From assembly GCF_001542625.1 (NCBI RefSeq), contig NZ_CP016279.1, positions 10,602,001 to 10,666,000 on the forward strand: a stretch of 64,000 nucleotides of DNA. The letters are read 5' to 3'. The number at the start of each line of letters is the position of its first letter. Within the stretch, counting starts at the first letter, position 1. Shown one piece after another: positions 1 through 64,000 of the stretch. Below the pieces are notes generated by a model. The model searched no databases and had not been told where the DNA came from. It was given only the letters and a program-made list of their open reading frames with translations. Both the position numbers and the translations under genes were made by a program. The DNA is from Streptomyces griseochromogenes (GTDB lineage Bacteria; Actinomycetota; Actinomycetes; Streptomycetales; Streptomycetaceae).

Positions 1-201
1 CGAGTCGGTCAGCAGGCCCACCGACTCCGTGAAGGTCAGCGTGACGTACCGGGGGGCCGCCCTGAGGACGGCTGCGTCGGCGGGGTCGCTCTCGCGCAGG
101 GCCGCGTGCGCCGAGGCGGGCGCGACCGCGCCGAGGAGGAGCAGGAGCAGGCCCGCGCACAGCACGGTCAGCCGTCGCAGCCACCGGTGGTCGTCGCGCA
201 C
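1..201 (-). CDS. CopC-type copper resistance protein, N-terminal fragment (runs off left edge)
   Basis: The frame opens with GTG at 201 behind a good Shine-Dalgarno (GGGAGGGGTGAG) and is open to the left edge, so only 67 residues are visible. It shows a basic N-region, a Leu-rich signal segment (LLLLLLGAVAPASAHA) and then the start of a mature domain, HAALRESDPADAAVL. The His directly after the signal cleavage site and the SxPADGA-like motif are typical of CopC, where that His binds Cu(II) outside the membrane. In actinomycetes this domain is usually fused to a multi-TM CopD domain (YcnJ type), which would lie outside the window. It is 55 bp downstream of the SDR gene on the same strand. Confidence 0.8.
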   Translation of the reverse strand, partial: MRDDHRWLRRLTVLCAGLLLLLLGAVAPASAHAALRESDPADAAVLRAAPRYVTLTFTESVGLLTDS

Positions 202-256
202 CTCACCCCTCCCGTCCCTGCCGTCTGTATAGGTACGCGGGAACCGGCCGCCGTGC

Positions 257-1018
257 TCACCACGTCGGCCGTGCCGACACCCCGCCGTCCACCACCAGGT
301 CGTGGCCCGTGATCCAGGAGGCGAGGGGCGAGGCGAGGAACACGCAGGCGTCGGCCACGTCCCGCGCGTGGCCCAGGCGGCCGGCGGGGACGGCGTCGAG
401 CCAGCGGCGCACGCCGTCCGGCCAGACCTCGGCGAGGCCGTCGCGGTCGATGAGGCCGGGCGAGACCGTGTTGACGCGGATGCCTCGCGGGCCGTACTCC
501 AGGGCGGCCGCGCGCGCGTGCATGACGACGGCGGCCTTGGCGGCGCTGTAGTGGGCGTGGCCGGGCGCGGGGTGGCCGGCCTCGATGGAGGCGATGTGGG
601 TGATGGTGCCGCCGCCGTGCTCGCCCAGGTGCCCGGCGGCGGCCTGGGTGCAGGCGAAGACGCTGGTGAGGTCGGTGTCGACGACCGTGCGCCACTCGGC
701 CGCCGTCATACCGGGCAGGGGCTGGACCGGCTGGACGGCCGCGTTGTTGACGACGGCGGTGAGACGGCCGCCGGACCAGTCGGTCGTCTCGCGGACCAGC
801 CGGTGGCACGCCTCCTCGTCCGTCAGGTCCGCCCGCAGTACGACCGCCTCGCCGCCCAGGGCGCGGATGCGCTCGGCGACGTCGCCGGCCGCCCGCACGG
901 CCGTACGGCAGTGGAGGGCCACCGCGGCGCCCTCCTCGGCGAAGCGCAGGGCGATGGCGCGGCCGATGCCGCCGCCCGCGCCGGTCACGAGGGCGGTCTG
1001 TCCGTCGAGCAGGGTCAT
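257..1018 (-). CDS. short-chain dehydrogenase/reductase (SDR)
   Basis: A 253-residue classical SDR with a Rossmann fold. The N-terminus carries the glycine-rich cofactor motif TGAGGGIG, the middle has NNAAVQP (NNAG position) and the catalytic YSAAK. The C-terminus ends in DGGVSARPTW. Length and motifs fit an NAD(P)H-dependent oxidoreductase of the FabG-like class; the substrate cannot be read from sequence. Start chosen at ATG 1018 because it overlaps the stop of the cupin gene by 4 bp (ATGA), which implies translational coupling. It is the last gene of the run acylase-GNAT-cupin-SDR that begins at the iron box. Confidence 0.85.
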   Translation of the reverse strand: MTLLDGQTALVTGAGGGIGRAIALRFAEEGAAVALHCRTAVRAAGDVAERIRALGGEAVVLRADLTDEEACHRLVRETTDWSGGRLTAVVNNAAVQPVQPLPGMTAAEWRTVVDTDLTSVFACTQAAAGHLGEHGGGTITHIASIEAGHPAPGHAHYSAAKAAVVMHARAAALEYGPRGIRVNTVSPGLIDRDGLAEVWPDGVRRWLDAVPAGRLGHARDVADACVFLASPLASWITGHDLVVDGGVSARPTW

Positions 1019-1491
1019 GGGCGGCACAGTTCCGCGATCCGGGCGGCCTCGGCCGGATAACGCGCCGCGAGCTCCCCCGCGTCGCCGTGCTCGTAGCCCT
1101 CGTAGGTGAATCCGGGGGCCATGGTGCAGCCGAAGAAGGTCCACGCGCCGCCGGGTGTCACCCGGGCACCCATCCAGGTGCCGGCGGGCACGGTGAGCTG
1201 GACGTGCTGTCCGGCGCCGAGCGCGGGCCCCAGGACGGCGGTGCGGGTGGTGCCGTCGGGGGCGAGGAGCAGGAGGTCGAGCGGGTCGCCCAGGTAGAAG
1301 TGCCAGATCTCGTCGCTGGGCAGGCGGTGCAGGGCGCAGAAGTCGTCCGCGGTCAGCAGGGCCACTATGGCGGAACCCTCGGGGCGGCCGTCCGGGCGCC
1401 CGGGTCCTGCCCAGGTCTGCCGGAAGAGGCCGCCCTCGCGGGGGATCGGCTGCAGGCCGTAGTGGGCGATCAGCTCGTCAGGCGTGGTCAC
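1015..1491 (-). CDS. cupin family protein (DUF985/Cupin_5)
   Basis: A 158-residue small cupin. Visible family signatures are the opening LIAHYGLQPIPREGGLFRQTW, SAIVALLTADDFCALHRLPSDEIWHFYLGDPL (the His/Glu-containing first cupin motif) and GCTMAPGFTYEGYE near the C-terminus, all characteristic of DUF985 proteins (YML079w-like). The enzymatic role of this family is not established; some members bind sugar- or purine-like ligands. It overlaps the GNAT gene by 14 bp and the SDR by 4 bp, so it is part of one transcript with them. Confidence 0.85.
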   Translation of the reverse strand: MTTPDELIAHYGLQPIPREGGLFRQTWAGPGRPDGRPEGSAIVALLTADDFCALHRLPSDEIWHFYLGDPLDLLLLAPDGTTRTAVLGPALGAGQHVQLTVPAGTWMGARVTPGGAWTFFGCTMAPGFTYEGYEHGDAGELAARYPAEAARIAELCRP

Positions 1492-2086
1492 CCGGGAAGG
1501 CTACCTCCCGTTCCAGAAAGGCCAGTTGGGCGCGCTTCTCGGGCAGGTACACGTCGGGGAGGTCGACCTCGGGGAGCACCACCTGGCGGCCTTGCCCGAA
1601 TCCGTGGCGCTCGAAGCGGGCGATCGCCTTGGTGTTGCGTACGTCCGGGTCCACCACGACCCGGCGGCGGTCCAGGCCCAGCAGGACGTACGAGGCCATC
1701 GCGGTCAGCAGGGCCGAGGTCCAGCCGGGGCGCGGGCCGGACGCGGGGGCGGGGGCGAGCAGGAGGTGGACGCCGATGTCGCCGGGGCGGACCTCGTAGC
1801 ACGCGCCGACCCGGTCGGCCTCGGGCTCGTAGGTCTGGAGCAGGGCGGCCGGTTCGCCGTCCTTGGTGACGAGGTGGGCGTGGTGGGTGTCGAGGGTGGC
1901 CATGTGGGCGTAGGTCTCGGCCACTTGGGCCCGGGTGAGACCGGTCATGCCCCAGAACGCGGCGCGCTCCTCGCTCACCCAGGCGTGGACCGTCTCCGCG
2001 TCGCCCGCCGGGTCGAGGGGGCGGATGCGGACGGTGCCGAAGCCGGCGATGTGCTCCTCGTGGACGCGGGTGTACGGGTCAGTCAT
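1478..2086 (-). CDS. GNAT acetyltransferase of the siderophore-biosynthesis type (IucB/RhbD-like)
   Basis: A 202-residue protein with the hallmarks of the Acetyltransf_8 (siderophore biosynthesis) group of GNAT enzymes: VHAWVSEERAAFWGM near the N-terminus, then GDIGVHLLLAP and the C-terminal VVVDPDVRNTKAIARFERHGF, equivalent to the EPDxRN...GF acetyl-CoA-binding segment. Relatives N-acylate hydroxyamino acids (hydroxylysine, hydroxyornithine) or amines during hydroxamate siderophore assembly. Start ATG 2086 overlaps the upstream acylase by 8 bp. The iron box ahead of the acylase and the divergent siderophore-interacting protein support a siderophore role; no NRPS or NIS synthetase is present, so the acceptor substrate is unknown. 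Confidence 0.8.
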   Translation of the reverse strand: MTDPYTRVHEEHIAGFGTVRIRPLDPAGDAETVHAWVSEERAAFWGMTGLTRAQVAETYAHMATLDTHHAHLVTKDGEPAALLQTYEPEADRVGACYEVRPGDIGVHLLLAPAPASGPRPGWTSALLTAMASYVLLGLDRRRVVVDPDVRNTKAIARFERHGFGQGRQVVLPEVDLPDVYLPEKRAQLAFLEREVAFPGDHA

Positions 2087-4616
2087 CGGTCTCCTCGGTG
2101 TGTTCGAGCGTGAGCAGGGTCCAGTCGGTGACGACCGGGGCCAGTTCTCCCTTGAGCCACAAGGGGAGTTGGTCGCGGTGGTGCGGGGTCCCGGAGACAC
2201 CGTCGGCACCGAAGGGGACCACCCAGCGGCTGTTCTCGCGGCGGGCCAGGTCCCAGACGTAGCGGGCGGCCGGGCCGCGGGCCGCGAGGTCGGTGAGGCC
2301 GGGGACGGCCGAGGTGCACAGCACGCAGTCGTGATCGCCGGCCAGGCCCGGTTCGTCGTACGGCTCCCCCGGCAGCGCCTTCCAGGGGGCGAGGCGGTGG
2401 GTGTCGGCCCAGGTGCCGGACGGCGGTGCGGCGGCGGTCTCTTCCACGGCGGCGCGGACGGCGGCGGCGCGGTCGATGCCGTACAGCTCCGGTGCGCGCA
2501 GGAGGTGTTCGAGGGCGTGGCCGACACGGGGCGCGAGGGCCAGCCAGGGGAGCAGGACCTCGGGGTAGGCGGGGGGTTCGGTGAGGGCGGCGAACGCCGG
2601 GTGCGCGGCGAGGCGGCGTACGACCGCCGTGCGTACCGCCGCGAAGGCGGCGGCCTCGGTGCTGTCGGCGTCCATGTGGCGGTTCCAGGACAGCAGGCGG
2701 TCGCGGAGGCGGGCCGCCTCGGGGGTGAGGTCGTCGAGGGCGGCGAGGTGGTCGAGGAGGGGGGCGGCGGAGGCGAGGAAGGTGTCGGTGTGGATCGAGG
2801 GGAGGTCGGCGGCGGACCAGGTGCGGCGTTCCTGGAGGAGGGTGCGGATGCGCTCGGCGCGGTGGGGCGGGGCGAATTCCACGCCGAGAGGGGTTGCCGG
2901 GCCGCGCTGGTTGGCCATGACGGCGATGCCGTCGGACAGGCCGGCGTACGGGGTGTCGTGCCAGCCGTCCCATGCGTGGCCGGGGCGCCAGGCGGGCACG
3001 AGACGGAGGCGGTTGGGCTCCGCCCGCCGGGGCACCTTGCCCGCGACACGGTGCAGGAGGCCGCCCTCGGTGTCGGCGGCCTGTACGACGTTCACCGGCT
3101 CGGCCCAGGAGTCGAAGGCGGCGTCGACGTCCTCGACCCGGCGGGCCCGCAGGAGGGGGAGGAGGGCGCTGAAGCCGAGGTCTTCCGTGACGCGGGGTGG
3201 GTAGCGGAGGGCCAGGGCGACCGCCTCGGCTTCGCCTTCGGCGCATCCGTTCCCATCCGCACCACCCGAGCGGCTTTCGTCGTCGCGTGCGGGCGGCCCC
3301 TGTGGGGCGTCCTCATCGTCGGCGGCTCGCGGATCACGAGCAGACCCGGCCGCTGCGAGAACCCCAGCCTCCGCACTCACACCGGCGACCCCCGCCTCCG
3401 GGCCCTCCGACCGCCGCCTGTCGGCAATCCCCGCTTCCAGCCCGTCGAACGCGCGCTCGCCGGCCCTCGCCCCCACCCCTTCGGGCCCACCGCCGTCACC
3501 CCCCGCCCAAGGCCCCTCGAACCCGGGCTCGGCAACCCCCGGCCGCGACCCCTCGGACCCACCACCGGCAACCCCCGCTCCGAACCCCTCGGACCGGCCA
3601 TCGGCACCCCCCGCCCCGAACCACTCGGGCTGCCTGTCGGTGGCTGTCGCCGCGGGCCTCTCCGGCTCGCCTCGGACGACTCCCCTCTCCAGTCCTTCCG
3701 GCCCCCCGGCGATCACCGGGCCCCGCTCCGTCTCGATCAGTTCGATCTCGGTCGGGGGCTCACCCGCCACCTCCACCGTCTCCGTGTGGCGCAGTGCCCG
3801 GTGCCAGAGGCCGTCCGGGCCCAGGGCCTCCACGCCGGCCCCTGTGCGCCGCAGGCGCTCCCGGTAGAGGTCCTGGTAGTCGGCCATCGCGTTGGTGATG
3901 GACCAGGCGACCGTGCCGGTGTGACCGAAGTGGGCGATGCCGGGGACGCCGGGGACGGCCAGGCCGATGACGTCGAACTCGGGGCAGGCGAGGTGGATCT
4001 GCTGGTAGACGCCCGGGTCCTCGATGAAGCGGTGCGGGTCGCCTGCGATCAGGGCGTGGCCGGTGTCGGTGCGCGCACCGGAGAGCAGCCAGCCGTTGCT
4101 GCCCGCGGTGCCGGGACCGTCCGTGGCGAACAGGGCGACCGCCTCGGGGCCCAGGTGCCGTATCGCCTCCTCGCGCCAGAGCTTGGCGGGGAAACCGGCG
4201 AACAGGATGTGCGTGCCGAGCCAGATGCCCAGGGGGGTCCAGGGCTGCCAGGAGGTGTGCACCAGGCCGGTCCGGGTGAACTCGGGGGCGCGGGCGGCGC
4301 CCTGGGGCAGGCCCTCGTTGACGCCGTCCACGTACGACCGGACCCAGTCCGCGGTCTCCGGGTCCCGTCCTTCCAACGCGGCGAAGCAGCGCCTCGCGGT
4401 GTCCTCGAGCCGGGCCCGGCGGGCGAACACGTCCCAGGGGAGGGCGGCCGCGCCGAGGAAGGAGGCGGAGGTGCCCTGGAAGCGGTGCCGTTCGACCTCC
4501 AGTTGCCAGGCGCGGTCCAGCGCGGTGACGCGGCCCTGGGCGCGGGCGAGTTCGCGGGCGCTGGAGGCGCGCAGATGGGGGATGCCCCAGGCGTCGCGGT
4601 AGGTCTCGGTGGTCAC
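2079..4616 (-). CDS. penicillin acylase family protein (peptidase S45, Ntn-hydrolase) with repeat insertion
   Basis: An 845-residue N-terminal nucleophile amidohydrolase. RDAWGIPHLRA opens the alpha-chain region; the autocatalytic processing site is seen as GTAGSNGW with the nucleophile Ser173 following Gly172. The beta chain continues with ALIAGDPHR, SITNAMADYQDLYRERL and YPEVLLPWL. Family members cleave amide-linked acyl groups (penicillins, acyl-homoserine lactones, or acylated siderophore precursors as in PvdQ). There is no obvious N-terminal signal peptide, so a cytoplasmic location is likelier. Residues about 300-440 are an Ala/Gly/Glu/Asp-rich insertion with 12-residue repeats inside the beta chain. 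The gene starts 20 bp from a consensus iron box and is first in a four-gene overlapping operon. Confidence 0.88.
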   Translation of the reverse strand: MTTETYRDAWGIPHLRASSARELARAQGRVTALDRAWQLEVERHRFQGTSASFLGAAALPWDVFARRARLEDTARRCFAALEGRDPETADWVRSYVDGVNEGLPQGAARAPEFTRTGLVHTSWQPWTPLGIWLGTHILFAGFPAKLWREEAIRHLGPEAVALFATDGPGTAGSNGWLLSGARTDTGHALIAGDPHRFIEDPGVYQQIHLACPEFDVIGLAVPGVPGIAHFGHTGTVAWSITNAMADYQDLYRERLRRTGAGVEALGPDGLWHRALRHTETVEVAGEPPTEIELIETERGPVIAGGPEGLERGVVRGEPERPAATATDRQPEWFGAGGADGRSEGFGAGVAGGGSEGSRPGVAEPGFEGPWAGGDGGGPEGVGARAGERAFDGLEAGIADRRRSEGPEAGVAGVSAEAGVLAAAGSARDPRAADDEDAPQGPPARDDESRSGGADGNGCAEGEAEAVALALRYPPRVTEDLGFSALLPLLRARRVEDVDAAFDSWAEPVNVVQAADTEGGLLHRVAGKVPRRAEPNRLRLVPAWRPGHAWDGWHDTPYAGLSDGIAVMANQRGPATPLGVEFAPPHRAERIRTLLQERRTWSAADLPSIHTDTFLASAAPLLDHLAALDDLTPEAARLRDRLLSWNRHMDADSTEAAAFAAVRTAVVRRLAAHPAFAALTEPPAYPEVLLPWLALAPRVGHALEHLLRAPELYGIDRAAAVRAAVEETAAAPPSGTWADTHRLAPWKALPGEPYDEPGLAGDHDCVLCTSAVPGLTDLAARGPAARYVWDLARRENSRWVVPFGADGVSGTPHHRDQLPLWLKGELAPVVTDWTLLTLEHTEETDD
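3375..3626 (-). repeat. 36-bp (12-residue) degenerate tandem repeat inside the acylase gene
   Basis: Seven in-frame units of 12 residues, running from about residue 331 to 414 of the acylase: EWFGAGGADGRS, EGFGAGVAGGGS, EGSRPGVAEPGF, EGPWAGGDGGGP, EGVGARAGERAF, DGLEAGIADRRR and (after one extra Ser) EGPEAGVAGVSA. The consensus is roughly EGxxAGVAxxxS. On the + strand the units read as CCCTCGGACC-like blocks about every 36 bp. The array interrupts the conserved beta-chain segment between VIAGGPEGLE and ALALRYPPRV and is followed by a further ~45-residue acidic low-complexity stretch. Confidence 0.85.
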
Positions 4617-4635
4617 CCTGGGGCACCCCTTCGCT

Positions 4636-4654
4636 TTAGGTTAGCCTTACCTAA
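4636..4654. promoter_or_regulatory. iron box (DmdR1/IdeR-type operator)
   Basis: The 19-bp sequence TTAGGTTAGCCTTACCTAA is an interrupted palindrome that matches the Streptomyces/Mycobacterium iron-box consensus TTAGGTTAGSCTNACCTAA (known from DmdR1 and IdeR regulons). It lies 20 bp upstream of the acylase start (4616) and 41 bp upstream of the divergent SIP start (4695), so one Fe(II)-loaded repressor dimer pair could shut off both transcripts when iron is sufficient. Confidence 0.9.
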
Positions 4655-4694
4655 GATATCGGTGGAGGAATCGTACGCGAGGGGCGGAGGGGCC

Positions 4695-5417
4695 ATGGGG
4701 CAGGGGCGGGGCTGGGAGGGAGCGGTCCTACGGCTGCTGCGCGCGAAGGACTTCGTGTGCACGGTCACCGGGGCGGAGGACGTCACCCCGCACTACCGGC
4801 GACTCCGGCTGAGCGACGGCGGGCTGCTCGCCGCGACCGGTGTGCACCCGACGATGTGGGTACGGCTGTGGTTCTCCGACGCCGGCCGCCCGCACCAGCG
4901 GGCCTACACGCTGGTCGACCCGGACCCGGAGACCGGCACCTTCGGCCTGGAGTTCGCGCTTCACGAAGGGTGCGCCTCCGACTGGGCGCGGTCCGCGCGG
5001 CCCGGCGACACCATCGAGGCGACCGTCCAGGGCACCGGGTTCCAGGATCCCGATCCCGCCCCCTCGCATCTCGTCGCCGTCGGCGACCCGGCCTCGCTGC
5101 CCGCGATCAACTCCCTCCTCGGCGCCCTGGGTTCCGTCCCGGCGACGATCTGGTTCGAGGGCACCCTGGACGGCCTCCCCCGCCGGGCCGATCCGTCCCG
5201 CCACGAGATCCGCGAGGTGCCCCGCCGCGACGCGGGCGCCCCTCTCGCCGAGCGCGTCCGCGCCGAGCTGCCCGTCGTGCTCGACGGCACCCCCGACCCG
5301 TACGTCTGGATCGCCTGCGACACGGCCACGACCCGCGCACTCGCCTCGTACGTGCGCAGGGACCTGGGTGTGCCGAAGAACCGGGTGCACGCCCTGGGGT
5401 ACTGGCGGGCGTCCTGA
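4695..5417 (+). CDS. siderophore-interacting protein (FAD-dependent ferric-siderophore reductase)
   Basis: A 240-residue SIP/ViuB-family flavoprotein. Residues 17-130 form the FAD-binding barrel with the RAYT motif (R69-T72, the RxYT FAD signature), followed by LAVGDPASLPAI-type and WIACDTATTRAL segments of the NAD(P)H/C-terminal domain and the C-terminal ALGYWR motif typical of SIPs. These proteins reduce Fe(III)-siderophore to release Fe(II) in the cytoplasm. Start ATG 4695 is preceded by GGAGGGG at good spacing. It is divergent from the acylase operon and shares its iron box, so induction under iron limitation is expected. It is slightly short for the family (usually 240-280). Confidence 0.9.
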   Translation: MGQGRGWEGAVLRLLRAKDFVCTVTGAEDVTPHYRRLRLSDGGLLAATGVHPTMWVRLWFSDAGRPHQRAYTLVDPDPETGTFGLEFALHEGCASDWARSARPGDTIEATVQGTGFQDPDPAPSHLVAVGDPASLPAINSLLGALGSVPATIWFEGTLDGLPRRADPSRHEIREVPRRDAGAPLAERVRAELPVVLDGTPDPYVWIACDTATTRALASYVRRDLGVPKNRVHALGYWRAS

Positions 5418-5441
5418 CGGCGCAGGCGGGATCATCGACCC

Positions 5442-6035
5442 ATGGACGTCACCCTGCATCTCGCCCAGGACCCCGAGGCCGACGCGCTGCTCGGGCGCAG
5501 TCCGCTCGCCGCGCTCACCGGAATGCTGCTGGACCAGCAGATCCCCATGGAGTGGGCCTTCAAGGGGCCCGCGACCATCGTCGGGCGGATGGGCGCCGAG
5601 GACCTGGACGCGCACGAGATCGCGGTCATGGACCCCGAGGCCTTCGCCGCGCTGCTCTCCGAGAAGCCCGCCGTGCACCGCTATCCGGGCTCGATGGCCA
5701 AGCGGATCCAGCAGCTGTGCCAGTACCTCGTCGAACACTACGACGGGGACGCGGAGGCGGTGTGGCGGGGCGTCGGCAGCGGGGCCGAACTGCTGAGGCG
5801 CCTTCAGGACCTGCCGGGGTTCGGCAAGCAGAAGGCACAGATCTTCCTCGCCCTGCTCGGCAAGCAGCTGGGCGTGCGGCCCGAGGGCTGGCGGGAGGCC
5901 GCCGGGGCCTACGGCGAGGAGCGGTCCTACCGGTCCGTCGCCGACATCACCGGGCCCGAGTCGCTGGCCAAGGTGCGCGCCCACAAGCAGGAGATGAAGG
6001 CGGCCGCCAAGGCCGCCAAGGCCGCGGGGAAGTAG
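5442..6035 (+). CDS. HhH-GPD family DNA glycosylase
   Basis: A 197-residue protein with LTGMLLDQQIPMEWAF near residues 25-40 (substrate-groove helix), a helix-hairpin-helix at residues 123-133 (DLPGFGKQKAQ) and a candidate catalytic Asp at 168 (SVADIT). This is the compact actinobacterial HhH-GPD group annotated as base-excision-repair glycosylase; no C-terminal FeS cluster cysteines are present, unlike Nth/MutY. The C-terminus is an Ala/Lys-rich tail (KAAAKAAKAAGK) that probably binds DNA non-specifically. It begins 24 bp after the SIP gene on the same strand but need not be iron regulated. Confidence 0.85.
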   Translation: MDVTLHLAQDPEADALLGRSPLAALTGMLLDQQIPMEWAFKGPATIVGRMGAEDLDAHEIAVMDPEAFAALLSEKPAVHRYPGSMAKRIQQLCQYLVEHYDGDAEAVWRGVGSGAELLRRLQDLPGFGKQKAQIFLALLGKQLGVRPEGWREAAGAYGEERSYRSVADITGPESLAKVRAHKQEMKAAAKAAKAAGK

Positions 6036-6110
6036 GGCCCGGCCGAGGTCTGTTCAGCCGGTTGGCCCATCCCGGTGGCGGGGTCCGCGCGGGCGCGCCA
6101 AGCATGGAGC

Positions 6111-6779
6111 ATGAGCGAGGCACCCAGCGGTGGCCCCACCGGGGGCCGGGAGTACGACGACCGGAACGTCCACGCGGCCCAGGGGCAGCACGGACACCAT
6201 GAGCCCGAGCCGCCGTTCGAAGGCCCCCTGCACGCCCTGTCCCGGGCCGCCTGGCAGGTCGTCCTGGGCACCGGCGTCGCCTCACTGATCCTCGGTGTCC
6301 TGGTGCTGGTCTGGCCGGGACCCTCCCTGGCCGTCGCAGGTGTCCTGTTCGGCGTGTACCTCGTCGTCAGCGGCGTCTTCCAGCTGATCGCCGCCTTCGG
6401 CACCCACAAGACGACCTCGCTGCGCGTGCTCGCCTTCATCAGCGGTGCCCTGTCGATCCTGCTGGGCCTGTTCTGCTTCCGCGGGCCCATGCAGTCGATC
6501 CTGCTGCTCGCCCTGTGGATCGGCATCGGCTGGCTGATCCGCGGGATCACCCAGACCCTGGCCGCCGCCTCCGACGGCCGTATGCCCGCCCGCGGCTGGC
6601 AGATCTTCCTCGGGATCGTCACCTTCATCGCCGGGATCGTGCTCATCGACTCGCCGTTCAGGTCGGTCGCCGTGCTGACCGTCGTCGGCGGCTGCTGGCT
6701 GGTGGTCGTCGGCATCGTCGAGATCGTCACCGCGATCCGCATCCGCGGCCGCGCCCACCGGATTCCTCGTACGTTGTGA
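6111..6779 (+). CDS. HdeD family membrane protein (DUF308)
   Basis: A 222-residue integral membrane protein with about six transmembrane helices after a ~40-residue polar, Gly/His-rich N-terminus. Segments such as VASLILGVLVLVWPGPSLAVAGVLFG and ILLGLFCFRGPM are typical DUF308 repeats. E. coli HdeD is linked to acid resistance; function in Streptomyces is unproven. Start chosen at ATG 6111 with GGAG four bases upstream; an in-frame start at 6075 lacks support. Confidence 0.85.
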   Translation: MSEAPSGGPTGGREYDDRNVHAAQGQHGHHEPEPPFEGPLHALSRAAWQVVLGTGVASLILGVLVLVWPGPSLAVAGVLFGVYLVVSGVFQLIAAFGTHKTTSLRVLAFISGALSILLGLFCFRGPMQSILLLALWIGIGWLIRGITQTLAAASDGRMPARGWQIFLGIVTFIAGIVLIDSPFRSVAVLTVVGGCWLVVVGIVEIVTAIRIRGRAHRIPRTL

Positions 6780-6867
6780 CCGCCGCCGTCAACGTGACGC
6801 CCCGCGGATACGCCGAGCGGGCGTATCTCGGCGTCCGGGTGATGCGCGCCGCGCCTCCCGTGGGCAA

Positions 6868-7209
6868 GTGACCGGCGTGAGCACCGCACGCCGCCGCCCG
6901 CCGCGCCCGCACGCCTGGCTGCGGCTGCTCGTGCTGCTGCTCGCCCTGCTGGTGCCCGGCACCCACGCCCAGGCCCAGGCGGAGCCCACGCCGACCGCGC
7001 TCGCCGAGACCGTCGAGTCCGTCGAGCACGACGCCCTCGACACGCTCGTACGGCCGCCCGCCGGTGCCGTGCACCGGGCCGACGCGCCCGAGCGCCCCGC
7101 GCCCCTGTCCGATCCGGCGCCCGCACGCCCGGCGGCGCGCTCGTGCCCGGCCGTGCCGCGGCCGCCGTACACCCTGCCCCTGCTGCGCACCGTGGTCCTG
7201 CGCTGCTGA
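6868..7209 (+). CDS. small secreted/membrane-anchored protein of unknown function
   Basis: A 113-residue frame from GTG 6868 (GTG 6877 also possible; no clear Shine-Dalgarno for either). It has an Arg/Pro-rich start, a hydrophobic stretch LRLLVLLLALLVPGTHAQA that looks like a signal peptide, then a Pro/Ala/Arg-rich region ending in VVLRC. No family recognised. It is followed 49 bp later by a 41-residue ORF, a pairing that may be conserved in streptomycetes. Confidence 0.5.
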   Translation: MTGVSTARRRPPRPHAWLRLLVLLLALLVPGTHAQAQAEPTPTALAETVESVEHDALDTLVRPPAGAVHRADAPERPAPLSDPAPARPAARSCPAVPRPPYTLPLLRTVVLRC

Positions 7210-7258
7210 CGAACGCCCGCTTCCGCAGGCCTGTCAGCTCGACGCAAGGAACACAGCC

Positions 7259-7384
7259 ATGCCCATCGACCCGTACGCGGTCCTGCGCGCCCTGGTGCGC
7301 GCGGAGGCCCGGCGCAGCGCACTGCCCCCGTCGGAATCGAGGAAGACACAACCGCAGCAGCCGGCGAAGAAGGACGCCGGCTGA
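7259..7384 (+). CDS. 41-residue conserved-looking small protein
   Basis: ATG 7259 sits behind AAGGA with 8-nt spacing, a better ribosome site than most small ORFs here. The product MPIDPYAVLRALVRAEARRS... has an amphipathic N-terminal helix and a Lys/Gln/Pro-rich tail; no signal peptide or TM segment. It is convergent with the HerA-like gene, whose stop lies 19 bp away. Function unknown. Confidence 0.55.
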   Translation: MPIDPYAVLRALVRAEARRSALPPSESRKTQPQQPAKKDAG

Positions 7385-7402
7385 CGCGCCGGCGGAGGCG
7401 GG

Positions 7403-8956
7403 CTACCGTCTCCGCCGGGCCGTGCCGAAGAGCGAACGGGTGATCTCACGGCCGATCTGCGTGCCGACCGAGCGGGCCAGGGACTTGAACATCCCGCTGC
7501 CGACCACCTGTTCCACCAGCGACGGCTCCTCCTCGGGCGCCTTCGCCCCCGGGCCCCGGGGAGCCGCCGTGGTCCGGGGTGTCTCCCGGGTGGCCCCCGC
7601 CCGCTCGGCGCTCAGCCTCTCGTACGCCGACTCGCGATCCACAGCCTGTGCATAACGCCCGTGGAGCGAGGACTCCCGCACCGCCCGGTCCAGCTCGGCC
7701 CCGTCCACCGGGCCCATGAGGGACCGCGGGGCGCGCAGCCGGGTGGCGGCGACCGGGGTCGGGGCGCCGTTCTCGCCGAGCACGGTCACCACCGCCTCGC
7801 CGGTGCCGAGGCCGGTGAGAAGTTCCTCCAGGTCGTAGGCGGAGTCCGGGAAGCACCTCACCGTCGCCTTCAGGGCCTTCCGGTCGTCCGGTGTGAAGGC
7901 CCTGAGCGCGTGCTGGACCCAGTTGCCGAGCTGGCCGAGGACGTCGGACGGAACGTCCTCGGGGGTCTGCGTGACGAAGAAGACGCCGACTCCTTTCGAG
8001 CGAATCAGGCGCACCGTCCGGGTGATCGAGTCCAGGAACGCCCTGGACGCGTCACCGAACAACAGGTGGGCCTCGTCAAAGAAGAACACCAGCTTCGGCC
8101 GGTCGGCGTCGCCGATCTCGGGCAGGTCGTGGAAGAGGTCGGCCAGCAGCCACATCAGGAACGTCGAGAAGAGCAGCGGCCTGTCCTGGACGGCGGGGAG
8201 TTCCAGGACCGTCACGAGGCCCCGGCCGTCCGGCGCCGTCCGCAGCAGATCGGCCGTGCCGAACTCCGGCTCGCCGAAGAAGTCCGCCATGCCCTGTGCC
8301 TCGAACGCGGTCAGGGAACGCAGGATCACCCCTGCCGTGGCGGTCGACAGGCCACCGATGTCCCTCAGCTCGGCCCTGCCCTCGTCGGAGGTCAGGAAGG
8401 CGACGACCGCCCTGAGGTCCTTGAGGTCGATCAGCTCCAGGCCCTTGGTGTCGGCGTAGTGGAAGATCAGGCCGAGGGACTGCTCCTGGGTCTGGTTGAG
8501 CCGGAGCACCTTCGACAGCAGGACCGGGCCGAAGCCGGTGATCGTGGCCCGCACCGGGATGCCGTGGCCGAGCCCGCCGAGCGAGAGGAACTCGGCCGGG
8601 AAGCCGGCCGGCGTCCACGGTTGACCCACCTCGGCGGCGCGCCCGTGGACCCGGTCGTCCGCCTGGCCGGGCCGCGAGATGCCGGACAGGTCGCCCTTCA
8701 TGTCCGCGAGGAACACCGGCACGCCCTGTGCGCAGAGCTGCTCGGCGATCAGCTGCAGGGTCTTGGTCTTGCCGGTTCCGGTGGCACCCGCGACCAGTCC
8801 GTGCCGGTTGAGCACGGAGAGGGGGACGCGCACCGGTGCCTCCGGGTGGCACCGCCCGTCCCAGAGGAGGGCGCCCAGGTCGAGGGCGGGGCCGGTGAAG
8901 GCGTACCCGGCGGCGATCTGCCGAGCCCCGGCGGGGAGCGTGTCTGCGTCACTCAT
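7403..8956 (-). CDS. HerA-like/YjgR-type ATPase (DUF853)
   Basis: A 517-residue P-loop ATPase. Walker A is GATGTGKTKT with Lys63; Walker B is KLVFFFDEAHLLF; a sensor-like FFVTQTPEDVPSDVLGQLGNWVQHALRAFTP follows. This is the E. coli YjgR/DUF853 group of the HerA-FtsK superfamily. The C-terminal ~100 residues are charged and disordered (ESAYERLSAERAG..., Pro/Ala-rich) before a conserved SGMFKSLARSVGTQIGREITRSLFG tail. HerA enzymes translocate DNA hexamerically, but the role of DUF853 members is not settled and no NurA nuclease is nearby. Confidence 0.9.
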   Translation of the reverse strand: MSDADTLPAGARQIAAGYAFTGPALDLGALLWDGRCHPEAPVRVPLSVLNRHGLVAGATGTGKTKTLQLIAEQLCAQGVPVFLADMKGDLSGISRPGQADDRVHGRAAEVGQPWTPAGFPAEFLSLGGLGHGIPVRATITGFGPVLLSKVLRLNQTQEQSLGLIFHYADTKGLELIDLKDLRAVVAFLTSDEGRAELRDIGGLSTATAGVILRSLTAFEAQGMADFFGEPEFGTADLLRTAPDGRGLVTVLELPAVQDRPLLFSTFLMWLLADLFHDLPEIGDADRPKLVFFFDEAHLLFGDASRAFLDSITRTVRLIRSKGVGVFFVTQTPEDVPSDVLGQLGNWVQHALRAFTPDDRKALKATVRCFPDSAYDLEELLTGLGTGEAVVTVLGENGAPTPVAATRLRAPRSLMGPVDGAELDRAVRESSLHGRYAQAVDRESAYERLSAERAGATRETPRTTAAPRGPGAKAPEEEPSLVEQVVGSGMFKSLARSVGTQIGREITRSLFGTARRRR

Positions 8957-9070
8957 CTCCGGCCCCTGTTCCCGATAATCCCCGGTATGCCCGTTTGGCT
9001 ACGGCTTTTCCAGCGTCGCACTGCGTCGCCATGGCTGCGCCCGGAACGTCTTGACCGGTAGGCTTTCCGT

Positions 9071-9367
9071 GTGATCTTCAAGCGCATCGGAAACGGCCGG
9101 CCGTACCCCGACCACGGCCGGGAAAGCACCCGGCAGTGGGCGGACGTCGCACCGCGCCCGGTCCGCCTCGATCAGCTCGTGACGACCAAGGGGCAGCTCG
9201 ACCTGGAGACCCTGCTGGCCGAGGACTCGACGTTCTACGGCGACCTCTTCGCGCACGTCGTGAAGTGGCAGGGCGACCTGTATCTGGAGGACGGCCTCCA
9301 CCGTGCGGTCCGTGCCGCCCTCCAGCAGCGCCAGGTGCTGCACGCGCGCGTGCTCGAACTCGACTGA
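9071..9367 (+). CDS. conserved actinobacterial protein, VapB-antitoxin-like by name only
   Basis: A 98-residue acidic-basic protein beginning with GTG at 9071 (IFKRIGNGRPYPDHGRES...). The core QLDLETLLAEDSTFYGDLFAHVVKWQGDLYLEDGLHRAVRAALQQRQVLHARVLELD is very conserved in streptomycetes and, from memory, is often labelled VapB family antitoxin. No PIN-domain toxin lies next to it in this window, so an antitoxin function is not supported by context; I regard it as of unknown function. Confidence 0.75.
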   Translation: MIFKRIGNGRPYPDHGRESTRQWADVAPRPVRLDQLVTTKGQLDLETLLAEDSTFYGDLFAHVVKWQGDLYLEDGLHRAVRAALQQRQVLHARVLELD

Positions 9368-9468
9368 CCCGGGTGCGGCACGGGGTGGTTGACCCTTTCG
9401 GGTTCCGCTGAGCGGCCTCGACTGATCATCTAATAGGCATCACCGCCCAGGCGCACTACGCTGCGCCC

Positions 9469-10104
9469 ATGAGCATGCTGACTCCCCCCGGCATGGGCGG
9501 CCAGTACCGGATCACGGGGGGCAAATACCCTCGGATGCGCCCTCGTCGGCGGCGCGGCAGGCTTGCGTTCGCCGCGGTGGCGTCCGTCACCGCGCTCGGT
9601 CTGACGGGCTGGGGCACTCTGCAGCTCATCGACATCTTCACGGGCGGCACCGAGAAGTCCTCGGCGGCCGGCTCCAAGAAGGACTGCCGCCCGAAGACGG
9701 ATCCCGCCGCACAGGTCAGGGCGCTGCCCAAGCCCGGCGAGATCACGGTGAACGTCTACAACGCCACCCCGCGCACCGGGCTCGCCAAGGCCACCGCGGA
9801 CGAGCTGAAGAAACGCGGCTTCAAGATCGGTGACGTGGGCAACGCCGGCAAGGACTTCGACAAGAAGATCAAGGGCACCGGAATGCTCCTCGGCCCCGAC
9901 TCCGCGCTGAACACCTCGCTGCCGGTGCTCGCCACCCAACTGGCCGACGCCCAGCGCCGCACCGATGCCGGGCGCAAGGGCCCCGCCCTCGACCTGATCC
10001 TCGGCGACAGCTTCAAGTCCCTGACGAGCCGCCCGGACGCGACCAGAGCCATGACGGCCCTGGCGGCCCCTCAGCCGACGGCGACAACGGAAAAGAGCTG
10101 CTGA
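9469..10104 (+). CDS. LytR C-terminal domain protein, membrane-anchored
   Basis: A 211-residue protein: 28-residue basic cytoplasmic segment (RMRPRRRRGR), a single TM/signal anchor (LAFAAVASVTALGLTGWGTLQLI), a Ser/Lys-rich linker and a LytR_C domain at about residues 90-180 (ITVNVYNATPRTGLAKATADELKKRGFKIGDVGNA...GPALDLILGDSF). LytR_C domains are found alone or fused to LytR-CpsA-Psr glycopolymer ligases and face the cell wall. The usual LCP catalytic domain is missing, so a wall-binding or accessory role is inferred. Confidence 0.85.
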   Translation: MSMLTPPGMGGQYRITGGKYPRMRPRRRRGRLAFAAVASVTALGLTGWGTLQLIDIFTGGTEKSSAAGSKKDCRPKTDPAAQVRALPKPGEITVNVYNATPRTGLAKATADELKKRGFKIGDVGNAGKDFDKKIKGTGMLLGPDSALNTSLPVLATQLADAQRRTDAGRKGPALDLILGDSFKSLTSRPDATRAMTALAAPQPTATTEKSC

Positions 10105-10118
10105 ACAAGCGTCCCATC

Positions 10119-10190
10119 AGGGGCGCGGGGCTGTGTCGGTATGCGGCTCCGCCGCGTGGGCGCGACCAGCCACGACAAACCCGCACCCCT
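10119..10190. repeat. Streptomyces-type intergenic palindromic element, copy 1
   Basis: Between the LytR_C and upp stops. Outer arms AGGGGCGCGGG and CCCGCACCCCT (10 of 11 paired) enclose an inner hairpin GCGGC-TCC-GCCGC. The block CTCCGCCGCGTGGGC is shared with the second copy at 22309-22380. It sits between convergent genes, so it can also act as a bidirectional terminator. This type of GCGGCTCCGCCGCGTGGGC element is, to my knowledge, scattered widely in Streptomyces genomes. Confidence 0.75.
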
Positions 10191-10203
10191 GCGGCGCTAA
10201 GGC

Positions 10204-10839
10204 CTATTCAGCGGCCCCATACAGCCGATCGCCCGCATCCCCGAGCCCGGGCACGATGTACCCGTGCTCGTTGAGGCGCTCGTCGACCGCCGCGGTGACG
10301 ACCGTCACCGGCGTCCCCGCCAGTTCCCGCTCCATCACCGCGACGCCCTCGGGCGCGGCGAGCAGAACGACCGCGGTCACATCGTCGGCGCCCCGCTTGA
10401 TCAGCTCCTGGATGGCCGCCACCAGCGTGCCGCCCGTGGCCAGCATCGGGTCCAGGACGTACACCTGGCGCCCCGACAGGTCCTCCGGCATGCGCGAGGC
10501 ATAGGTGGAAGCCTGGAGCGTCTCCTCGTTGCGGATCATGCCGAGGAAACCCACCTCGGCGGTCGGCAGCAGGCGGACCATGCCGTCCAGCATGCCGAGA
10601 CCGGCCCGAAGGATCGGGACGACCAGCGGGCGGGGGCGGGCCAGCTTCACGCCGGTGGTCCGCTCGACCGGGGTCTGGATGTCGACGGCCTCGGTGCGTA
10701 CGTCCCGCGTGGCCTCGTAGGCGAGCAGGGTGACCAGTTCGTCGGCGAGCCGCCGGAAGGTCGCGGAGTCGGTGCGCTGGTCGCGCAGCGTGGTGAGCTT
10801 GTGGGCGACCAGGGGGTGGTCGACGACGTGGAGACGCAT
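10204..10839 (-). CDS. upp: uracil phosphoribosyltransferase
   Basis: A 211-residue enzyme that salvages uracil: uracil + PRPP to UMP + PPi. The PRPP-binding loop is seen as [16 protein letters not shown] and the uracil-binding C-terminus as [37 protein letters not shown] is the other conserved segment. Start set at ATG 10839 ([10 protein letters not shown]), which gives the length I recall for Streptomyces Upp; ATG 10845 would add two residues. Neither start has a strong ribosome-binding site. Confidence 0.95.
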
Positions 10840-10929
10840 GCCCATAACAGTAACGGTGCTGGACGGCCCCTCGCTCTGGCATCAAACCGCCCATCCGAGG
10901 GAAAGTGGGAGGGACGGACCGGGGGTGGT

Positions 10930-11148
10930 GTGACTGTGTCTGACCTGCCTGACCACGAGACCGACGCCGTCGAACCCGGGCGGCCCCGAACGGAGCAGCC
11001 CGAGACGGACGCCGAGCGCCGGCGCCGCCGCGCCCAGTTCCTGCGTGACCTCGCCGAAGCCCGCGAACTGCGCGCCCGTGTCCAGCCCCGGCGCGCCAAG
11101 GCGGCCCGGCTGCGCCACGCCATGCGGATGCGAACGTTCCGCTGGTAG
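10930..11148 (+). CDS. small basic protein of unknown function
   Basis: A 72-residue frame starting at GTG 10930 (GTG 10936 also possible), 90 bp from the divergent upp start. The N-terminus is acidic (SDLPDHETDAVEPG), the rest strongly basic with heptad-like Ala/Arg/Leu (AERRRRRAQFLRDLAEARELRARVQPRRAKAARLRHAMRMRTFRW), suggesting one long amphipathic helix that could bind nucleic acid. Position next to upp appears typical of streptomycetes. No family recognised. Confidence 0.6.
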   Translation: MTVSDLPDHETDAVEPGRPRTEQPETDAERRRRRAQFLRDLAEARELRARVQPRRAKAARLRHAMRMRTFRW

Positions 11149-11491
11149 GCGGGACCGGCGTACGGTCGGGGATGACGAGCCCGCCGGAAAGAACCCGGTA
11201 AGGAAGATCGACGCCCGCGCCGGTGCTTTGGCGGTGGGGGTGCGTGTCCGCCTGGAAAAGCCGCGTACGATCCGCAAGTGGCGGCAACAAGCGCGCTGGT
11301 GGATCGTGTGCCCTCCAGTTCGGACGCACGATCAAAACAGCCAGACACAGGGAGCCGAAGACGTCCCCTGAGCGCCTTGTTTCTGCCACGATTCCGAGTG
11401 GGTGGGGCTCGGAGCACACGCTCTCCCCGCCCAAGAACCTCCGCCGGGGGGACCCCCAACCGGCACGCCTATGACCAGTGGGAGAGTCACG
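11149..11491 (+). other. 343-bp leader/intergenic region before the TadA-associated gene
   Basis: No convincing gene. It ends with a GC-rich structured stretch: GGGTGGGG near 11399 can pair with CCCCGCCC near 11430, followed by a CCGGGGGG-rich block just before the coding start. This could be a long structured 5-prime leader or a small RNA; I cannot decide. Confidence 0.35.
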
Positions 11492-12025
11492 GTGTACTTC
11501 GCCGCACTGCTCGCGCGCACCGAAGACGGGTGGGAAGCGAGCGACACAGAGCTCGACGATGTGGAGACCCTGTCGGATCTGGCCGACCTGGCCCGGGAAT
11601 CCTCTCCCGAAGAGGACACGGTGCTCGTCCTGATCGAGCAGGAGGACGCCTGGTTCGGCGTCGTCCGCGTGGACGGCGAGGACGACCCTCGCATCTACGT
11701 CTCGGACGCGGCCGCCGCCGCCCGCAGCGCGTACGGCGAGCTTCTGCTCACCGACGAACTGCTGGGCCGGGAGCCCGGCGCCGACGACGGCCCCGACCTG
11801 GACTCCTTGGACCTCGACGGCACCGAGGACGGTGAGTCCGAGGACGCGGACGACGAGGACGGCCCGGCCTCCGACGCGGTGCCGCACAGCCCAGTGGGCG
11901 ACAGCGAGATCCTCGACGACCTGGGCGTCAGCGAGAAGGAGCTGCGCGCGCTGGACGCCGAGGACGCGCTGGGCGCCATCGCCGAGGCCCTGGGCGCCTC
12001 GGAGGTGCTGGAGACCGTCCGCTGA
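11492..12025 (+). CDS. tRNA adenosine deaminase-associated protein
   Basis: A 177-residue protein starting with VYFAALLARTEDGWEASDTELDD, the signature of the actinobacterial family that always sits beside tadA. The N-terminal ~95 residues are globular (LVLIEQEDAWFGVVRVDGEDDPRIYVSDAAAAARSAYGELLL), then a very acidic linker (DLDSLDLDGTEDGESEDADDEDG) leads to a C-terminal helical part ending in ALGASEVLETVR. GTG 11492 is chosen because GGGAG lies about 7 nt upstream; ATG 11471 in the same frame lacks a ribosome site. Function is inferred only from its obligate neighbour, encoded 26 bp downstream. Confidence 0.85.
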   Translation: MYFAALLARTEDGWEASDTELDDVETLSDLADLARESSPEEDTVLVLIEQEDAWFGVVRVDGEDDPRIYVSDAAAAARSAYGELLLTDELLGREPGADDGPDLDSLDLDGTEDGESEDADDEDGPASDAVPHSPVGDSEILDDLGVSEKELRALDAEDALGAIAEALGASEVLETVR

Positions 12026-12051
12026 CCGCGCCACACGACCGTTCCCCGGCC

Positions 12052-12540
12052 GTGCCCGGGGACACGCGGTGGATCCCTGACCCGGTGCGCGACCGCTGGC
12101 GGCCCGCGATGCGGCTCGCCCTCGACGAGGCCTCGCTGGCCGTCGGGGGCGGGGACGTCCCCGTCGGCGCCGTCCTGCTGTCCCCGGACGGTACGACGGT
12201 GCTGGCGGCCGGGCACAACGAGCGCGAGGCCACCGGCGACCCCACGGCCCACGCGGAAGTGCTGGCGATCCGGCGGGCCGCCGCGCTGCTCGGGCAGTGG
12301 CGGCTGACCGGCTGCACGCTGGTCGTCACGCTCGAACCCTGCACGATGTGCGCGGGCGCGCTGGTCCAGTCCCGGGTGGACCGGGTGGTCTACGGCGCCC
12401 GGGACGAGAAGGCGGGCGCGGCCGGCTCCCTGTGGGACGTCGTACGCGACCGCCGGCTCAACCACCGGCCCGAGGTCGTCGAGGGCGTCCTGGCCGAGGA
12501 CTGCGCACGGCTCCTCACGGAGTTTTTCCGGGATCGCTGA
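12052..12540 (+). CDS. tadA: tRNA-specific adenosine deaminase TadA
   Basis: A 162-residue zinc deaminase that converts A34 to inosine in tRNA-Arg(ACG), the same isoacceptor encoded at 37815-37887. Zinc ligands and catalytic Glu are visible: HAE at residues 67-69 and PCTMC with Cys97 and Cys100; GAVLL and SRVDRVVYGARDEKAGAAGS are further family blocks. Start GTG 12052 is the upstream choice; no clear ribosome site is visible, and ATG 12109 would remove 19 residues. Probably co-transcribed with the preceding associated gene. Confidence 0.9.
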   Translation: MPGDTRWIPDPVRDRWRPAMRLALDEASLAVGGGDVPVGAVLLSPDGTTVLAAGHNEREATGDPTAHAEVLAIRRAAALLGQWRLTGCTLVVTLEPCTMCAGALVQSRVDRVVYGARDEKAGAAGSLWDVVRDRRLNHRPEVVEGVLAEDCARLLTEFFRDR

Positions 12541-12590
12541 CAGGATCGCTGACGGGATCCCCGTCGGTGATCCCCGCGGGGATCGCTGAC
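12531..12590. repeat. three direct copies of GGATCGCTGAC at the tadA stop
   Basis: GGATCGCTGAC occurs at 12531, 12543 and 12580; the first copy contains the tadA TGA stop. The second and third share GGATCGCTGACGGGATC. Between them GGGATCCCC and GATCCCCGCGGGGATC form short hairpins, so the tract may act as the tadA terminator as well as a slippage-prone repeat. Confidence 0.7.
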
Positions 12591-12646
12591 GGGATCACCG
12601 AATACCGATTTCAGACCATGCCCCACCTTGCTGTAGGGTCTCCCTC

Positions 12647-12731
12647 GGTAGCGTGTCCGAGCGGCCGAAGGAGCTCGCCTCGAAAGCGAGTGTGGCGCAA
12701 GTCACCGAGGGTTCAAATCCCTCCGCTACCG
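12647..12731 (+). tRNA. tRNA-Ser (anticodon CGA)
   Basis: Acceptor GGTAGCG pairs with CGCTACC (7/7), with G73. The anticodon stem CTCGC/GCGAG closes the loop CTCGAAA, giving anticodon CGA (reads UCG). The long variable arm (TGTGGCGCAAGTCACC) and GGTTCAAATCC T-loop are typical of class II serine tRNA. CCA is not encoded. Confidence 0.97.
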
Positions 12732-12736
12732 CTTGA

Positions 12737-12766
12737 GAAGGGCCCCGTCGCAAGACGGGGCCCTTC
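12737..12766 (+). terminator. Rho-independent-type terminator of tRNA-Ser(CGA)
   Basis: A perfect 13-bp stem (GAAGGGCCCCGTC / GACGGGGCCCTTC) with a GCAA (GNRA-type) tetraloop, starting 6 nt after the tRNA. There is no U-tract, as is common in Streptomyces. Confidence 0.85.
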
Positions 12767-12904
12767 GTGCGTCCGCTCCGCTTCCCGTGCGGCCGGACGG
12801 CAAGAGACCTCGGCGGGCGGGCCGTTGGCCCCGGCACAGGGCGTGAAGGTTACACTCGCCGCCGGCAACAGGGGCCCACGGGGCACAGGCACAGGGAGGC
12901 CGCG

Positions 12905-13084
12905 GTGGCGGTGAACGCCAAGAAGATCGCCGTGTACGTGCTCGTGGTCTTCGCGCTGTACGTGATCATCACGGACCCGGCCAAGGCCGCCGACTATGTC
13001 CAGATAGGCTTCGAGGGCATATCGGACGCGGCCAAGGCCATAGGCGACTTCATGACCTGGATCGCCAACGGAGGAAAGAGCTGA
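12905..13084 (+). CDS. 59-residue single-pass membrane protein
   Basis: GTG 12905 lies 5 nt after GGGAGG. The product VAVNAKKIAVYVLVVFALYVIITDPAKAADYVQIGFEGISDAAKAIGDFMTWIANGGKS has a short Lys-containing N-terminus, one TM helix (residues 8-22) and an amphipathic C-terminal helix. Small proteins of this kind are well conserved in streptomycetes; function unknown. The Dabb gene follows after 10 bp, suggesting co-transcription. Confidence 0.75.
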   Translation: MAVNAKKIAVYVLVVFALYVIITDPAKAADYVQIGFEGISDAAKAIGDFMTWIANGGKS

Positions 13085-13094
13085 GGTACATCCC

Positions 13095-13388
13095 ATGATC
13101 CGCCACCTGGTCCTCTTCAAGCTCAACGAGGGCGTCGAGCGCGACGATCCGCGGGTCGTGGCGGGTGTCGAGGCCTTCGAGGCGCTCGGCGGCCAGATCG
13201 AGGAGCTGCGCGTCTGGGAGTGCGCCTGGAACATCAGCGACCGGCCGATCGCCTACGACTTCGCGATCAACTCGGCGGTCGAGGACAAGGACGCCCTGAG
13301 GCGTTACCTGGAGCACCCGGCCCACCAGGCGGGCGTCGCGCTGTGGCGCGAGCTCGCCACGTGGGTGATCGCCGACTACGAATTCTGA
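13095..13388 (+). CDS. Dabb family (stress-responsive alpha/beta barrel) protein
   Basis: A 97-residue dimeric ferredoxin-like-fold protein. MIRHLVLFKLNEG, VWECAWNISDRPIAYDFAINSAVEDKDALRRYLEHPAHQAGV and WVIADYEF match the Dabb domain. Members act as stress proteins or small cyclases/mono-oxygenase-like folds; the substrate is not predictable. It is followed by a strong terminator at 13402-13430. Confidence 0.88.
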   Translation: MIRHLVLFKLNEGVERDDPRVVAGVEAFEALGGQIEELRVWECAWNISDRPIAYDFAINSAVEDKDALRRYLEHPAHQAGVALWRELATWVIADYEF

Positions 13389-13401
13389 GCCCTCGCGGCA
13401 C

Positions 13402-13430
13402 AAGCCCCCCGCCGGAACGGCGGGGGGCTT
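13402..13430. terminator. terminator after the Dabb gene
   Basis: A 13-bp perfect stem, AAGCCCCCCGCCG / CGGCGGGGGGCTT, with loop GAA, followed by TCTTGCATTT on the + strand. It separates the small-gene operon from the sigma-factor promoter region. Confidence 0.85.
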
Positions 13431-13489
13431 TCTTGCATTTATGACCCAACTTGCCGCCGTTTAACCGCAACACGGCGTTATCGGGTGCT

Positions 13490-13502
13490 TGCACACAGTG
13501 CA
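13490..13502. promoter_or_regulatory. palindrome upstream of the first sigma gene
   Basis: TGCAC-ACA-GTGCA is a perfect 5-bp inverted repeat about 60-70 bp before the likely start. It could be an operator for a developmental regulator; the match to the BldD motif (TNACNC/GNGTNA type) is only partial. No confident -10/-35 pair was assigned. Confidence 0.4.
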
Positions 13503-13560
13503 CATGTCTTGTGATGCTATGACCGCTTTTGACGGATGGTTGATCGATGAAGAGGTGGCG

Positions 13561-14418
13561 TTGACCGTGTCGGCCAGTACTGCGCCACCCCAGGAGGAGG
13601 CGACCACCCCCGCGCCCACGTCCCCGGCCGCCGCCCCTCCGGCCCCCGAGAAGCGCCGCGGCGCCGACACCCGCGCCCTCACCCAGGTCCTCTTCGCCGA
13701 GCTCAAGGAGCTCAAGCCGGGCACGCCGGAGCACCACCGCGTGCGCGGGGCGCTCATCGAGGCCAATCTCCCGCTCGTGCGCTACGCGGCAGCCCGCTTC
13801 CGCTCCCGCAACGAACCGATGGAGGACGTCGTCCAGGTCGGCACCATCGGCCTGATCAACGCCATCGACCGCTTCGACCCGGACCGGGGCGTGCAGTTCC
13901 CCACCTTCGCCATGCCGACCGTGGTCGGCGAGATCAAACGGTACTTCAGGGACAACGTCCGCACGGTCCACGTACCGCGCCGGCTGCACGAGCTGTGGGT
14001 CCAGGTGAACAGCGCGACCGAGGACCTCACCACGGCCTTCGGGCGCTCGCCGTCCACCGCCGAGATCGCCGACCGGCTGCGGATCAGCGAGGAGGAGGTG
14101 CTCTCCTGCATCGAGGCGGGGCGCTCGTACCACGCCACCTCGCTGGAGGCCGCACAGGAGGGCGACGGGCTGCCCGGACTGCTGGACCGGATCGGTTACG
14201 AGGACCCGGCGCTGGACGGCGTGGAGCACCGGGATCTGGTCCGCCATCTCCTCGTCCAACTCCCCGAGCGAGAACAGAGAATCCTTCTTCTGCGCTACTA
14301 CAGCAATCTCACCCAGTCACAGATCAGCGCGGAACTCGGTGTGTCGCAGATGCACGTATCGCGGCTACTCGCGCGTAGCTTCCAACGGCTGCGGTCCGCG
14401 AATCGGATCGAGGCATAA
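13561..14418 (+). CDS. sigF: SigB/SigF-family RNA polymerase sigma factor (SigF-like)
   Basis: About 285 residues. Conserved sigma-70 regions are clear: 1.2/2.1 ([35 protein letters not shown]), 2.4 ([23 protein letters not shown]), region 3 ([14 protein letters not shown]) and region 4 helix-turn-helix ([24 protein letters not shown]). These group-3 factors direct sporulation and stress genes and are controlled by RsbW-type anti-sigma factors. The start is uncertain: TTG 13561 has AAGAGG five nt upstream, GTG 13567 is next, and ATG 13504 lacks a ribosome site. The symbol rests on remembered S. coelicolor gene order (sigF then sigN). Confidence 0.85.
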
Positions 14419-14728
14419 CCGGCGCACAGAAGCACGGTCCGGAACACACCAGATCGCACCGGATCGCAAGCAGGATCGATTCGTAACCGGCGAGAGCGAA
14501 TCGCTCACCAGCGCTCTTCCCGACAGTTGTGCGCCGAAAAACCGTCAGACCCCTTCTTTCCAGGGCCGATTCGCATCCGGTGTGTCGACATGTCACTACA
14601 GCGTGTTGCCGACATGTGACATTCTGCGGGAAGCGCGTTTGCCGGGGCCCCGGCTCCGGTATTCAGGTGAAGGCTGCGTTGCCCGAAGCAGCGCCGCCGC
14701 GACCGTCCCGCGACCCAAAGGGGGTGGC
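14419..14728 (+). promoter_or_regulatory. 310-bp inter-sigma region with a direct repeat
   Basis: No coding signal. The motif CGACATGTSAC appears twice, at 14586-14596 and 14610-14620, 24 bp (about two helical turns) apart, each containing the ACATGT palindrome. It lies about 110-140 bp before the second sigma gene, as expected for a tandem activator or repressor site in its promoter. Confidence 0.45.
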
Positions 14729-15655
14729 ATGTCCGCAGAACAGGGCAGCTCGAAGGTGCTCACGCCCACGAGCGAGACAGCGCCCAAGGAGCTCGACGCT
14801 CTCGACGTGCTCGATGACGTCACGGCGCTCGAAGCCGTGCCGACCCCGGCCGTCGAGGCCGCCGCCCCTCTCCCGGCGCCGCCGGCCGTGGCGGACATCG
14901 ACACCCGCACCCTGTCCCGCTCCCTGTTCCTGCGGCTCGCCGCACTCGACGAGGACAGCCCCGAGCGCGCCTACGTCCGGGACACCCTGATCGAGCTGAA
15001 CCTCCCCCTCGTGCGCTACGCGGCAGCCCGCTTCCGCTCGCGCAACGAGCCGATGGAGGACATCGTCCAGGTCGGCACGATCGGCCTGATCAAGGCGATC
15101 GACCGCTTCGACTGCGAACGGGGCGTGGAGTTCCCGACGTTCGCGATGCCGACGGTCGTGGGCGAGATCAAGCGCTTCTTCCGCGACACCTCGTGGTCGG
15201 TCCGCGTCCCGCGCCGGCTCCAGGAGCTGCGCCTGGCCCTCACCAAGGCCAGCGACGAGCTGTCCCAGAAGCTGGACCGCTCCCCGACGGTGACGGAGCT
15301 GGCCACGGTCCTCGGCGTCTCCGAGGAGGACGTGGTCGACGGCCTCGCGGTCGGCAACGCCTACACCGCCTCCTCCCTCGACTCCCCGGCCCCCGAGGAC
15401 GACGGCGGCGAGGGCTCGCTCGCCGACCGCCTCGGCTACGAGGACAGCGCGCTGGAGGGCGTGGAGTACCGCGAGTCCCTCAAGCCGCTGCTGGCCAAAC
15501 TCCCGCCGCGCGAGCGCCGGATCATCATGCTGCGCTTCTTCGCCAACATGACCCAGTCGCAGATCGGCGAGGAGGTCGGCATCTCCCAGATGCATGTCTC
15601 CCGGCTGCTGACCAGGACTCTGGCGCAGCTGCGCGAGGGGCTCATCTCCGACTGA
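14729..15655 (+). CDS. sigN: SigB/SigF-family RNA polymerase sigma factor (SigN-like)
   Basis: A 308-residue paralogue of the preceding sigma factor, near-identical to it through region 2 ([36 protein letters not shown]) and region 4 ([31 protein letters not shown]). It differs by an Ala/Glu/Pro-rich N-terminal 70 residues ([19 protein letters not shown]). ATG 14729 follows AAAGGGGG. The 310-bp gap suggests its own promoter. Stress/development sigma factor; symbol from remembered synteny with S. coelicolor. Confidence 0.85.
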
Positions 15656-15722
15656 GCGCTCCGCCGGGAGTGACGCGTCCCCGAGGGTTCCTATCTGACG
15701 GGACGTCAGCCACCATGGCGGG

Positions 15723-16460
15723 ATGCTTCGTTCCCGGACCCCTCGCACGACGACATGGACACAGGGCCGCCGAGGCGCCGTTGCGGCAGCGTCGGCGGCC
15801 GTCGTGTGCCTGGGGGCGACCCTGGCCGCGTGCGGAGGCGGGAGCAGGGACGGGTATGTGGCGGTGGGCGGTGTGCCAGGGCCCGGAAGTGCGACGGCGG
15901 CCGGTCCGACGGGTGCGGTGCGGATGGTTCCGCTGGACGGACCGGGCGAGAACACCAAGTCACCGTCCGCACATGCTTCTTCGGGCCCCACCTCGGCGCG
16001 GACCCCGGCGCCCGACACCAACACCGCCCCGACCCCGACCCCGGCCCCGGCGGCCGGGACCGCCGGCCCCGCCCCGAGCCCCACGGGCGAGGGCACGACC
16101 GCCCCGCGGCCCTCCTCGCCCCCGCCAACTCCCCCGCACACGACGCCCGTCACGCCCGCCGACCTCGGCTGGGGCGACCCCAAGCGCCAGGACACGGATC
16201 GGCGCTGGTGCGAGAAGGTGACCGTCGCCTTTCACAACTCCGGCGGGACGGCCGTGCGTTCGGGCACGGTGACATTCGGTACGCACATCATCGGCGCGCT
16301 CGGCATCGACTGGGGGACGGTCGAGTCGACCGTGGACCTTCCGGTGCCGATCGCCGCGGGCGCGCGAAAGAGCCCCACCTGGACGGTGTGCGTCGACGCC
16401 TGGCGCGTACCGCTCGGCATGCACATCGAGACGCGGGACGTCTCCGTCCGGTGGAGCTAG
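15723..16460 (+). CDS. putative lipoprotein with Pro/Thr linker and C-terminal beta domain
   Basis: A 245-residue exported protein. The signal region runs to a lipobox LAAC (Cys at about residue 37, followed by GGGS). Residues ~50-145 are a Pro/Thr/Ala/Ser-rich linker of the cell-wall-spanning kind. The C-terminal ~95 residues (GWGDPKRQDTDRRWCEKVTVAFHNSGGTAVRSGTVTFGTHIIGALGIDW...) look like a beta-sandwich with a possible Cys pair. No enzyme motif. Related proteins are streptomycete-specific; function unknown. Confidence 0.75.
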   Translation: MLRSRTPRTTTWTQGRRGAVAAASAAVVCLGATLAACGGGSRDGYVAVGGVPGPGSATAAGPTGAVRMVPLDGPGENTKSPSAHASSGPTSARTPAPDTNTAPTPTPAPAAGTAGPAPSPTGEGTTAPRPSSPPPTPPHTTPVTPADLGWGDPKRQDTDRRWCEKVTVAFHNSGGTAVRSGTVTFGTHIIGALGIDWGTVESTVDLPVPIAAGARKSPTWTVCVDAWRVPLGMHIETRDVSVRWS

Positions 16461-16478
16461 TACCCCAGGGGGTACGTT

Positions 16479-16676
16479 CTACATGAAGGCCAGTGCGGCC
16501 ACCGCGGCGACGACGACCACGGCGACGACGATGCCGACGATCAGGCCGATGCGCGGACCGGAGGAGGCGGCCGCCTGCTGACGGCCTCCCTGGGGAGCCT
16601 CGTCGACGAACGCGCGGAACATCTGGGTGCTGCCGGCGGGGTCGTAATTGCCCTGGGGGCCCTGGGTGTTAGCCAT
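16479..16676 (-). CDS. 65-residue tail-anchored membrane protein
   Basis: Starts at ATG 16676 (MANTQGPQGNYDPAGST). A ~40-residue polar Gln/Gly-rich N-terminus is followed by one C-terminal TM helix (IGLIVGIVVAVVVVAAVAALAFM), so the N-terminus is probably cytoplasmic. Convergent with the preceding lipoprotein (18-bp gap). Function unknown. Confidence 0.6.
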   Translation of the reverse strand: MANTQGPQGNYDPAGSTQMFRAFVDEAPQGGRQQAAASSGPRIGLIVGIVVAVVVVAAVAALAFM

Positions 16677-16850
16677 GGCCCGAGACATTAGCGAATCCAG
16701 GTGAGCGACCCAAGGGCGGGGCCACCGGGACAGACGGGGGCACCTCACCCGCACCCACCTGGGAATTTACATTCGCAATACTTGCCTTTGCCAAGTTTTT
16801 GCGCCGCCTGGCCCGGATTTGTTTGCCTGTAGCAACCAACCTCCCCTATG

Positions 16851-16865
16851 GTTGCTTCAAGCAAC
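16851..16865. promoter_or_regulatory. MarR operator candidate
   Basis: GTTGCTT-C-AAGCAAC, a perfect 7-bp inverted repeat one base apart, ends 16 bp before the MarR start. A second half-site pair (GTAGCAACC at 16829-16837 and GGTTGC at 16850-16855) overlaps it. This is the position and shape of an autoregulatory MarR operator. Confidence 0.7.
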
Positions 16866-16881
16866 GATTCCGGGAGGTGTG

Positions 16882-17385
16882 ATGGCCGAGCAGGCGCAAT
16901 TCGAAGAGCTGGCGCGCCAGCTCAGTGCCGTCGGAGCCGTGAAGCGGGACCTCGGGCGCATCCTGCCGCCCGACTGCCCGGCCGGCTCGGCCGCCGTGCT
17001 GACGCTGCTCGGCCGCCACGGCGACATGCGCATGAGCAAGCTCGCCGAGCTGCTCGCCGTGGACATGTCGGTCACCAGCCGGCATGTCGCGCACGTCGCC
17101 GCACGCGGCTGGATCGAGCGGTCACCGGACCCCGCCGACAAGCGCTCGCGCATCCTGCGCCTGACGCCCGCGGGGCTGGCGCAGCTCGACGAGCTGTCCC
17201 AGCGGACCACCCATCTGCTCGCCGAGCGGCTGGCCGACTGGACCGACGACGAGGTCGGCCAGCTCATCCGGCTGATGACGCGCCTGCGTGCGTCCTTCGG
17301 CGACTGCCGGTCCGCCCCGCTCCGGCACGCCTCCGCAGTCGCCCCCGTAATCGCAGAGACCACCCGTACACCCGCAAGCACGTAA
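16882..17385 (+). CDS. MarR family transcriptional regulator
   Basis: A 167-residue winged-helix protein: recognition helix in LAELLAVDMSVTSRHVAHVAARGWIERSPDPADKRSRILRLTPAG (DxRxR wing). ATG 16882 is preceded by GGGAGGTGTG. The MFS exporter starts 14 bp after its stop, so it very probably represses its own operon through the GTTGCTTCAAGCAAC site and is relieved by an exporter substrate. Confidence 0.9.
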   Translation: MAEQAQFEELARQLSAVGAVKRDLGRILPPDCPAGSAAVLTLLGRHGDMRMSKLAELLAVDMSVTSRHVAHVAARGWIERSPDPADKRSRILRLTPAGLAQLDELSQRTTHLLAERLADWTDDEVGQLIRLMTRLRASFGDCRSAPLRHASAVAPVIAETTRTPAST

Positions 17386-17398
17386 GAGAAGGAAGCCC

Positions 17399-20002
17399 AT
17401 GGCAACGACCACACCAGCCGGTGTGCGGGCTCACGCCAAGCACGGGGGAGGTTCCCCGGCGGACCACGCCCCGATGTCGCACCGGCAGATCATGGAGGCC
17501 CTGTCCGGGCTGCTGCTCGGCATGTTCGCCGCCATCCTGTCCTCCACCATCGTCTCCAACGCCCTGCCCAAGATCATCAAGGACCTCGGCGGCGGTCAGA
17601 GCGCCTACACGTGGGTCGTCACGGCCGCGCTGCTGGCGATGACCGCCTCCACCCCGATCTGGGGCAAGCTCGCCGACCTGGTCAGCAAGAAGGCGCTCGT
17701 CCAGATAGCCCTGGTCATCTACATAGCGGGCTCGATCGTCGCCGGTCTCGCGCAGAACCCGGCCATGCTGATCGGCGCCCGGGTCATCCAGGGCCTCGGT
17801 GCCGGCGGTCTGACCGCGCTGGCCCAGATCATCATGGCCGCGATGATCTCCCCGCGTGAGCGGGGCCGGTACTCCGGCTACCTCGGCGCGACCTTCGCCG
17901 TCGCCACCGTCGGCGGCCCGCTCGTCGGCGGCGTCATCACCGACACCGACTGGCTCGGCTGGCGCTACTGCCTGTTCGTCGGTATCCCCTTCGCGCTGAT
18001 CGCGCTGCTCGTGCTGCAGAAGACGCTGCACCTGCCGGTCGCCAAGCGCGAGGTCAAGGTCGACTGGGCCGGTGCCTTCTTCATCACCGCGGCCGTCAGC
18101 CTGCTGCTGATCTGGGTCACCTTCGCCGACGACAAGTACGACTGGCTGTCCTGGCAGACCTACACGATGGTCGGCGGCGCGCTCGCCCTCGCCCTGATCT
18201 TCCTCTTCGTCGAGACGAAGGCCAGCGAGCCGATCATCCCGCTGTACCTCTTCAAGAACCGCACGATCGCGCTGGCCTCGGTCGCCTCGCTCTTCGTCGG
18301 CATCGCGATGTTCGCCGGCACGGTCTTCTTCAGCCAGTACTTCCAGCTGGCGCGGGACAAGTCCCCGACCATGTCGGGTGTCATGACGATCCCGATGATC
18401 GCGGGCCTGTTCGTGTCCTCCACGGTCTCCGGCCAGGTCATCACCAAGACCGGCAAGTGGAAGGCCTGGCTGGTCACCGGCGGTGTGCTGCTGACGGCCG
18501 GTCTGGGTCTGCTCGGCACCATGCGGTACGACACCGACTACTGGAAGATCGCGATCTTCATGGCGGTCATGGGCCTCGGCATCGGCATGATGATGCAGAA
18601 CCTGGTCCTGTCCACCCAGAACCAGGTCGCCCCGCACGAGCTCGGCGCCGCCAGCTCGGTCGTCACCTTCTTCCGGTCCCTCGGCGGCGCGGTGGGCGTC
18701 TCGGCGCTCGGCTCCGTGATGACGACCCGGATCACCCACTACGCCAAGGACACGATCGGCCAGCTGAAGCCCAAGGAGCAGCTGGCGGCCGCCAAGGCCA
18801 GCGGCTCCGGTCAGCTGCCCGACATGGACCGGCTGCCCGCGCACATCCGCAGCTGGCTGGAGGGCGCGTACGGGCACGGCATCGCCGACATCTTCCTGTA
18901 CATCACGCCCGTCGCCTTCCTGGCCTTCCTGGTCACCCTGTTCATCAAGGAGGTCCCGCTGCGGACGTCCGGCGCGCTGGCCCAGGCCGCGCAGGAGAAG
19001 GCGGGGCAGCTCGCGGAAGCCGCCGCCCCGGCGGCGACGCTTGTCGAGAACGCCGAGCACGCCGAGAACGCGGCGGCCGTGGAGAACGTGGAGAACACCG
19101 TGCAGGAGCCCGCACAGGAGAAGGTGCCCAGCTGGGCCCAGCCCGTCGTCCCGGCGGACCGTTTCCAGGAGGTGCCGGCCACCGCCACCGCCGCCCGGTC
19201 GACGACCGCCGTCGCCACGCTCGCCGAGCCCGGTGCCTTGGGCGGCACCCCGGTGCACGGCTTCGTCCGCGGCGCCGAGAGCGCCCCGGTCCCGCAGGCC
19301 GCGGTCACCCTGATCTCCCTGGGCGGCCGCCAGCTGGGCCGCTCGGTCGCGCAGGCCGACGGTTCCTACGGGCTGGACGCCCCGGGCACGGGTTCGTACG
19401 TGCTGATCGCCTCCGCCGACGGCTACCAGCCGCAGGCCTCCACGATCGTGGTCGGCGAGGAGCCGCTGGCGTACGACATCCTGCTCAGCGGCACCAGCGG
19501 GCTGACCGGTGTGGTCCGGGCGATCGGGAGCGCGCTGCCGGTCAAGGACGCGATGGTGATCGTCACCGATGTGCGCGGGGACCTGCTGGCCACCGCCGCC
19601 ACCGGTGAGCAGGGCGAGTTCGCCTTCACCGACCTGGTGCCGGGCGCGGTGACCGTCGCGGTCAACGCGAACGGGTTCCGCCCACGCGCCCTGCCCGTCG
19701 AGGTCGCGACGACCGGGATCACCCGGATCGAGGTCGACCTGGACGCCGGCGCCCGGCTGCAGGGTGTCGTCAAGGCCCCGCACGGTCCGCTGGCCGACGC
19801 CCGCGTGACGCTGGTGGACCAGGCGGGCAACGTGGTCGGCACCGCCACCACCGGTTCGGACGGGGCGTACGCCTTCACCGACCTGAGCGGCGGCGAGTAC
19901 ACCGTCATCGCGACGGGCTACCCGCCGGTGGCCACCGCGCTGACCGTCTCCGGCGCCGGAGCGGACGGCCACGACATCGAACTCGCCCACCCCGGCGAGT
20001 AG
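17399..20002 (+). CDS. MFS (DHA2-type) exporter fused to three carboxypeptidase-regulatory-like domains
   Basis: An 867-residue fusion. Residues ~30-530 form a 14-TM drug:H+ antiporter (LIGARVIQGLGAGGLTALAQIIMAAMISPRERGRYSG is motif A/C-type). Residues ~530-610 are an Ala/Glu-rich linker (ENAEHAENAAAVENVENTVQE). Then three repeats of a CarboxypepD_reg/transthyretin-like beta-sandwich at ~616-695, 698-775 and 784-860, each with a GxV(V/K)...PV...A.VT/VIVTD...G.....T...G.Y.F.D..PG.YTV pattern. The soluble domains follow the last TM segment. Regulated by the upstream MarR; followed by a 19-bp-stem terminator. Confidence 0.88.
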   Translation: MATTTPAGVRAHAKHGGGSPADHAPMSHRQIMEALSGLLLGMFAAILSSTIVSNALPKIIKDLGGGQSAYTWVVTAALLAMTASTPIWGKLADLVSKKALVQIALVIYIAGSIVAGLAQNPAMLIGARVIQGLGAGGLTALAQIIMAAMISPRERGRYSGYLGATFAVATVGGPLVGGVITDTDWLGWRYCLFVGIPFALIALLVLQKTLHLPVAKREVKVDWAGAFFITAAVSLLLIWVTFADDKYDWLSWQTYTMVGGALALALIFLFVETKASEPIIPLYLFKNRTIALASVASLFVGIAMFAGTVFFSQYFQLARDKSPTMSGVMTIPMIAGLFVSSTVSGQVITKTGKWKAWLVTGGVLLTAGLGLLGTMRYDTDYWKIAIFMAVMGLGIGMMMQNLVLSTQNQVAPHELGAASSVVTFFRSLGGAVGVSALGSVMTTRITHYAKDTIGQLKPKEQLAAAKASGSGQLPDMDRLPAHIRSWLEGAYGHGIADIFLYITPVAFLAFLVTLFIKEVPLRTSGALAQAAQEKAGQLAEAAAPAATLVENAEHAENAAAVENVENTVQEPAQEKVPSWAQPVVPADRFQEVPATATAARSTTAVATLAEPGALGGTPVHGFVRGAESAPVPQAAVTLISLGGRQLGRSVAQADGSYGLDAPGTGSYVLIASADGYQPQASTIVVGEEPLAYDILLSGTSGLTGVVRAIGSALPVKDAMVIVTDVRGDLLATAATGEQGEFAFTDLVPGAVTVAVNANGFRPRALPVEVATTGITRIEVDLDAGARLQGVVKAPHGPLADARVTLVDQAGNVVGTATTGSDGAYAFTDLSGGEYTVIATGYPPVATALTVSGAGADGHDIELAHPGE

Positions 20003-20010
20003 TCCGACCT

Positions 20011-20054
20011 CCGGCCCGTGGTGCGCGCACCGCCATGCGCGCACCACGGGCCGG
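20011..20054 (+). terminator. very strong hairpin terminator after the MFS fusion gene
   Basis: A perfect 19-bp stem (20011-20029 with 20036-20054, core GGCCCGTGGTGCGCGCA) around the 6-nt loop CCGCCA, followed by ATTCTTTT and later TTTTT. It lies between the MFS stop and the YceI start, so it may attenuate rather than abolish read-through to YceI. Confidence 0.9.
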
Positions 20055-20099
20055 ATTCTTTTACGACCAGTTTTTAAGCCTTTGCAGGGAGAAAACGGG

Positions 20100-20921
20100 A
20101 TGGGCCTGAACGCGAAGATCCGTACCCGGGACGGGTGGGCCGTCTCGCACGCGGTCGTCACGGTGACCGACATGACCGGAACGCAGGTGCTGCGGGCCGA
20201 GGCGGACGCCGAGGGTGCCGTACGGGACGCCACCGAGCTGGCGCCGGGGGCGTACACGGTGATCGTGACGGCCGTCGGGTACGCGCCCGCCGCCTCCAGC
20301 GCGATCGTCACCGCGAGCGGACGGGCCGAGGTCGGCACGGTGACCCTGGCCCGGCGGGGCGGCGCCGAACTGCCGCCGCCCGGTCCCTGGACCATCGACC
20401 CGGCGCACTCCTCCGTCGCCGCCGTCGCCCAGCACCTGGGGATCTCCAGCGTGCACGGCCGGTTCGCGGAGTTCGGCGGGAGCATCGAGATCGCCCCGGA
20501 CGATGTCACCAAGTCCCGTGTGGAGGCGGTGATCCGCGCCGCCTCGGTGGACACCGGCAACGGGATGCGCGACACCCACCTGCGGTCCGCGGACTTCCTC
20601 GACGTCGAACGGCACCCGGAGATCACCTTCCGCTCGGCCGGCCTGACCCAGGCGGGCCCGGACCGCTGGACGGTCCACGGCGAACTGGCGATGCACGGGA
20701 TCCTCAGGCCGGTCGATCTGGACCTGGCCTACCTCGGCACCGGCGCCGATCCGTGGGGCGGTACCCGCGCCGCGTTCCGCGCGACCGCCGAACTGCACCG
20801 CGAGGACTTCGCGATGAACTACAACCAGGTGCTGCAGGCGGGGATCGCCGCGATCGGCACGACGCTGAAGGTCGAGCTGGACATCCAGGCGGTTCAGGGG
20901 GACTCGTTGCCGATGGCCTGA
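20100..20921 (+). CDS. YceI family protein with N-terminal carboxypeptidase-regulatory-like domain
   Basis: A 273-residue protein. Residues 1-85 repeat the beta-sandwich of the upstream exporter (KIRTRDGWAVSHAVVTVTDMTG...LAPGAYTVIVTAVGYAPA). Residues ~97-270 are a YceI lipocalin-like barrel (WTIDPAHSSVAAVAQHLGISSVHGRFAEFGGSIEIAPDD...VDTGNGMRDTHLRSADFLDVERHPEITFRS). YceI proteins bind isoprenoid-type lipids. No signal peptide is visible, so it is probably cytoplasmic. ATG 20100 has GGGAG nine nt upstream. Confidence 0.88.
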   Translation: MGLNAKIRTRDGWAVSHAVVTVTDMTGTQVLRAEADAEGAVRDATELAPGAYTVIVTAVGYAPAASSAIVTASGRAEVGTVTLARRGGAELPPPGPWTIDPAHSSVAAVAQHLGISSVHGRFAEFGGSIEIAPDDVTKSRVEAVIRAASVDTGNGMRDTHLRSADFLDVERHPEITFRSAGLTQAGPDRWTVHGELAMHGILRPVDLDLAYLGTGADPWGGTRAAFRATAELHREDFAMNYNQVLQAGIAAIGTTLKVELDIQAVQGDSLPMA

Positions 20922-21007
20922 GCGCCCGAGAGCTCGGGGGCGGCCCTGTGCCCGGCTGTCCCCAGCAGGGTCAGGACGGGGCGGCCCGTTCCCTCTAGGC
21001 TGCCGGT

Positions 21008-21478
21008 ATGGCTCCGAACATCGCGACGAACACCCGTGTCTCGCTCGACGACCTGCTGGGCTTCGTACGGCCCCGCCATCGCGCCATCCTGCTGACCCGG
21101 CGGGCCGACGGCAGCCCCCAGGGCTCCCCGCTGACCTGCGGGGTCGACGACTCGGGCCGGATCGTGGTCTCCACCTACCCCGAGCGCGCCAAGACCCGCA
21201 ACGCCGAGCGGGATCCGCGGGTGAGCCTGATCGTCCTGAGCGACGAGTGGAACGGCCCCTGGGTGCAGATCGACGGGACCGCCGAGGTCATCGACAGCCC
21301 GGACTCCGTCGAACCCCTGGTGGAGTACTACCGCAACATCGCCGGCGAGCACCCCGACTGGGACGAGTACCGGGCGGCGATGGTCAAGCAGGGGAAGTCC
21401 ATCATCCGGGTGACACCCGAGCGGTGGGGGCCTGTGGCGACCGGTGGTTTCCCGGCCCGGCTCGCCCCCGAGGAGTAG
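21008..21478 (+). CDS. PPOX-class F420-dependent oxidoreductase
   Basis: A 156-residue split-barrel flavin/deazaflavin protein: FVRPRHRAILLTRRADGSPQGSPLTCGVDDSGRIVVSTYPERAKTRNAERDPRVSLIVLSDEW is the classic F420-binding PPOX pattern, with WVQIDGTAEVID next. Actinobacterial members use F420H2 (or occasionally FMN/heme) to reduce small unsaturated molecules; the substrate is unknown. It stands alone between YceI and a convergent TetR gene. Confidence 0.88.
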   Translation: MAPNIATNTRVSLDDLLGFVRPRHRAILLTRRADGSPQGSPLTCGVDDSGRIVVSTYPERAKTRNAERDPRVSLIVLSDEWNGPWVQIDGTAEVIDSPDSVEPLVEYYRNIAGEHPDWDEYRAAMVKQGKSIIRVTPERWGPVATGGFPARLAPEE

Positions 21479-21491
21479 GCCGCCCGGGCCG

Positions 21492-22250
21492 TCAGCCGCG
21501 GGCGACCATCGCCTCGATCCCGGCCACCAGCAGGTCCAGGGCGAAGGCGAAGTCCCGGTCGAGCATCTCCTCGACCGTGTCACCGCCGCGGGCCGCCATG
21601 ATGTCCTTGGCCTCCTCGACGACGTCGGCGGTCTGCGGGGCTTCGGACACGGCGCTCATGACGGTGCGGAAGTAGTCGTCCGCGCTCATCCCGGCGTCCG
21701 CGACCCGGTCGGCGAAATGGCCCTGGATCGTGCCGTAGCCGTAGACGAACTGGAAGACGGCGGAAATGGCGCCCGTGACACCGCGTGCGGGCAGCCCCGA
21801 GCGGCGGATGACCTGCTGCACTCGCCGTGAGAAGGCGCGCGAGTTGGGTCCGATGTTGAGGTACCGCCCGGCGAGCGGCGACAGCCAGGGGTGGCGGACG
21901 AGGAGCACCCGGTATTCGGTGGCCAGGCTGCGCAGCTCGTCGCGCCAGTCCTCGCCGTCGGCCTCCGGGTCGGGCAGCCGCAGCTCGCCGTAGACCGCGT
22001 CCAGGGCGAGTTCGAGCAGGTCGTCCTTGGTGTCGACGTACCAGTACAGGGACATCGCGGTGACGTTCAGCTCGCCGGCCAGCCGCCGCATGGAGAACTT
22101 CGCCAGCCCCTCGGCGTCCAGCAGCCGCACGCTCACCGAGGTGATCCGCTCCCGGTCCAGCCCCGAGGGCTGCCCGCTGCGCCCACCCCGCCGTGCCTTC
22201 CCGTCGAGCCACACACTGGCCCTCGCCGACCGCGCGGCTTCCCTCACCAT
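21492..22250 (-). CDS. TetR family repressor
   Basis: A 252-residue regulator. The N-terminal HTH is RERITSVSVRLLDAEGLAKFSMRRLAGELNVTAMSLYWYVDTKDDLLELALDAV; the C-terminal ligand domain is of the TetR_C (tetracycline-repressor-like) type. It follows the MFS gene on the same strand, separated by a palindromic element at 22309-22380, and is the best candidate to bind the 38-bp palindrome in front of that transporter. Confidence 0.9.
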   Translation of the reverse strand: MVREAARSARASVWLDGKARRGGRSGQPSGLDRERITSVSVRLLDAEGLAKFSMRRLAGELNVTAMSLYWYVDTKDDLLELALDAVYGELRLPDPEADGEDWRDELRSLATEYRVLLVRHPWLSPLAGRYLNIGPNSRAFSRRVQQVIRRSGLPARGVTGAISAVFQFVYGYGTIQGHFADRVADAGMSADDYFRTVMSAVSEAPQTADVVEEAKDIMAARGGDTVEEMLDRDFAFALDLLVAGIEAMVARG

Positions 22251-22308
22251 CGGCGCACCCTTCCGGAGTTTCGACCACTTCTCAAGATGCTAGGCGGCAG
22301 CCGACCCG

Positions 22309-22380
22309 AAGGGGCGCGGGGCTGTGCCGATGTGCGGCTCCGCCGCGTGGGCACCACAAGCCGCAACGGCCCCGCAGCCG
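22309..22380. repeat. Streptomyces-type intergenic palindromic element, copy 2
   Basis: Shares with copy 1 (10119-10190) the blocks GGGGCGCGGGGCTGTG and GCGGCTCCGCCGCGTGGGC. Outer stem GCGGGGC/GCCCCGC, inner hairpin GCGGC-TCC-GCCGC. It sits between the MFS and TetR genes of one apparent operon and may reduce downstream expression or stabilise the upstream message. Confidence 0.75.
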
Positions 22381-22405
22381 CACGCATACCCATCCCTCCG
22401 AGCTC

Positions 22406-23791
22406 TCAGGCGACCATCCGCTCCGCCCGCCGCAACAGCCCGGCTGCCAGCAGACCCCCCATCAGCACAGCAGCCGCCCCCACCAACTGCCCAGCCCCCA
22501 ATCCGGCCGACAAAGACTCCCCCGAGGCGACCGAAGAGCTCAGCACAGCCCCCAGAACGGCGACTCCGAGCCCGTTGCCGAACTCGGCGAGGGTGCCGTT
22601 GATCCCGGCCCCCACTCCCGCCTTCTCCGGAGGAATCGCGCTCATGATGGCGGTCGCCATGGCCGGGTTGGCGACAGCGCACCCCGCCCCGATCAGCAGC
22701 AGTCCGACCAGAGTCCCGGCGTAACCGCCGGAGGCGAGCTCGGCGATGGACACCAGCCCCGCCGCCATCAGCATCATCCCGAGCGCGATCGACACCGGCG
22801 TCCCCAGCCGCTTGAACCACTTCGCCGACAGCCCGGTGAAGTTGAGCAGCACGACCGACAACGCCAGCGGAGCGGTCCGCAGCCCGGCCTCCAGCGGCCC
22901 GTACCCGAGCACGAACTGCAGGTGCTGGGTGAGCAGGAACAGCGCCCCGCCCATGCCGAAGGTGATGAGAACGGCCCCGGCGACCGCCCCGGTGAACCTG
23001 CGGTCCCGGAAGAAGTGGAGATCGAGCATCGGCTCCTCGACCCGGCTCTCCCAGTACGCGAACGCCGTCAGTGCCACGACCGCCACGCCCGCCGCGGCGA
23101 GCACCCGCGGCGAGGTCCAGCCATGGCCGGGGCCGGAGATGATCGCGAAGACGAGCGTGGCCATGCCGATGGTCGACAGCAGCGCGCCGAGCAGGTCCGG
23201 GCGGTCACCGCGAGGGCTCTTGGACTCGGGTACGAGAGCCACCACCGCGACGAGGCCCAGCGCCGCGACCGGGATGTTGATCAGGAAGATCGCGCCCCAC
23301 CAGAAGTGGTTCAGCAGAAAGCCGCCGATGAGCGGGCCGGCCGCGAAGCCGAGCGCGTTGACCGCGCTCCAGATGCCGATCGCCTTCGGCTGCTCGTCGG
23401 GCGCGAAGATCTGCATCGCCACGGCGAGCGTGGTGGTCATCAGCAGGGCGCCGCCTATGCCCATGCCGGCCCGGGCGGCGATCAGCTGGCCGGTGGAGTG
23501 GGCGAACCCCGCCACCAGGGAGCCGGTGCCGAACAGGGCGAGCCCCGTGATCAGCATCTTCTTGCGGCCGTAGCGGTCGGCGGCGCTGCCCGCGGTGAGC
23601 AGCAGGCCGGACTGCACCAGGGAATAGGCGTTGATCATCCACTGGATGTCGGAGGTGGCCGCGTGCAGTTCGCGGGTGAGCGAGGGGATGGCCACGTTCA
23701 GGACGGTGTTGTCGAGCAGCACGGTGAGCTGGGCGAGACAGATGACGCCGAGGATCACCCAGCGCTGGGGATGGCCTTGGGATGCAGACAT
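22406..23791 (-). CDS. MFS (DHA2, 14-TM) drug exporter
   Basis: About 461 residues. Starts MSASQGHPQRWVILGVICLAQLTVLLDNTVLNVAIPSL, the DHA2 motif D1, then GSAADRYGRKKMLITGLALFG (motif A) and GIGGALLMTTTLAVAMQIF (motif C). Predicted proton-coupled multidrug exporter. ATG 23791 has no Shine-Dalgarno: the operator palindrome begins one base upstream, so the message may be leaderless or start within the operator. The substrate is unknown and probably the TetR ligand. Confidence 0.9.
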   Translation of the reverse strand: MSASQGHPQRWVILGVICLAQLTVLLDNTVLNVAIPSLTRELHAATSDIQWMINAYSLVQSGLLLTAGSAADRYGRKKMLITGLALFGTGSLVAGFAHSTGQLIAARAGMGIGGALLMTTTLAVAMQIFAPDEQPKAIGIWSAVNALGFAAGPLIGGFLLNHFWWGAIFLINIPVAALGLVAVVALVPESKSPRGDRPDLLGALLSTIGMATLVFAIISGPGHGWTSPRVLAAAGVAVVALTAFAYWESRVEEPMLDLHFFRDRRFTGAVAGAVLITFGMGGALFLLTQHLQFVLGYGPLEAGLRTAPLALSVVLLNFTGLSAKWFKRLGTPVSIALGMMLMAAGLVSIAELASGGYAGTLVGLLLIGAGCAVANPAMATAIMSAIPPEKAGVGAGINGTLAEFGNGLGVAVLGAVLSSSVASGESLSAGLGAGQLVGAAAVLMGGLLAAGLLRRAERMVA

Positions 23792-23829
23792 GCTGTACAC
23801 CGTATAGCCCTAGCTATACGGTGTACAGC
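23792..23829. promoter_or_regulatory. 38-bp perfect palindrome (TetR operator) abutting the MFS start codon
   Basis: Two perfect 17-bp arms, GCTGTACACCGTATAGC (23792-23808) and its reverse complement (23813-23829), separated by CCTA. It touches the MFS ATG at 23791 and lies 23 bp from the convergent-side GT39 stop (23852). The length would hold one or two TetR dimers. Confidence 0.92.
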
Positions 23830-23851
23830 GAGTTTCGGCCGACCGCTTTCG

Positions 23852-26032
23852 TCAGCTGCTCGTCTTCTGGGTGAGGTCGTAGAAGGTGGCCGAACCGACG
23901 GTCACCTTCTTGAAGTTGCTCTCGACCCACAAGGTGATCCGGGACGACGTACCGCTGTTGCCGCCTCCCGCGCCACCGCCCATGCCGCCGCCGGCGATGA
24001 AGTAGTGGATCTTCCCGTCCGCCACGTACTTCTCGAACTGGGCCGGCGTCGGGGACGGGTCGGTGCCGTTGAAGCCGCCGATCGCCATCACCGGGTCGCC
24101 GGTGGCCAGCTGGTAGCTCGCGGCGTTCTGGGAGCCGATGGAGGCGGCGACCCAGGTGTATGTCCCCGCGTCCTTCTCCAGCAGCTTCTTGGCCGCGGAG
24201 CTGACGTTGGCGCCGTTCAGCAGGCCGCCCGCGCCGCCGCCCATACGGCCGCCTTCGCCCATGCCGCCGCCGGGGAAGCCATTGCCGTTCTGCTGGTTCC
24301 GGCCCTGGCCGTTGCCGTTCTGGCCTGGCATGCCGCCACCGGGGAAGCCCTGGCCGCCCGGCATGTTCCCAGTGCCGTTCTGCTGGCCCTGCCGGCCCTG
24401 CTGGCCGGGCATTCCGCCGCCGAAGCCGCCGCGCATCGCGCCGCCCTTGCCACCGCCCGGACGGCCGCCGCCGAAGCCCATCATGCTCGCGCCCGCCGGG
24501 CCTGCCGTCGGGATGGAGCCGGTGTGCGCGGAGTTCACCGTGCTGAGGGTGTACGCCGTCGGGCCGGCCAGCGCGGCCAGCAGGCCCACCGCGGCCGCGC
24601 CGAGCGCGAGCTGCCGCGAGATGCGGCCCGCGAAGACCAGGCCGAACGCGGCCGCGAGCCCGCCGACCAGAACCAGCCACTTCAGCCAGGGCAGATAGGT
24701 GGAAGTGCGGTTGAGCAGCACATAGCCCCAGGCGGCAGCGGCGACCACGGACGCGGCGAGCGTGAGGGACGCCCAGGTCTCCTTCCGCTTCTCCCACAGC
24801 AGCCCGGCGCCCATGCCGGTCACGGCCGCGATGTAGGGGGCGAGGGCCACCGTGTAGTACTGGTGGAAGATGCCCGCCATATAGCTGAAGACCACCATGG
24901 TGATCAGCAGCGAGCCGCCCCACACCAGGAACGAGGCGCGCGTGACCGACGTACGCCGGGCCTTCCTGGTCGCCCACAGGCCCGCGACCAGCAGGATCAG
25001 CGCGGCCGGGAGCAGCCAGGAGATCTGGCTGCCGATCTCGTCGCCGAACATCCGGTCCCAGCCGGTGGCGCCCCAGCGGCCGGTGCCGCCCGCCCCGCCA
25101 CCGCCGCCGACGCTGCCGGTCTCGTCGCCGTTGATCCGGCCGAGGCCGTTGTAGCCGAAGGTCAGCTCGAGGAAGCTGTTGTTCTGCGAACCGCCGATGT
25201 AGGGGCGGGAGGAGGCCGGCCACAGCTCGACGATCGCGACCCACCAGCCGCCCGCGACGACCAGCGCGAGGGTCGCGAGGCCCAGCTGTGCCAGCCGCTT
25301 GCTCAGCTTCACCGGACCGCAGACGGCGTAGACGATCGCGAGCGGCGGCAGGATCAGGAACGCCTGCAGTGTCTTGGCGAGGAACGCGAAGCCGATCGCG
25401 GCACCGGCCCACACCAGCCACCTCGTCCGCCCGTCCTCGACGGCACGTACGACGAAATAGCAGGCCAGCGTCATCAGCAGGGCCAGCAGCGCGTCCGGGT
25501 TGTTGAACCGGAACATCAGTGCGGCGACGGGGGTGAGCGCGAGCACCGCACCCGCGATCAGACCGGCCGCGGGACTGAACCGGCGTCGTACCGCCGCGTA
25601 CACGACCGCCACCGCGCCGACGCCCATCAGGACCTCGGGGGTGAGGATCGCCCACGCGTTCGGACCGAAGATCCTGACCGACAGCTCCATCGGCCACATG
25701 AAGGCCGAGGGCTTGTCGACGGTGATGGCGTTGCCGCCGTCCAGCGAACCGAAGAAGAACGCCTTCCAGGATGTGCTGCCCGCCTGGACGGCCGCCGAGT
25801 AGAAGGAGTTGGCGTAGCCGGAGGCGCTCAGGTTGTACAGGTAGGTGACGAGGGTGGCGGCCAGCAGGCCGAGGAAGGCCGGGCGCGCCCAGCGCGGGTC
25901 CTCGGGGCGGCCGCGCCACAGTCTCCGTACGAACGGCTGCCGGGGCTCACCGTCCCGCGGCCGGCCGGTCGGCGGCGGGCCCCAGGCGGCGGGGCTGTCG
26001 GGCTGGGTCGGCTGGTCGTAACGGGTGGTCAT
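23852..26032 (-). CDS. GT39/ArnT-type membrane glycosyltransferase with Gly/Gln-rich linker
   Basis: A 726-residue protein of the YkcB/ArnT family. About 11-13 TM helices follow a proline-rich cytoplasmic start; GNAITVDKPSAFMWPMELSVRIFG is the acceptor-side conserved loop containing the catalytic-type acidic residue (VDKP) and FRFNNPDALLALLMTLACYF the second. Residues ~510-600 are a Gly/Gln/Asn/Met/Pro linker (GMPGQQGRQGQQNG..., NGFPGGGMGEGG). The C-terminal ~120 residues form a soluble extracytoplasmic domain (YTWVAASIGSQNAASYQLATGDPVMAIGGFNGTDPSPTPAQFEKYVADGKIHYFIAGGG). It should transfer a sugar from polyprenyl-phosphate to an extracellular acceptor, the donor being made by the overlapping GT2 gene. 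Confidence 0.88.
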   Translation of the reverse strand: MTTRYDQPTQPDSPAAWGPPPTGRPRDGEPRQPFVRRLWRGRPEDPRWARPAFLGLLAATLVTYLYNLSASGYANSFYSAAVQAGSTSWKAFFFGSLDGGNAITVDKPSAFMWPMELSVRIFGPNAWAILTPEVLMGVGAVAVVYAAVRRRFSPAAGLIAGAVLALTPVAALMFRFNNPDALLALLMTLACYFVVRAVEDGRTRWLVWAGAAIGFAFLAKTLQAFLILPPLAIVYAVCGPVKLSKRLAQLGLATLALVVAGGWWVAIVELWPASSRPYIGGSQNNSFLELTFGYNGLGRINGDETGSVGGGGGAGGTGRWGATGWDRMFGDEIGSQISWLLPAALILLVAGLWATRKARRTSVTRASFLVWGGSLLITMVVFSYMAGIFHQYYTVALAPYIAAVTGMGAGLLWEKRKETWASLTLAASVVAAAAWGYVLLNRTSTYLPWLKWLVLVGGLAAAFGLVFAGRISRQLALGAAAVGLLAALAGPTAYTLSTVNSAHTGSIPTAGPAGASMMGFGGGRPGGGKGGAMRGGFGGGMPGQQGRQGQQNGTGNMPGGQGFPGGGMPGQNGNGQGRNQQNGNGFPGGGMGEGGRMGGGAGGLLNGANVSSAAKKLLEKDAGTYTWVAASIGSQNAASYQLATGDPVMAIGGFNGTDPSPTPAQFEKYVADGKIHYFIAGGGMGGGAGGGNSGTSSRITLWVESNFKKVTVGSATFYDLTQKTSS

Positions 26033-27507
26033 CGGGGGTCCCCCGGGTCGGTGTCATGAGGGCGCACCGGCTGCAGGCGCATGGTGGCGTCCCTCCAGTT
26101 GCCGTCCGCCGCTTCACCGGCGCGGACCTGGGTGGTCTGGTACGGCTGCCGGTACTCCGGCTGGTACGGCATCGGGCGCTGCGGGAGCGGCGCGTACTCG
26201 GGTGTGGTGCGGCAGGTGGGCGAGGACGGTTGGTCCGCCGCGACCACGGTCGTTTCCGGGCCGGGATCCCGCCGGTCGGGGAACACCCAGGCACGGAAGA
26301 GCAGGAAGCGCAGGACGGTCGCCGCGAGATTGGCGGCGATGAGCACCGCCAGTTCGGTGGAGTGCGCCGGGTTTCCGGTGGCCGCGTTCAGGGCGGCCAG
26401 GGAACCGCTGGTCAGGACGAGTCCGATGCCGAAGACGACCAGGCCCTGTGCCTGGTGCCGTACGGCTCCGCCCCGGCCGCGCACCCCGAAGGTGAGCCGG
26501 CGGTTGGCGGCCGTGTTGGCGACGGCCGAGACGAGCAGCGCGAGCGCGTTGGCGATCTGCGAGCCGGAGAACTGCCGGAAGACGCTGTAGAGGAGGAGGT
26601 AGAAGAGGGTGGACAGGCCGCCGACCACGCAGAATCCGACGAGCTGGCGGGCCAGCCCCCTCGGTACGTCCTGGATCTCGCGGTCGCGCGGGTCGTCGCC
26701 GAAGGGCCGGGTGAGCCGGTCCAGCGGCAGCGAACCGGTGGTCAGGGCCTTGCCGATGCGCCACACGCCCAAGAGGTCGTCGGTGGCCGTCCTGACGATG
26801 TGCACGGTGGAGTCCGGGTCGTCGACCCAGTCGACCGGCACCTCGTGGATCCTGAGCCCCGCCCGCTCGGCGAGCACCAGCATCTCGGTGTCGAAGAACC
26901 AGCCGGTGTCCTCCACCAGGGGCAGCAGCACCTGGGCGACATCACGTCGTATGGCCTTGAAGCCGCACTGCGCGTCCGAGAAGCGGGCCTGCAGCGAGCC
27001 GCGCAGGATCATGTTGTAGGCGCGGCTGATGAACTCCCGCTTGGGGCCGCGCACGACCCGGGAGGTGCGGGCGAGCCGGGAGCCGATCGCCAGGTCCGAG
27101 TGGCCCGAGATCAGGGGCGCCACCAGCGGCAGCAGGGCGTTGAGGTCGGTGGACAGGTCGACGTCCATGTAGGCGAGGATCGGCGCGCCGGACGCGGACC
27201 ACACGGTCCTGAGGGCCCGGCCGCGGCCCTTCTGCTCCAGGCGGAAGTTGGCGACCTCGGGGATCTCCGCCTCGAGCCGCGCCGCCACCAGCGGGGTGCT
27301 GTCCGTGGACGCGTTGTCCGCGATCGTGATGCGGAAGGCGTACGGGAAGGTGCGGGCGAGGTGGTCATGCAGTCTGAGCACACACGGCTGGAGGTCCTTC
27401 TCCTCGTTGTAGACGGGGATCACTACGTCCAGGACAGGCGTACCGGCGTTTCCGGCCGGGAGGTGCTCCCGCGCCGGCAGGGTGCCGGGAGAAGAGTCGG
27501 TTCGCAT
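26029..27507 (-). CDS. GT2 polyprenyl-phosphate glycosyltransferase fused to GtrA domain
   Basis: A 492-residue fusion. Residues ~28-270: GT-A fold (LDVVIPVYNEEKDLQPCVLRLHDHL; DADxD-equivalent AYMDVDLSTDL; GSRLARTSRVVRGPKREFISRAYN; CGFKAIRRDVA). Residues ~310-430: GtrA four-helix membrane domain (LVGFCVVGGLSTLFYLLLYSVF...NTAANRRLTFG). The tail is Pro/Gln/Tyr-rich. Likely makes and flips undecaprenyl-phosphate-sugar for the GT39 gene, with which it overlaps by 4 bp. Start ATG 27507, 14 bp after the histidine-kinase stop. Confidence 0.9.
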   Translation of the reverse strand: MRTDSSPGTLPAREHLPAGNAGTPVLDVVIPVYNEEKDLQPCVLRLHDHLARTFPYAFRITIADNASTDSTPLVAARLEAEIPEVANFRLEQKGRGRALRTVWSASGAPILAYMDVDLSTDLNALLPLVAPLISGHSDLAIGSRLARTSRVVRGPKREFISRAYNMILRGSLQARFSDAQCGFKAIRRDVAQVLLPLVEDTGWFFDTEMLVLAERAGLRIHEVPVDWVDDPDSTVHIVRTATDDLLGVWRIGKALTTGSLPLDRLTRPFGDDPRDREIQDVPRGLARQLVGFCVVGGLSTLFYLLLYSVFRQFSGSQIANALALLVSAVANTAANRRLTFGVRGRGGAVRHQAQGLVVFGIGLVLTSGSLAALNAATGNPAHSTELAVLIAANLAATVLRFLLFRAWVFPDRRDPGPETTVVAADQPSSPTCRTTPEYAPLPQRPMPYQPEYRQPYQTTQVRAGEAADGNWRDATMRLQPVRPHDTDPGDPR

Positions 27508-27521
27508 GGAACCGACTCTCG

Positions 27522-29126
27522 TCAGACGCCCTGTCGCACCGATGTGGTGGCACTGTGCTGTGCCTGTGAGTGCTGCTGCCAGTTCATTTCCGACTGCGGC
27601 TGCGGGGCGAGCGCCGGCAGACGCACCGTGAAGACGGTCCGTCCGGGCACGCTGTCCACGGTCACGGCACCGCCGTGCGCGGCCGCGACGGCCTGCACGA
27701 TGGCGAGGCCGAGCCCGGTGGATCCGGTGGCGCGGGAGCGCGCGGAGTCGCCGCGCGCGAACCGCTCGAAGACATGCGGCAGCAGGTCCGGCGGGATCCC
27801 CTGCCCGTTGTCCTCGACCTCGACGCACGTCCAGGGCCCGCGCCGCTGCACGCGCGCGGTGACGGTCGTACCCGGCGGGGTGTGGTTGCGGGCGTTGCCC
27901 AGCAGGTTGACGAGGACCTGCTGCAGGCGTGCCGCGTCCGCGGACACCAGGGCGGGCTCGTCGGGCAGGTCGAGCCGCCAGTTGTGGTCCATGCCGGCCG
28001 CGCGGGCGTCGCTGATGGTGTCCACGACCAGCGGGACGAGGTCGGTCCGCTCGAACTGCAGGGGCCGCCCGGCGTCGAGCCGGGCGAGGAGCAGCAGATC
28101 CTCCACGAGGAGGGTCATCCGGCCGGCCTCGGACTCGATCCGCCCGAGGGCGTGCCGGGTGTCCGGCCCGACCTGCTCGCGCCCGCGCCGGGTCAGTTCG
28201 GCGTACCCGCGGATGGAGGCGAGCGGAGTCCGCAGCTCATGACTGGCGTCGGCGACGAACTGCCGTACCCGCGTCTCGCTCTGCTGGCGGGCGTGCAGGG
28301 CGCCGTGGACATGGTCGAGCATGCGGTTGAGGGCGGCGCCCACCTGGCCGACCTCGGTGTGCGGGTCGGTCTCGGACTCCGGTACGCGCTCGCTGAGGTT
28401 CACCTCGCCGGTGTGCAGCGGGAGTTCGGAGACCCGGGTGGCGGTGGCGGCGACCTTGCGCAGGGGGCGGGTGGCGACGCCGACGAGCACGGACCCGGCG
28501 ATACCGGCGGCGACCAGTCCGGCGGCGGTGACGCTCACCTCGACGAGGATGAGGGTGTTGACGGTGCTGTCGGTCTCCTTGGTGGGGATGCCGACGTAGT
28601 AGCCGCTCCGGTACTGGACGCGGTACGTGCCGAGCCCCGGGAGCTCCACGGTGTGCGCGTCGTCGTCCCGGGCGACCTCGCCGAGGGCGGTCTTCTGGGC
28701 GTCGGTGAGGTTCTCGGGGCTCATGTCGAACGTGGACAGCGACTTCTTGCCGACCTTGCCGTCGGTGACGGAGCCGCCCACGACGACGGCCGCGACCGTG
28801 CCGCTGGGCTGGGGGCCGTGCTTGACGAAGTCACCGAGATCGGTCGCCTTGTGGCGTGGGACCCGCTGGAGGTCCTGGCCGGGCGCGCCGACGTTCTTGT
28901 CCGGGCCGGGCGGCGCGAAGTCGCCCGACGCACGCGCCGCGGCCTCACGCAGCTGCCGGTCCAGCTGGTCGTACAGATGAGACCGCAGCGCCAGCGTCGT
29001 CACCGTCCCGATCACCGCGCACACGACGGCGATCAGCACCACGGAAGCGACGACGAGCCGCGCCCGCAGGGTGCGCGGCTGTCCCCCTCGTCGCTTCCGC
29101 GGACGCGGCCGTCGTCGCCCGCTCAT
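27522..29126 (-). CDS. sensor histidine kinase of an OmpR-type two-component system
   Basis: A 534-residue kinase: Arg-rich start, TM1 (LVVASVVLIAVVCAVIGTVTTLAL), a ~140-residue extracytoplasmic sensor region, TM2 (VSVTAAGLVAAGIAGSVLVGV), HAMP, HisKA with SHELRTPL (His296) and an intact HATPase (N box LQQVLVNLLGNARNHTPPG; G1 VEDNGQGIP; FERFARGDSARSRATGSTGLGL). A Gln/Ser/Thr tail follows. ATG 29126 overlaps the response-regulator stop by 4 bp. It presumably senses an envelope signal and controls the downstream glycosyltransferases. Confidence 0.93.
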   Translation of the reverse strand: MSGRRRPRPRKRRGGQPRTLRARLVVASVVLIAVVCAVIGTVTTLALRSHLYDQLDRQLREAAARASGDFAPPGPDKNVGAPGQDLQRVPRHKATDLGDFVKHGPQPSGTVAAVVVGGSVTDGKVGKKSLSTFDMSPENLTDAQKTALGEVARDDDAHTVELPGLGTYRVQYRSGYYVGIPTKETDSTVNTLILVEVSVTAAGLVAAGIAGSVLVGVATRPLRKVAATATRVSELPLHTGEVNLSERVPESETDPHTEVGQVGAALNRMLDHVHGALHARQQSETRVRQFVADASHELRTPLASIRGYAELTRRGREQVGPDTRHALGRIESEAGRMTLLVEDLLLLARLDAGRPLQFERTDLVPLVVDTISDARAAGMDHNWRLDLPDEPALVSADAARLQQVLVNLLGNARNHTPPGTTVTARVQRRGPWTCVEVEDNGQGIPPDLLPHVFERFARGDSARSRATGSTGLGLAIVQAVAAAHGGAVTVDSVPGRTVFTVRLPALAPQPQSEMNWQQHSQAQHSATTSVRQGV

Positions 29127-29863
29127 GACGCGGCGGGCTTGATCAGATAACCGGCTCCACGCCGGGTGTGGATCATCGGTTCCCGGCCGGCGTCTATCTT
29201 CCTGCGCAGGTACGAGATGTAGAGCTCGACCACATTGGCCTGCCCGCCGAAGTCGTAGGACCACACGCGGTCCAGGATCTGTGCCTTGCTGAGCACGCGC
29301 CGCGGATTGCGCATGAGGAAGCGCAGCAGCTCGAACTCGGTGGCGGTGAGGTGGATGGACTCCCCGGCCCGCGAGACCTCGTGGCTGTCCTCGTCCAGGG
29401 TCAGGTCCCCCACGACGAGCACGGAGTCGGAGCGCCGGTCGGCGGCCCCGGAGCGCCGGATCAGCCCGCGCAGCCGGGCGACGACCTCCTCCAGGCTGAA
29501 CGGCTTGGTGACGTAGTCGTCGCCGCCGGCGGTGAGCCCGGCGATACGGTCCTCGACGGCGTCCTTGGCGGTGAGGAAGAGGACGGGCACGTCGGGCAGT
29601 TCGCGGCGCAGCCGGCCGAGGACGGCCAGCCCGTCCATGTCGGGCAGCATCATGTCCAGGACCACGGCGTCGGGCCGGAACTCGCGGGCCGTCTGCATGG
29701 CGCCCTGTCCGTCCCCCGCGCTTCTGATCTGCCAGCCCTCGTAACGAAGAGCCATGCTCAGCAGTTCGGTGATCGACAGCTCGTCGTCCACCACAAGCAC
29801 TCGGACGGGGCTCCCGTCCGGCCTCAGCAGTTCGGTGCGCCCCTGGGGCGAGGTCGTGGTCAT
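29123..29863 (-). CDS. OmpR/PhoB-family response regulator
   Basis: A 246-residue regulator. The receiver has the acidic pair DD26-27, phosphoacceptor Asp70 (AVVLDMMLPD), Thr98 and Lys120 (YVTKPF). The C-terminal winged helix has TATEFELLRFLMRNPRRVLSKAQILDRVWSYDFGGQANVVELYISYLRRKID. ATG 29863 chosen (AAGG seven nt upstream). First gene of a four-gene overlapping unit with the kinase and two glycosyltransferases. Confidence 0.93.
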   Translation of the reverse strand: MTTTSPQGRTELLRPDGSPVRVLVVDDELSITELLSMALRYEGWQIRSAGDGQGAMQTAREFRPDAVVLDMMLPDMDGLAVLGRLRRELPDVPVLFLTAKDAVEDRIAGLTAGGDDYVTKPFSLEEVVARLRGLIRRSGAADRRSDSVLVVGDLTLDEDSHEVSRAGESIHLTATEFELLRFLMRNPRRVLSKAQILDRVWSYDFGGQANVVELYISYLRRKIDAGREPMIHTRRGAGYLIKPAAS

Positions 29864-29886
29864 GGCGGACACCTTGTCGGGGTCCT

Positions 29887-29945
29887 CTGAGAACCTGCTT
29901 TCACGTCTCTGTGATTTTCCTGAGAAACGCACAGGCGCTTCTCAG
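29887..29945. promoter_or_regulatory. CTGAGAA repeats upstream of the response regulator
   Basis: CTGAGAA occurs at 29887 and 29920 (33 bp apart, three helical turns) and inverted (TTCTCAG) at 29939. The 29920/29939 pair forms a 7-bp inverted repeat with a 12-bp spacer. Placement 25-80 bp before the regulator start fits an autoregulation site. Confidence 0.5.
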
Positions 29946-29963
29946 GGAACACCTGGGAGGCGC

Positions 29964-30320
29964 TCACGTACGCGTGAACCCGTGGCTGTGCTCGACCCGG
30001 GCGATGTGGATCACGTACCGCTCGTACCACCGCTCCCGCCCGCGTTCCTTGGCGGCGAGATGCTCGGGATCCCGGCGCCACTCCTCGATCCCGGCCAGAT
30101 CCCCGAAGTAGGCGACGGAGATGGCGAGTCCGCCGGGGGTGTGGGCGAAGTCCTCGCCGAGGAAGCCGGGGATCCGCCGCACGAGGCCGGAGAGGCGGCG
30201 GGCGGATCCGGTGTATCCGTCGGGGTCGCGGTCGGTGCGGACGGAGGCGAACACGACGGCGTAGTAAGGAGGTTCGAGAGCCGGAGTGGGGACGACAGGT
30301 GCAACGGTGTGATCGCTCAT
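29964..30320 (-). CDS. antibiotic biosynthesis monooxygenase (ABM) domain protein
   Basis: A 118-residue ferredoxin-like-fold protein: PPYYAVVFASVRTDRDPDGYTGSARRLSGLVRRIPGFLGEDFAHTPGGLAISVAYFGDLAGIEEWRRDPEHLAAKERGRERWYERYVIHIARVEHSHGF. This is the ABM/DUF3291-like pattern (YfiT-type: His/Trp-rich, EEWRRDPEH). It may oxidise or bind small molecules; no pathway is linked. Start ATG 30320 preferred to the upstream GTG. Confidence 0.8.
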   Translation of the reverse strand: MSDHTVAPVVPTPALEPPYYAVVFASVRTDRDPDGYTGSARRLSGLVRRIPGFLGEDFAHTPGGLAISVAYFGDLAGIEEWRRDPEHLAAKERGRERWYERYVIHIARVEHSHGFTRT

Positions 30321-30407
30321 GTCAGCCACGATGGACCGCACGACACCTCCGGTCCATGGACCTTGCCCAACGGGATCCGTACGGGATCCGACTCTTTGCC
30401 TTCGCCG

Positions 30408-31280
30408 TCAGAACAGCGCGTCCTGCTCCCTCGTGAACTCCCGCACCGGGACGGTGAACGCGCCGGCCGCCTCGGGCAGCGGCGCCAGCTCCCACCCGGC
30501 CATCAGCCGGGTGTCGAGGACGACGACCCCGCGCCCGGCGACGGCCAGATGCAGATCGGGGCCGGCGGCCGCGACCAGCTCACCGCTGACGATCCCGCCC
30601 GGGACCAGCTCGACGACGTCACCGACGGCTGCCGGTACGTCCGAGAGCCCGAACACGCCCAGGTGATCCACCGGTCGGCACGGCTCGCGCCCCAACGACT
30701 CCGGCCACCCGTCGAGCACGACGGCCCGGGCGTGCAACTCCCGCACCTCGACGGCCCGCTCGGCCTCCGCCCCGGGCAGCGCCGACCGCACGGCCCTCTT
30801 CTCGGCGTACGCGATCCGGTCCGGGACCCGCAGGGCGGCCCGCAGCAGCTCCTCGGTGCGGCGGGCCGCCATCAGCGGGCCGGTGCCCAGCCAGCTGAAA
30901 CAGACGGCGCCCTGCTCCAGCAGCCGTGCCGGGCCCCGCTCGACGGCGGTGATGCCGACCTTGACCATGCCGGGTCCGAACCAGGCCAGATAGACGCGGT
31001 ACGGCCGCGGATCATCGGCGATGGTGTCGGCGGCCACGGAGTGCGCCCGGTCCAGCCGGGCGCACTCCTCGCACCGGGCCCCCGTGCCGCGCCCCGGCAC
31101 GACGGCCCGCAGCGGACAGGCATGCCCCCGCGCGCCCACGCACCGCCGCGCCGCGTCCCCGGCGACGGCGAACGCGACCCGCTTCCCCCACGGCAGCGGG
31201 CTGCGCCGCCCGCCGTCCCACATCAGCGCGGGACCTTCCGGCGTCCAGCGCAGTCCCGAGCATGTCCACCTGTGTGCCAT
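30408..31280 (-). CDS. DUF2797 domain protein
   Basis: A 290-residue protein conserved in actinomycetes. Visible landmarks: Cys cluster ARRCVGARGHACPLRAVVPGRGTGARCEECARLDRAHS (a probable zinc-binding CxxC pattern), then YRVYLAWFGPGMVKVGITAVERGPARLLEQGAVCFSWLG, which resembles a GIY-YIG-like core (YxVYLA...KVGIT...R). The catalytic activity is unproven. ATG 31280 is chosen over GTG 31283. Confidence 0.8.
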   Translation of the reverse strand: MAHRWTCSGLRWTPEGPALMWDGGRRSPLPWGKRVAFAVAGDAARRCVGARGHACPLRAVVPGRGTGARCEECARLDRAHSVAADTIADDPRPYRVYLAWFGPGMVKVGITAVERGPARLLEQGAVCFSWLGTGPLMAARRTEELLRAALRVPDRIAYAEKRAVRSALPGAEAERAVEVRELHARAVVLDGWPESLGREPCRPVDHLGVFGLSDVPAAVGDVVELVPGGIVSGELVAAAGPDLHLAVAGRGVVVLDTRLMAGWELAPLPEAAGAFTVPVREFTREQDALF

Positions 31281-31325
31281 CACTCGTCAGAGTAGAAGGC
31301 GGCACCGACAACGCCCCGCGGGCCG

Positions 31326-31685
31326 CTATTCGACGGCGGACAGACTGACCGACTCGGCGCGGGGCTCGCCCGGCGCCACGATCTCCGTACGCCGTCCCCG
31401 TCCCGCCAGCCGGCAGCCGACGCACCCCGGATGCCCCTGCCGGGCCTCGGTGTCCCGCACGCGCATCCCCCACCGCTCCCGCGGCCGCACACCCGGCGGC
31501 TTGCCCCAGCCGGACAGATGCAGGGCCCAGGTGACCAGAACACTCACGCCCACGATCACCAGCCCGCCCACGAGGGCCGGAACGGAGACCGTGCACACCC
31601 CGAGCCCCACCACACCGCTGCCGACGGCCGCGATACCGGTGCCGGTCCAGCCGGCGATCGTGTGACCCTCGTCGTACAGACTCAT
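31326..31685 (-). CDS. HGxxPAAW-like small membrane protein with C-terminal CxxC
   Basis: A 119-residue protein: EGHTIAGWTGTGIAAVGSGVVGLGVCTVSVPALVGGLVIVGVSVLVTWALHLSGWGKPP gives two TM helices in the arrangement of the streptomycete HGxxPAAW family. The cytoplasmic C-terminus includes GHPGCVGCRLAGRGRR, a CxxC that could bind metal. Function unknown. Divergent from the MarR gene at 31769. Confidence 0.7.
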   Translation of the reverse strand: MSLYDEGHTIAGWTGTGIAAVGSGVVGLGVCTVSVPALVGGLVIVGVSVLVTWALHLSGWGKPPGVRPRERWGMRVRDTEARQGHPGCVGCRLAGRGRRTEIVAPGEPRAESVSLSAVE

Positions 31686-31719
31686 ACAGCCGCCTCCAGG
31701 GACGAGACTCCCTCACGGA

Positions 31720-31763
31720 CTAAGAAATTCATCACTCGAATATCTCACGAGCTAAGGGATTCA
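31720..31763. promoter_or_regulatory. direct repeat CTAAGRRATTCA in the divergent promoter region
   Basis: CTAAGAAATTCA (31720-31731) and CTAAGGGATTCA (31752-31763) are 32 bp apart, about three helical turns, in an AT-richer stretch immediately before the MarR start at 31769. The second copy covers the ribosome-binding region, suggesting autorepression. Confidence 0.55.
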
Positions 31764-31768
31764 GGAAG

Positions 31769-32260
31769 ATGGACGGCACGACCCGACCGCCCGCCACCCC
31801 GGCACAAGCGCTGTCGGCCATGGACCACCTCATCGCCGCCCATGTGATCGGGCAGCAGGAGCTGGCCCGGCGGCTGGGGGTGAACGTCACCGATCTCACC
31901 TGTTTCGCCTTCGTCCTGGAGGCGGGCGAGAACCTGCTCACGGCCGGCGACCTCGCGGCCCGCGCGCATGTCACCACGGGCGCGGTCACCGGCATCCTCA
32001 ACCGCCTCGAACGCGCCGGCTACGTCATCCGCCGCCCCGACCCCTCCGACCGCCGCAGGGTCCGGGTGGCCGCCGTACCGGCCGCCGTGACCCGGGTCGA
32101 GGCGGTGTACGCGGGCCACTACAAACGCCTGACGGACCTGTTCGCCGACTACGACCCCGCGGAACTGGCGGTCATCACCGACTGGTTCACCCGGGCCACG
32201 TCCCTCGCCCACGAGTACCTGGAGAAGCTGAACAGGAACGACCCGGAGGAGGAGTGCTGA
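31769..32260 (+). CDS. MarR family transcriptional regulator
   Basis: A 163-residue winged-helix protein with DLAARAHVTTGAVTGILNRLERAGYVIRRPDPSDRRRVRVAAVPA (recognition helix and DRRRVRV wing) and long dimerisation helices at both ends. Ribosome site AGGAAG. No transporter or enzyme follows directly (the next gene is convergent), so the target may be itself or the divergent membrane-protein gene. Confidence 0.88.
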   Translation: MDGTTRPPATPAQALSAMDHLIAAHVIGQQELARRLGVNVTDLTCFAFVLEAGENLLTAGDLAARAHVTTGAVTGILNRLERAGYVIRRPDPSDRRRVRVAAVPAAVTRVEAVYAGHYKRLTDLFADYDPAELAVITDWFTRATSLAHEYLEKLNRNDPEEEC

Positions 32261-32267
32261 GCCGGCC

Positions 32268-32690
32268 CTAGAGCATGTCTCGCCACCACGGAGCGTCCGG
32301 GCCGGCGGCCGGGATGACCTCGGCTCTCGTCAGAATCCTCTCGTCGAGGGCGCGCACGCGTGCGCGCAGCTCGCGGGCGCTCTTCCTGGGCAGCGCGTGC
32401 AGCACGGCCTCCAGGTGATCGCGGAAGCCGGCGCCGTTGCACCCGCACTCGGAGATGCCGCAATCAGGGCCCGCGAACGGGTCCGCGAGGTACCTGAGCG
32501 GGCCGTGGGCGAGTGCCTTCCAGTGCCAGAACGCCTCTTCCGTGGCTTCGGGCCCGAAACGGGTCCGTGCCAGCCGGCGGAGGTCGGCCGTGCAGGATCC
32601 GGAGAGGCGGTCGATGAGCGGATAGCGCCGCCGCCTCGGGAGACGGACGGGAAGCTCGCTCCGCAGAGCTGACGGGCGCCTACGCGGCAT
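32268..32690 (-). CDS. conserved hypothetical protein
   Basis: A 140-residue protein: Arg/Pro-rich start, then LIDRLSGSCTADLRRLARTRFGPEATEEAFWHWKALAHGPLRYLADPFAGPDCGISECGCNGAGFRDHLEAVLHALPRKSARELRARVRALDERIL. The CGISECGC cysteine cluster is the only motif and might bind metal. No family recognised. AAGGGG upstream of ATG 32690. Confidence 0.6.
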   Translation of the reverse strand: MPRRRPSALRSELPVRLPRRRRYPLIDRLSGSCTADLRRLARTRFGPEATEEAFWHWKALAHGPLRYLADPFAGPDCGISECGCNGAGFRDHLEAVLHALPRKSARELRARVRALDERILTRAEVIPAAGPDAPWWRDML

Positions 32691-32810
32691 CGCCCCTTCG
32701 ACTGTCGGTCATGACGGCAGGCTAGGCACCCGCGTCTCGGGTGGCCACCGCTTATCGCGCCCCGCACGATGGGCAGGGGCGTCCGACAGCGAGGAAACGG
32801 AACAGCGACC

Positions 32811-33254
32811 ATGGACATGAGACTCGAGGTCGTGGTGATCCCGGTCGCCGACGTCGACCGGGCCAAGGCCTTCTACGAGGGACTGGGATGGCGGCTGGAC
32901 GCCGACGTCGCCAAGGGTGACGACTTCCGCGTCGTACAGGTGACCCCGCCCGGCTCGCCCGGCGCCGTCATCTTCGGCACCGGGCTCACCTCGGCGGCCC
33001 CGGGTTCCGCGGAGGGGCTGCACCTCGTCGTCTCCGACATCGAGGCGGCCCGGTCCGAGCTGGCCGGCCGCGGTGTGCGGGTGAGCGAGGCCTTCCACGA
33101 CGCGGGCGGGGTCTTCCACCGAGCCGGGACCGAGGGGCGGGTGTCCGGCCCGGACCCGGAACGCCGCAGCTACGCCTCGTTCGCCTCCTTCAGCGACCCG
33201 GACGGCAACGGCTGGGTACTGCAGGAGATCACGGCGCGGCTGCCGGGCCGCTGA
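32811..33254 (+). CDS. VOC/glyoxalase-like protein
   Basis: A 147-residue vicinal-oxygen-chelate protein: MRLEVVVIPVADVDRAKAFYEGLGWRLDADVAKGDDFRVVQVTPPGSPGAVIFG and C-terminal SFSDPDGNGWVLQEI. First metal-ligand position is Glu/Val rather than His, second (W-x-LQE) has Glu; so a metal-dependent dioxygenase or glyoxalase role is possible but not certain. The next gene follows after 11 bp. Confidence 0.85.
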   Translation: MDMRLEVVVIPVADVDRAKAFYEGLGWRLDADVAKGDDFRVVQVTPPGSPGAVIFGTGLTSAAPGSAEGLHLVVSDIEAARSELAGRGVRVSEAFHDAGGVFHRAGTEGRVSGPDPERRSYASFASFSDPDGNGWVLQEITARLPGR

Positions 33255-33265
33255 AGAGGGCCGGC

Positions 33266-33985
33266 ATGGAGGAACTGCTCGCCGAGGCCCTCGAAGCCCA
33301 TGGCGGCATCGGGCGCTGGCAGGAACTGACCCGGGTACAGGCCACCATCGTCAGCGGTGGTGATCTGTTCGTCATCAAGGGGCTGCCCGAGGACCCCGCC
33401 CCCCGTCGGATGACCGCCCGGCTGCACGAGGAGCACGCCTCGGTACAGCCCTTCGGCGCTCCCGACCAGAAGACCGACTTCACGCCCGGACGAGTGAGTG
33501 TCGAAAAGCTCGACGGGCGCGTGGTCGCCGAACGCCGGGACCCGCGGGCCTCGTTCTCCGGGCACACCCTGGAGACGCCCTGGGACCCGCTGGACCGCGC
33601 CTACTTCAACGGCTACGCGCTGTGGACCTACCTCACCACACCCTTCCTGCTGGCCATGCCCGGCTTCACGGTCACCGGCATCGAGCCGTGGCGGGAAGGA
33701 GACGAGGTCTGGCCGGGACTGCGTGCCGCCTTCCCGGCCGGGATCGCCGGCCACAGCACCCACCAGGACTTCTACTTCGGCCCCGACCGGCTCCTGCGGC
33801 GCCACGACTACCACGTCGACGTGGCGGGCGGATTCGCCGCCGCGCAGTACGTCCACGACCCTGTGGAAGCGGACGGCATCGTGCTGCCCACCAGACGCCG
33901 GGCCTACCGCCGCGACACCGACGGTCGCCCTCTCCTGGGCCAGGTCATGGTCTCGATCGACCTCAGCGACATCCGCTTCGACTGA
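33266..33985 (+). CDS. conserved hypothetical protein downstream of VOC gene
   Basis: A 239-residue protein with no signal peptide. MEELLAEALEAHGGIGRWQELTRVQATIVSGGDLF, TPGRVSVEKLDGRVVAERRDPRASF, WTYLTTPFLLAMPGF and HSTHQDFYFGPDRLLRRHDYHVDVAGG indicate an all-beta, lipoprotein-localisation-factor-like shape similar to other actinobacterial hypothetical proteins. It is likely co-transcribed with the VOC gene. Function unknown. Confidence 0.7.
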   Translation: MEELLAEALEAHGGIGRWQELTRVQATIVSGGDLFVIKGLPEDPAPRRMTARLHEEHASVQPFGAPDQKTDFTPGRVSVEKLDGRVVAERRDPRASFSGHTLETPWDPLDRAYFNGYALWTYLTTPFLLAMPGFTVTGIEPWREGDEVWPGLRAAFPAGIAGHSTHQDFYFGPDRLLRRHDYHVDVAGGFAAAQYVHDPVEADGIVLPTRRRAYRRDTDGRPLLGQVMVSIDLSDIRFD

Positions 33986-34009
33986 GAGCCTTCGGGCGCG
34001 AGAGCCGGT

Positions 34010-34939
34010 TCAGCGGGTGAACAGCTCGGGCTTCGCCCGGACGAAATCGGCGACTCCGACGGGGGGCCGCCCGATGACCTGCGCCACGCCGTCCGACTCG
34101 CGGTCGTACCGGTTCTGCGCGTGGAGGCGAGCCATGGTCGAGATGTGCTGGAACACATGGTCCGGCAGGCCGAGCAGGCCGAGATCGTCGTCGAGCCACT
34201 CCTGAAGCGGGACATCGGTGTAGCTGACCGGCCGGCCCAGAGCCCCGGACACCTCCGCGGCCATGGCGGCGACGCCCTGCGACCGGGGCCCGGTCAGCTC
34301 GTAGACACGGCCGATGTGCGGCGTGGGGTCGGCCAGGATCTCCTCCACGACCGCGGCGACGTCATGCGCCGCCACCGGGGAGGTTCTCGCCTCGCCGAAG
34401 GGCAGCCTGATGGTGCTGTCGGTGGCGATGGAGGAGAAGCCGGCCTGGAAGAGCGGGTTCTCCATGAACACGGTGGGTCTGACCTGGACCACGGGCAGCC
34501 CCGACCAGTCGAGGACCTGCTCGGCCAGCCACTGCTGGCGCTGCTGGTCCGACTCCGAGGTGCTGGTCACGTCCATCTCGGAGACCGTCAGCTGCGACAT
34601 GTTCACGACCACGTCGAGACGGCCGTACGCGCGGGCGACCACCGCTGTCGTCACGGCGGCCTCCAGATACTGCGCCGACACGGCCATGCCGAAATACATG
34701 CGTCCGCAGCCGGCCAGGGCGTCGGCGACCTCGCTCGCGCGCGTGAGGTCGCCGACGACCACCTCGGCACCCGTCGCCCGCAGCGCCCGGGCGCGCTCGT
34801 CGTCCCGCCGCACCATGGCCCGCACGGGCAGGCCCCGTCTGCTCAGGCCCTCCACGACCGATCGCCCGACGGCGCCGATCCTGCCCGCGGCACCGGTCAC
34901 CAGGATGGGCCGCACGCCGGCATCCGGGGTGGTGTCCAT
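34010..34939 (-). CDS. NmrA-like NAD(P)-binding protein
   Basis: A 309-residue atypical SDR: PILVTGAAGRIGAVGRSVVEGL (GxxGxxG variant), VRAMVRRDDERARALRATGAEVVVGDL, VVNMSQLTVSEM and VQVRPTVFMENPLF are NmrA/HSCARG features. It lacks the YxxxK catalytic pair, so redox sensing or azoreductase-like activity is possible. Faces away from the following secreted-protein gene. Confidence 0.85.
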   Translation of the reverse strand: MDTTPDAGVRPILVTGAAGRIGAVGRSVVEGLSRRGLPVRAMVRRDDERARALRATGAEVVVGDLTRASEVADALAGCGRMYFGMAVSAQYLEAAVTTAVVARAYGRLDVVVNMSQLTVSEMDVTSTSESDQQRQQWLAEQVLDWSGLPVVQVRPTVFMENPLFQAGFSSIATDSTIRLPFGEARTSPVAAHDVAAVVEEILADPTPHIGRVYELTGPRSQGVAAMAAEVSGALGRPVSYTDVPLQEWLDDDLGLLGLPDHVFQHISTMARLHAQNRYDRESDGVAQVIGRPPVGVADFVRAKPELFTR

Positions 34940-35244
34940 AGCGGAAGCCTGCGGCCCCGGCGGCAGGGGTGCAACCGGAGTGACCTGATCGCACCGTCAT
35001 GGCGAACAGCCGGCGGCCGGACGGTCCCCGGGACGTCGCCCGGAAGCGAGCGACAACCCCTCGGGTGTGGCCGACAGTTCGGGCCGTGCCCGCGCGGCCT
35101 GCTGCATTGGCATCACCGTCGTCACCGGGTCGGGGGACTACCCCGTCGCCCGGCGAGCAGAACATCTCGGACAAATGTGACTATCACCCCAAGGTGACAT
35201 GGCGGCTCCCGGCCGTCACCACAGCTGGCAGGAGAACCACATCG
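34940..35244. other. 305-bp divergent intergenic region
   Basis: Separates the NmrA-like gene from the secreted-protein gene. I see no gene, RNA or strong palindrome. AAATGTGACTATCACCCC near 35173 is the only AT-richer patch and may hold the promoter of the secreted protein. Confidence 0.4.
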
Positions 35245-35613
35245 ATGAACCTCACCCTGGGGCGCCTGCTCGGCGCCACCGCGGCGGTGGCCATGGGGGC
35301 CACGGCCCTGCTCGGCACGGGCGCCGGCACAGCCGACGCCCGTGGCGAGCGCGCACACTGCGACCGTGCCGAACAGCCCATATGGATCGACGACCCCAGC
35401 CGCAACGTGACCGCCCACGGCTGCAGCGTGCCGGACAGCGACCACCGCTGGTACATCGTCGAGGTCGACACCCTCGTACAGCCCCACCACAAGACGGAGT
35501 ATCTGAACGGAGCGGTCGACCGGACCAAGACCCTGCACAACCGAACCATCAGATGCCTGGGCTACACCTCCGACAAGGACACGGTGAACTGGTTCGGCTG
35601 CGTACCCAACTGA
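35245..35613 (+). CDS. small secreted protein of unknown function
   Basis: A 122-residue product with a classical signal peptide (MNLTLGRLLGATAAVAMGATALLGTGAGTADA). The mature ~90 residues contain four Cys (HCDRAEQ, HGCSVPDSDHRWYIVEVDT, RCLGYTS, FGCVPN), enough for two disulfides, and several aromatic residues. GGAG lies 11 nt before ATG 35245. No family recognised; possibly a small secreted inhibitor or toxin-like domain. Confidence 0.65.
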   Translation: MNLTLGRLLGATAAVAMGATALLGTGAGTADARGERAHCDRAEQPIWIDDPSRNVTAHGCSVPDSDHRWYIVEVDTLVQPHHKTEYLNGAVDRTKTLHNRTIRCLGYTSDKDTVNWFGCVPN

Positions 35614-35656
35614 CACATCCGCCTGACGGCTCCGTTGCCGTACAGCCCTGAAGGTC

Positions 35657-35686
35657 CAGGGGCCCCGGATTCCTCCGGGGCCCCTG
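35657..35686. terminator. terminator hairpin, GGCCCCGGAtt type, copy 1
   Basis: A 12-bp perfect stem CAGGGGCCCCGG / CCGGGGCCCCTG around ATTCCT, 43 bp after the secreted-protein stop. The rest of the 35614-35914 gap contains nothing else I can name. Its core GGCCCCGGATTCCTCCGGGG nearly equals the hairpins at 36310 and 37776. Confidence 0.85.
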
Positions 35687-35914
35687 TTCCGTGCGCACCG
35701 GGCAGGACCGAGCCGCACCAACAGCGCGGGGAGTACCGGGCGTTGGACCCACAGGACTCCTCGAAGGGCCCTCGTCCCCTCGGCCCCTCGCCCCCCTGGT
35801 CCTCGGTCTAGGTCGCGGGTCGGAGCAGGACGGGACCATGGACGGATGGCGCCGGGCCGGGCGGTCGCTAGCGTGGAGAGCGGTTCCGGCACCCAAGGGG
35901 AAGGAGGCCGACCG

Positions 35915-36301
35915 ATGGCAGTCGAACTCAACCACACCATCGTCGCCGCGCACGACAAGACGGCGTCCGCACGGTTTCTCGCGGATCTGCTGGGTCTGGA
36001 GGTGGCACCGGAGTACGGTCCGTTCGTCCCGGTGCAGATACCGAACGGCGTGACACTGGACTACATGGACACGGCCGATTCGATCGCCCCGCAGCACTAT
36101 GCGTTCCTCGTCTCCGAGGACGACTTCGACGCGATCTTCGCCCGGGTCCGCGAGGCGGGCCTGACCTACTGGGCGGACCCGTATCACCACCACCCCGGCG
36201 AGATCAACCACAACGACGGCGGCCGCGGGACGTACTTCGAGGACCCGAACGGACACAACCTGGAGATCCTGACCAGGCCGTACGGAAGCGGAGAGGACTG
36301 A
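35915..36301 (+). CDS. VOC family protein
   Basis: A 128-residue vicinal-oxygen-chelate protein: VELNHTIVAAHDKTASARFLADLLGLEVAPEYGPFVPVQIPNGVTLDYMDT, DDFDAIFARVREAGLTYWADP, GRGTYFEDPNGHNLEILTRPYG. His and Glu at the metal-ligand positions (NHT; HNLEI) are present, so it may be an active metalloenzyme. ATG 35915 has GGAGG eight nt upstream. Terminated by a hairpin at 36310. Confidence 0.88.
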   Translation: MAVELNHTIVAAHDKTASARFLADLLGLEVAPEYGPFVPVQIPNGVTLDYMDTADSIAPQHYAFLVSEDDFDAIFARVREAGLTYWADPYHHHPGEINHNDGGRGTYFEDPNGHNLEILTRPYGSGED

Positions 36302-36309
36302 AAAGCCGG

Positions 36310-36333
36310 AGGCCCCGGATTTCTCCGGGGCCT
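36310..36333. terminator. terminator hairpin, copy 2 (between VOC gene and rpoA)
   Basis: AGGCCCCGG / CCGGGGCCT around ATTTCT, 9 nt after the VOC stop and about 60 bp from the rpoA stop. Being palindromic it serves both convergent genes. Confidence 0.85.
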
Positions 36334-36391
36334 GCGGTCACGCGCGGGGGACGTGATCGGCACAAGGTCCGCCGACCACCTTGCGCAGTGT

Positions 36392-37408
36392 TCAGTACTG
36401 CTCGGTCTCCATGAAACCCGTGTTCCCGTTGTCGTCCGCGTCGAAGGCGGCGGCGGTCGGGTCGAATCCGGGCGGGCTGTCCTTGAGGGCCAGGCCCATG
36501 CCGGCCAGCTTCGCCTTGACCTCGTCGATCGACTTCGCACCGAAGTTGCGGATGTCCAGGAGGTCGGCCTCGGAGCGCGCGACCAGCTCACCCACGGAGT
36601 GGACGCCCTCACGCTTGAGACAGTTGTAGGAACGGACCGTGAGCTCCAGCTCCTCGATCGGCAGCACGAGGTCGGCGGCCAGGGCGGCGTCCGTGGGGGA
36701 CGGGCCCATGTCGATGCCCTCGGCGTCGATGTTCAGCTCGCGGGCGAGACCGAACAGCTCGACCAGGGTCTTACCGGCCGACGCCATGACATCGCGCGGA
36801 CGCATCGCCTGCTTGGTCTCGACGTCGACGATCAGCTTGTCGAAGTCGGTGCGCTGCTCGACACGGGTGGCCTCGACCTTGTACGTGACCTTGAGAACCG
36901 GCGAGTAGATGGAGTCGACCGGGATACGGCCGATCTCCTGGCCCACCTGCTTGTTCTGCACGGCGGAGACGTAACCGCGACCGCGCTCGACGGTCAGCTC
37001 CATCTCCAGCTTGCCCTTGCCGTTCAGCGTGGCCAGGACCAGGTCGGGGTTGTGCACCTCGACACCGGCCGGGGGCGCGATGTCGGCGGCGGTGACCAGA
37101 CCCGGACCCTGCTTGCGCAGGTACATCACGACCGGCTCGTCGTGCTCCGAGGAGACGACCAGCTGCTTGATGTTGAGGATCAGGTCGGTGACGTCCTCCT
37201 TGACGCCCGGCACGGTGGTGAACTCGTGCAGCACGCCGTCGATGCGGATGCCGGTGACGGCGGCACCCGGGATCGAGGACAGGAGGGTACGACGCAGGGA
37301 GTTGCCGAGGGTGTAGCCGAAGCCCGGCTCCAGCGGCTCGATCACGAACCGGGAGCGGAACTCGTCGACGACCTCTTCGGTCAACGAGGGACGCTGAGCG
37401 ATCAGCAT
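36392..37408 (-). CDS. rpoA: RNA polymerase alpha subunit, stand-alone copy
   Basis: A 338-residue, full-length alpha subunit. The N-terminal domain has [29 protein letters not shown] and [10 protein letters not shown]; the C-terminal domain is intact ([63 protein letters not shown]), including the Arg/Asn/Cys DNA- and activator-contact positions. It reads as nearly the S. coelicolor protein as I remember it, with conservative differences and a divergent acidic tail ([16 protein letters not shown]). The usual neighbours rpsM-rpsK-rpsD before and rplQ after are absent; instead it is flanked by a VOC gene and tRNA-Arg. ATG 37408 is 12 nt from AAGGA, with GGATC-T-GATCC between. A functional second alpha, or a relocated only copy, cannot be told apart from this window. 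Confidence 0.95.
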
Positions 37409-37775
37409 GTGTGGATCAGATCCTTCATTCGTGGACGCCCGCCATTTGACGCCCGACGGAATCCGCAGCCGTGAAAAGTGCGGGTACTGCAAGAGTACGT
37501 GTGTCTGCCGGCAGGTCGGCGAGCCCAGCCCCTTCCAAGCCCCGGTCGTGTCGGCTCCCCGGCACTTCGCCGTGGGACTTTGCCGGGCTCCCACGCGTGC
37601 GGTGGTTCGGCCCCCTGGCCGCGGGCTCCTGGGATCGGGCAGCGTGTCGTGCGGGCACTCGGCCCTTCTCCGGACTGATGGCGGTGTTTGTGATGCACCG
37701 GCAGTTGGCCGATCTCCCTTCGGTTGAACCGGCCACAGCTCCGTGGACTCGTCCGAGATCGCCCGGCAAGGAAAC
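37409..37775 (-). promoter_or_regulatory. upstream region of the stand-alone rpoA
   Basis: No rpsD remnant or other gene is visible. Two small palindromes: GGATC-A-GATCC (37413-37423), overlapping the ribosome-binding region of rpoA, and GTACT-GCAAG-AGTAC (37484-37498). No convincing -10/-35 could be assigned. The region ends at the terminator of the upstream tRNA-Arg, so rpoA must have its own promoter here. Confidence 0.5.
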
Positions 37776-37809
37776 GCAAGAGGCCCCGGATTTCTCCGGG
37801 GCCTCTTGC
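37776..37809 (-). terminator. terminator of tRNA-Arg, hairpin copy 3
   Basis: A 14-bp perfect stem GCAAGAGGCCCCGG / CCGGGGCCTCTTGC around ATTTCT, starting 5 nt beyond the tRNA 3-prime end. The core is identical to the hairpin at 36310. Confidence 0.9.
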
Positions 37810-37814
37810 CTGTG

Positions 37815-37887
37815 TGCACTCGGCAGGATTCGAACCTGCAACCTTCTGATCCGTAGTCAGATGCTCTATCCGTTAAGCTACGAGTGC
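37815..37887 (-). tRNA. tRNA-Arg (anticodon ACG)
   Basis: Acceptor GCACTCG/CGAGTGC with A73; anticodon stem TCTGA/TCAGA around CTACGGA gives ACG; T-arm GCAGGTTCGAATCCTGC. A34 is the substrate of TadA, encoded at 12052. CCA is not encoded. Confidence 0.97.
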
Positions 37888-38063
37888 TTGTTATTTTGTT
37901 TTGTGTCCTCCGCTCCCGGCCCTTCCGGCCCGCTCGCGGCGACAGGAAGAACATTACATGACTGCCGCCGTCATGTGAAATCCGATTCGCATACCCCTTG
38001 TGACCTGCGGAAACGTCCATGGAGTGGCGGATGGCGCGGGCGGGGCGCGAGGCCGGGACAACG

Positions 38064-38096
38064 CCGAAGCCCCGGTCCTGGGGACCGGGGCTTCGG
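38064..38096 (-). terminator. terminator of tRNA-Ser(GCT)
   Basis: A 15-bp perfect stem CCGAAGCCCCGGTCC / GGACCGGGGCTTCGG with a 3-nt loop, 10 nt past the tRNA 3-prime end. Confidence 0.88.
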
Positions 38097-38105
38097 GATC
38101 GAGTG

Positions 38106-38196
38106 CGGAGGCGGAGGGATTTGAACCCTCGATGGGCTTTAAGGCCCAAACCGCATTAGCAGTGCGGCGCCATAGACCGGACTAGGCGACGCCTCC
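38106..38196 (-). tRNA. tRNA-Ser (anticodon GCT)
   Basis: Acceptor GGAGGCG/CGCCTCC, G73; anticodon stem CCGCA/TGCGG around CTGCTAA gives GCT (reads AGC/AGU); long variable arm (TTTGGGCCTTAAAGCCCATC); T-arm GAGGGTTCAAATCCCTC. CCA is not encoded. Confidence 0.97.
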
Positions 38197-38379
38197 AGCA
38201 CAACCACTCACGCGAGCGCGCGAACGGTGCGTGCAGATGATGACACAGTCGAGCGTGCTGTCACCAATCGGCTCCCACGGTACTAGGCACGAGGGCCGCA
38301 GGGCAAAGGGCTTCGCCCGGCGAGGCGGCGGACGGCGGGTCCGGCGCAACGTCCGGGGGCCGTGGGCGTTGGGCAGGCC

Positions 38380-38931
38380 ATGGTCTCTTTCACGCCGGCC
38401 GTCCCGCGCCGCGCCCTGGTGCCGTCCCCCGCCTCCGTCCCGCGCCGCATCCTCGCGTCGTCCCTCGCCGCCGTCTCGGTCTCGGCCCTGGTCACCCTGG
38501 CCGCCGTGTCCGCAGCGGCCGTGCCCGCCACTTCCGCCGCGGCCGCTACGCCCGCCACGGCGGCCGTACCCCCACCCGTACAGCCCGAGGACCGCGCAGG
38601 TGATCGCCTCACCGTCGTCGTGCGGCACGCCGGCTCCGGGCTGGACGGGACGTACGAGCTCTCCTGTCACCCCGAGGCCGGGCGCCACCCGGATGCGGCG
38701 GGTGCCTGCCGTGCGCTCGACGCGAACACACGGTGGGGGCGGGACACCTTCGCCCCGGTGGCCCCGGGCAGCACCTGCACCATGCTCTACGGCGGTCCGG
38801 CCACCGCCCATGTCACCGGCACCTGGGCCGGGCGGCCGGTCGACGCCTCGTACGACCGCAGCAACGGATGCGAGATCGGACGGTGGGACCGGCTGGTGCC
38901 CGCCCTGCCGAGGGTCGGTTCGCCCGTGTAG
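38380..38931 (+). CDS. SSI-family subtilisin inhibitor-like secreted protein
   Basis: A 183-residue exported protein. A long Ala/Val/Ser-rich signal region ends near AAAVPATSAAAA; the mature domain shows the SSI pattern: LTVVVRHAGSGLDGTYELSCHPEAGRHPDAAGACRALDANT, then CTMLYGGPATAHVTGTWAGRPVDASYDRSNGCEIGRWDRL. Four Cys at the conserved disulfide positions are present. By alignment to SSI (CPMVY) the reactive bond would be Met-Leu in CTMLY, suggesting a subtilisin/chymotrypsin-like specificity. ATG 38380 preferred to GTG 38362. Confidence 0.88.
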   Translation: MVSFTPAVPRRALVPSPASVPRRILASSLAAVSVSALVTLAAVSAAAVPATSAAAATPATAAVPPPVQPEDRAGDRLTVVVRHAGSGLDGTYELSCHPEAGRHPDAAGACRALDANTRWGRDTFAPVAPGSTCTMLYGGPATAHVTGTWAGRPVDASYDRSNGCEIGRWDRLVPALPRVGSPV

Positions 38932-39226
38932 GCGTCACGGATGCCGCGGGTGCCGCGGGTGCCGTAGACGTCTCCGGCTCGGTCAGCGGCCTCGTACAGG
39001 TCCCGCGAAGGTCCGGCGAAGGTCTCGCGGAGCCGGAACGGCGCCGACGGCGGCGTGGACGTATGCGGTCACATGTTCACCGTCACTTCCTCGTGCGACG
39101 TCCCTCTCATCCGGCGTCGCGAGCGCAACCCGAGCCCTTAGACTCCCTCGCGTGACACGTCGCGGGCCGGTTGGCAGGATGGCCCGAGCGGTCGGCAAGG
39201 TGCGGTAACAGGGAGGAAGGCGTCTC

Positions 39227-42200
39227 GTGAGCAGCAGGCCATCCCGAGGCGCTGCTCGCCTCGCAGCCATACTCGACGCGCTGCCGGACGCGTTGGTCCT
39301 GGTCAACGCCAACGGAACCGTCGTCAACGCCAACACCATCGCCCTGGAGGCCTTCGAAGCGCCGGGGACGGCTCTCGTGGGGCGCGGGCTGCTCGATCTG
39401 CTGCCGCAGTTCGACTCCAAGCTCATCCCCGGGTCCATGCGGCGCCCCGATCACATGGATCCGCAGAGCAGGACCAAGCCGACGCGCATGATCGCGCGGC
39501 GGACGGACGGGACCGAGTTCCCGGTCGAGGTCACGAGCGCGAACCTGGAGAACGGGCAGCAGGCGTACGACGGTTACGGATACACCGGTGACGAGCTGCT
39601 GATGCTCGTCGTCCGGGATCTGTCCGGGACCGTCGACACCGAGGCGGAGCTGGCACGCTCGCAGCGGCAGACCGAGATGATCCTGCGGGCGGCCTCGGAA
39701 GGTGTCGTAGGCACCGACACCGACGGGCACATCGTGCTCGTCAACCCGGCCGCCGCCCAGATACTGGGATACCGGGCCGGTGAGCTGGGCGGCAAGGAGC
39801 TGCACGCCCTCGTGCTGCACTCCCGCCCCGACGGTTCCCCCTTCCCGTACGAGGAGTCGCCGCTCGCCGACACCCTGCGCTCCGGGCGCAAGCACCGGGT
39901 GCGCGGGCAGGTGCTGTGGTCCAAGGGCAAGGACAAGGTGGCGGTCGATCTGACCACCGCGCCCGTGCGCGACGGTGATCAGCTCGTCGGCGCCGTCATG
40001 ACCTTCACCGACCGGCGGCCCTACGACGCCCTCGCCGAGGAGAAGGCCGCGCTGGAGAAAGCGCACGCCGAGGAACAGGAACGGCTCTCCGAGGAGCATG
40101 CCTCCGACCTCACCGCGCTGCGTCAGCGGCATGTGACCGAACTCGAGGAGCTGCGCGAGCAGCAGCAGGAGGAGGTGGCGGCCGGCGAGGAGCGGTACGC
40201 CGCGCTCGCCGAGCGGGAGAAGGACCGGTACGAGGCCCTCGCCGGGCGGCACGAGCAGCTGCTCACGCTGCTCGGGCGGTCGCTGCGCGGTCCGCTGGAC
40301 GAGCTGCGGCGCGAGCTGGCCGCCCTGGCCGCGGACGACGCCGGTCAGCTGTGGCCCGAGGCCAACCAGGTCCTGCACCATCTGTCGGCCGGCTATGCCC
40401 GGATCACGACGCTCATCGACAACGTCCTCGGCTATCAGAGCCTCGACGCCGGCGGCGAGGACATCACCCGGACGAAGGTGATGCTCGACGCCGTCGTCGC
40501 CGCCGGTGTGGACGGGGCCGTCGAGCTGATCGGCCCCGGCCGCGTGCAGTTCGCCGTGCACGCGCCGCCCATCGAGGCCGAGGTCGACCCGCAGCGGCTC
40601 GCCACCGCGCTCGCGCATCTCGTGGCGGACGTGGCGGGCGTGGACGCCACCGGCAACGCGCCCGTCTCCGCGGGCGGTTACCTGGACAACACCGTCGTGG
40701 TCGCGGCCGCGCAGCGCGGCGAGGTCGCACGGATCGAGGTGCGCGGGCCCTACGCCGGGGGAGACCCGGTCCACGAGCCGATCGTGCGCGGGATCGTGCG
40801 GGCGCACGGCGGTGTGCTGCAGACGCACGAGGTGCCGGGCATGAGCGGCAGCGCGTATGTGCTCGAAGTGCCGCTCGGCGGCGGCGCCGGAGCGGTCGCC
40901 GACCGGGTGCCGGAGGCCGGGGACGCCTCCGCCGAGGGCACCGGATCCGCCGAGCTGACCTCCGGCGGCGGGCGGCGGCGGGCCAGGCGGGCCTCCACGG
41001 ACGCCTTCCTGGAGAGCGACGTTCCCGGGGAGAGCGGTGAGTCCGGTGACGGCGGTGCGGAGGCGCCCGCGCCGACGGGCCGGCGCCGCAGGCGTGCGGC
41101 CGACATCGAGGCGGCCACGCCCACGCCGGTGGCGGGCGAGAGCGCGGAGGGCACGTCCGGCGCGTCCAGCGGGACCGGGCGGCGCCGCGGACGGCCCGCC
41201 GAGAGCGACGCCGGTGACGATGCGGGCGTGGCCGAGGGTGCCGTGGTGACCGCGGCCGAGCATGCCGCGGGAACCGCCGCCGCGGGCAGCGGACTCGGCG
41301 GCACCGTGCCGCCGCAGGGCGTCCCCGTGCCCGCGGGACGCCGCGCCCGGCACGGCTCCGGCGAGCCGCAGGCCGCCCTGCCGCCCGCGCTGCCCCCTGC
41401 CGGTACCGAGTCGGCGCAGCCCGCCGTGGCGGAGGGCGCGCAGCCGACCGGACGCCGCCGGCGCGCGCTGGCCGCCGCGGCGGAGCGTGCCGCCCAGCAG
41501 GAGGCGGGGGCCCGCACGGTCTTCGCCCTGCCCCCGGCCGAGGCCGACCGCTCACCCGACTCCGCGGACGCGGCGACGGGCACGGGCACGGGTCCCGCTG
41601 CCGGTACGGCTCCGGGTGACACTCCTGCGAAGGCCACGGCTCCGGGTGCGCAGGTCCCCGGTCAGGCGCAGGCGCCCGTCGCGGGGGTTCCCGGCGACGA
41701 CGGCCGGCATGACGCCGCACCGCTGGACCAGGCCGAGGACCACACCCCGCCCCAGCCGCACCCCACGAGCGCACCGACCGGTCGCCGTCGACGGGCCGTG
41801 GCCCAGCCGGCGGAGACGGCACACGGCACGGAGGGCGCGGGAGTGCAGGCCGTCGCGGCGCAGGCGACCGCGGTACCGGCCGTTCCCGGACACCCCGGTC
41901 AGCCCGGGCAGGTTCCGCAGGCCGCCGCGGGTCAGCCGGCCCCGGGTTCCGGCGTTCCGGCGCAGGGGACGGCCGGACAGGGCGTCCCGACCGCTCCGGC
42001 ACCGGTGGCCGCGCAGGCTCAGGGGCCGGGTCAGGTGGCCCTGCCGGCGGGTCCGGCAGGCCAGTCCGGCATCGCCCCCGCGGCAGGCGTCGTCGCCCAG
42101 CCCGATGTCCCGGTTCAGCCCGGCGTCGCGGCTCCGGCCGACGCCGCCGTGCCCGCGCAGGGCACGGACGGCCGGGGCACGGCGGTGCCGCCCGGCCGGC

Positions 42201-43705
42201 AGGTTCCGGCACAGGCGGCTCCCGGTCAGCCGGTGCCCGGCGCGGTGGCGCAGGCCACGCCCGCGACCGGTAGCCCGGCGGTGGCCCAGCCCGCCCAGCC
42301 GCTTCCGGTCGAGTCGGCGACCGGCCAGGTACCGGCGGCGCAGGCCGTCCCGGTCCCGGCGGCCGGGGCTCCCGTGACCACGGTCCCGCAGCAGTGGCCC
42401 GGCGTCGACGACACCTCCGGTGCCGGCGTCGGTGCGCCGCAGACAGCCCCGGCGCCGCAGACACCGCAGCCCGCCCCCGCTGCCCCGCTCCCCGCGGAGC
42501 ACCCCGGTGCCCGGCCGTCGCGGGCGGCCCAGCCCCTGCCCGCCGAGGCCGCGGGGACCGCGGCCGACCCGAACTCCACCCAGGGGCGGGCCATAAGCGT
42601 GCGGACGCTCGGGCAGGGCGTGCCGTTCGCGCGGCAGGCCGCGCAGGTGCAGCAGCCGACGGCGACCCCGCCCCCGCACGCGCCGGGCGGTTCCGGCCGC
42701 CGGCGCAAGCTGGGCACGCCGCCCGACCCGGCCACCCGCCCGGAGCCGCAGCAGGAGCAGGCGGCCCGAACGCATCCGCCGGCCGAACAGCCGCCCGCAC
42801 AGCCCTCCCTGGCGGGGCAGTCCCGGCTCGCCCCGGCCACCGAGGGTGCCGGACGGTCGTACGCCATAGGCGCCCCGGACGCGAACGCGGCCGAGGGACC
42901 CGAACCGCTGGACGGTCCCGGCGGGGCCGTCGAGGTCGCGGACACCCCGCGCCCGCAGCCGCTGGACGACGAGCTGCCCCCGGAGCCGCTGGACAATCCG
43001 CGCCGGCTGCTGGTGTGGCCCGCGCCGGACGTGACGACCCAGCAGGCGCTGAGCGACCGTGGCTACCGGCCCGTGATCGTGCACTCCCGCGAAGAGGTCG
43101 ACGCGCAGATCGCGGCCTTCCCCGCCGCGCTGTTCGTGGACCCGCTGACCGGGCCGATCACCCGTACCGCGCTGCAGTCGCTGCGTCAGGCCGCCGTGGC
43201 CGCGGAGGTGCCGGTCCTTGTCACGGCGGGGCTCGGGCAGGCGACGCGGGAGGCGGCGTACGGCGCCGACCCCGCCGTGCTCCTGAAGGCGCTGGCGCCC
43301 CGCGACAGCGAGCAGCATCCGCCGCGGGTGCTGCTGATCGAGGAGCACGCGGAGATCGCGCTGGCGCTGACCGCGACGCTGGAGCGGCGCGGGATGCAGG
43401 TGGCGCGGGCCGCGAGCGACGACGACGCGGTGACGCTGGCGGGGCAGCTCAGGCCGAACCTCGTGGTGATGGACCTGATGCAGATGCACCGGCGGCAGAA
43501 CGGGTCCACCGGGATCATCGACTGGCTGCGCGCGAACGGTCAGCTCAACCGCACCCCGCTCGTCGTCTACACCGCCGCCGTCGACCAGGCCGATCTGCCG
43601 CGCCTGGCCTCGGGCGAGACGGTGCTGTTCCTCGCGGAGCGGTCCACCAGCAACGAGGTGCAGAGCAGGATCGTGGACCTGCTCGCGCGGATCGGGACCA
43701 ACTAG
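39227..43705 (+). CDS. giant PAS / pseudo-histidine-kinase / double receiver-like protein
   Basis: 1492 residues, GTG start behind GGGAGGAAGG. Order: PAS 1 (~10-130), PAS 2 (~145-265), coiled coil (~270-340, Glu/Gln/Ala-rich), DHp-like segment (~340-410) in which the phosphoacceptor His is Arg351 (GRSLRGPL in place of SHELRTPL), HATPase-like domain (~415-550) without a clear G1 DxGxG, then ~600 residues of Pro/Ala/Gly/Gln/Val-rich disordered linker with seven GRRRR-type basic clusters (582 to ~1160). Two C-terminal receiver-like domains follow: ~1270-1360 keeps Asp1305 and Lys1354 but lacks the acidic pair; ~1367-1490 keeps Glu1372/Glu1373 and Asp1416 but has Ala/Glu where Lys belongs. Probably a scaffold or non-phosphorylating sensor. 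No TM helices. Confidence 0.85.
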   Translation: MSSRPSRGAARLAAILDALPDALVLVNANGTVVNANTIALEAFEAPGTALVGRGLLDLLPQFDSKLIPGSMRRPDHMDPQSRTKPTRMIARRTDGTEFPVEVTSANLENGQQAYDGYGYTGDELLMLVVRDLSGTVDTEAELARSQRQTEMILRAASEGVVGTDTDGHIVLVNPAAAQILGYRAGELGGKELHALVLHSRPDGSPFPYEESPLADTLRSGRKHRVRGQVLWSKGKDKVAVDLTTAPVRDGDQLVGAVMTFTDRRPYDALAEEKAALEKAHAEEQERLSEEHASDLTALRQRHVTELEELREQQQEEVAAGEERYAALAEREKDRYEALAGRHEQLLTLLGRSLRGPLDELRRELAALAADDAGQLWPEANQVLHHLSAGYARITTLIDNVLGYQSLDAGGEDITRTKVMLDAVVAAGVDGAVELIGPGRVQFAVHAPPIEAEVDPQRLATALAHLVADVAGVDATGNAPVSAGGYLDNTVVVAAAQRGEVARIEVRGPYAGGDPVHEPIVRGIVRAHGGVLQTHEVPGMSGSAYVLEVPLGGGAGAVADRVPEAGDASAEGTGSAELTSGGGRRRARRASTDAFLESDVPGESGESGDGGAEAPAPTGRRRRRAADIEAATPTPVAGESAEGTSGASSGTGRRRGRPAESDAGDDAGVAEGAVVTAAEHAAGTAAAGSGLGGTVPPQGVPVPAGRRARHGSGEPQAALPPALPPAGTESAQPAVAEGAQPTGRRRRALAAAAERAAQQEAGARTVFALPPAEADRSPDSADAATGTGTGPAAGTAPGDTPAKATAPGAQVPGQAQAPVAGVPGDDGRHDAAPLDQAEDHTPPQPHPTSAPTGRRRRAVAQPAETAHGTEGAGVQAVAAQATAVPAVPGHPGQPGQVPQAAAGQPAPGSGVPAQGTAGQGVPTAPAPVAAQAQGPGQVALPAGPAGQSGIAPAAGVVAQPDVPVQPGVAAPADAAVPAQGTDGRGTAVPPGRQVPAQAAPGQPVPGAVAQATPATGSPAVAQPAQPLPVESATGQVPAAQAVPVPAAGAPVTTVPQQWPGVDDTSGAGVGAPQTAPAPQTPQPAPAAPLPAEHPGARPSRAAQPLPAEAAGTAADPNSTQGRAISVRTLGQGVPFARQAAQVQQPTATPPPHAPGGSGRRRKLGTPPDPATRPEPQQEQAARTHPPAEQPPAQPSLAGQSRLAPATEGAGRSYAIGAPDANAAEGPEPLDGPGGAVEVADTPRPQPLDDELPPEPLDNPRRLLVWPAPDVTTQQALSDRGYRPVIVHSREEVDAQIAAFPAALFVDPLTGPITRTALQSLRQAAVAAEVPVLVTAGLGQATREAAYGADPAVLLKALAPRDSEQHPPRVLLIEEHAEIALALTATLERRGMQVARAASDDDAVTLAGQLRPNLVVMDLMQMHRRQNGSTGIIDWLRANGQLNRTPLVVYTAAVDQADLPRLASGETVLFLAERSTSNEVQSRIVDLLARIGTN

Positions 43706-43726
43706 CCCGCCCCTTCGGGCGAGGGG

Positions 43727-44311
43727 TCAGCGTGCGACCAGCCGCCGGACCGCCTCCCTGATCGAGGCGCGCAGGCGGTCCCGGTCGGCGTCCTCGGTGC
43801 CCACCACGATGCGGCGCATCTGGGGGACGACGGCGGCCCAGTTGGCCAGGGCGACGAGGAGGAAGAACAGATCGCGGGCCGGGATCGCGTCGGTGATCAC
43901 GCCCCGTTCCTGGCCCTCCCGCAGCGCGTCGATCTTCCTGCGGTAGTGCTCCCGGCGCTCACGCTCGTCGGGCAGTTCGGCGCTCGGGCCGTACTCCAGA
44001 CCCTCCCAGAAGAGCAGGCGGAGGACCTCGGGATGACTGGTGTGGTAGTCGATCACGCGGTCCACCCAGCCCTCGATGTCATCGGGGTCGACGGGGACGG
44101 CGACGGCGATGTCGAGCATCGACTTCTCCAGGACCCGTGCGAACAACTCCGCCTTGTTGCCGTAGTAGGCGTAGATCAGCTGCTTGTTGGCCTTGGCCTC
44201 GCTCGCGATGCGGTCGATGCGGGCGCCCGCGATGCCGTGCCGGGCGAACTCGGCGAGCGCCGCCTCGAAGATACGGGCCTTGGTGGCCTCGGGGTCCCTG
44301 ACTGCTGCCAT
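43727..44311 (-). CDS. TetR family repressor (SCO4008-like)
   Basis: A 194-residue regulator: ATKARIFEAALAEFARHGIAGARIDRIASEAKANKQLIYAYYGNKAELFARVLEKSM is the HTH; the C-terminal domain starts VPVDPDDIEGWVDRVIDYHTSHPEVLRLLFWEGLEYG. It is divergent from an MFS exporter with two AACCAA-type operators between them. I recall that the S. coelicolor pair SCO4008-SCO4007 has this arrangement and that SCO4008 responds to cationic dyes; assignment by memory. Confidence 0.9.
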   Translation of the reverse strand: MAAVRDPEATKARIFEAALAEFARHGIAGARIDRIASEAKANKQLIYAYYGNKAELFARVLEKSMLDIAVAVPVDPDDIEGWVDRVIDYHTSHPEVLRLLFWEGLEYGPSAELPDERERREHYRRKIDALREGQERGVITDAIPARDLFFLLVALANWAAVVPQMRRIVVGTEDADRDRLRASIREAVRRLVAR

Positions 44312-44333
44312 GCGGTCAGGGTACCGCGCAAGT

Positions 44334-44406
44334 AACCAACTATTTGGTTGACAGGGAATTCGACGGAGATGCAGTCTGTTCTCGCATCCAACCAACCAGT
44401 TAGTTG
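44334..44406. promoter_or_regulatory. two TetR operator candidates in the TetR-MFS divergent region
   Basis: Site 1 at 44334-44349, AACCAACTATTTGGTT (7 of 8 base pairs symmetrical); site 2 at 44389-44406, CAACCAACCAGTTAGTTG (imperfect 18-bp palindrome). Each lies near one of the two starts (44311 and 44438), fitting autorepression plus repression of the exporter. Confidence 0.75.
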
Positions 44407-44437
44407 TGAGAGTCGGCCCCAAGGAGTGCTCCCGCTC

Positions 44438-45646
44438 ATGCCGTCAGCGACCACCACCCGCCAGACACCGGACGTCCGGGTCGCCACCCGGGAACGGGCC
44501 GCCGCCTCCGGGTGGCCCTTCCTCCTGCTCATAGCCGTCTGCAGCGCCGTCACGGCCGCCAACATCTACCTCGCGGCCCCGCTGCTCCCCCTGATCGCCC
44601 ACGACTTCGGCACCACGCCCTCGGCCGTGACCTGGATCGCCTCGGTCGCCCAGTTCGGCTACGCGGCCGGTCTGCTCTTCTTCGCCCCGCTCGGCGACCG
44701 CGTCGACCGGCGCCCGCTGGTCGCCCTGCTCTCCCTGGCCACGGCGGCCGCCCTGGCGCTCGGCGCGGCCGCGCCCGGCACCGCCGCCCTCGCGGCCGCC
44801 GTGTTCGTGGCCGCCGCGGCGACCGTGATCCCGCAGCTGCTCGTCCCGCTGGTGGCCGAGCGGGCCCCCGCCCACCATCGCGCCCGCCATGTGGCGACCG
44901 TCATCGCCGGACTGTTCATGGGCATCGTCGCGGCCCGGGTCGTCGGCTCCCTCGCGGGCCAGGCCTTCGGCTGGCGGTGGGTGTTCGCCGGATCCGGACT
45001 GCTGACCCTCGTCCTCGGCCTGGCCACCGCCCGTGCCCTGCCCAAGGAGCACCGGCGCCGTACCGGCCCGCTGTTCGCGGGCCTTGCCGAGCTGCCCGGA
45101 CTCGTCCGCCGTTCACCGGACCTGTGGCGCGCGTGCGTCAGGCAGGCCGGGCTGTTCGGCGCCTGGAGCGCCCTGTGGACCTCGCTGGCCCTGCTGCTGA
45201 CCGGCCCGGCGTACGGTCTGTCCACCGCGACCGCCGGTCTGTTCGGGCTCTTCGGCCTCACGGCCAGCGCGGTGGCCCCGCTCGCGGGCGGCCTGGTGGA
45301 CCGCTTCGGCGCGACGAAGGTCGTACGGTCCGCGTATCTGCTCGCCGCCGTTTCCGTGCTGCTGTTCTGGCTCGGCGGGCAGGTGCTGGCCGCGCTGTTC
45401 GCGGCAGCCATCGCCCTCCACGCCGCCCTGGTCGCCGCCCACGTCGCCAACCAGACGCTGGCCCTGACCACCACCTCGGCCCCGGCCACCGCCAACACCG
45501 CCTATGTCGTGGCCGGCTTCACCGGCGGCGCCCTCGCCTCGACCCTGGCGGGCCTGGCCTTCGGCCACTGGGGCTGGAGCGGGGTCACCGCGGTGGCGGG
45601 AGTGTGGCTGGCGCTGGGGTGGGTGACCACGGCGGCACGGCGCTAG
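44438..45646 (+). CDS. MFS (12-TM, DHA1-like) exporter
   Basis: A 402-residue major facilitator: WPFLLLIAVCSAVTAANIYLAAPLLPLIAHDFGTTPSAVTWIASVAQFGYAAGLLFFAPLGDRVDRRPLVALLSL contains TM1-2 and motif A. Twelve TM helices in two halves. The TetR at 43727 and its operators control it. Predicted drug/dye exporter. ATG 44438 is 11 nt after AAGGAG; an upstream in-frame GTG (44426) overlaps the ribosome site and is less likely. Confidence 0.9.
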   Translation: MPSATTTRQTPDVRVATRERAAASGWPFLLLIAVCSAVTAANIYLAAPLLPLIAHDFGTTPSAVTWIASVAQFGYAAGLLFFAPLGDRVDRRPLVALLSLATAAALALGAAAPGTAALAAAVFVAAAATVIPQLLVPLVAERAPAHHRARHVATVIAGLFMGIVAARVVGSLAGQAFGWRWVFAGSGLLTLVLGLATARALPKEHRRRTGPLFAGLAELPGLVRRSPDLWRACVRQAGLFGAWSALWTSLALLLTGPAYGLSTATAGLFGLFGLTASAVAPLAGGLVDRFGATKVVRSAYLLAAVSVLLFWLGGQVLAALFAAAIALHAALVAAHVANQTLALTTTSAPATANTAYVVAGFTGGALASTLAGLAFGHWGWSGVTAVAGVWLALGWVTTAARR

Positions 45647-45674
45647 ACCGCCGTGGTCACCCGCCGCTCGGCGG

Positions 45675-47330
45675 TCAGATGCTGGTGACGTCCAGCTCGC
45701 CCTCCGCGTACCGCCTGCGCAGCACCTTCTTGTCGAACTTGCCCACGCTGGTCTTCGGGACCGCCTCGACGACCGTCCACCGCTCGGGCAGCTGCCACCT
45801 GGCGATCTTGCCCTCCTCCGCGAGGAAGGCGCGCAGGGTCTCGAAGTCGATGCTCGCGCCGGTCTTGAGGACGACCGTGGCCAGCGGACGCTCGCCCCAC
45901 TTCTCGTCGGGTACGGCGACCACGGCGGCCTCGGCGACATCCGGGTGGGACATCAGCGCGTTCTCCAGCTCGACCGAGGAGATCCACTCGCCGCCGGACT
46001 TGATCACGTCCTTGGCGCGGTCGGTGAGGGTGAGGAAGCCGTCGGGGGAGATGATGCCGACGTCGCCGGTCTTCAGCCAGCCGTCCTGGCTGAACTTGTC
46101 GGCGGGGCGCAGCGGTTCGGCGTCGGGGCCGTTGTAGTAGGCGCCGGCGATCCACGGGCCGCGCACCTCCAGCTCGCCCGCCGACTCGCCGTCCCAGGGC
46201 AGGCGCTCGCCGCCGGGACCGGTGAGGCGGGCCTCGACGCCGGCCGGGAAGCGGCCCTGGGTGAGGCGGTAGGCCAACTCCTCCTCGGTGCCGACCGCGT
46301 GGGCCGGCGGGCGGGCCACCGTGCCGAGCGGGGAGGTCTCCGTCATGCCCCAGGCGTGGCAGACCCGCATGCCGAGCTTGTCGAAGGCCGCCATGAGGGA
46401 GGGCGGACAGGCCGAGCCGCCGATGGTGACCTGGCTCAGGGAGGAGACGTCCCGGGGACGGGCGGTGAGCTCGGCGAGCAGGCCCTGCCAGATGGTGGGG
46501 ACGGCGGCCGCGTGCGTCGGCTTCTCCCGCTCGATCATCTCGGCGAGCGGGGCGGGCTGCAGAAAGCGGTCGGGCATCAGCATGTTGACGCCGGTCATGA
46601 AGGTGGCGTGCGGCAGGCCCCAGGCGTTGACGTGGAACTGGGGGACCACGACCAGCGAGGTGTCCTGGTCCGTCAGGCCCATCGACTGGGTCATGTTCAC
46701 CTGCATGGAGTGCAGGTAGATCGAACGGTGGCTGTACACCACGCCCTTGGGCTCGCCGGTCGTGCCGGAGGTGTAGCACATCGCGGCGGCCTGGCGTTCG
46801 TCCAGCTCGGGCCAGTCGAAGCGCTGCGGACGGCCCGCGATCAGCTCCTCGTACTCGTGCACCCGCGCGGTGGCGCCCGCGAGCGGGGACCGGTCACCGG
46901 GGCCGGAGACGACGATGTGCTCGACCGTCGGCAGCTTGGGCAGCAGCGGGGCGAGCATCGGGATCAGGGAGCCGTTGACGATGATCACGCGGTCGGCGGC
47001 GTGGTTGACGATCCACGCCAACTGCTCGGCCGGCAGGCGCAGGTTGAGCGTGTGCAGCACCGCGCCCATGGACGGGACCGCGAAGTAGGCCTCGACGTGT
47101 TCGGCGTTGTTCCACATCAGCGTGGCGACCCGGTCGTCGCCCCGGATGCCGAGTTCGTCCTTGAGGGCGTTCGCCAGCTGTACCGCGCGCACTCCGGCCT
47201 CGGCGAAGCTGCGCCGCTGCGGCTCGCCCTCACCGGTCCAGGTGGTGATCTGGGACCGGCCGTGTACCAGCACCCCGTGCACGAGGATTCGAGTGACGGT
47301 CAGCGGTACGTCCTGCATGGTGCTCAGCAC
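45675..47330 (-). CDS. long-chain fatty acid-CoA ligase (acyl-CoA synthetase)
   Basis: A 551-residue AMP-forming ligase. P-loop-like motif MCYTSGTTGEPKGVVYSHRS, A5-type GMTETSPLG, DGWLKTGDVG, and the C-terminal catalytic Lys in PKTSVGKFDKKVLRRRY are all present. It activates fatty (or other carboxylic) acids to acyl-CoA. Start GTG 47330 has GGGAGG six nt upstream; the ATG at 47318 is too far from it. A TetR-like palindrome lies 60 bp upstream. Possibly feeds the acyl-CoA degradation genes nearby, but it is a separate transcript. Confidence 0.93.
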   Translation of the reverse strand: MLSTMQDVPLTVTRILVHGVLVHGRSQITTWTGEGEPQRRSFAEAGVRAVQLANALKDELGIRGDDRVATLMWNNAEHVEAYFAVPSMGAVLHTLNLRLPAEQLAWIVNHAADRVIIVNGSLIPMLAPLLPKLPTVEHIVVSGPGDRSPLAGATARVHEYEELIAGRPQRFDWPELDERQAAAMCYTSGTTGEPKGVVYSHRSIYLHSMQVNMTQSMGLTDQDTSLVVVPQFHVNAWGLPHATFMTGVNMLMPDRFLQPAPLAEMIEREKPTHAAAVPTIWQGLLAELTARPRDVSSLSQVTIGGSACPPSLMAAFDKLGMRVCHAWGMTETSPLGTVARPPAHAVGTEEELAYRLTQGRFPAGVEARLTGPGGERLPWDGESAGELEVRGPWIAGAYYNGPDAEPLRPADKFSQDGWLKTGDVGIISPDGFLTLTDRAKDVIKSGGEWISSVELENALMSHPDVAEAAVVAVPDEKWGERPLATVVLKTGASIDFETLRAFLAEEGKIARWQLPERWTVVEAVPKTSVGKFDKKVLRRRYAEGELDVTSI

Positions 47331-47389
47331 GGCGGTCCTCCCGGGCGAGATTGCCTACGCGGTGGTAGAGGTTGCCGCCGATTCTGCTC

Positions 47390-47407
47390 ACATACCGAGC
47401 GGTATGT
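47390..47407. promoter_or_regulatory. palindromic operator upstream of the acyl-CoA synthetase
   Basis: ACATACCG-AG-CGGTATGT, a perfect 8-bp inverted repeat, 60 bp before GTG 47330 and 26 bp from the ECF sigma stop. Shape and position suit a TetR-type fatty-acid regulator; no such regulator is adjacent. Confidence 0.75.
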
Positions 47408-47432
47408 CACTAGGGAGGGGAAAAACCAGGCC

Positions 47433-48026
47433 CTAACGCACGAGTCCAAGCTCGGGGTCCTCGCGCAGCTTCCCCAGGGCCCGTGAGACCGCCGACTTCA
47501 CCGTGCCCACCGAGACGCCGAGCACCTCGGCCGTCTGGGCCTCGCTGAGGTCCTCGTAATACCTGAGGACGACCATCGCGCGCTGCCGCGCGGGGAGCCT
47601 GGCGATCGCCCGCCACATGGCGTCGTGCAGTGCCTGCCGCTCGGCCGTGTCGTCGCCGCCCCGTACGGGCTCCGGCTCGGGCAGCTCGTCGCAGACGAAC
47701 TCGTCCACCCGGCGCTTGCGCCACTGCGAGGTCCGGGTGTTCAGCAGCGCCCGGCGCACATAGCCGTCCAGCGCCCGGTGGTCCTCGATCCGCTCCCAGG
47801 CCACATAGGTCTTGGTGAGGGCGGTCTGCAGCAGGTCCTCGGCATCGCTCGGGTTCGCGGTCAGCGAGCGCGCGGTGCGCAGCAGGACCGGCTGGCGGGC
47901 CCGCACGTACGACGCGAACGACGGGTACGTGGCGTTCCCCCCGTTCGCGCGGATCCGGGAGTGGGGGTGGGCCTGCCGCCCTGGTGCGGCGGCCGCCGAG
48001 GCGCTGGTGCAGACGGGTGTGGTCAT
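47433..48026 (-). CDS. ECF-type RNA polymerase sigma factor (SigE family)
   Basis: A 197-residue ECF sigma factor. After a ~33-residue Ala-rich start: sigma2 (YPSFASYVRARQPVLLRTARSLTANPSDAEDLLQTALTKTYVAWERIEDHRALDGYVRRALLNTRTSQWRKR) and sigma4 (LPARQRAMVVLRYYEDLSEAQTAEVLGVSVGTVKSAVSRALGKLRED). This is the actinobacterial SigE-like ECF group usually lacking an adjacent membrane anti-sigma; none is seen here either. Targets unknown. Confidence 0.9.
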   Translation of the reverse strand: MTTPVCTSASAAAAPGRQAHPHSRIRANGGNATYPSFASYVRARQPVLLRTARSLTANPSDAEDLLQTALTKTYVAWERIEDHRALDGYVRRALLNTRTSQWRKRRVDEFVCDELPEPEPVRGGDDTAERQALHDAMWRAIARLPARQRAMVVLRYYEDLSEAQTAEVLGVSVGTVKSAVSRALGKLREDPELGLVR

Positions 48027-48089
48027 GGCTCCACGCTAGGAGCGGACAGCCCCGCGGCGGATCGGTCCCAGGTCCCGAAGCAGGGTCCC

Positions 48090-48130
48090 CCTCAGGTTGT
48101 AGGGGAGGGGTCCTCTACACCTCCTGAAGG
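48090..48130 (-). terminator. imperfect hairpin between the igr-like operon and the ECF sigma gene
   Basis: CTCAGGTTGTAGGGGAGG pairs imperfectly with CCTCTACACCTCCTGAAG across GGT (about 15 pairs). It lies 44-84 bp after the stop of the thiolase-like gene and 64-104 bp before the sigma start, so it may terminate the operon or hold the sigma promoter. Confidence 0.5.
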
Positions 48131-48173
48131 TGGACCAGGAGGTCACCGCTTCTGCGGGTTCCCCCCTGAGGGC

Positions 48174-49340
48174 TCATCCGTCCACGGTCAGGACCAGCCC
48201 CGACGTCGGCACTCCGGTGCCGGCCGTCACCAGGGTCCGGGCCGCGCCCGGTATCTGGTTCACCGCCGTGCCCCGCAGCTGGCGCACCGCTTCCGCCACC
48301 CCGTTCATCCCGTGCAGATACGCCTCCCCGAGCTGGCCCCCGTGGGTGTTCAGGGGCAGCCGCTCCGCGGCCACGAAGTCCGCCGCCTCCCCCTCGGCGC
48401 AGAACCCGAACTCCTCCAGCTGCATCAGCACGAACGGGGTGAAGTGGTCGTACAGGATCCCCACGTCGATGTCGGACGGGCCCAGTCCCGACGTCCGCCA
48501 CAGCTGACGGGCCACCACGCCCATCTCCGGCAGGCCGGTCAGGTCGTCCCGGTAGAAGCTGGTCATCTGCTCCTGCGCCCGGCCGGAGCCCTGGGCGGCA
48601 GCCGCGATCACAGCCGGCGGCCGCGGCAGGTCCCGGGCCCGCTCCAGGGACGTCACCACCAGGGCCTGCCCGCCGTCGGTCTCCTGGCAGCAGTCGAGGA
48701 GGCGGAGCGGCTCCACGATCCAGCGGGAGGCGGCGTGCTCGGCGAGGGTGATGGGGCGGCCGTGGAAGTAGGCCGCCGGGTTCGTCGCCGCGTGTCTGCG
48801 GTCCACCACGGCCACGTGCCCGAACACCTCGGGGGTCAGCCCATGGGCGTGCAGATACCGCTGGGCCGCCATCGCCACCCAGGAGGCGGGGGTGAGCAGC
48901 CCGAACGGCAGCGCCCAGCCCAGCGCGACGCCCTCCGCCGAGGGCTCGCGGTGCCGCACGCCCGCGCCGAATCTGCGGCCCGAGCGCTCGTTGAAGGCCC
49001 GGTAGCAGACCACCACCTCCGCCAGGCCCGTCGCCACCGCGAGCGCCGCCTGCTGCACGGTCGCGCAGGCCGCCCCGCCGCCGTAGTGGACGCGGGAGAA
49101 GAAGGACAGCTCGCCCATCCCGCAGGCCTGCGCCACGGTGATCTCCGGGCTGGTGTCCATCGTGAACGTGACCAGCCCGTCCACGTCCGCCGGTGTGAGC
49201 CCCGCGTCCGCCAGCGCGGCCCCCACCGCCTCCACCGCCAGCCGCAGTTCGCTGCGCCCGGAGTCCTTGGAGAACTCGGTGGCTCCGATGCCGACGACCG
49301 CCGCCCGGCCGCCCAGGGTGTCGCGGGTGCGCACGCTCAT
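48174..49340 (-). CDS. thiolase-fold lipid-transfer protein (Ltp2-like retro-aldolase)
   Basis: A 388-residue SCP-X/thiolase-superfamily protein: AAVVGIGATEFSKDSGRSELRLAVEAVGAALADAGLTPADVDGLVTFTMD, HYGGGAACATVQQAALAVATGLAEVVVCYRA, DHFTPFVLMQLEEFGFCAEGEAADFV and NTHGGQLGEAYLHGMNGVAEAV. It is similar in size to Ltp2 (386 residues in M. tuberculosis), which cleaves 17-hydroxy-steroid acyl-CoA to release propionyl-CoA with the ChsH2 DUF35 partner. Last gene of a five-gene overlapping operon; overlaps the MaoC gene by 4 bp. Confidence 0.87.
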   Translation of the reverse strand: MSVRTRDTLGGRAAVVGIGATEFSKDSGRSELRLAVEAVGAALADAGLTPADVDGLVTFTMDTSPEITVAQACGMGELSFFSRVHYGGGAACATVQQAALAVATGLAEVVVCYRAFNERSGRRFGAGVRHREPSAEGVALGWALPFGLLTPASWVAMAAQRYLHAHGLTPEVFGHVAVVDRRHAATNPAAYFHGRPITLAEHAASRWIVEPLRLLDCCQETDGGQALVVTSLERARDLPRPPAVIAAAAQGSGRAQEQMTSFYRDDLTGLPEMGVVARQLWRTSGLGPSDIDVGILYDHFTPFVLMQLEEFGFCAEGEAADFVAAERLPLNTHGGQLGEAYLHGMNGVAEAVRQLRGTAVNQIPGAARTLVTAGTGVPTSGLVLTVDG

Positions 49341-49768
49341 GACGCGGCCTCGCCGTCCGGGGCCGGGACGGTGACCGTCACCGTGCCGGTCACATGCCTG
49401 CCTATCGCGTTGGCCCCGACCACGCGCACCGTCGCCGTGTCGCCGTCGACCTCCTCGATCCGGCCCGACAGCACCATCGTGTCCCCCGGATAGTTGGGCG
49501 CCCCCAGCCGGATGGCGACCTTGCGCAGGACCGCCGTCGGGCCGAAGTGGTCCGTGATGTACCTGCCGACCAGCCCGTTGGTCGTCAGGATGTTCATGAA
49601 GACATCGGGGGAGCCCTTCTGCCGGGCCAGCTCCGCGTCGTGGTGCACGTCCTGGTAGTCCCGGGAGGCGATCGCCCCGGCCACGATCAGCGTGCGGGTG
49701 ACCGGGATCTCCAGCGGCGGCAGCTCGGTGCCCGCCACCGGCCTCCCGGCCCGCTTCTCACTCCCCAT
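49337..49768 (-). CDS. MaoC family enoyl-CoA hydratase (ChsH1-like)
   Basis: A 143-residue single hot-dog domain. SRDYQDVHHDAELARQKGSPDVFMNILTTNGLVGRYITDHFG carries the R-hydratase Asp/His pair (D-x-x-x-x-H region, DYQDVHHD). By analogy to Rv3541c it would pair with the MaoC-DUF35 protein in an obligate heteromeric hydratase. Overlaps its neighbours by 11 and 4 bp. Confidence 0.87.
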   Translation of the reverse strand: MGSEKRAGRPVAGTELPPLEIPVTRTLIVAGAIASRDYQDVHHDAELARQKGSPDVFMNILTTNGLVGRYITDHFGPTAVLRKVAIRLGAPNYPGDTMVLSGRIEEVDGDTATVRVVGANAIGRHVTGTVTVTVPAPDGEAAS

Positions 49769-50783
49769 GCGCGATCAACTCCCCCAGTTCCTGGAGCACT
49801 TCGGCCCCGCAGCCCAGATGGGCGTCCAACTGCCGCCCCCACAGGAAGTGCCGGTGCACCGGATGGTCGACGTCGGCCCCCGCCCCGCCGTGCAGATGCT
49901 GGCCGCTGTGCACGACCCGCTGCCCCGCCTCGGAGGCCCACCAGGCGGCGGTCAGCGCATGCGTGGCGTACGGCAGCCCCGCGTCCCGGCGCCAGGCGGC
50001 CTCGTAGGCCGTCACCCGTATCGCCTCGGTGTCCATGTGGGCGTCGGCGGCCCGGAGCTGGACGGCCTGCCGGGTGGCGAGCGGCCGCCCGAACTGCTCC
50101 CTGGTGTTCGTGTGCGCCACCGCCCGTGCCAGCGACCCGGCGCACACCCCGGCCTGGAGCCCGGCGAAGGCGGTGCGGGCGGTGGCGAGGAGGTCGGCGT
50201 AGGCGCCCGGGGCGCCGAGGGGCTGCGCCGGTGCCCGCTCCAGGGTGAGGCGGGCCGCCGACCAGGGAGCCGTCAGCTCCACCGGGGTGATCGCGGTGCC
50301 CTCGCCGAGCGGGGCGAGCCACAGGCGGCGGGCGGCGTCGGCGACCAGGACGTGGGTGGCGTCCCGGAGCCAGGGGACGAAGGGAACGGAGCCGGTCAGC
50401 TCACCGCGCGCGACGGCCCGTACTCCCGGCTGCGCCGGGAGCGCCCCGGCGACCACCACCGAGCCGTCCTCGATGCCGGGCAGCAGCCGCTCCCGCTGTT
50501 CGGGTGTGCCGTGGGCGGTGATCGCCAGCGAGCCGTACACACAGGTCGCCGCGTAGGGCACCTGGGCCGTCGTACGTCCCTGTTCCTCCAGGAGCAGGAC
50601 GAGGCCGAGCAGGCCCAGCTCCGCCACGGCGCCGACCAGGCCGGCCGTGCACAGGGCCTTGAACAGCTCGGGGTCGCTGCCGGTGCCGGCAGCCCTCAGC
50701 CGCTCGTGGGTGGAGAGGTCGCCGAAGATCCGCGCGGCCAGGTCGCGGGCCCCGGCCTGGGCCTCGGTGGGCGTGAAGTCCAT
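49758..50783 (-). CDS. acyl-CoA dehydrogenase, short subunit type (ChsE1/FadE28-like)
   Basis: A 341-residue ACAD, shorter than usual (~380), as in FadE28. MDFTPTEAQAGARDLAARIFGD, LGLLGLVLLLEEQGRTTAQVPYAATCVYG, RTAFAGLQAGVCAGSLARAVAHTNTREQFGRPLATRQAVQLRAADAHMDTEAIR and VHSGQHLHGGAGADVDHPVHRHF are visible; the typical catalytic Glu position is not obvious, as expected for the partner subunit of a heterotetrameric ACAD. Starts one base after the stop of the MaoC-DUF35 gene. Confidence 0.87.
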   Translation of the reverse strand: MDFTPTEAQAGARDLAARIFGDLSTHERLRAAGTGSDPELFKALCTAGLVGAVAELGLLGLVLLLEEQGRTTAQVPYAATCVYGSLAITAHGTPEQRERLLPGIEDGSVVVAGALPAQPGVRAVARGELTGSVPFVPWLRDATHVLVADAARRLWLAPLGEGTAITPVELTAPWSAARLTLERAPAQPLGAPGAYADLLATARTAFAGLQAGVCAGSLARAVAHTNTREQFGRPLATRQAVQLRAADAHMDTEAIRVTAYEAAWRRDAGLPYATHALTAAWWASEAGQRVVHSGQHLHGGAGADVDHPVHRHFLWGRQLDAHLGCGAEVLQELGELIAHGE

Positions 50784-50784
50784 G

Positions 50785-51774
50785 TCAGCCCTCGCCTTCG
50801 ACGACCCGGAAGACCGGCAGGACCAGTGCGCCCTCCTCGGCACCTTCGTCCTCGTAGGTCCGGAACTCCGCCCGGACCGGCAGGCCGATGCGCACCTTGT
50901 CGTACGGCACCCCGACCACATTGCTCACCATGCGCACGCCCTCGGCGAGTTCGATCAGGCCGACCGCATAGGGACCCGCCGCGACGGCGGCGTGACCGGA
51001 TTCCGCGAAGGCCGGGAAGGGCGGGTGGTGCATCACCACGTACGAATAGACCGTGCCGGCGCCGCTCGCCTCGACCGTGTCCCAGTCCAGGCAGCCGCAG
51101 GAGTTGCAGCCCGGCAGCCAGGGGTGGCGCAGGGTGCCGCAGCCCGTGCAGCGCTGGATCAGGAGCCGGTGACCGGCCACGCCCTCCCAGAAGCCGGCGT
51201 TGTCCCGGTTGACCACCGGGCGGGGGCGCCGAGGACGCCGGTCCGGGGGTTTGCGGCGTGCCGGGGCGTACTTGAGGATGCGGAAGCGGTGGGTGCCCGC
51301 CAGCGCGCCGTCCACCCGTACGTCCATGCGGGTCGTGACGAAGTACCCCGTGCCCAGCCTGGTCGTCTTGCGGTCGGAGACCGACTCGATCACCGCCTCG
51401 AAGGTGACCTCGTCGCCGGGGCGCAGGGGCCGCAGATACTCCTGCTCGCAGTCGGTGGCCACCACCGACGTACAGCCCGACTCGTCGAGCAGGCCGAGGA
51501 GTTCGTCGTAGGCACCGGTGCGGCCCTCGTGGCCCGTCAGGCCGCCCATCGTCCACGCCTGGAGCATGGTGGGCGGGGCGATCGCACCGGGTCCGCGGTA
51601 GGCCTCACTGGTGTCGCCCATCGCCTCGCACCAGTGCCGGATCATCGGCGCGTTCACCGGGTCCTTGCCCACCGCGGCGACGGCGGCGGGCCGCCCCTCG
51701 AACTCCTTGAGCCGCGTCCCCACCTCGTCCGTCTCCTTGAGCCGCGTCCCCGCCTCGTCCCTCTCCTCGCTCAC
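50785..51774 (-). CDS. MaoC-like / DUF35 (OB-fold, zinc ribbon) fusion (ChsH2-like)
   Basis: 329 residues. Residues ~25-180 are a MaoC-like domain (APPTMLQAWTMGGL...CEQEYLRPLRPGDEVTFEAVIESVSDRKTTRLGTGYFVTTRMDV). Residues ~200-329 are DUF35: zinc ribbon CTGCGTLRHPWLPGCNSCGC followed by an OB fold (GTVYSYVVMHHPPFPAF...PYAVGLIELAEGVRMVSNVVG). This domain pair is the diagnostic architecture of Rv3542c. An N-terminal imperfect repeat, EAGTRLKETDEVGTRLKEFEG, is extra. GTG 51774 overlaps the upstream stop by 4 bp. Confidence 0.88.
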   Translation of the reverse strand: MSEERDEAGTRLKETDEVGTRLKEFEGRPAAVAAVGKDPVNAPMIRHWCEAMGDTSEAYRGPGAIAPPTMLQAWTMGGLTGHEGRTGAYDELLGLLDESGCTSVVATDCEQEYLRPLRPGDEVTFEAVIESVSDRKTTRLGTGYFVTTRMDVRVDGALAGTHRFRILKYAPARRKPPDRRPRRPRPVVNRDNAGFWEGVAGHRLLIQRCTGCGTLRHPWLPGCNSCGCLDWDTVEASGAGTVYSYVVMHHPPFPAFAESGHAAVAAGPYAVGLIELAEGVRMVSNVVGVPYDKVRIGLPVRAEFRTYEDEGAEEGALVLPVFRVVEGEG

Positions 51775-52922
51775 CTGCGCCCCCTGCTCATCCCGAGCCG
51801 CATCGTCGCGACGATCTCCCGCTGCACCTCGCTCACCCCGCCCCCGAACGTGTTGATCTGCGCCGCCCGGTTCAGCCGCTCCAGCTCGCCGTCCCCGAGA
51901 GCCCCCGGGGAACCGGAGCGGACCAGTCCCGCCTCTCCGGCGATCTCCTGACACATGCGATACGTCGCGACAGCCGCTTCCGTTCCCGCGAACTTCACCC
52001 CGCTCGCCTCGCCGGGGGTCAGCCGGCCCGCCCCCACGTCCGCCACCAAACGCCAGCTGAGCAGGCGATTCGCCGCCAGCCGGGCATGCGCCTCGGCCGC
52101 CCGGAAACGCACCCACGACTCGTCAATGCGGCGCCTTCCATTCACCGGATCGGGGGTGCGGGCGGCGGTGAGCGCCGCGGCCAGGAAGTCCTCGGCCTGC
52201 ATCCCGATGGCGGCGAGGGCGACCCGTTCGTGGTTGAGCTGGCTGGTGATCAGCGACCAGCCGTCGTTCTCGGCGCCGACCAGGTTCCGCGCGGGGACGC
52301 GGACGCCGTCGTAATACGTGGCGGTGGTCGTCTGCCCGCCCACGGTCTCGATCGGCGTCCAGGAGAACCCGGGGGCGTCGGTGGGCACGAGGAGGAGGGA
52401 GATGCCCCGGTGCCTGGGCGCCCGCGGGTCGGTGCGGCAGGCGAGCCAGATCCAGTCGGCGTGCTGGGCACCCGAGGTGAAGATCTTCTGCCCGTCGACC
52501 CGCCAGTCCTCGCCCTCCCGTACGGCCCGCGTCCGCAGCGAGGCGAGGTCGGTACCGGCCGAGGGCTCGGTGTAGCCGATCGCGAAGACCAGGTCGCCGC
52601 TCAGGATCCGGGGCAGGAAGTAGGCCTTCTGGCGCTCGCTGCCGTACCTCATCAGTGTGGGGCCGACCGTGTTGAGCGTGACCATGGAGACGGGGGCGCC
52701 GGCCCGCTGCGCCTCGTCGAAGAAGACGAACTGCTCGTCCGGGCCCCGCCCCTGGCCGCCGTACTCGACCGGCCAGCCGAGGCCCAGCCAGCCGTCCGCG
52801 CCGATGCGGCGCAACAGGGCGCGGGCGTCGGCCGGTTCACCGCCGCCCGGCATCACGGTCCGGAAGTAGGCACGGAGTTCGGCGCGCAGACGCTGCTGCC
52901 GCTCGGTGGGGGCGAGGTGCAC
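51771..52922 (-). CDS. acyl-CoA dehydrogenase (ChsE2/FadE29-like)
   Basis: A 383-residue ACAD. GWLGLGWPVEYGGQGRGPDEQFVFFDEAQRAGAP, FAIGYTEPSAGTDLASLRTRAVREGEDWRVDGQKIFTSGAQHADWIWLACRTDP (FAD/substrate motif), RIDESWVRFRAAEAHARLAANRLLSWRLV and C-terminal FGGGVSEVQREIVATMRLGMSRG. This is the FadE29-type subunit; first gene of the igr-like operon, which it leads with a candidate operator 41 bp upstream. Confidence 0.88.
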   Translation of the reverse strand: MHLAPTERQQRLRAELRAYFRTVMPGGGEPADARALLRRIGADGWLGLGWPVEYGGQGRGPDEQFVFFDEAQRAGAPVSMVTLNTVGPTLMRYGSERQKAYFLPRILSGDLVFAIGYTEPSAGTDLASLRTRAVREGEDWRVDGQKIFTSGAQHADWIWLACRTDPRAPRHRGISLLLVPTDAPGFSWTPIETVGGQTTTATYYDGVRVPARNLVGAENDGWSLITSQLNHERVALAAIGMQAEDFLAAALTAARTPDPVNGRRRIDESWVRFRAAEAHARLAANRLLSWRLVADVGAGRLTPGEASGVKFAGTEAAVATYRMCQEIAGEAGLVRSGSPGALGDGELERLNRAAQINTFGGGVSEVQREIVATMRLGMSRGRR

Positions 52923-52962
52923 GGCGGGCCCTCCCGGCCTTGCGTACCCTACAGAGACGATT

Positions 52963-52979
52963 TCTGACTGTCCGTCAGA
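52963..52979. promoter_or_regulatory. palindrome upstream of the igr-like operon
   Basis: TCTGACTG-T-CCGTCAGA: 7 of 8 positions are symmetrical. It lies 41-57 bp before the first start, overlapping a likely promoter. A further GATCGTCA flanks it. It does not match the KstR motif (TnnAACnnGTTnnA), so a different TetR-type regulator is implied. Confidence 0.6.
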
Positions 52980-53124
52980 TCGTCATCTCTGTCAAGGTCA
53001 CGGACCCATGACCGCGCACGGCGAAGCGTCTGCGCGACGACACCGAAGCACCGCCGCGCAGACGCCTCATGACCCCGAAGCACACCCCCCGAGGACCCTC
53101 ACCACAAGGGGCCTCGGCCCCTGC

Positions 53125-53445
53125 TCACCCCCACAGGGGGGTGAAGTGGACGGCGAGGTTTCCGTTGCCCTGCTGGATGCCCGTGAACGCGGATCCGTTG
53201 ACCTGTGCGGTGTTGCTCTGGTTCGTGGCACCGGAGCCGACCGCGTTCTGCTGGGTGGTGGACGAGTTTCCGTGGTTGTCGTGGCCGACACCGCTGCCAA
53301 TGACGCTCGCCACACCGGCGTTGGCGCTCGATCCGTTGTCCGCGATGGCGCCGTTGTCCGCGGCAGCGACACCGGCGAAGAGGGCGGCTGCGAGAGGGAG
53401 AGCGGAGACGGCGGCGAGAACGCGGGCGGTACGGATGCTTGCCAT
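53125..53445 (-). CDS. small secreted Asn/Gly/Ser-rich protein, possibly amyloid-forming
   Basis: 106 residues. Signal peptide MASIRTARVLAAVSALPLAAALFAGVAAA, then DNGAIADNGSSANAGVASVIGSGVGHDNHGNSSTTQQNAVGSGATNQSNTAQVNGSAFTGIQQGNGNLAVHFTPLWG. The polar, Asn/Gln/Gly/Ser/Val composition with alternating V/A-N/Q resembles curlin- or rodlin-type proteins but I cannot place it in either family. GGAGGA lies upstream of ATG 53445. A surface-structure role is inferred only. Confidence 0.65.
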   Translation of the reverse strand: MASIRTARVLAAVSALPLAAALFAGVAAADNGAIADNGSSANAGVASVIGSGVGHDNHGNSSTTQQNAVGSGATNQSNTAQVNGSAFTGIQQGNGNLAVHFTPLWG

Positions 53446-53812
53446 GTGTTCCTCCAGAACCGAGCACTGTGCGGCCCTAGGGCCGGGAATACGGTGAAGT
53501 ACGGCTGGCACCAAGGCAGTTGGCCGACCACCCCGGCGTTGTGAACGACGTCGCGCATCCAGAGTTGCCCACCGAATCCCCGGCGAACCACCCCGGAAGC
53601 CGCGATTCGCACGCAAGCGTGATGACAAGTCGATAAACCCCTATCGCCATCTTTGGTCAACTCATGTCACACCTCATGCCAGAACAGACCTTTACCCCCC
53701 AAGCGCCACAAGAGCTGAATCGTTCCGGCGCCTTTCCGGCCAACCTTCCCGCCCCGGCGCGTCACCACCGGCTCCCCTTCCCTTTTTCGAACGCACGTAC
53801 GAACATGGAGGT
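53446..53812. other. 367-bp divergent intergenic region
   Basis: Separates the secreted protein from the prim-pol gene. No gene is evident. It contains the promoter/leader of the secreted-protein gene; CTTTACCCCCCAAG and CCCTTTTTCG patches near 53690 and 53780 are AT/C-rich but not assignable. Confidence 0.4.
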
Positions 53813-54679
53813 ATGGCCACCACCGACCGGCAGGCCACGACGCTGGCCCTCGCACACGCCCTGTCAGCCGCCGAACGCGGACTGGCCGTCATCCCCCTGT
53901 CCCGGACGAAACTCCCGGCCCTGCGTTCCCCGCACCGCGACGACCCCGCCCCCGGGCCGTGCCACGGCGAGTGCGGCCGCTTCGGCCACGGCGTGTACGA
54001 CGCCTCCACCGACCCGGCCCGCATCCGGGAGCTGTTCGCCGCCGCGCCCTGGGCCACCGGCTACGGCATCGCCTGCGGGCTGCCCCCGCACCACCTCATC
54101 GGCGTCGACCTGGACACCAAGTCCGGCACCGACTCCTCGGCCGCCCTCGGCGAACTGGCCCTGCGGCATCTGTTCACGATCCCCGAGACGGTGGTCGTCC
54201 TCACCCCGAGCGGCGGCCGCCACCTGTGGCTGACCGGCCCGCCCGACGTCGTCGTCCCCAACTCGGCCGGCCGGCTCGCCCCCGGCATCGACATCCGGGG
54301 CGCCGGCGGCTATCTCGTGGGCCCCGGCTCCCGCACCGGACACGGCGCGTACGCCACCGCCCCCGGCACCGCGCACCTGGCACCCGCCGCCTGCCCACCC
54401 GCCCTGCTCCGGCTGCTGCTGCCCCCGCCGCGCGCCACGCACCGGGCGCCGTCGCCCACCGGCGACCACGGCCGCGGCCTGGTCCAGTTCGTCCTGACCG
54501 CCCACGAGGGCCAGCGCAACACCCGCCTGTTCTGGGCGGCCTGCCGCGCCTACGAGAACGGCCTCGGACCGGCCCTGCTCACCCCGCTGATCGAGGCGGC
54601 CCTCCACACCGGCCTGACCGAACACGAGGCCCGGGCGACGATCGCGTCGGCGGCGCGGATGACGGGACACCGGCCGTGA
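53813..54679 (+). CDS. bifunctional primase/polymerase (Prim-Pol) domain protein
   Basis: A 288-residue archaeo-eukaryotic primase-type domain: LALAHALSAAERGLAVIPLSRTKLPALRSPHRDD, GYGIACGLPPHHLIGVDLDTKSG (metal-binding Asp99/Asp101), TPSGGRHLWLTGP and GIDIRGAGGYLVGPGSRTGHGAY. Such domains are typical of plasmid/ICE replication proteins but small stand-alone chromosomal ones are frequent in Streptomyces; no helicase or integrase is linked here. A Cys/His cluster (PCHGECGRFGHG) is also visible. GGAGGT abuts the ATG directly, unusually close. Confidence 0.85.
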   Translation: MATTDRQATTLALAHALSAAERGLAVIPLSRTKLPALRSPHRDDPAPGPCHGECGRFGHGVYDASTDPARIRELFAAAPWATGYGIACGLPPHHLIGVDLDTKSGTDSSAALGELALRHLFTIPETVVVLTPSGGRHLWLTGPPDVVVPNSAGRLAPGIDIRGAGGYLVGPGSRTGHGAYATAPGTAHLAPAACPPALLRLLLPPPRATHRAPSPTGDHGRGLVQFVLTAHEGQRNTRLFWAACRAYENGLGPALLTPLIEAALHTGLTEHEARATIASAARMTGHRP

Positions 54680-54713
54680 CGGAGGTCTCCAGGGCCTCGC
54701 GGTGCGACACGGG

Positions 54714-55745
54714 CTATACCGGAACGGGCATGAGGGCGCAGCGCACCGGTTCGGCGTGGGCGGGATCGAGGGCGTTCAGCACCAGCCGGTACACGTTCGG
54801 GTCGTAGGTGACGCCGATGTGACCGGTGAGGTCCAGCGGGCACACGCGCTGCAGCAGGATGTTGTCCACGCTCGCGCCGGGACCGGCGGTGAGGAACTGG
54901 TTGGTGTACGGGGTGACGATCAGGTCGGTCCTGGTGACGATGTTGGTGTAGTCGACTCCGGGCTCGGTGTCACCCTTGGCGTACAGCTGCTGCACCACCG
55001 GGGAGCCGATCGTCTGGTCCTTGAACGCGGGGCTGTCCAGGCCGAGGGGCTTGCCGGCATGCCCCGCCACGTCGGTCACCGCGTCGATCACGTGGACCAG
55101 TCCGGTTCCGGTGGTGCCGTGGCTGCTGGGGCTGATGCCCACCAGCTGGTGCACCTTCGCGGCGCCGCCGTCGAAGCGCAGGTACCACTGGGGCATCAGC
55201 CCGCCGCCCTGGGAGTGGCCCACCAGGTCGACCTTCTTCGCTCCGGTCGCGGCGCGCACCCGGTCGACGTAGGCGGCCAGTTCCCTGGCCGAGTCCGGGA
55301 TGTGCGCGGTCGCCTTCAGCAGGGCGTGGGGCTTGCTCTCGCCGTAGTTGAGGGCGAAGACGCAGTAGCCGGCGCTCTTCAGCACCGGGGCGAGCCCGCT
55401 CCAGCCGCCGTAGGCGTTGTCGGCGGTGCCGTGGACCAGCACCACCGGGTAGGGGTGGGCCGCCGTCGGCTTGCAGCCGAAGTCGTTGGCCCCTTCGGGA
55501 GAGCGATCGGGGTCCGGCACCGAGGCGAGCAGGGCCGCGCTCGCGCTGACCGCCCCCAGGCTGCCGATCGGGTCGGCGGACGGCGCGGACGCGGGATCGG
55601 CGACGCCCTGCCGCGGGGCCGGGGGCGGGGATTCGGCAACGGCATGCCGCGGGGCCGGGGGCGCCGCGGACGCGGAAGGGCCGGCGGTGATCAGGCAGGC
55701 CGCGGTGATCAGTGCGGCGACTGCGGCCTTGAGGACTCGGCGCAT
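54714..55745 (-). CDS. secreted alpha/beta-hydrolase lipase (lipase class 2 type)
   Basis: A 343-residue exported lipase. Signal peptide MRRVLKAAVAALITAACLITAGPSASA, a Pro/Ala-rich ~55-residue propeptide-like region with PPAPRHAVAES/PPAPRQGVADP repeats, then YPVVLVHGTADNAYGGWSGLAPVLKSAGYCVFALNYGES (oxyanion HG) and the nucleophile elbow VGHSQGG (Ser178). His/Asp are expected in DLIVTPYTNQF and GHIGVTYDP. Similar to Streptomyces extracellular lipases/esterases. Strong ribosome site AGGAGGTG. Confidence 0.9.
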   Translation of the reverse strand: MRRVLKAAVAALITAACLITAGPSASAAPPAPRHAVAESPPPAPRQGVADPASAPSADPIGSLGAVSASAALLASVPDPDRSPEGANDFGCKPTAAHPYPVVLVHGTADNAYGGWSGLAPVLKSAGYCVFALNYGESKPHALLKATAHIPDSARELAAYVDRVRAATGAKKVDLVGHSQGGGLMPQWYLRFDGGAAKVHQLVGISPSSHGTTGTGLVHVIDAVTDVAGHAGKPLGLDSPAFKDQTIGSPVVQQLYAKGDTEPGVDYTNIVTRTDLIVTPYTNQFLTAGPGASVDNILLQRVCPLDLTGHIGVTYDPNVYRLVLNALDPAHAEPVRCALMPVPV

Positions 55746-56142
55746 CGGGGTGCGCACCTCCTGGTGACGGGCCGTCGGTGGGCTCGGACGGGCCCAAGCT
55801 TCGGCAGCCGCCACACGGCGTTCACGCACGGCGCGCCACGTGCGGCCGTTCGGCGCACGCGCGGTCAGCCGGGTGGGCGGATCACCCCGCCGCGGGTCCG
55901 GCACGGCAGTGCTCCGGCGGCGGACGCGACCACGGAACAGAGGCCGCCGCCCGCCGCCGTCACCGCACGGCCGCCTGACGCGGGCGGCCTCCTCGTCGGC
56001 CGACGGCTTCTCGACCGGGGGATCCGCGATCCGAACGTGGGGTTGTCCCCCGTGTGCTCGGACCGGTCAGCCGGATACCGTGCCACGGCCGTGGCCGGGA
56101 TCATGGATGGCCAGAGCCGACGAGAAGACAGGGGAGCGAGCC
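55746..56142. other. 397-bp divergent intergenic region
   Basis: Between the lipase and the DUF4097 lipoprotein. Nothing coding is convincing in either strand. The first 25 bp hold the lipase ribosome site; the last 30 bp that of the lipoprotein. Remaining sequence is GC-rich without a clear palindrome. Confidence 0.4.
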
Positions 56143-56913
56143 ATGTGGAGCAGGCGGTTACGAGGTACGAACACCGGGGCCGTCGCCGGCCGATACGCCC
56201 TGCTGCCCGCCGCCCTCACCGTCGGCCTCCTGCTGACGGCCTGTTCCGGCACGGACGGCGACATGAAGAGCACCACCGCGGACGCCACGGTCAGGACGGC
56301 CGTCACCTCGGTCGAGGTCGGCGACGCCCGCCGCGGCTCCATCGACGTCAAGACCGGTGAAGGACCGGGCGTCACCATCCACCGCACGGTCCACTACCGC
56401 GACGACAGCACGCCGAAGCCCACCCAGCGGGTCGACGGCGGGGTGCTCACCTTCACCAACGGCTGCGACAACTGCTACATCGACTACGAGCTGACGGTCC
56501 CCGCCTCCGCCAAGGTCAAACTGAGCAACAGCAGCGGCCGGATCACCGTGGCCGGGGTCGCGGCCGCCGACGTGCACACCAGCTCCGGTGACGTGGTCGC
56601 CGCGCGCGTCACCGGCCCGCTCACGGTCGAGACGTCCTCGGGCAGCATCACCGGTTCCGGCCTCAGCGGCCCGGACGCCGACGTCCGCTCCTACTCCGGC
56701 ACCACCCGCCTCGGCTTCACGAAAGCGCCCGTGTCGGTCACGACGGACACCGGATCCGGCAGCACGACGCTGAAGGTTCCCGGCGGCCCGTACAAGGTCG
56801 ACGTGACCACCACCTCGGGCAAGCGCGAGGTGAAGGTCCCGAGCCTCCCCTCCGCCAAAGCCACCTTGACCGCGAAGACGTCCTCCGGTGACGTGGAGAT
56901 CACCGCCGCCTAG
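56143..56913 (+). CDS. DUF4097 beta-strand-repeat lipoprotein
   Basis: 256 residues. Arg-rich start, hydrophobic h-region (LLPAALTVGLLLTAC) with lipobox Cys, then a right-handed beta-roll of ~20-residue repeats: SNSSGRITVAGVAAADVHTSSGDVVAARVTGPLTVETSSGSITGSGLSGPDADVRSYSGTTRLG... The repeated SSG(D/R/S) motif is typical of DUF4097 adhesin-like proteins. It would sit on the outer membrane face. A CDNC pair may form a disulfide. GGGGAG six nt before ATG. Confidence 0.88.
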   Translation: MWSRRLRGTNTGAVAGRYALLPAALTVGLLLTACSGTDGDMKSTTADATVRTAVTSVEVGDARRGSIDVKTGEGPGVTIHRTVHYRDDSTPKPTQRVDGGVLTFTNGCDNCYIDYELTVPASAKVKLSNSSGRITVAGVAAADVHTSSGDVVAARVTGPLTVETSSGSITGSGLSGPDADVRSYSGTTRLGFTKAPVSVTTDTGSGSTTLKVPGGPYKVDVTTTSGKREVKVPSLPSAKATLTAKTSSGDVEITAA

Positions 56914-56925
56914 GCGCACCTCCTC

Positions 56926-58194
56926 TCAGCGGACCGGCTCGGCGTCCTTGCCCTCGGGCAACTCGCGCATGGTCCGAAGCGGTGACAGGAAGGCCGGGAG
57001 GGCGCTCACCGTCATGCCCGCCGCGCCGATCCACAAGGTGGCCGCCGAGCCGAACACGGAACCCGAGGCTCCGCCCAGGACCCCGCCGAGGGGAATGCCG
57101 CCCCAGGACACGAACCGGGCCGTCGCGCTCATCCGGCCCAGGAGCCGATCGGGCGTGAGGGCCTGTTGGAGACTTGCCTGAGCCACGAAGCGGACGACTC
57201 CGCCCAGCGAGAGAGCCGCGAGCCCGATCGCAGCCACGTACAGGCTCCAACCCGGTCGCGCCAACGGCATCAGAACCGTCAGCGGACAAGTGACCAGCGA
57301 CGCGAGCCAGATGACCCGGCCTTGTCCGATCCGCCGCGAGACCCCGGCCGCCACCAGCGCACCCAGCAGGGCCCCGCACCCCATGCCGGACAGAATGAGG
57401 CCGATGCCGAAGGACTCGAGTCCGATGCGCCTCTCCAAGAAGACCAGCAGCATGGTCTGATACATGATCAGGAAGAGGTTGAATATCGCGTCCCCCAGCA
57501 TGACCGCGCGCAGGACGGGACGCTTGAGAACGAACTTCAGCCCCTCCTTGATGTCCCGCCCCAACCGAGGGCGCTCGCTCGCGCTCGGCTCCGGCTTCCG
57601 CTCCCGCTTGCGGATACCGATGGCGATCAGGCCCGACATGGCCATCCCCGCCGAACTCGCCACCAGCGTGACGGGGGCGCCGACCCAGCCGATCAGCGGC
57701 CCCGCCACCGCCGGCCCGCTGATGCTCGTCACCGAACGTATCGCCGAGAGCTTCGAGTTGCCTTCGACAAGATTGCCGCGCCCCACCAGGTGCGGCAGAT
57801 AACTGACGTACGCGACATCGAAGAAGACCGTCAGCACTCCATGGACCAGGGCGGCCGCACAGAGCCACCAGATCGTCAGGAGGTCCAGCCACCAGGCCAC
57901 CGGAATCGTCAAAAGGACCAGCGCCCTCACGAAATCGGCGCCGACCATCACCGATCGCTTCCGCATACGGTCCACCCAGGCGCCCGCCGGCAACCCGACC
58001 AGGAGCGATCCCGCCGTGGTCATCGCGGTCAGCAGTCCGACCTGGAACTCGCCGGCGTCCAATGCCGCGATGGCGACCAGCGGCAGCGCGAGGAAAATGA
58101 CGCGGTCGCCCAGCTGACCGAGCGCGGTAGCGGCGAACAGCCGCCGGAAATCCGGGTCCCGCAAGAGCCCGAGCCGAAAAGAGCGCACTGCCAT
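56926..58194 (-). CDS. MFS transporter (EntS/MFS_3-like)
   Basis: A 422-residue 12-TM transporter of the MFS_3 type: LLRDPDFRRLFAATALGQLGDRVIFLALPLVAI, LPAGAWVDRMRKRSVMVGADFVRALVLL (motif A), FFDVAYVSYLPHLVGRGNLVEGNSKLSAIRSVTSISGPAVAGPLIG. Related members export siderophores or macrolides. ATG 58194 chosen over GTG 58203. It follows a GntR gene by 51 bp on the same strand, implying that this regulator controls it. Confidence 0.88.
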   Translation of the reverse strand: MAVRSFRLGLLRDPDFRRLFAATALGQLGDRVIFLALPLVAIAALDAGEFQVGLLTAMTTAGSLLVGLPAGAWVDRMRKRSVMVGADFVRALVLLTIPVAWWLDLLTIWWLCAAALVHGVLTVFFDVAYVSYLPHLVGRGNLVEGNSKLSAIRSVTSISGPAVAGPLIGWVGAPVTLVASSAGMAMSGLIAIGIRKRERKPEPSASERPRLGRDIKEGLKFVLKRPVLRAVMLGDAIFNLFLIMYQTMLLVFLERRIGLESFGIGLILSGMGCGALLGALVAAGVSRRIGQGRVIWLASLVTCPLTVLMPLARPGWSLYVAAIGLAALSLGGVVRFVAQASLQQALTPDRLLGRMSATARFVSWGGIPLGGVLGGASGSVFGSAATLWIGAAGMTVSALPAFLSPLRTMRELPEGKDAEPVR

Positions 58195-58245
58195 TCGAAT
58201 CACCTACTGTCGGCTTGGGAATCGCTGCTCTTCCGAAGGGAGCGG

Positions 58246-59001
58246 CTACGGACGCTCGACCGCGAACTCGTACACCACTTCCCGGCACACATCCGGAATG
58301 ACCATGTCGGCGGTTTCCACCGGGCGCCCGCCGGTGTCGTAGATGGTCCGCTCGATCTGGAGCACCAGATCCCCGACGCCGATCCCCAGCAGGTTCGCCT
58401 GCGCCTGGGTGGCACGAGCCGGGCGCGGCACCTCGACCACCGTCTCGACGACCACGCCGATCGAGCCCATGCGCTCGACCACCCCCTTTCCCGCGAGGGG
58501 ACCCGTCTCGGGCAGGACGATCGGCGTTCCGTCCGTGACGGCCATCGGCTCCCAGGATTCGGAGAGCTGGACGGGCCGCCCGTCGGCGAGGAATTCGTAG
58601 TGCGTGTTGACGCAGAGATCCCCGGGGTCGATGGCGAGCCGCTCGGCGATCGCCTCGGGGGCGGGAACACGCACCTGGCTGTGCGCATCCCAGGCAGTGG
58701 CCCTTCCCCGCTCCTTCGTACCGGCACGGGAGGCAGAGCCGAGGCGCGCACGGTGCCGCGAGCGCACCATCCGCAGGCGCTCGCGCGGCCTACGGAGGTA
58801 GGTGCCCGAGCCCGCGCGTCCTTCGAGGAGGCCCTCGGCGATCAAACGGTCCATGGCCCGCTGCAGGACGTTGCGACCGACCCCGTACTCCTCGGCGAAC
58901 CGCACCCGGGACGGAAGGCGCTCCCCGATCTCCCACTCTCCCGAGAGAATCCGTGCGCGCAGCGCGTCGGCCACGGCGAGGTACGGCGCCTTTCGGGACA
59001 T
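58246..59001 (-). CDS. GntR/HutC-family regulator (UTRA domain)
   Basis: A 251-residue regulator: winged HTH (YLAVADALRARILSGEWEIGERLPSRVRFAEEYGVGRNVLQRAMDRLIAEGLLEGRAGSGTYL) and C-terminal UTRA ligand domain (THYEFLADGRPVQLSESWEPMAVTDGTPIVLPETGPLAGKGVVERM...IERTIYDTGGRPVETADMVIPD). ATG 59001 has GGAGAG upstream. It probably binds the palindromes at 59060-59117 and controls itself and the MFS gene. Confidence 0.9.
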   Translation of the reverse strand: MSRKAPYLAVADALRARILSGEWEIGERLPSRVRFAEEYGVGRNVLQRAMDRLIAEGLLEGRAGSGTYLRRPRERLRMVRSRHRARLGSASRAGTKERGRATAWDAHSQVRVPAPEAIAERLAIDPGDLCVNTHYEFLADGRPVQLSESWEPMAVTDGTPIVLPETGPLAGKGVVERMGSIGVVVETVVEVPRPARATQAQANLLGIGVGDLVLQIERTIYDTGGRPVETADMVIPDVCREVVYEFAVERP

Positions 59002-59059
59002 GGGTGACTCTCCGGTTGCTGTTCTGGTGCGGCTGCCGGCGATTCCAGGCGGCATCGGC

Positions 59060-59117
59060 AAGCTACTGCACCCGGCGAAAGCTACTGGAGTAGAAATACG
59101 TTCGGTGCTTTTGCACC
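59060..59117. promoter_or_regulatory. repeat/operator cluster upstream of the GntR gene
   Basis: AAGCTACTG occurs at 59060-59068 and 59079-59087 (19 bp apart); the second continues as the palindrome CTACT-GG-AGTAG (59082-59093). GGTGC-TTTT-GCACC (59104-59117) is a second 5-bp inverted repeat. These are typical lengths for GntR/HutC operators. Confidence 0.6.
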
Positions 59118-59150
59118 TGAGGACGACCGTGTGGCCACTGCGCCCGGCGG

Positions 59151-59918
59151 TCAGGCGCGGCTGTCGCGAGCGCGGTCCAGATAGTCGGCCAGCTCTCGCC
59201 ATTCGCCGGCCGGAGCACCGGGTTCTCCCGACATGGCGGCCGGATCGTCACGCCAGGCAGCCCTCACCCCGGCGGAAATACCGGCATCGCCACCGCTGAA
59301 CAACGCGCTCAGCTCGTCCATACGGTCCACCAGCCGGCGCACCTTCCGGTCGGCGGGCGCAATTCCGGCCGCACGAAGCCGCTCGGCCCTGCGGTACAGC
59401 TCGGGCCATTCGACCTCGAGCAGATAGTGCGTCGCGGGCCCCAGAGCGGCGGCACGGGTCCGCAGCATGTGGATCTGGCCGGCATCCAGGTGGCGGCTCA
59501 GCGTGTGCTCGCCCTCGGGGCCGGGGCCGCCGATCGCCCGCAGCGCATCGAGCAGAGCCGTGGCCGTCGGGGCCCGGTCGGCCGACAGCTCGTCCTGGAG
59601 TCGCGCGAGCCGCTCCCGCAGGACACCGAGCGCGGCGATGGATTCCTCCACACCGGCCAAGTGGTCCCGAACCAGCCGCACCGGGTCGACGCCGGCATCG
59701 AGGCACACGCCGATGGTGTCCAGGGGCAGTCCCAGGCTACGGAGCGCCAGCACCTGATAGAGCCGGACGAGGTCGTCCTCGGTGTATTCCCTGTGTCCCC
59801 CCGCGGTGCGCCGCGAGGGGCTGAGCAGCCCGATGGTGTCCCAGTGGTGCAGCGTGCGCACGGTCAGCCCGCCGGCCTCGGCGAGTCGGCCGACCTTCCA
59901 GGTCTCGGAGGTGGTCAT
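59151..59918 (-). CDS. MerR-family regulator with TipA-S-like C-terminal domain
   Basis: 255 residues. MerR HTH (WKVGRLAEAGGLTVRTLHHWDTIGLLSPSRRTAGGHREYTEDDLVRLYQVLALRSLGLPLDTI), coiled-coil helix (VRDHLAGVEESIAALGVLRERLARLQDEL), then a TipAS-type helical domain (GGPGPEGEHTLSRHLDAGQIHMLRTRAAALGPATHYLLEVEWPELYRRAERLRAAG). TipAL relatives sense thiopeptide antibiotics and activate their own promoter. No target transporter is adjacent. Confidence 0.88.
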   Translation of the reverse strand: MTTSETWKVGRLAEAGGLTVRTLHHWDTIGLLSPSRRTAGGHREYTEDDLVRLYQVLALRSLGLPLDTIGVCLDAGVDPVRLVRDHLAGVEESIAALGVLRERLARLQDELSADRAPTATALLDALRAIGGPGPEGEHTLSRHLDAGQIHMLRTRAAALGPATHYLLEVEWPELYRRAERLRAAGIAPADRKVRRLVDRMDELSALFSGGDAGISAGVRAAWRDDPAAMSGEPGAPAGEWRELADYLDRARDSRA

Positions 59919-59933
59919 GGAACAACGATGCGT

Positions 59934-59950
59934 CCTGACACCGCGTGAGG
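59934..59950. promoter_or_regulatory. MerR operator candidate
   Basis: CCTGACACCGCGTGAGG, imperfect 17-bp palindrome (CCTxAC...GTxAGG), 16 bp upstream of the MerR start and thus in position to overlap its -10 or transcription start. Confidence 0.5.
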
Positions 59951-60076
59951 TTCAAGCCGTGGAACGACACGACACCGGGAGGGTGCGAATCATCCCAAAT
60001 TGATACAAGCCATACGTTTATTCTCACGCTGAGCAGTCAACGCAGGCCTACACGCTCAGCAAGGAAGGTTCGAACC

Positions 60077-60355
60077 ATGCGCAGGTTTCAGCGCGCCGCC
60101 GTCGTAGCCGCAGCGGTCGCCGGGCTGTCCGCCCTCGGTGTCTGCGTCAGCTTCGCCGACGACTACTGCCCCCCTCCGCGGATCACCGCCGTGGCCAACT
60201 CGCAGGCCAACGCCGTGGCCATCGGAGGCGGCACCGCGGTGGCCAACTCTGAGGCCAATGCCGTGGCCACGTACGGCGGCGGCTACCAGTACGCCCAACC
60301 GCACTACGCCCCCCAGGAGGCTCCCTACTCCGCGCCGGAGTACGGCGGCAACTGA
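60077..60355 (+). CDS. small secreted protein with AVANSxANAVA repeats
   Basis: 92 residues. Signal peptide RRFQRAAVVAAAVAGLSALGVCVSFA, then DDYCPPPRI followed by two tandem repeats: TAVANSQANAVAIGGG and TAVANSEANAVATYGGG, then a Tyr/Pro/Gln-rich tail (YQYAQPHYAPQEAPYSAPEYGGN). The Ala/Val/Asn alternation in the repeats suggests beta-prone, aggregation-capable strands; a surface or spore-coat role is only inferred. AAGGAAGG ribosome site. Confidence 0.65.
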   Translation: MRRFQRAAVVAAAVAGLSALGVCVSFADDYCPPPRITAVANSQANAVAIGGGTAVANSEANAVATYGGGYQYAQPHYAPQEAPYSAPEYGGN

Positions 60356-60396
60356 AACCCACGCGCCACAGCGCCCGACTTCCCGCTCCCCCACGC

Positions 60397-60430
60397 AGAA
60401 GGGGTGCCTCTCGTGAGAGGCACCCCTTCT
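60397..60430 (-). terminator. terminator between the secreted-protein gene and tRNA-Ser(TGA)
   Basis: A 16-bp stem AGAAGGGGTGCCTCTC / GAGAGGCACCCCTTCT with a minimal loop, 25 nt past the tRNA 3-prime end; it may serve both convergent transcripts. Confidence 0.9.
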
Positions 60431-60454
60431 GACCTGCAAGCCTTATGACCTGTG

Positions 60455-60541
60455 CGGAGGCGGTGGGATTTGAACCCACGGTGACATCGCTGCCACGACG
60501 GTTTTCAAGACCGTTCCCTTCGGCCGCTCGGGCACGCCTCC
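60455..60541 (-). tRNA. tRNA-Ser (anticodon TGA)
   Basis: Acceptor GGAGGCG/CGCCTCC, G73; anticodon stem ACGGT/ACCGT around CTTGAAA gives TGA; long variable arm (CGTGGCAGCGATGTCACC); T-arm GTGGGTTCAAATCCCAC. CCA is not encoded. Its acceptor stem equals that of tRNA-Ser(GCT). Confidence 0.97.
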
Positions 60542-60880
60542 CCGCTTCCGCCGGAGACCGGCGGCGCGGGTACAGATTACCGGCCCGCCGCGGGATCGTG
60601 GGGCGCGGCCGTCACGGGCCTCGCCGACGAGAGCCGCCCCGGCCGGCGCGCGGACGACGCGACAGCCCAACTCCCGGGACCGCCAGGGCTGGTGAGCGGC
60701 GCGAGAGCGCACTGCCGTACGGCTCATGCGGCATCAAGGACCCGGAGAGCGGCGTCACTCCCCTTCCCGTCGCCGAGGTCCGCGCCGTTCCCGTGTGCCG
60801 TGCCGCTGGACCCGGCCCGGTGAGGTCACAGGCAAAGGGCGCCCCTCCCCGAGAGGCGCCCTTCCCTTGTCCCAGGCGGG
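60542..60880. other. 339-bp gap with the HtrA terminator
   Basis: No gene evident. A hairpin at 60835-60863 (AAGGGCGCC / GGCGCCCTT, extended inside by CCTC/GAGA pairing) lies 18 bp after the HtrA-like stop on the minus strand and is its likely terminator. The remainder is featureless GC-rich sequence. Confidence 0.6.
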
Positions 60881-62380
<1,500 letters not shown>

Positions 62381-62675
62381 AGCTCTTCTCCTCGATCCAC
62401 GGCTGGTGTCCTGGGTCGCACTCGGTCACGCTCGTTCACGCTGTCGTCGGGTCCGGCGTGAAGCAACTGTGCGTGGTCCAGTGTCGCGCTTGTATGCAGT
62501 CAGCTTTTCCCACGGGCCGTCAGAGCACCATAAGCGGTGGCTGTGGGTCCGGGACCATTCTTTATATAGTATTTTTCGGACAAAGGTCATATAAGCGACA
62601 GGTGTACGCCCGCGTTCGTCGCACGGACGCACCTGCGCCGCCCCGCGTACCCCGCGTCGGTGGCACCATGACGCG
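62381..62675. promoter_or_regulatory. divergent HtrA-GDPD region with an AT-rich promoter island
   Basis: 62556-62595 (CATTCTTTATATAGTATTTTTCGG... ATATAAG) is only about 30% G+C in a genome of >70%. TATAGT and CATATAAG are good -10 candidates in opposite orientations, so it can supply promoters for both the protease and the GDPD gene. No gene lies here. Confidence 0.6.
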
Positions 62676-63503
62676 GTGACCCACGCACCACACCACCCCA
62701 TCCAGGTCGTCGCCCACCGGGGGGCCTCCGAGGACGCCCCCGAGCACACACTGGCCGCCTACAAGAAGGCCATCGAGGACGGAGCGGACGCCCTGGAGTG
62801 CGACGTACGGCTGACCGCCGACGGCCACCTGGTCTGCGTCCACGACCGGCGGGTGAACCGTACCTCCAACGGCCGCGGCGCCGTCTCCGCCCTGGAACTG
62901 GCCGAGCTGGCCGCACTGGACTTCGGCTCCTGGAAGACCCGCGAGGCCTGGCGCGGACGCGACGAGGAGCCCGACTGGGAGCACCGTCCCGAGGACCGCG
63001 AGGAGACCTCCGTCCTCACCCTGGAGCGGCTGCTGGAGCTGGTCGCGGACGCCGGACGGCGGGTGGAGCTGGCCATCGAGACCAAGCACCCCACCCGCTG
63101 GGCGGGCCAGGTCGAGGAGCGGCTGCTGCACCTGCTGAAGCGGTTCGGACTGGACGCGCCGGCCTCCGCCGCCACATCGCCGGTGCGGATCATGAGCTTC
63201 TCGGCGCGCTCGCTGCACCGCGTGCGTGCCGCCTCGCCGACGATGCCGACGGTCTACCTGATGCAGTTCGTCTCGCCCCGGCTGCGCGACGGACGGCTGC
63301 CCGCGGGGGTGCGGATCGCGGGCCCCTCGATCCGCATCGTGCGCAACCACCCGGCGTATGTGGAGCGGCTGAAACGCGCCGGTCACCAGGTCCACGTCTG
63401 GACCGTGAACGAGCCCGAGGACGTGGACCTCTGCGTCGAGCTGGGCGTCGACGCCCTCATCACCAACCGCCCGCGCGCGGTGCTGCGACAGCTGGGCCGC
63501 TGA
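62676..63503 (+). CDS. glycerophosphodiester phosphodiesterase
   Basis: A 275-residue TIM-barrel GDPD. VVAHRGASEDAPEHTLAAYKKAIEDGADALECDVRLTADGHLVCVHDRRVNRTSNG carries His14-Arg15, Glu41, Asp43 and His56, the metal/acid-base set. VRIMSFSARSLHRVR and VWTVNEPEDVDLCVELGVDALITNRP are the usual C-terminal motifs. It hydrolyses glycerophosphodiesters to glycerol-3-phosphate. GTG 62676 start. Confidence 0.93.
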   Translation: MTHAPHHPIQVVAHRGASEDAPEHTLAAYKKAIEDGADALECDVRLTADGHLVCVHDRRVNRTSNGRGAVSALELAELAALDFGSWKTREAWRGRDEEPDWEHRPEDREETSVLTLERLLELVADAGRRVELAIETKHPTRWAGQVEERLLHLLKRFGLDAPASAATSPVRIMSFSARSLHRVRAASPTMPTVYLMQFVSPRLRDGRLPAGVRIAGPSIRIVRNHPAYVERLKRAGHQVHVWTVNEPEDVDLCVELGVDALITNRPRAVLRQLGR

Positions 63504-63838
63504 TCGCGGAGAAAGATCCGGAGAGAGAGCACGGAGAAAGAGCACGGAGATAGAGCGCGGAGCAGACGACGGAGAAGACGACGGAGAGGCGGAGGCCAAG
63601 AGCCGGGTAAGGACCGGTCCGCACCCCTTGACCCGGCCGCCGGGCTCCAGCATCCTCCACTCTCGGCCACACCATTGAAATCAAGCCACACGACGACAGA
63701 CCCGTCACAGGGAGTGCTCCGGCGCGTTCGATCCGTGTTCGTTCCTTACGAGTGCGTCACCGGAAGGGGACTGGCCGGTTTCCGGTACAGGCCAATGGGG
63801 CATCCACACCGTGGCGTGGGGCAAAGGAGGTCTCGGGG
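63504..63838. other. 335-bp gap with purine-rich tandem tract
   Basis: 63519-63597 is a one-sided purine tract with degenerate AGCACGGAGAAAG / ACGACGGAGAAG units on the + strand. No reading frame is convincing. The last ~100 bp carry the promoter region of the next gene, including AAAGGAGG at 63823-63830. Confidence 0.5.
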
Positions 63839-64000
63839 GTGGCGTTGGTGGTGGCACAGGAGGTGCCCACGTCGTCGAGCATGGCCGTACCCCATGGCCC
63901 TGCGGGCGTGGGAAAGGCCAGGCACCGGATGCGGTCGCAACTACGCAGCGGTGGTGTATCGGAACCGGTCATCGACGATGCCGTACTGATCCTTTCCGAA
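63839..64000 (+). CDS. RsbW/SpoIIAB-like ATP-binding regulator, N-terminal fragment (runs off right edge)
   Basis: GTG 63839 stands 8 nt after a perfect AAAGGAGG. The 54 visible residues start VALVVAQEVPTSSSMAVPHGPAGVGKARH and end SEPVIDDAVLILSE, which is the N-terminus of the streptomycete HATPase_c_2 (anti-sigma-type serine/threonine kinase-like) family; the ILSEL(L/V)xNA N box would begin at the edge. Such proteins control SigB/SigF-type sigma factors like those at 13561 and 14729, but no direct link is shown. Confidence 0.8.
   Translation, partial: MALVVAQEVPTSSSMAVPHGPAGVGKARHRMRSQLRSGGVSEPVIDDAVLILSE

Follow-up and report, generated by a model that had tools for sequence, protein, structure and literature searches.

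A stand-alone rpoA gene of Streptomyces griseochromogenes as a probable member of a circulating family of second RNA polymerase alpha genes in Streptomycetaceae

The genome of Streptomyces griseochromogenes contains, apart from its canonical rpoA, a stand-alone gene for the RNA polymerase alpha subunit which, in our judgement, probably belongs to a horizontally circulating family of second-alpha genes of the Streptomycetaceae and has been converted by the resident rpoA. RNA polymerase subunits are usually treated as single, vertically inherited core genes. If our reading is true, horizontal transfer can make the polymerase differ among antibiotic producers, part of the published kind of rpoA phylogeny is mosaic, and polymerase heterogeneity in Streptomyces becomes a direct question for knockout and proteomics. 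In the available portion of PMC13118837, rpoA is placed among the conserved Streptomyces core genes.

An intact rpoA between a VOC gene and tRNA-Arg

The window, i.e. the whole stretch of 64,000 nucleotides that was analysed (C1:10602001-10666000), comes from a single-contig genome of 10,764,674 bases with 0.82% contamination. An earlier note, made from the letters of the window, had described a complete, isolated rpoA with a VOC gene on one side and tRNA-Arg on the other, and the coding sequence, the Pfam domains and the flanking genes all confirm this. The gene lies on the minus strand at 36392..37408 (ATG at 37408, stop codon ending at 36392) and encodes 338 amino acids in an intact frame in which extra-type and canonical-type sequence are mixed. 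In the Pfam search the dimerisation, insert and C-terminal domains (PF01193, PF01000 and PF03118 respectively) were all above cut-off, and the protein covers the full 340-residue alpha chain of PDB 7vpd. On one side is the VOC/glyoxalase gene (35846-36301, plus strand) and on the other tRNA-Arg(acg) (37814-37887, minus strand), which adjoins the insert.

Homology to the canonical locus by blastn extends over 36392-37499, and this match, the comparison of leaders and the leader sites together define 37409..37499 (minus strand) as a leader segment of canonical type. It contains GAAGGA, which from its sequence and from comparison with canonical leaders resembles a canonical-type ribosome-binding site, 12 nt before the ATG (37421..37426, minus strand), as well as a 7-bp hairpin, GGGCGTC-AAATGGCG-GGCGTCC (37433..37454, minus strand), of the form that covaries in canonical leaders. 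With such a leader the expression of the window copy probably resembles that of the resident gene. A search of the upstream 370 bp for known RNA elements gave none that was convincing, and a consensus scan found no sigma-70-type promoter. In addition, the plus strand at 37527..37577 retains a 17-residue remnant of a small divergent RID-like gene (76% identical across its 17 aa in tblastn, with E 4e-4), which forms a 52-nt blastn match with the intact RID-like gene at the second extra rpoA locus of this genome (L007); a Pfam search with the remnant frame returned no match.

The segment between a marR gene and tRNA-Arg, with approximate limits of 32300..37780, is absent from the relative G040. 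DNA homologous to the marR region (window 31383-32193) ends about 0.2 kb before tRNA-Arg in G040 (L299) and about 1.1 kb before it in G033 (L289), compared with an interval of about 5.5 kb in the window. An ‘empty site’ at the VOC gene was considered and discarded, as the VOC homologues in G007, G009 and G011 have no tRNA within 3.4 kb, and the tRNA side was used instead. The window rpoA is flanked on both sides by a hairpin, GGCCCCGGATTTCTCCGGGGCC, of which the genome has only two exact copies. These form the 22-nt core of two repeats that are 91% identical over 34 nt, one downstream of both the VOC gene and rpoA (36300..36333) and the other terminator-like for tRNA-Arg (37771..37804). A third copy with one mismatch stands before the VOC gene, and the terminator-like hairpin is found three times in succession around single genes next to tRNA-Arg (35661-35682, 36311-36332 and 37782-37803), with 0 expected in shuffles. 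In each of the 24 relatives examined a broadly similar hairpin stands at tRNA-Arg, with no second copy in the approximately 1.5 kb of flank covered. That the flanking repeats mark insertion joints is a conjecture.

Three rpoA genes in one genome

A whole-genome search found three full-length rpoA genes, namely the window copy, a second extra copy (L007, C1:5723559-5724569) with 99% amino acid and 97.1% DNA identity to it, and a canonical copy (C1:905045-906064) with 97% and 95.2% identity respectively. The canonical copy is intact and, alone among the three, has both rpsK and rplQ in its locus, which refutes the suggestion that the only rpoA of this genome had moved. The other suggestion of the earlier note, a second alpha beside the canonical gene, stands with an intact canonical copy and a constrained extra one, and has to be widened by a third copy that had not been foreseen. 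The gene order given there as normal, rpsM-rpsK-rpsD-rpoA-rplQ, is right as to rpsK and rplQ, which flank the canonical gene, but here rpsK directly precedes rpoA with no rpsD between. Duplication of the whole polymerase was rejected, within the scope of rpoB and rpoC, because each of these is single in this genome (PF04563 and PF04997 searches).

The window and canonical alphas differ by few and conservative substitutions, just as had been proposed, and up to residue 230 there are two differences, at positions 53 and 207. These substitutions gave no direct sign of changed contacts with activators or sigma factors. The tail of the extra alpha in this genome is distinct from the canonical one, AFGADDDADAGFVETEQY; this tail and the VTG/PRDV residues to which attention had been drawn are common to L007 and so are not unique to the window copy.

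An assembly artefact or contamination is a rival explanation. In several draft genomes copies do break inside rpoA at shared tracts, and the hybrid locus L118 (G177), described below, is a possible misjoin. Against this, the present genome is one contig with the contamination given above, its three copies differ in their DNA (95-97% identity) and in their flanks, and the conversion pattern is no weaker in genomes with five contigs or fewer. Misassembly or contamination of this genome is very unlikely, and as an explanation of the extra genes in general we consider artefact extremely improbable.

Distribution in genomes, plasmids and phages

We searched 393 same-genus genomes (at least 95% complete) for rpoA matches at E <= 1e-20. 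Two or more matches were present in 81 of them, approximately a fifth, and one match in the remaining 312; draft-assembly fragments are all that is known of some of the 81, and a few of these could be pieces of one gene. Prevalence climbs with genome size from 1/65 (2%) below 7.5 Mb, through 8/119, 17/105 and 29/65, to 25/38 (66%) at 10.5 Mb or more, in rounded sizes, with the partly masked G021 omitted and with no correction for phylogeny. This climb favours the view that the extra gene merely provides more alpha, as a dosage or back-up copy that is useful or tolerated in very large genomes and has no special function, and so does the conversion described below, which keeps its sequence near canonical. 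However, rpoB and rpoC are single here and alpha alone would not raise the amount of polymerase, and large genomes are richer in accessory genes of any kind, the association being uncorrected for phylogeny. A dosage role is a reading that we find possible, while leaning against it.

Of 121 genomes drawn from across the family, 93 belonged to other genera, and 15 of these had more than one rpoA match, several as fragments. Within this range the genus g42 had a second match in 0/27 genomes, and its sister genera often have one. Outside the family, no second full rpoA was found in 15 same-order and 24 same-class genomes. As an isolated case, rpoA in the one-contig genome G378 is found only in fragments, two N-terminal and two C-terminal, spread over four places and with residues 119-179 missing, perhaps through a scaffolding error at a shared tract.

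Extra copies are also present on plasmids. A tblastn search of plasmid sequences returned 87 records with an alpha match, 21 of them from Streptomyces, and the 20 matches listed were all from Streptomyces, at 88-96% identity. Six plasmid records were inspected, five linear and one circular; a stand-alone rpoA is annotated in five, and in the sixth it is unannotated. The family leader pattern (see below) found 54 stretches in the GTDB collection, from Streptomyces or other Streptomycetaceae except for one named ‘Actinobacteria bacterium’, and in 54/54 an alpha N-terminus follows the leader, while the end of rpsK lies just upstream in 0/54. The chromosome record of S. noursei carries this leader twice, in both cases ahead of an alpha N-terminus. 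The same pattern had 0 matches in IMG/VR, and in phage records no alpha of at least 60% identity occurred among the matches listed (20 of 23 records); a phage origin was rejected on these two results. The earlier note had not foreseen a widespread family, found on plasmids and at varied chromosomal sites, to which the window copy probably belongs.

For the analysis of loci we assembled 88 extra and 79 canonical rpoA genes, a canonical gene being defined by rplQ in its locus and an extra gene by its absence. When loci are joined if they have over 1500 nt in common outside rpoA, 58 of the 88 extra loci stand alone and 30 fall into 12 groups; at 500 nt only 22 stand alone, the grouping then being largely by single linkage, and when only same-strand matches longer than 400 nt in a similar position relative to rpoA are counted, 55 are single and 33 form 13 groups. 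Some of the flank-sharing groups consist of a pair of copies from a single genome (G286, G434 and G455). No mobility gene was consistently linked to the extra loci, and we infer their movement from their distribution. The travelling unit would be the leader plus the coding sequence (approximately 1.1 kb), extended in a subset to approximately 1.9 kb with a small divergent gene, and would be carried on plasmids and genomic islands. Against a travelling family it can be said that chromosome arms reshuffle anyway and that the flank sharing in 30/88 loci is perhaps partly a matter of descent.

Leader, 3' end and ancestry of the extra genes

Most extra genes differ from the canonical ones in their leader. 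rpsK is present in 0/88 extra and 77/79 canonical loci, and most extras share the leader ...TGTCTACGGCGTCACATAGCGGGCGCCAAACCACTGGAGGCAACACCTC-GTG. The family leader has the form ...GTCACATAGCGGGCGCC...GGAGG...GTG, with a GTG start in 64/88, and the Streptomyces-type canonical leader is mostly ...GTCAAATAGCGGGCG.CC...GAAGGA...ATG. We compared the two classes in FastTree trees of 164 genes (86 extra and 78 canonical), for which support values are not quoted and in which the rows are not independent. The tree of the leader alone required 4 changes of the extra/canonical label, compared with a shuffled mean of 54.6, that of codons 240-stop required 13 (shuffled 54.6) and is less clean than the leader, and that of the leader plus both ends required 4 (shuffled 54.9), with the extra gene's own canonical copy as its nearest canonical in 0/77 cases.

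In this combined tree the window copy, L172 and L129 are the only extras, among those with their own canonical gene, that are nearest to a canonical row. All three carry a canonical-type leader in place of the family type, and L007, the sister copy of the window gene, has the family-type leader. The 3' end of the window rpoA (951-1000) matches L007 and not the canonical gene, and in its stand-alone position and mosaic structure it agrees with the family; we call it a converted relative of the extra-rpoA family. As extra-like leaders are seen on some canonical genes, both in other genera (e.g. G506 and G496) and in the same-genus genome G008, which has a single rpoA match, the family may have its origin in a canonical rpoA of an early or a sister lineage. 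One locus, L118 (G177), combines a family-type leader with a canonical tail and has rplQ downstream and no rpsK found, and is either a crossover product or a misassembly.

Immediately upstream of the rpoA ribosome-binding site, the canonical leaders contain a hairpin of 7 bp, GGGCRTC-AAATAGYG-GGYGCCC. It occurs in 17 distinct forms with compensatory changes in 4/7 pairs, and its covariation score was reached by 0/500 shuffles, although 48/500 equalled it in how many pairs had both partners altered. The hairpin is recognisable in 74/88 extras by the anchor used and is intact in the window copy. Rfam gave no family in the leaders of four loci and the window stretch, and detected the L17 leader downstream in three of them; the hairpin may be an undescribed rpoA leader element.

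Probable conversion of the middle of the gene by the resident rpoA

The middle of the gene follows the host. The tree of residues 56-235 for the same 164 genes required 58 changes of label (shuffled 54.5), and in it the nearest canonical gene was that of the same host in 50/77 extras (host-shuffled mean 1.1, maximum 6). Over these residues an extra gene differs from its own canonical gene by 3.5%, compared with 6.6% when hosts are shuffled (z -26.8). The corresponding values are 7.7% and 10.0% for residues 240-310 (z -15.0), 10.3% and 11.3% for residues 1-14 (z -4.0), and 13.5% and 13.6% for residues 310-338 (z -1.0). Among genomes with no more than five contigs (44 pairs, 40 genomes), the own canonical gene was jointly closest in 32 pairs (residues 56-235), 14 (240-310) and 3 (310-338); this recurrence of the pattern indicates that collapse of draft assemblies is not its cause. 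The longest identical run with the own canonical gene has a median of 207 nt and a maximum of 575, with a median of 79 for other hosts. Mantel correlations with the canonical distances were r 0.26 and 0.10 for the extra ends and 0.44 for the extra centre, a contrast that is suggestive only, since canonical ends against centre also gave only 0.44.

Shared ends with a host-like middle are the pattern of interlocus gene conversion, and the resident rpoA would appear to convert the extras repeatedly. That conversion weakens towards the ends may be a matter of simple geometry, the flanks being heterologous, and selection on the ends is possible. That conversion reaches the alpha-CTD, and slightly residues 1-14 (the z values of -15 and -4 above), speaks against the explanation by a travelling, converted family, which we nevertheless regard as the probable one. 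Through conversion of the N-terminal domain the surfaces used in assembly would go on fitting the host polymerase, and the leader, the tail and part of the alpha-CTD would remain of family type.

The window gene illustrates this at close range. In comparison with the other two copies of the genome, its informative sites in leader and coding sequence fall into 10 runs, compared with 33.5 expected and with 0/10,000 shuffles as low, and those within the coding sequence into 8 runs compared with 18.5. The leader up to the ATG is canonical-like, 157-177 is extra-like, 505-561 holds eight changes unique to the window copy, 612-805 is mostly extra-like, 816-849 is canonical-like and 951-1000 is again extra-like. 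Since the gene is such a mosaic, its divergence from the canonical copy gives no simple date for the duplication. In this genome the family would be present twice, the window copy lying in an island on the tRNA-Arg side and having taken up a canonical-type leader. Conversion also seems to run in the reverse direction, from extra to canonical; e.g. the canonical rpoA of G405 has family-type codons at 259, 269, 276 and 277 and a 575-nt identical run with its extra copy, and V269 occurs in 1/78 canonical genes.

Relation to known duplicated alpha genes

In Francisella, rpoA1 and rpoA2 provide an alpha1-alpha2 heterodimer (Mukhamedyarov et al. 2011, PMC3294249; our statements on this paper refer to its available portion). 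The likeness to our case is that there are two non-identical full-length alphas, one encoded in the ribosomal operon and one elsewhere; the difference is that the Francisella duplication is described as lineage-specific, with fast divergence and sub-functionalised interfaces (PMC3294249). In Streptomycetaceae the second gene is spread among species, is approximately 97% identical to the host gene and is apparently repeatedly converted, and with positions 53 and 207 as the only differences up to residue 230 the window alpha does not show interface divergence of the Francisella type that enforces heterodimers. The same portion of PMC3294249 counts a second rpoA of S. avermitilis MA-4680 among ‘fairly recent’ duplications, which resembles ours as a second rpoA in the same genus type and differs as a single instance there. 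The conversion pattern suggests that Streptomyces extras look recent because their middle has been converted. Duplicates in Chloroflexus are likewise two alphas, possibly still functionally equivalent according to the authors, but in the available portion that duplication is ancestral to the Chloroflexus species and is not described as mobile (PMC3294249).

Concerted evolution by interlocus gene conversion, in which paralogues within a genome are closer than orthologues and some islands keep their difference, is a further parallel (PMC2720389 and PMC3728101, in their available portions), from which the present case differs in pairing a core gene of the polymerase with a gene that occurs also on plasmids. 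Our searches of the open-licence PMC literature turned up no account of a Streptomyces rpoA family that circulates, is mobile or undergoes conversion. Duplicated alpha genes, including that of S. avermitilis, were already known in 2011, and the circulating, converted rpoA family would be what is new here.

Selective constraint and capacity to function

Among 400 random pairs per class, which are not independent, dN/dS between extras was 0.106 for residues 2-239, 0.139 for residues 240-310 and 0.281 for the tail, and that between canonical genes was 0.047, 0.007 and 0.065 respectively. The extras are under purifying selection, looser than that on the canonical genes. Of the DNA-contact motifs of the alpha-CTD, VRSYNC is kept in 86/86 extras and NFG.KS.DEV in 81/86; these are the regions of E. 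coli R265/N268/C269 and G296/K298. The family-type changes are I269V (64/86), V276L (32/86) and indels in the tail. V269 is also found in the PDB alpha u218, presumably a mycobacterial protein. Full-length frames were present in 86/88 fetched extra loci, a fetch that favoured full-length matches, and the remaining two, L154 and L156, are shortened at the C-terminus.

From these sequences the extras probably make an alpha that is able to enter polymerase. Such an alpha would be expressed from its own leader, and would dimerise and assemble like the resident alpha to give polymerase with one or two alternative alphas. It must be set against this that the looser constraint also fits slow decay and that conversion itself imports constrained sequence. 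Three readings of function, of which dosage is one, lie inside the explanation by family and conversion and are not alternatives to it. The extras might be passengers, i.e. frequent plasmid or arm duplicates that decay slowly, are homogenised by recombination and bring no benefit. The looser constraint and the two shortened copies agree with this, but dN/dS is near 0.1 (in part perhaps imported by conversion), 86/88 copies are full-length, and leader and hairpin are mostly kept; we consider passengers unlikely.

A small RID-like neighbour and a possible specialised role

In eight genomes, one of them from another genus (G506), the extras share a block from approximately -0.5 to -0.9 kb to approximately +1.1 kb, beyond whose limits the DNA differs; G106 aligned only in part. 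This block carries a gene for 73 amino acids, transcribed away from rpoA, whose matches to two folds that interact with RNA polymerase are weak and below cut-off, with 21.8 bits for CarD_TRCF_RID (cut-off 23) and 15.7 bits for PcrA_UvrD_tudor (cut-off 23.9). By tblastn the RID-like gene is found in 17/88 extra loci including the window remnant, divergently within 3 kb in 14 (remnant included), and no match was obtained in the other 71 extra loci or in any of the 79 canonical loci, most of the latter being short (3-8 kb). Here it is intact 1.8 kb upstream of the second extra copy, with another copy elsewhere in the genome. In a chosen set of genomes at E <= 1e-6 it matched 30/40 with a single rpoA and 40/40 with several, a few of these matches falling in frames of over 800 aa. 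It would thus be a tempting partner, linked in a subset and not constant. A scan for other partners among ORFs of at least 80 aa near the extras gave only generic families, in up to 7 genomes.

A specialised alpha, with altered contacts of the alpha-CTD and tail to activators or UP elements, maybe together with the RID-like protein, might act in development or secondary metabolism, a reading already sketched in the earlier note. Consistent with this are the family-type tail and CTD changes, a tail that is independent of the host beside a host-following centre, a family leader with its own GGAGG and mostly GTG, and the RID-like gene near 17/88 extras. However, the substitutions are conservative and both DNA-contact motifs are kept in nearly all extras, V269 being shared with u218; the canonical-type leader makes separate control of the window copy not obvious; and the RID-like gene is common in genomes without an extra rpoA and absent by tblastn from 71/88 extra loci. 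We think a specialised role somewhat unlikely. A bolder proposal, which we put forward tentatively and hold to be rather doubtful, is a plasmid-borne exchangeable alpha, accompanied at some loci by the RID-like protein, which would be fitted to each host by N-terminal conversion, would keep its own control region and tail so as to form an alternative-alpha polymerase, and would occasionally be written back in its alpha-CTD into the essential rpoA, as in G405. Separately, an ORF for a putative RNase J lies within 3.4 kb of the extra rpoA at L131, L145 and L162 (G428, G314 and G315 respectively).
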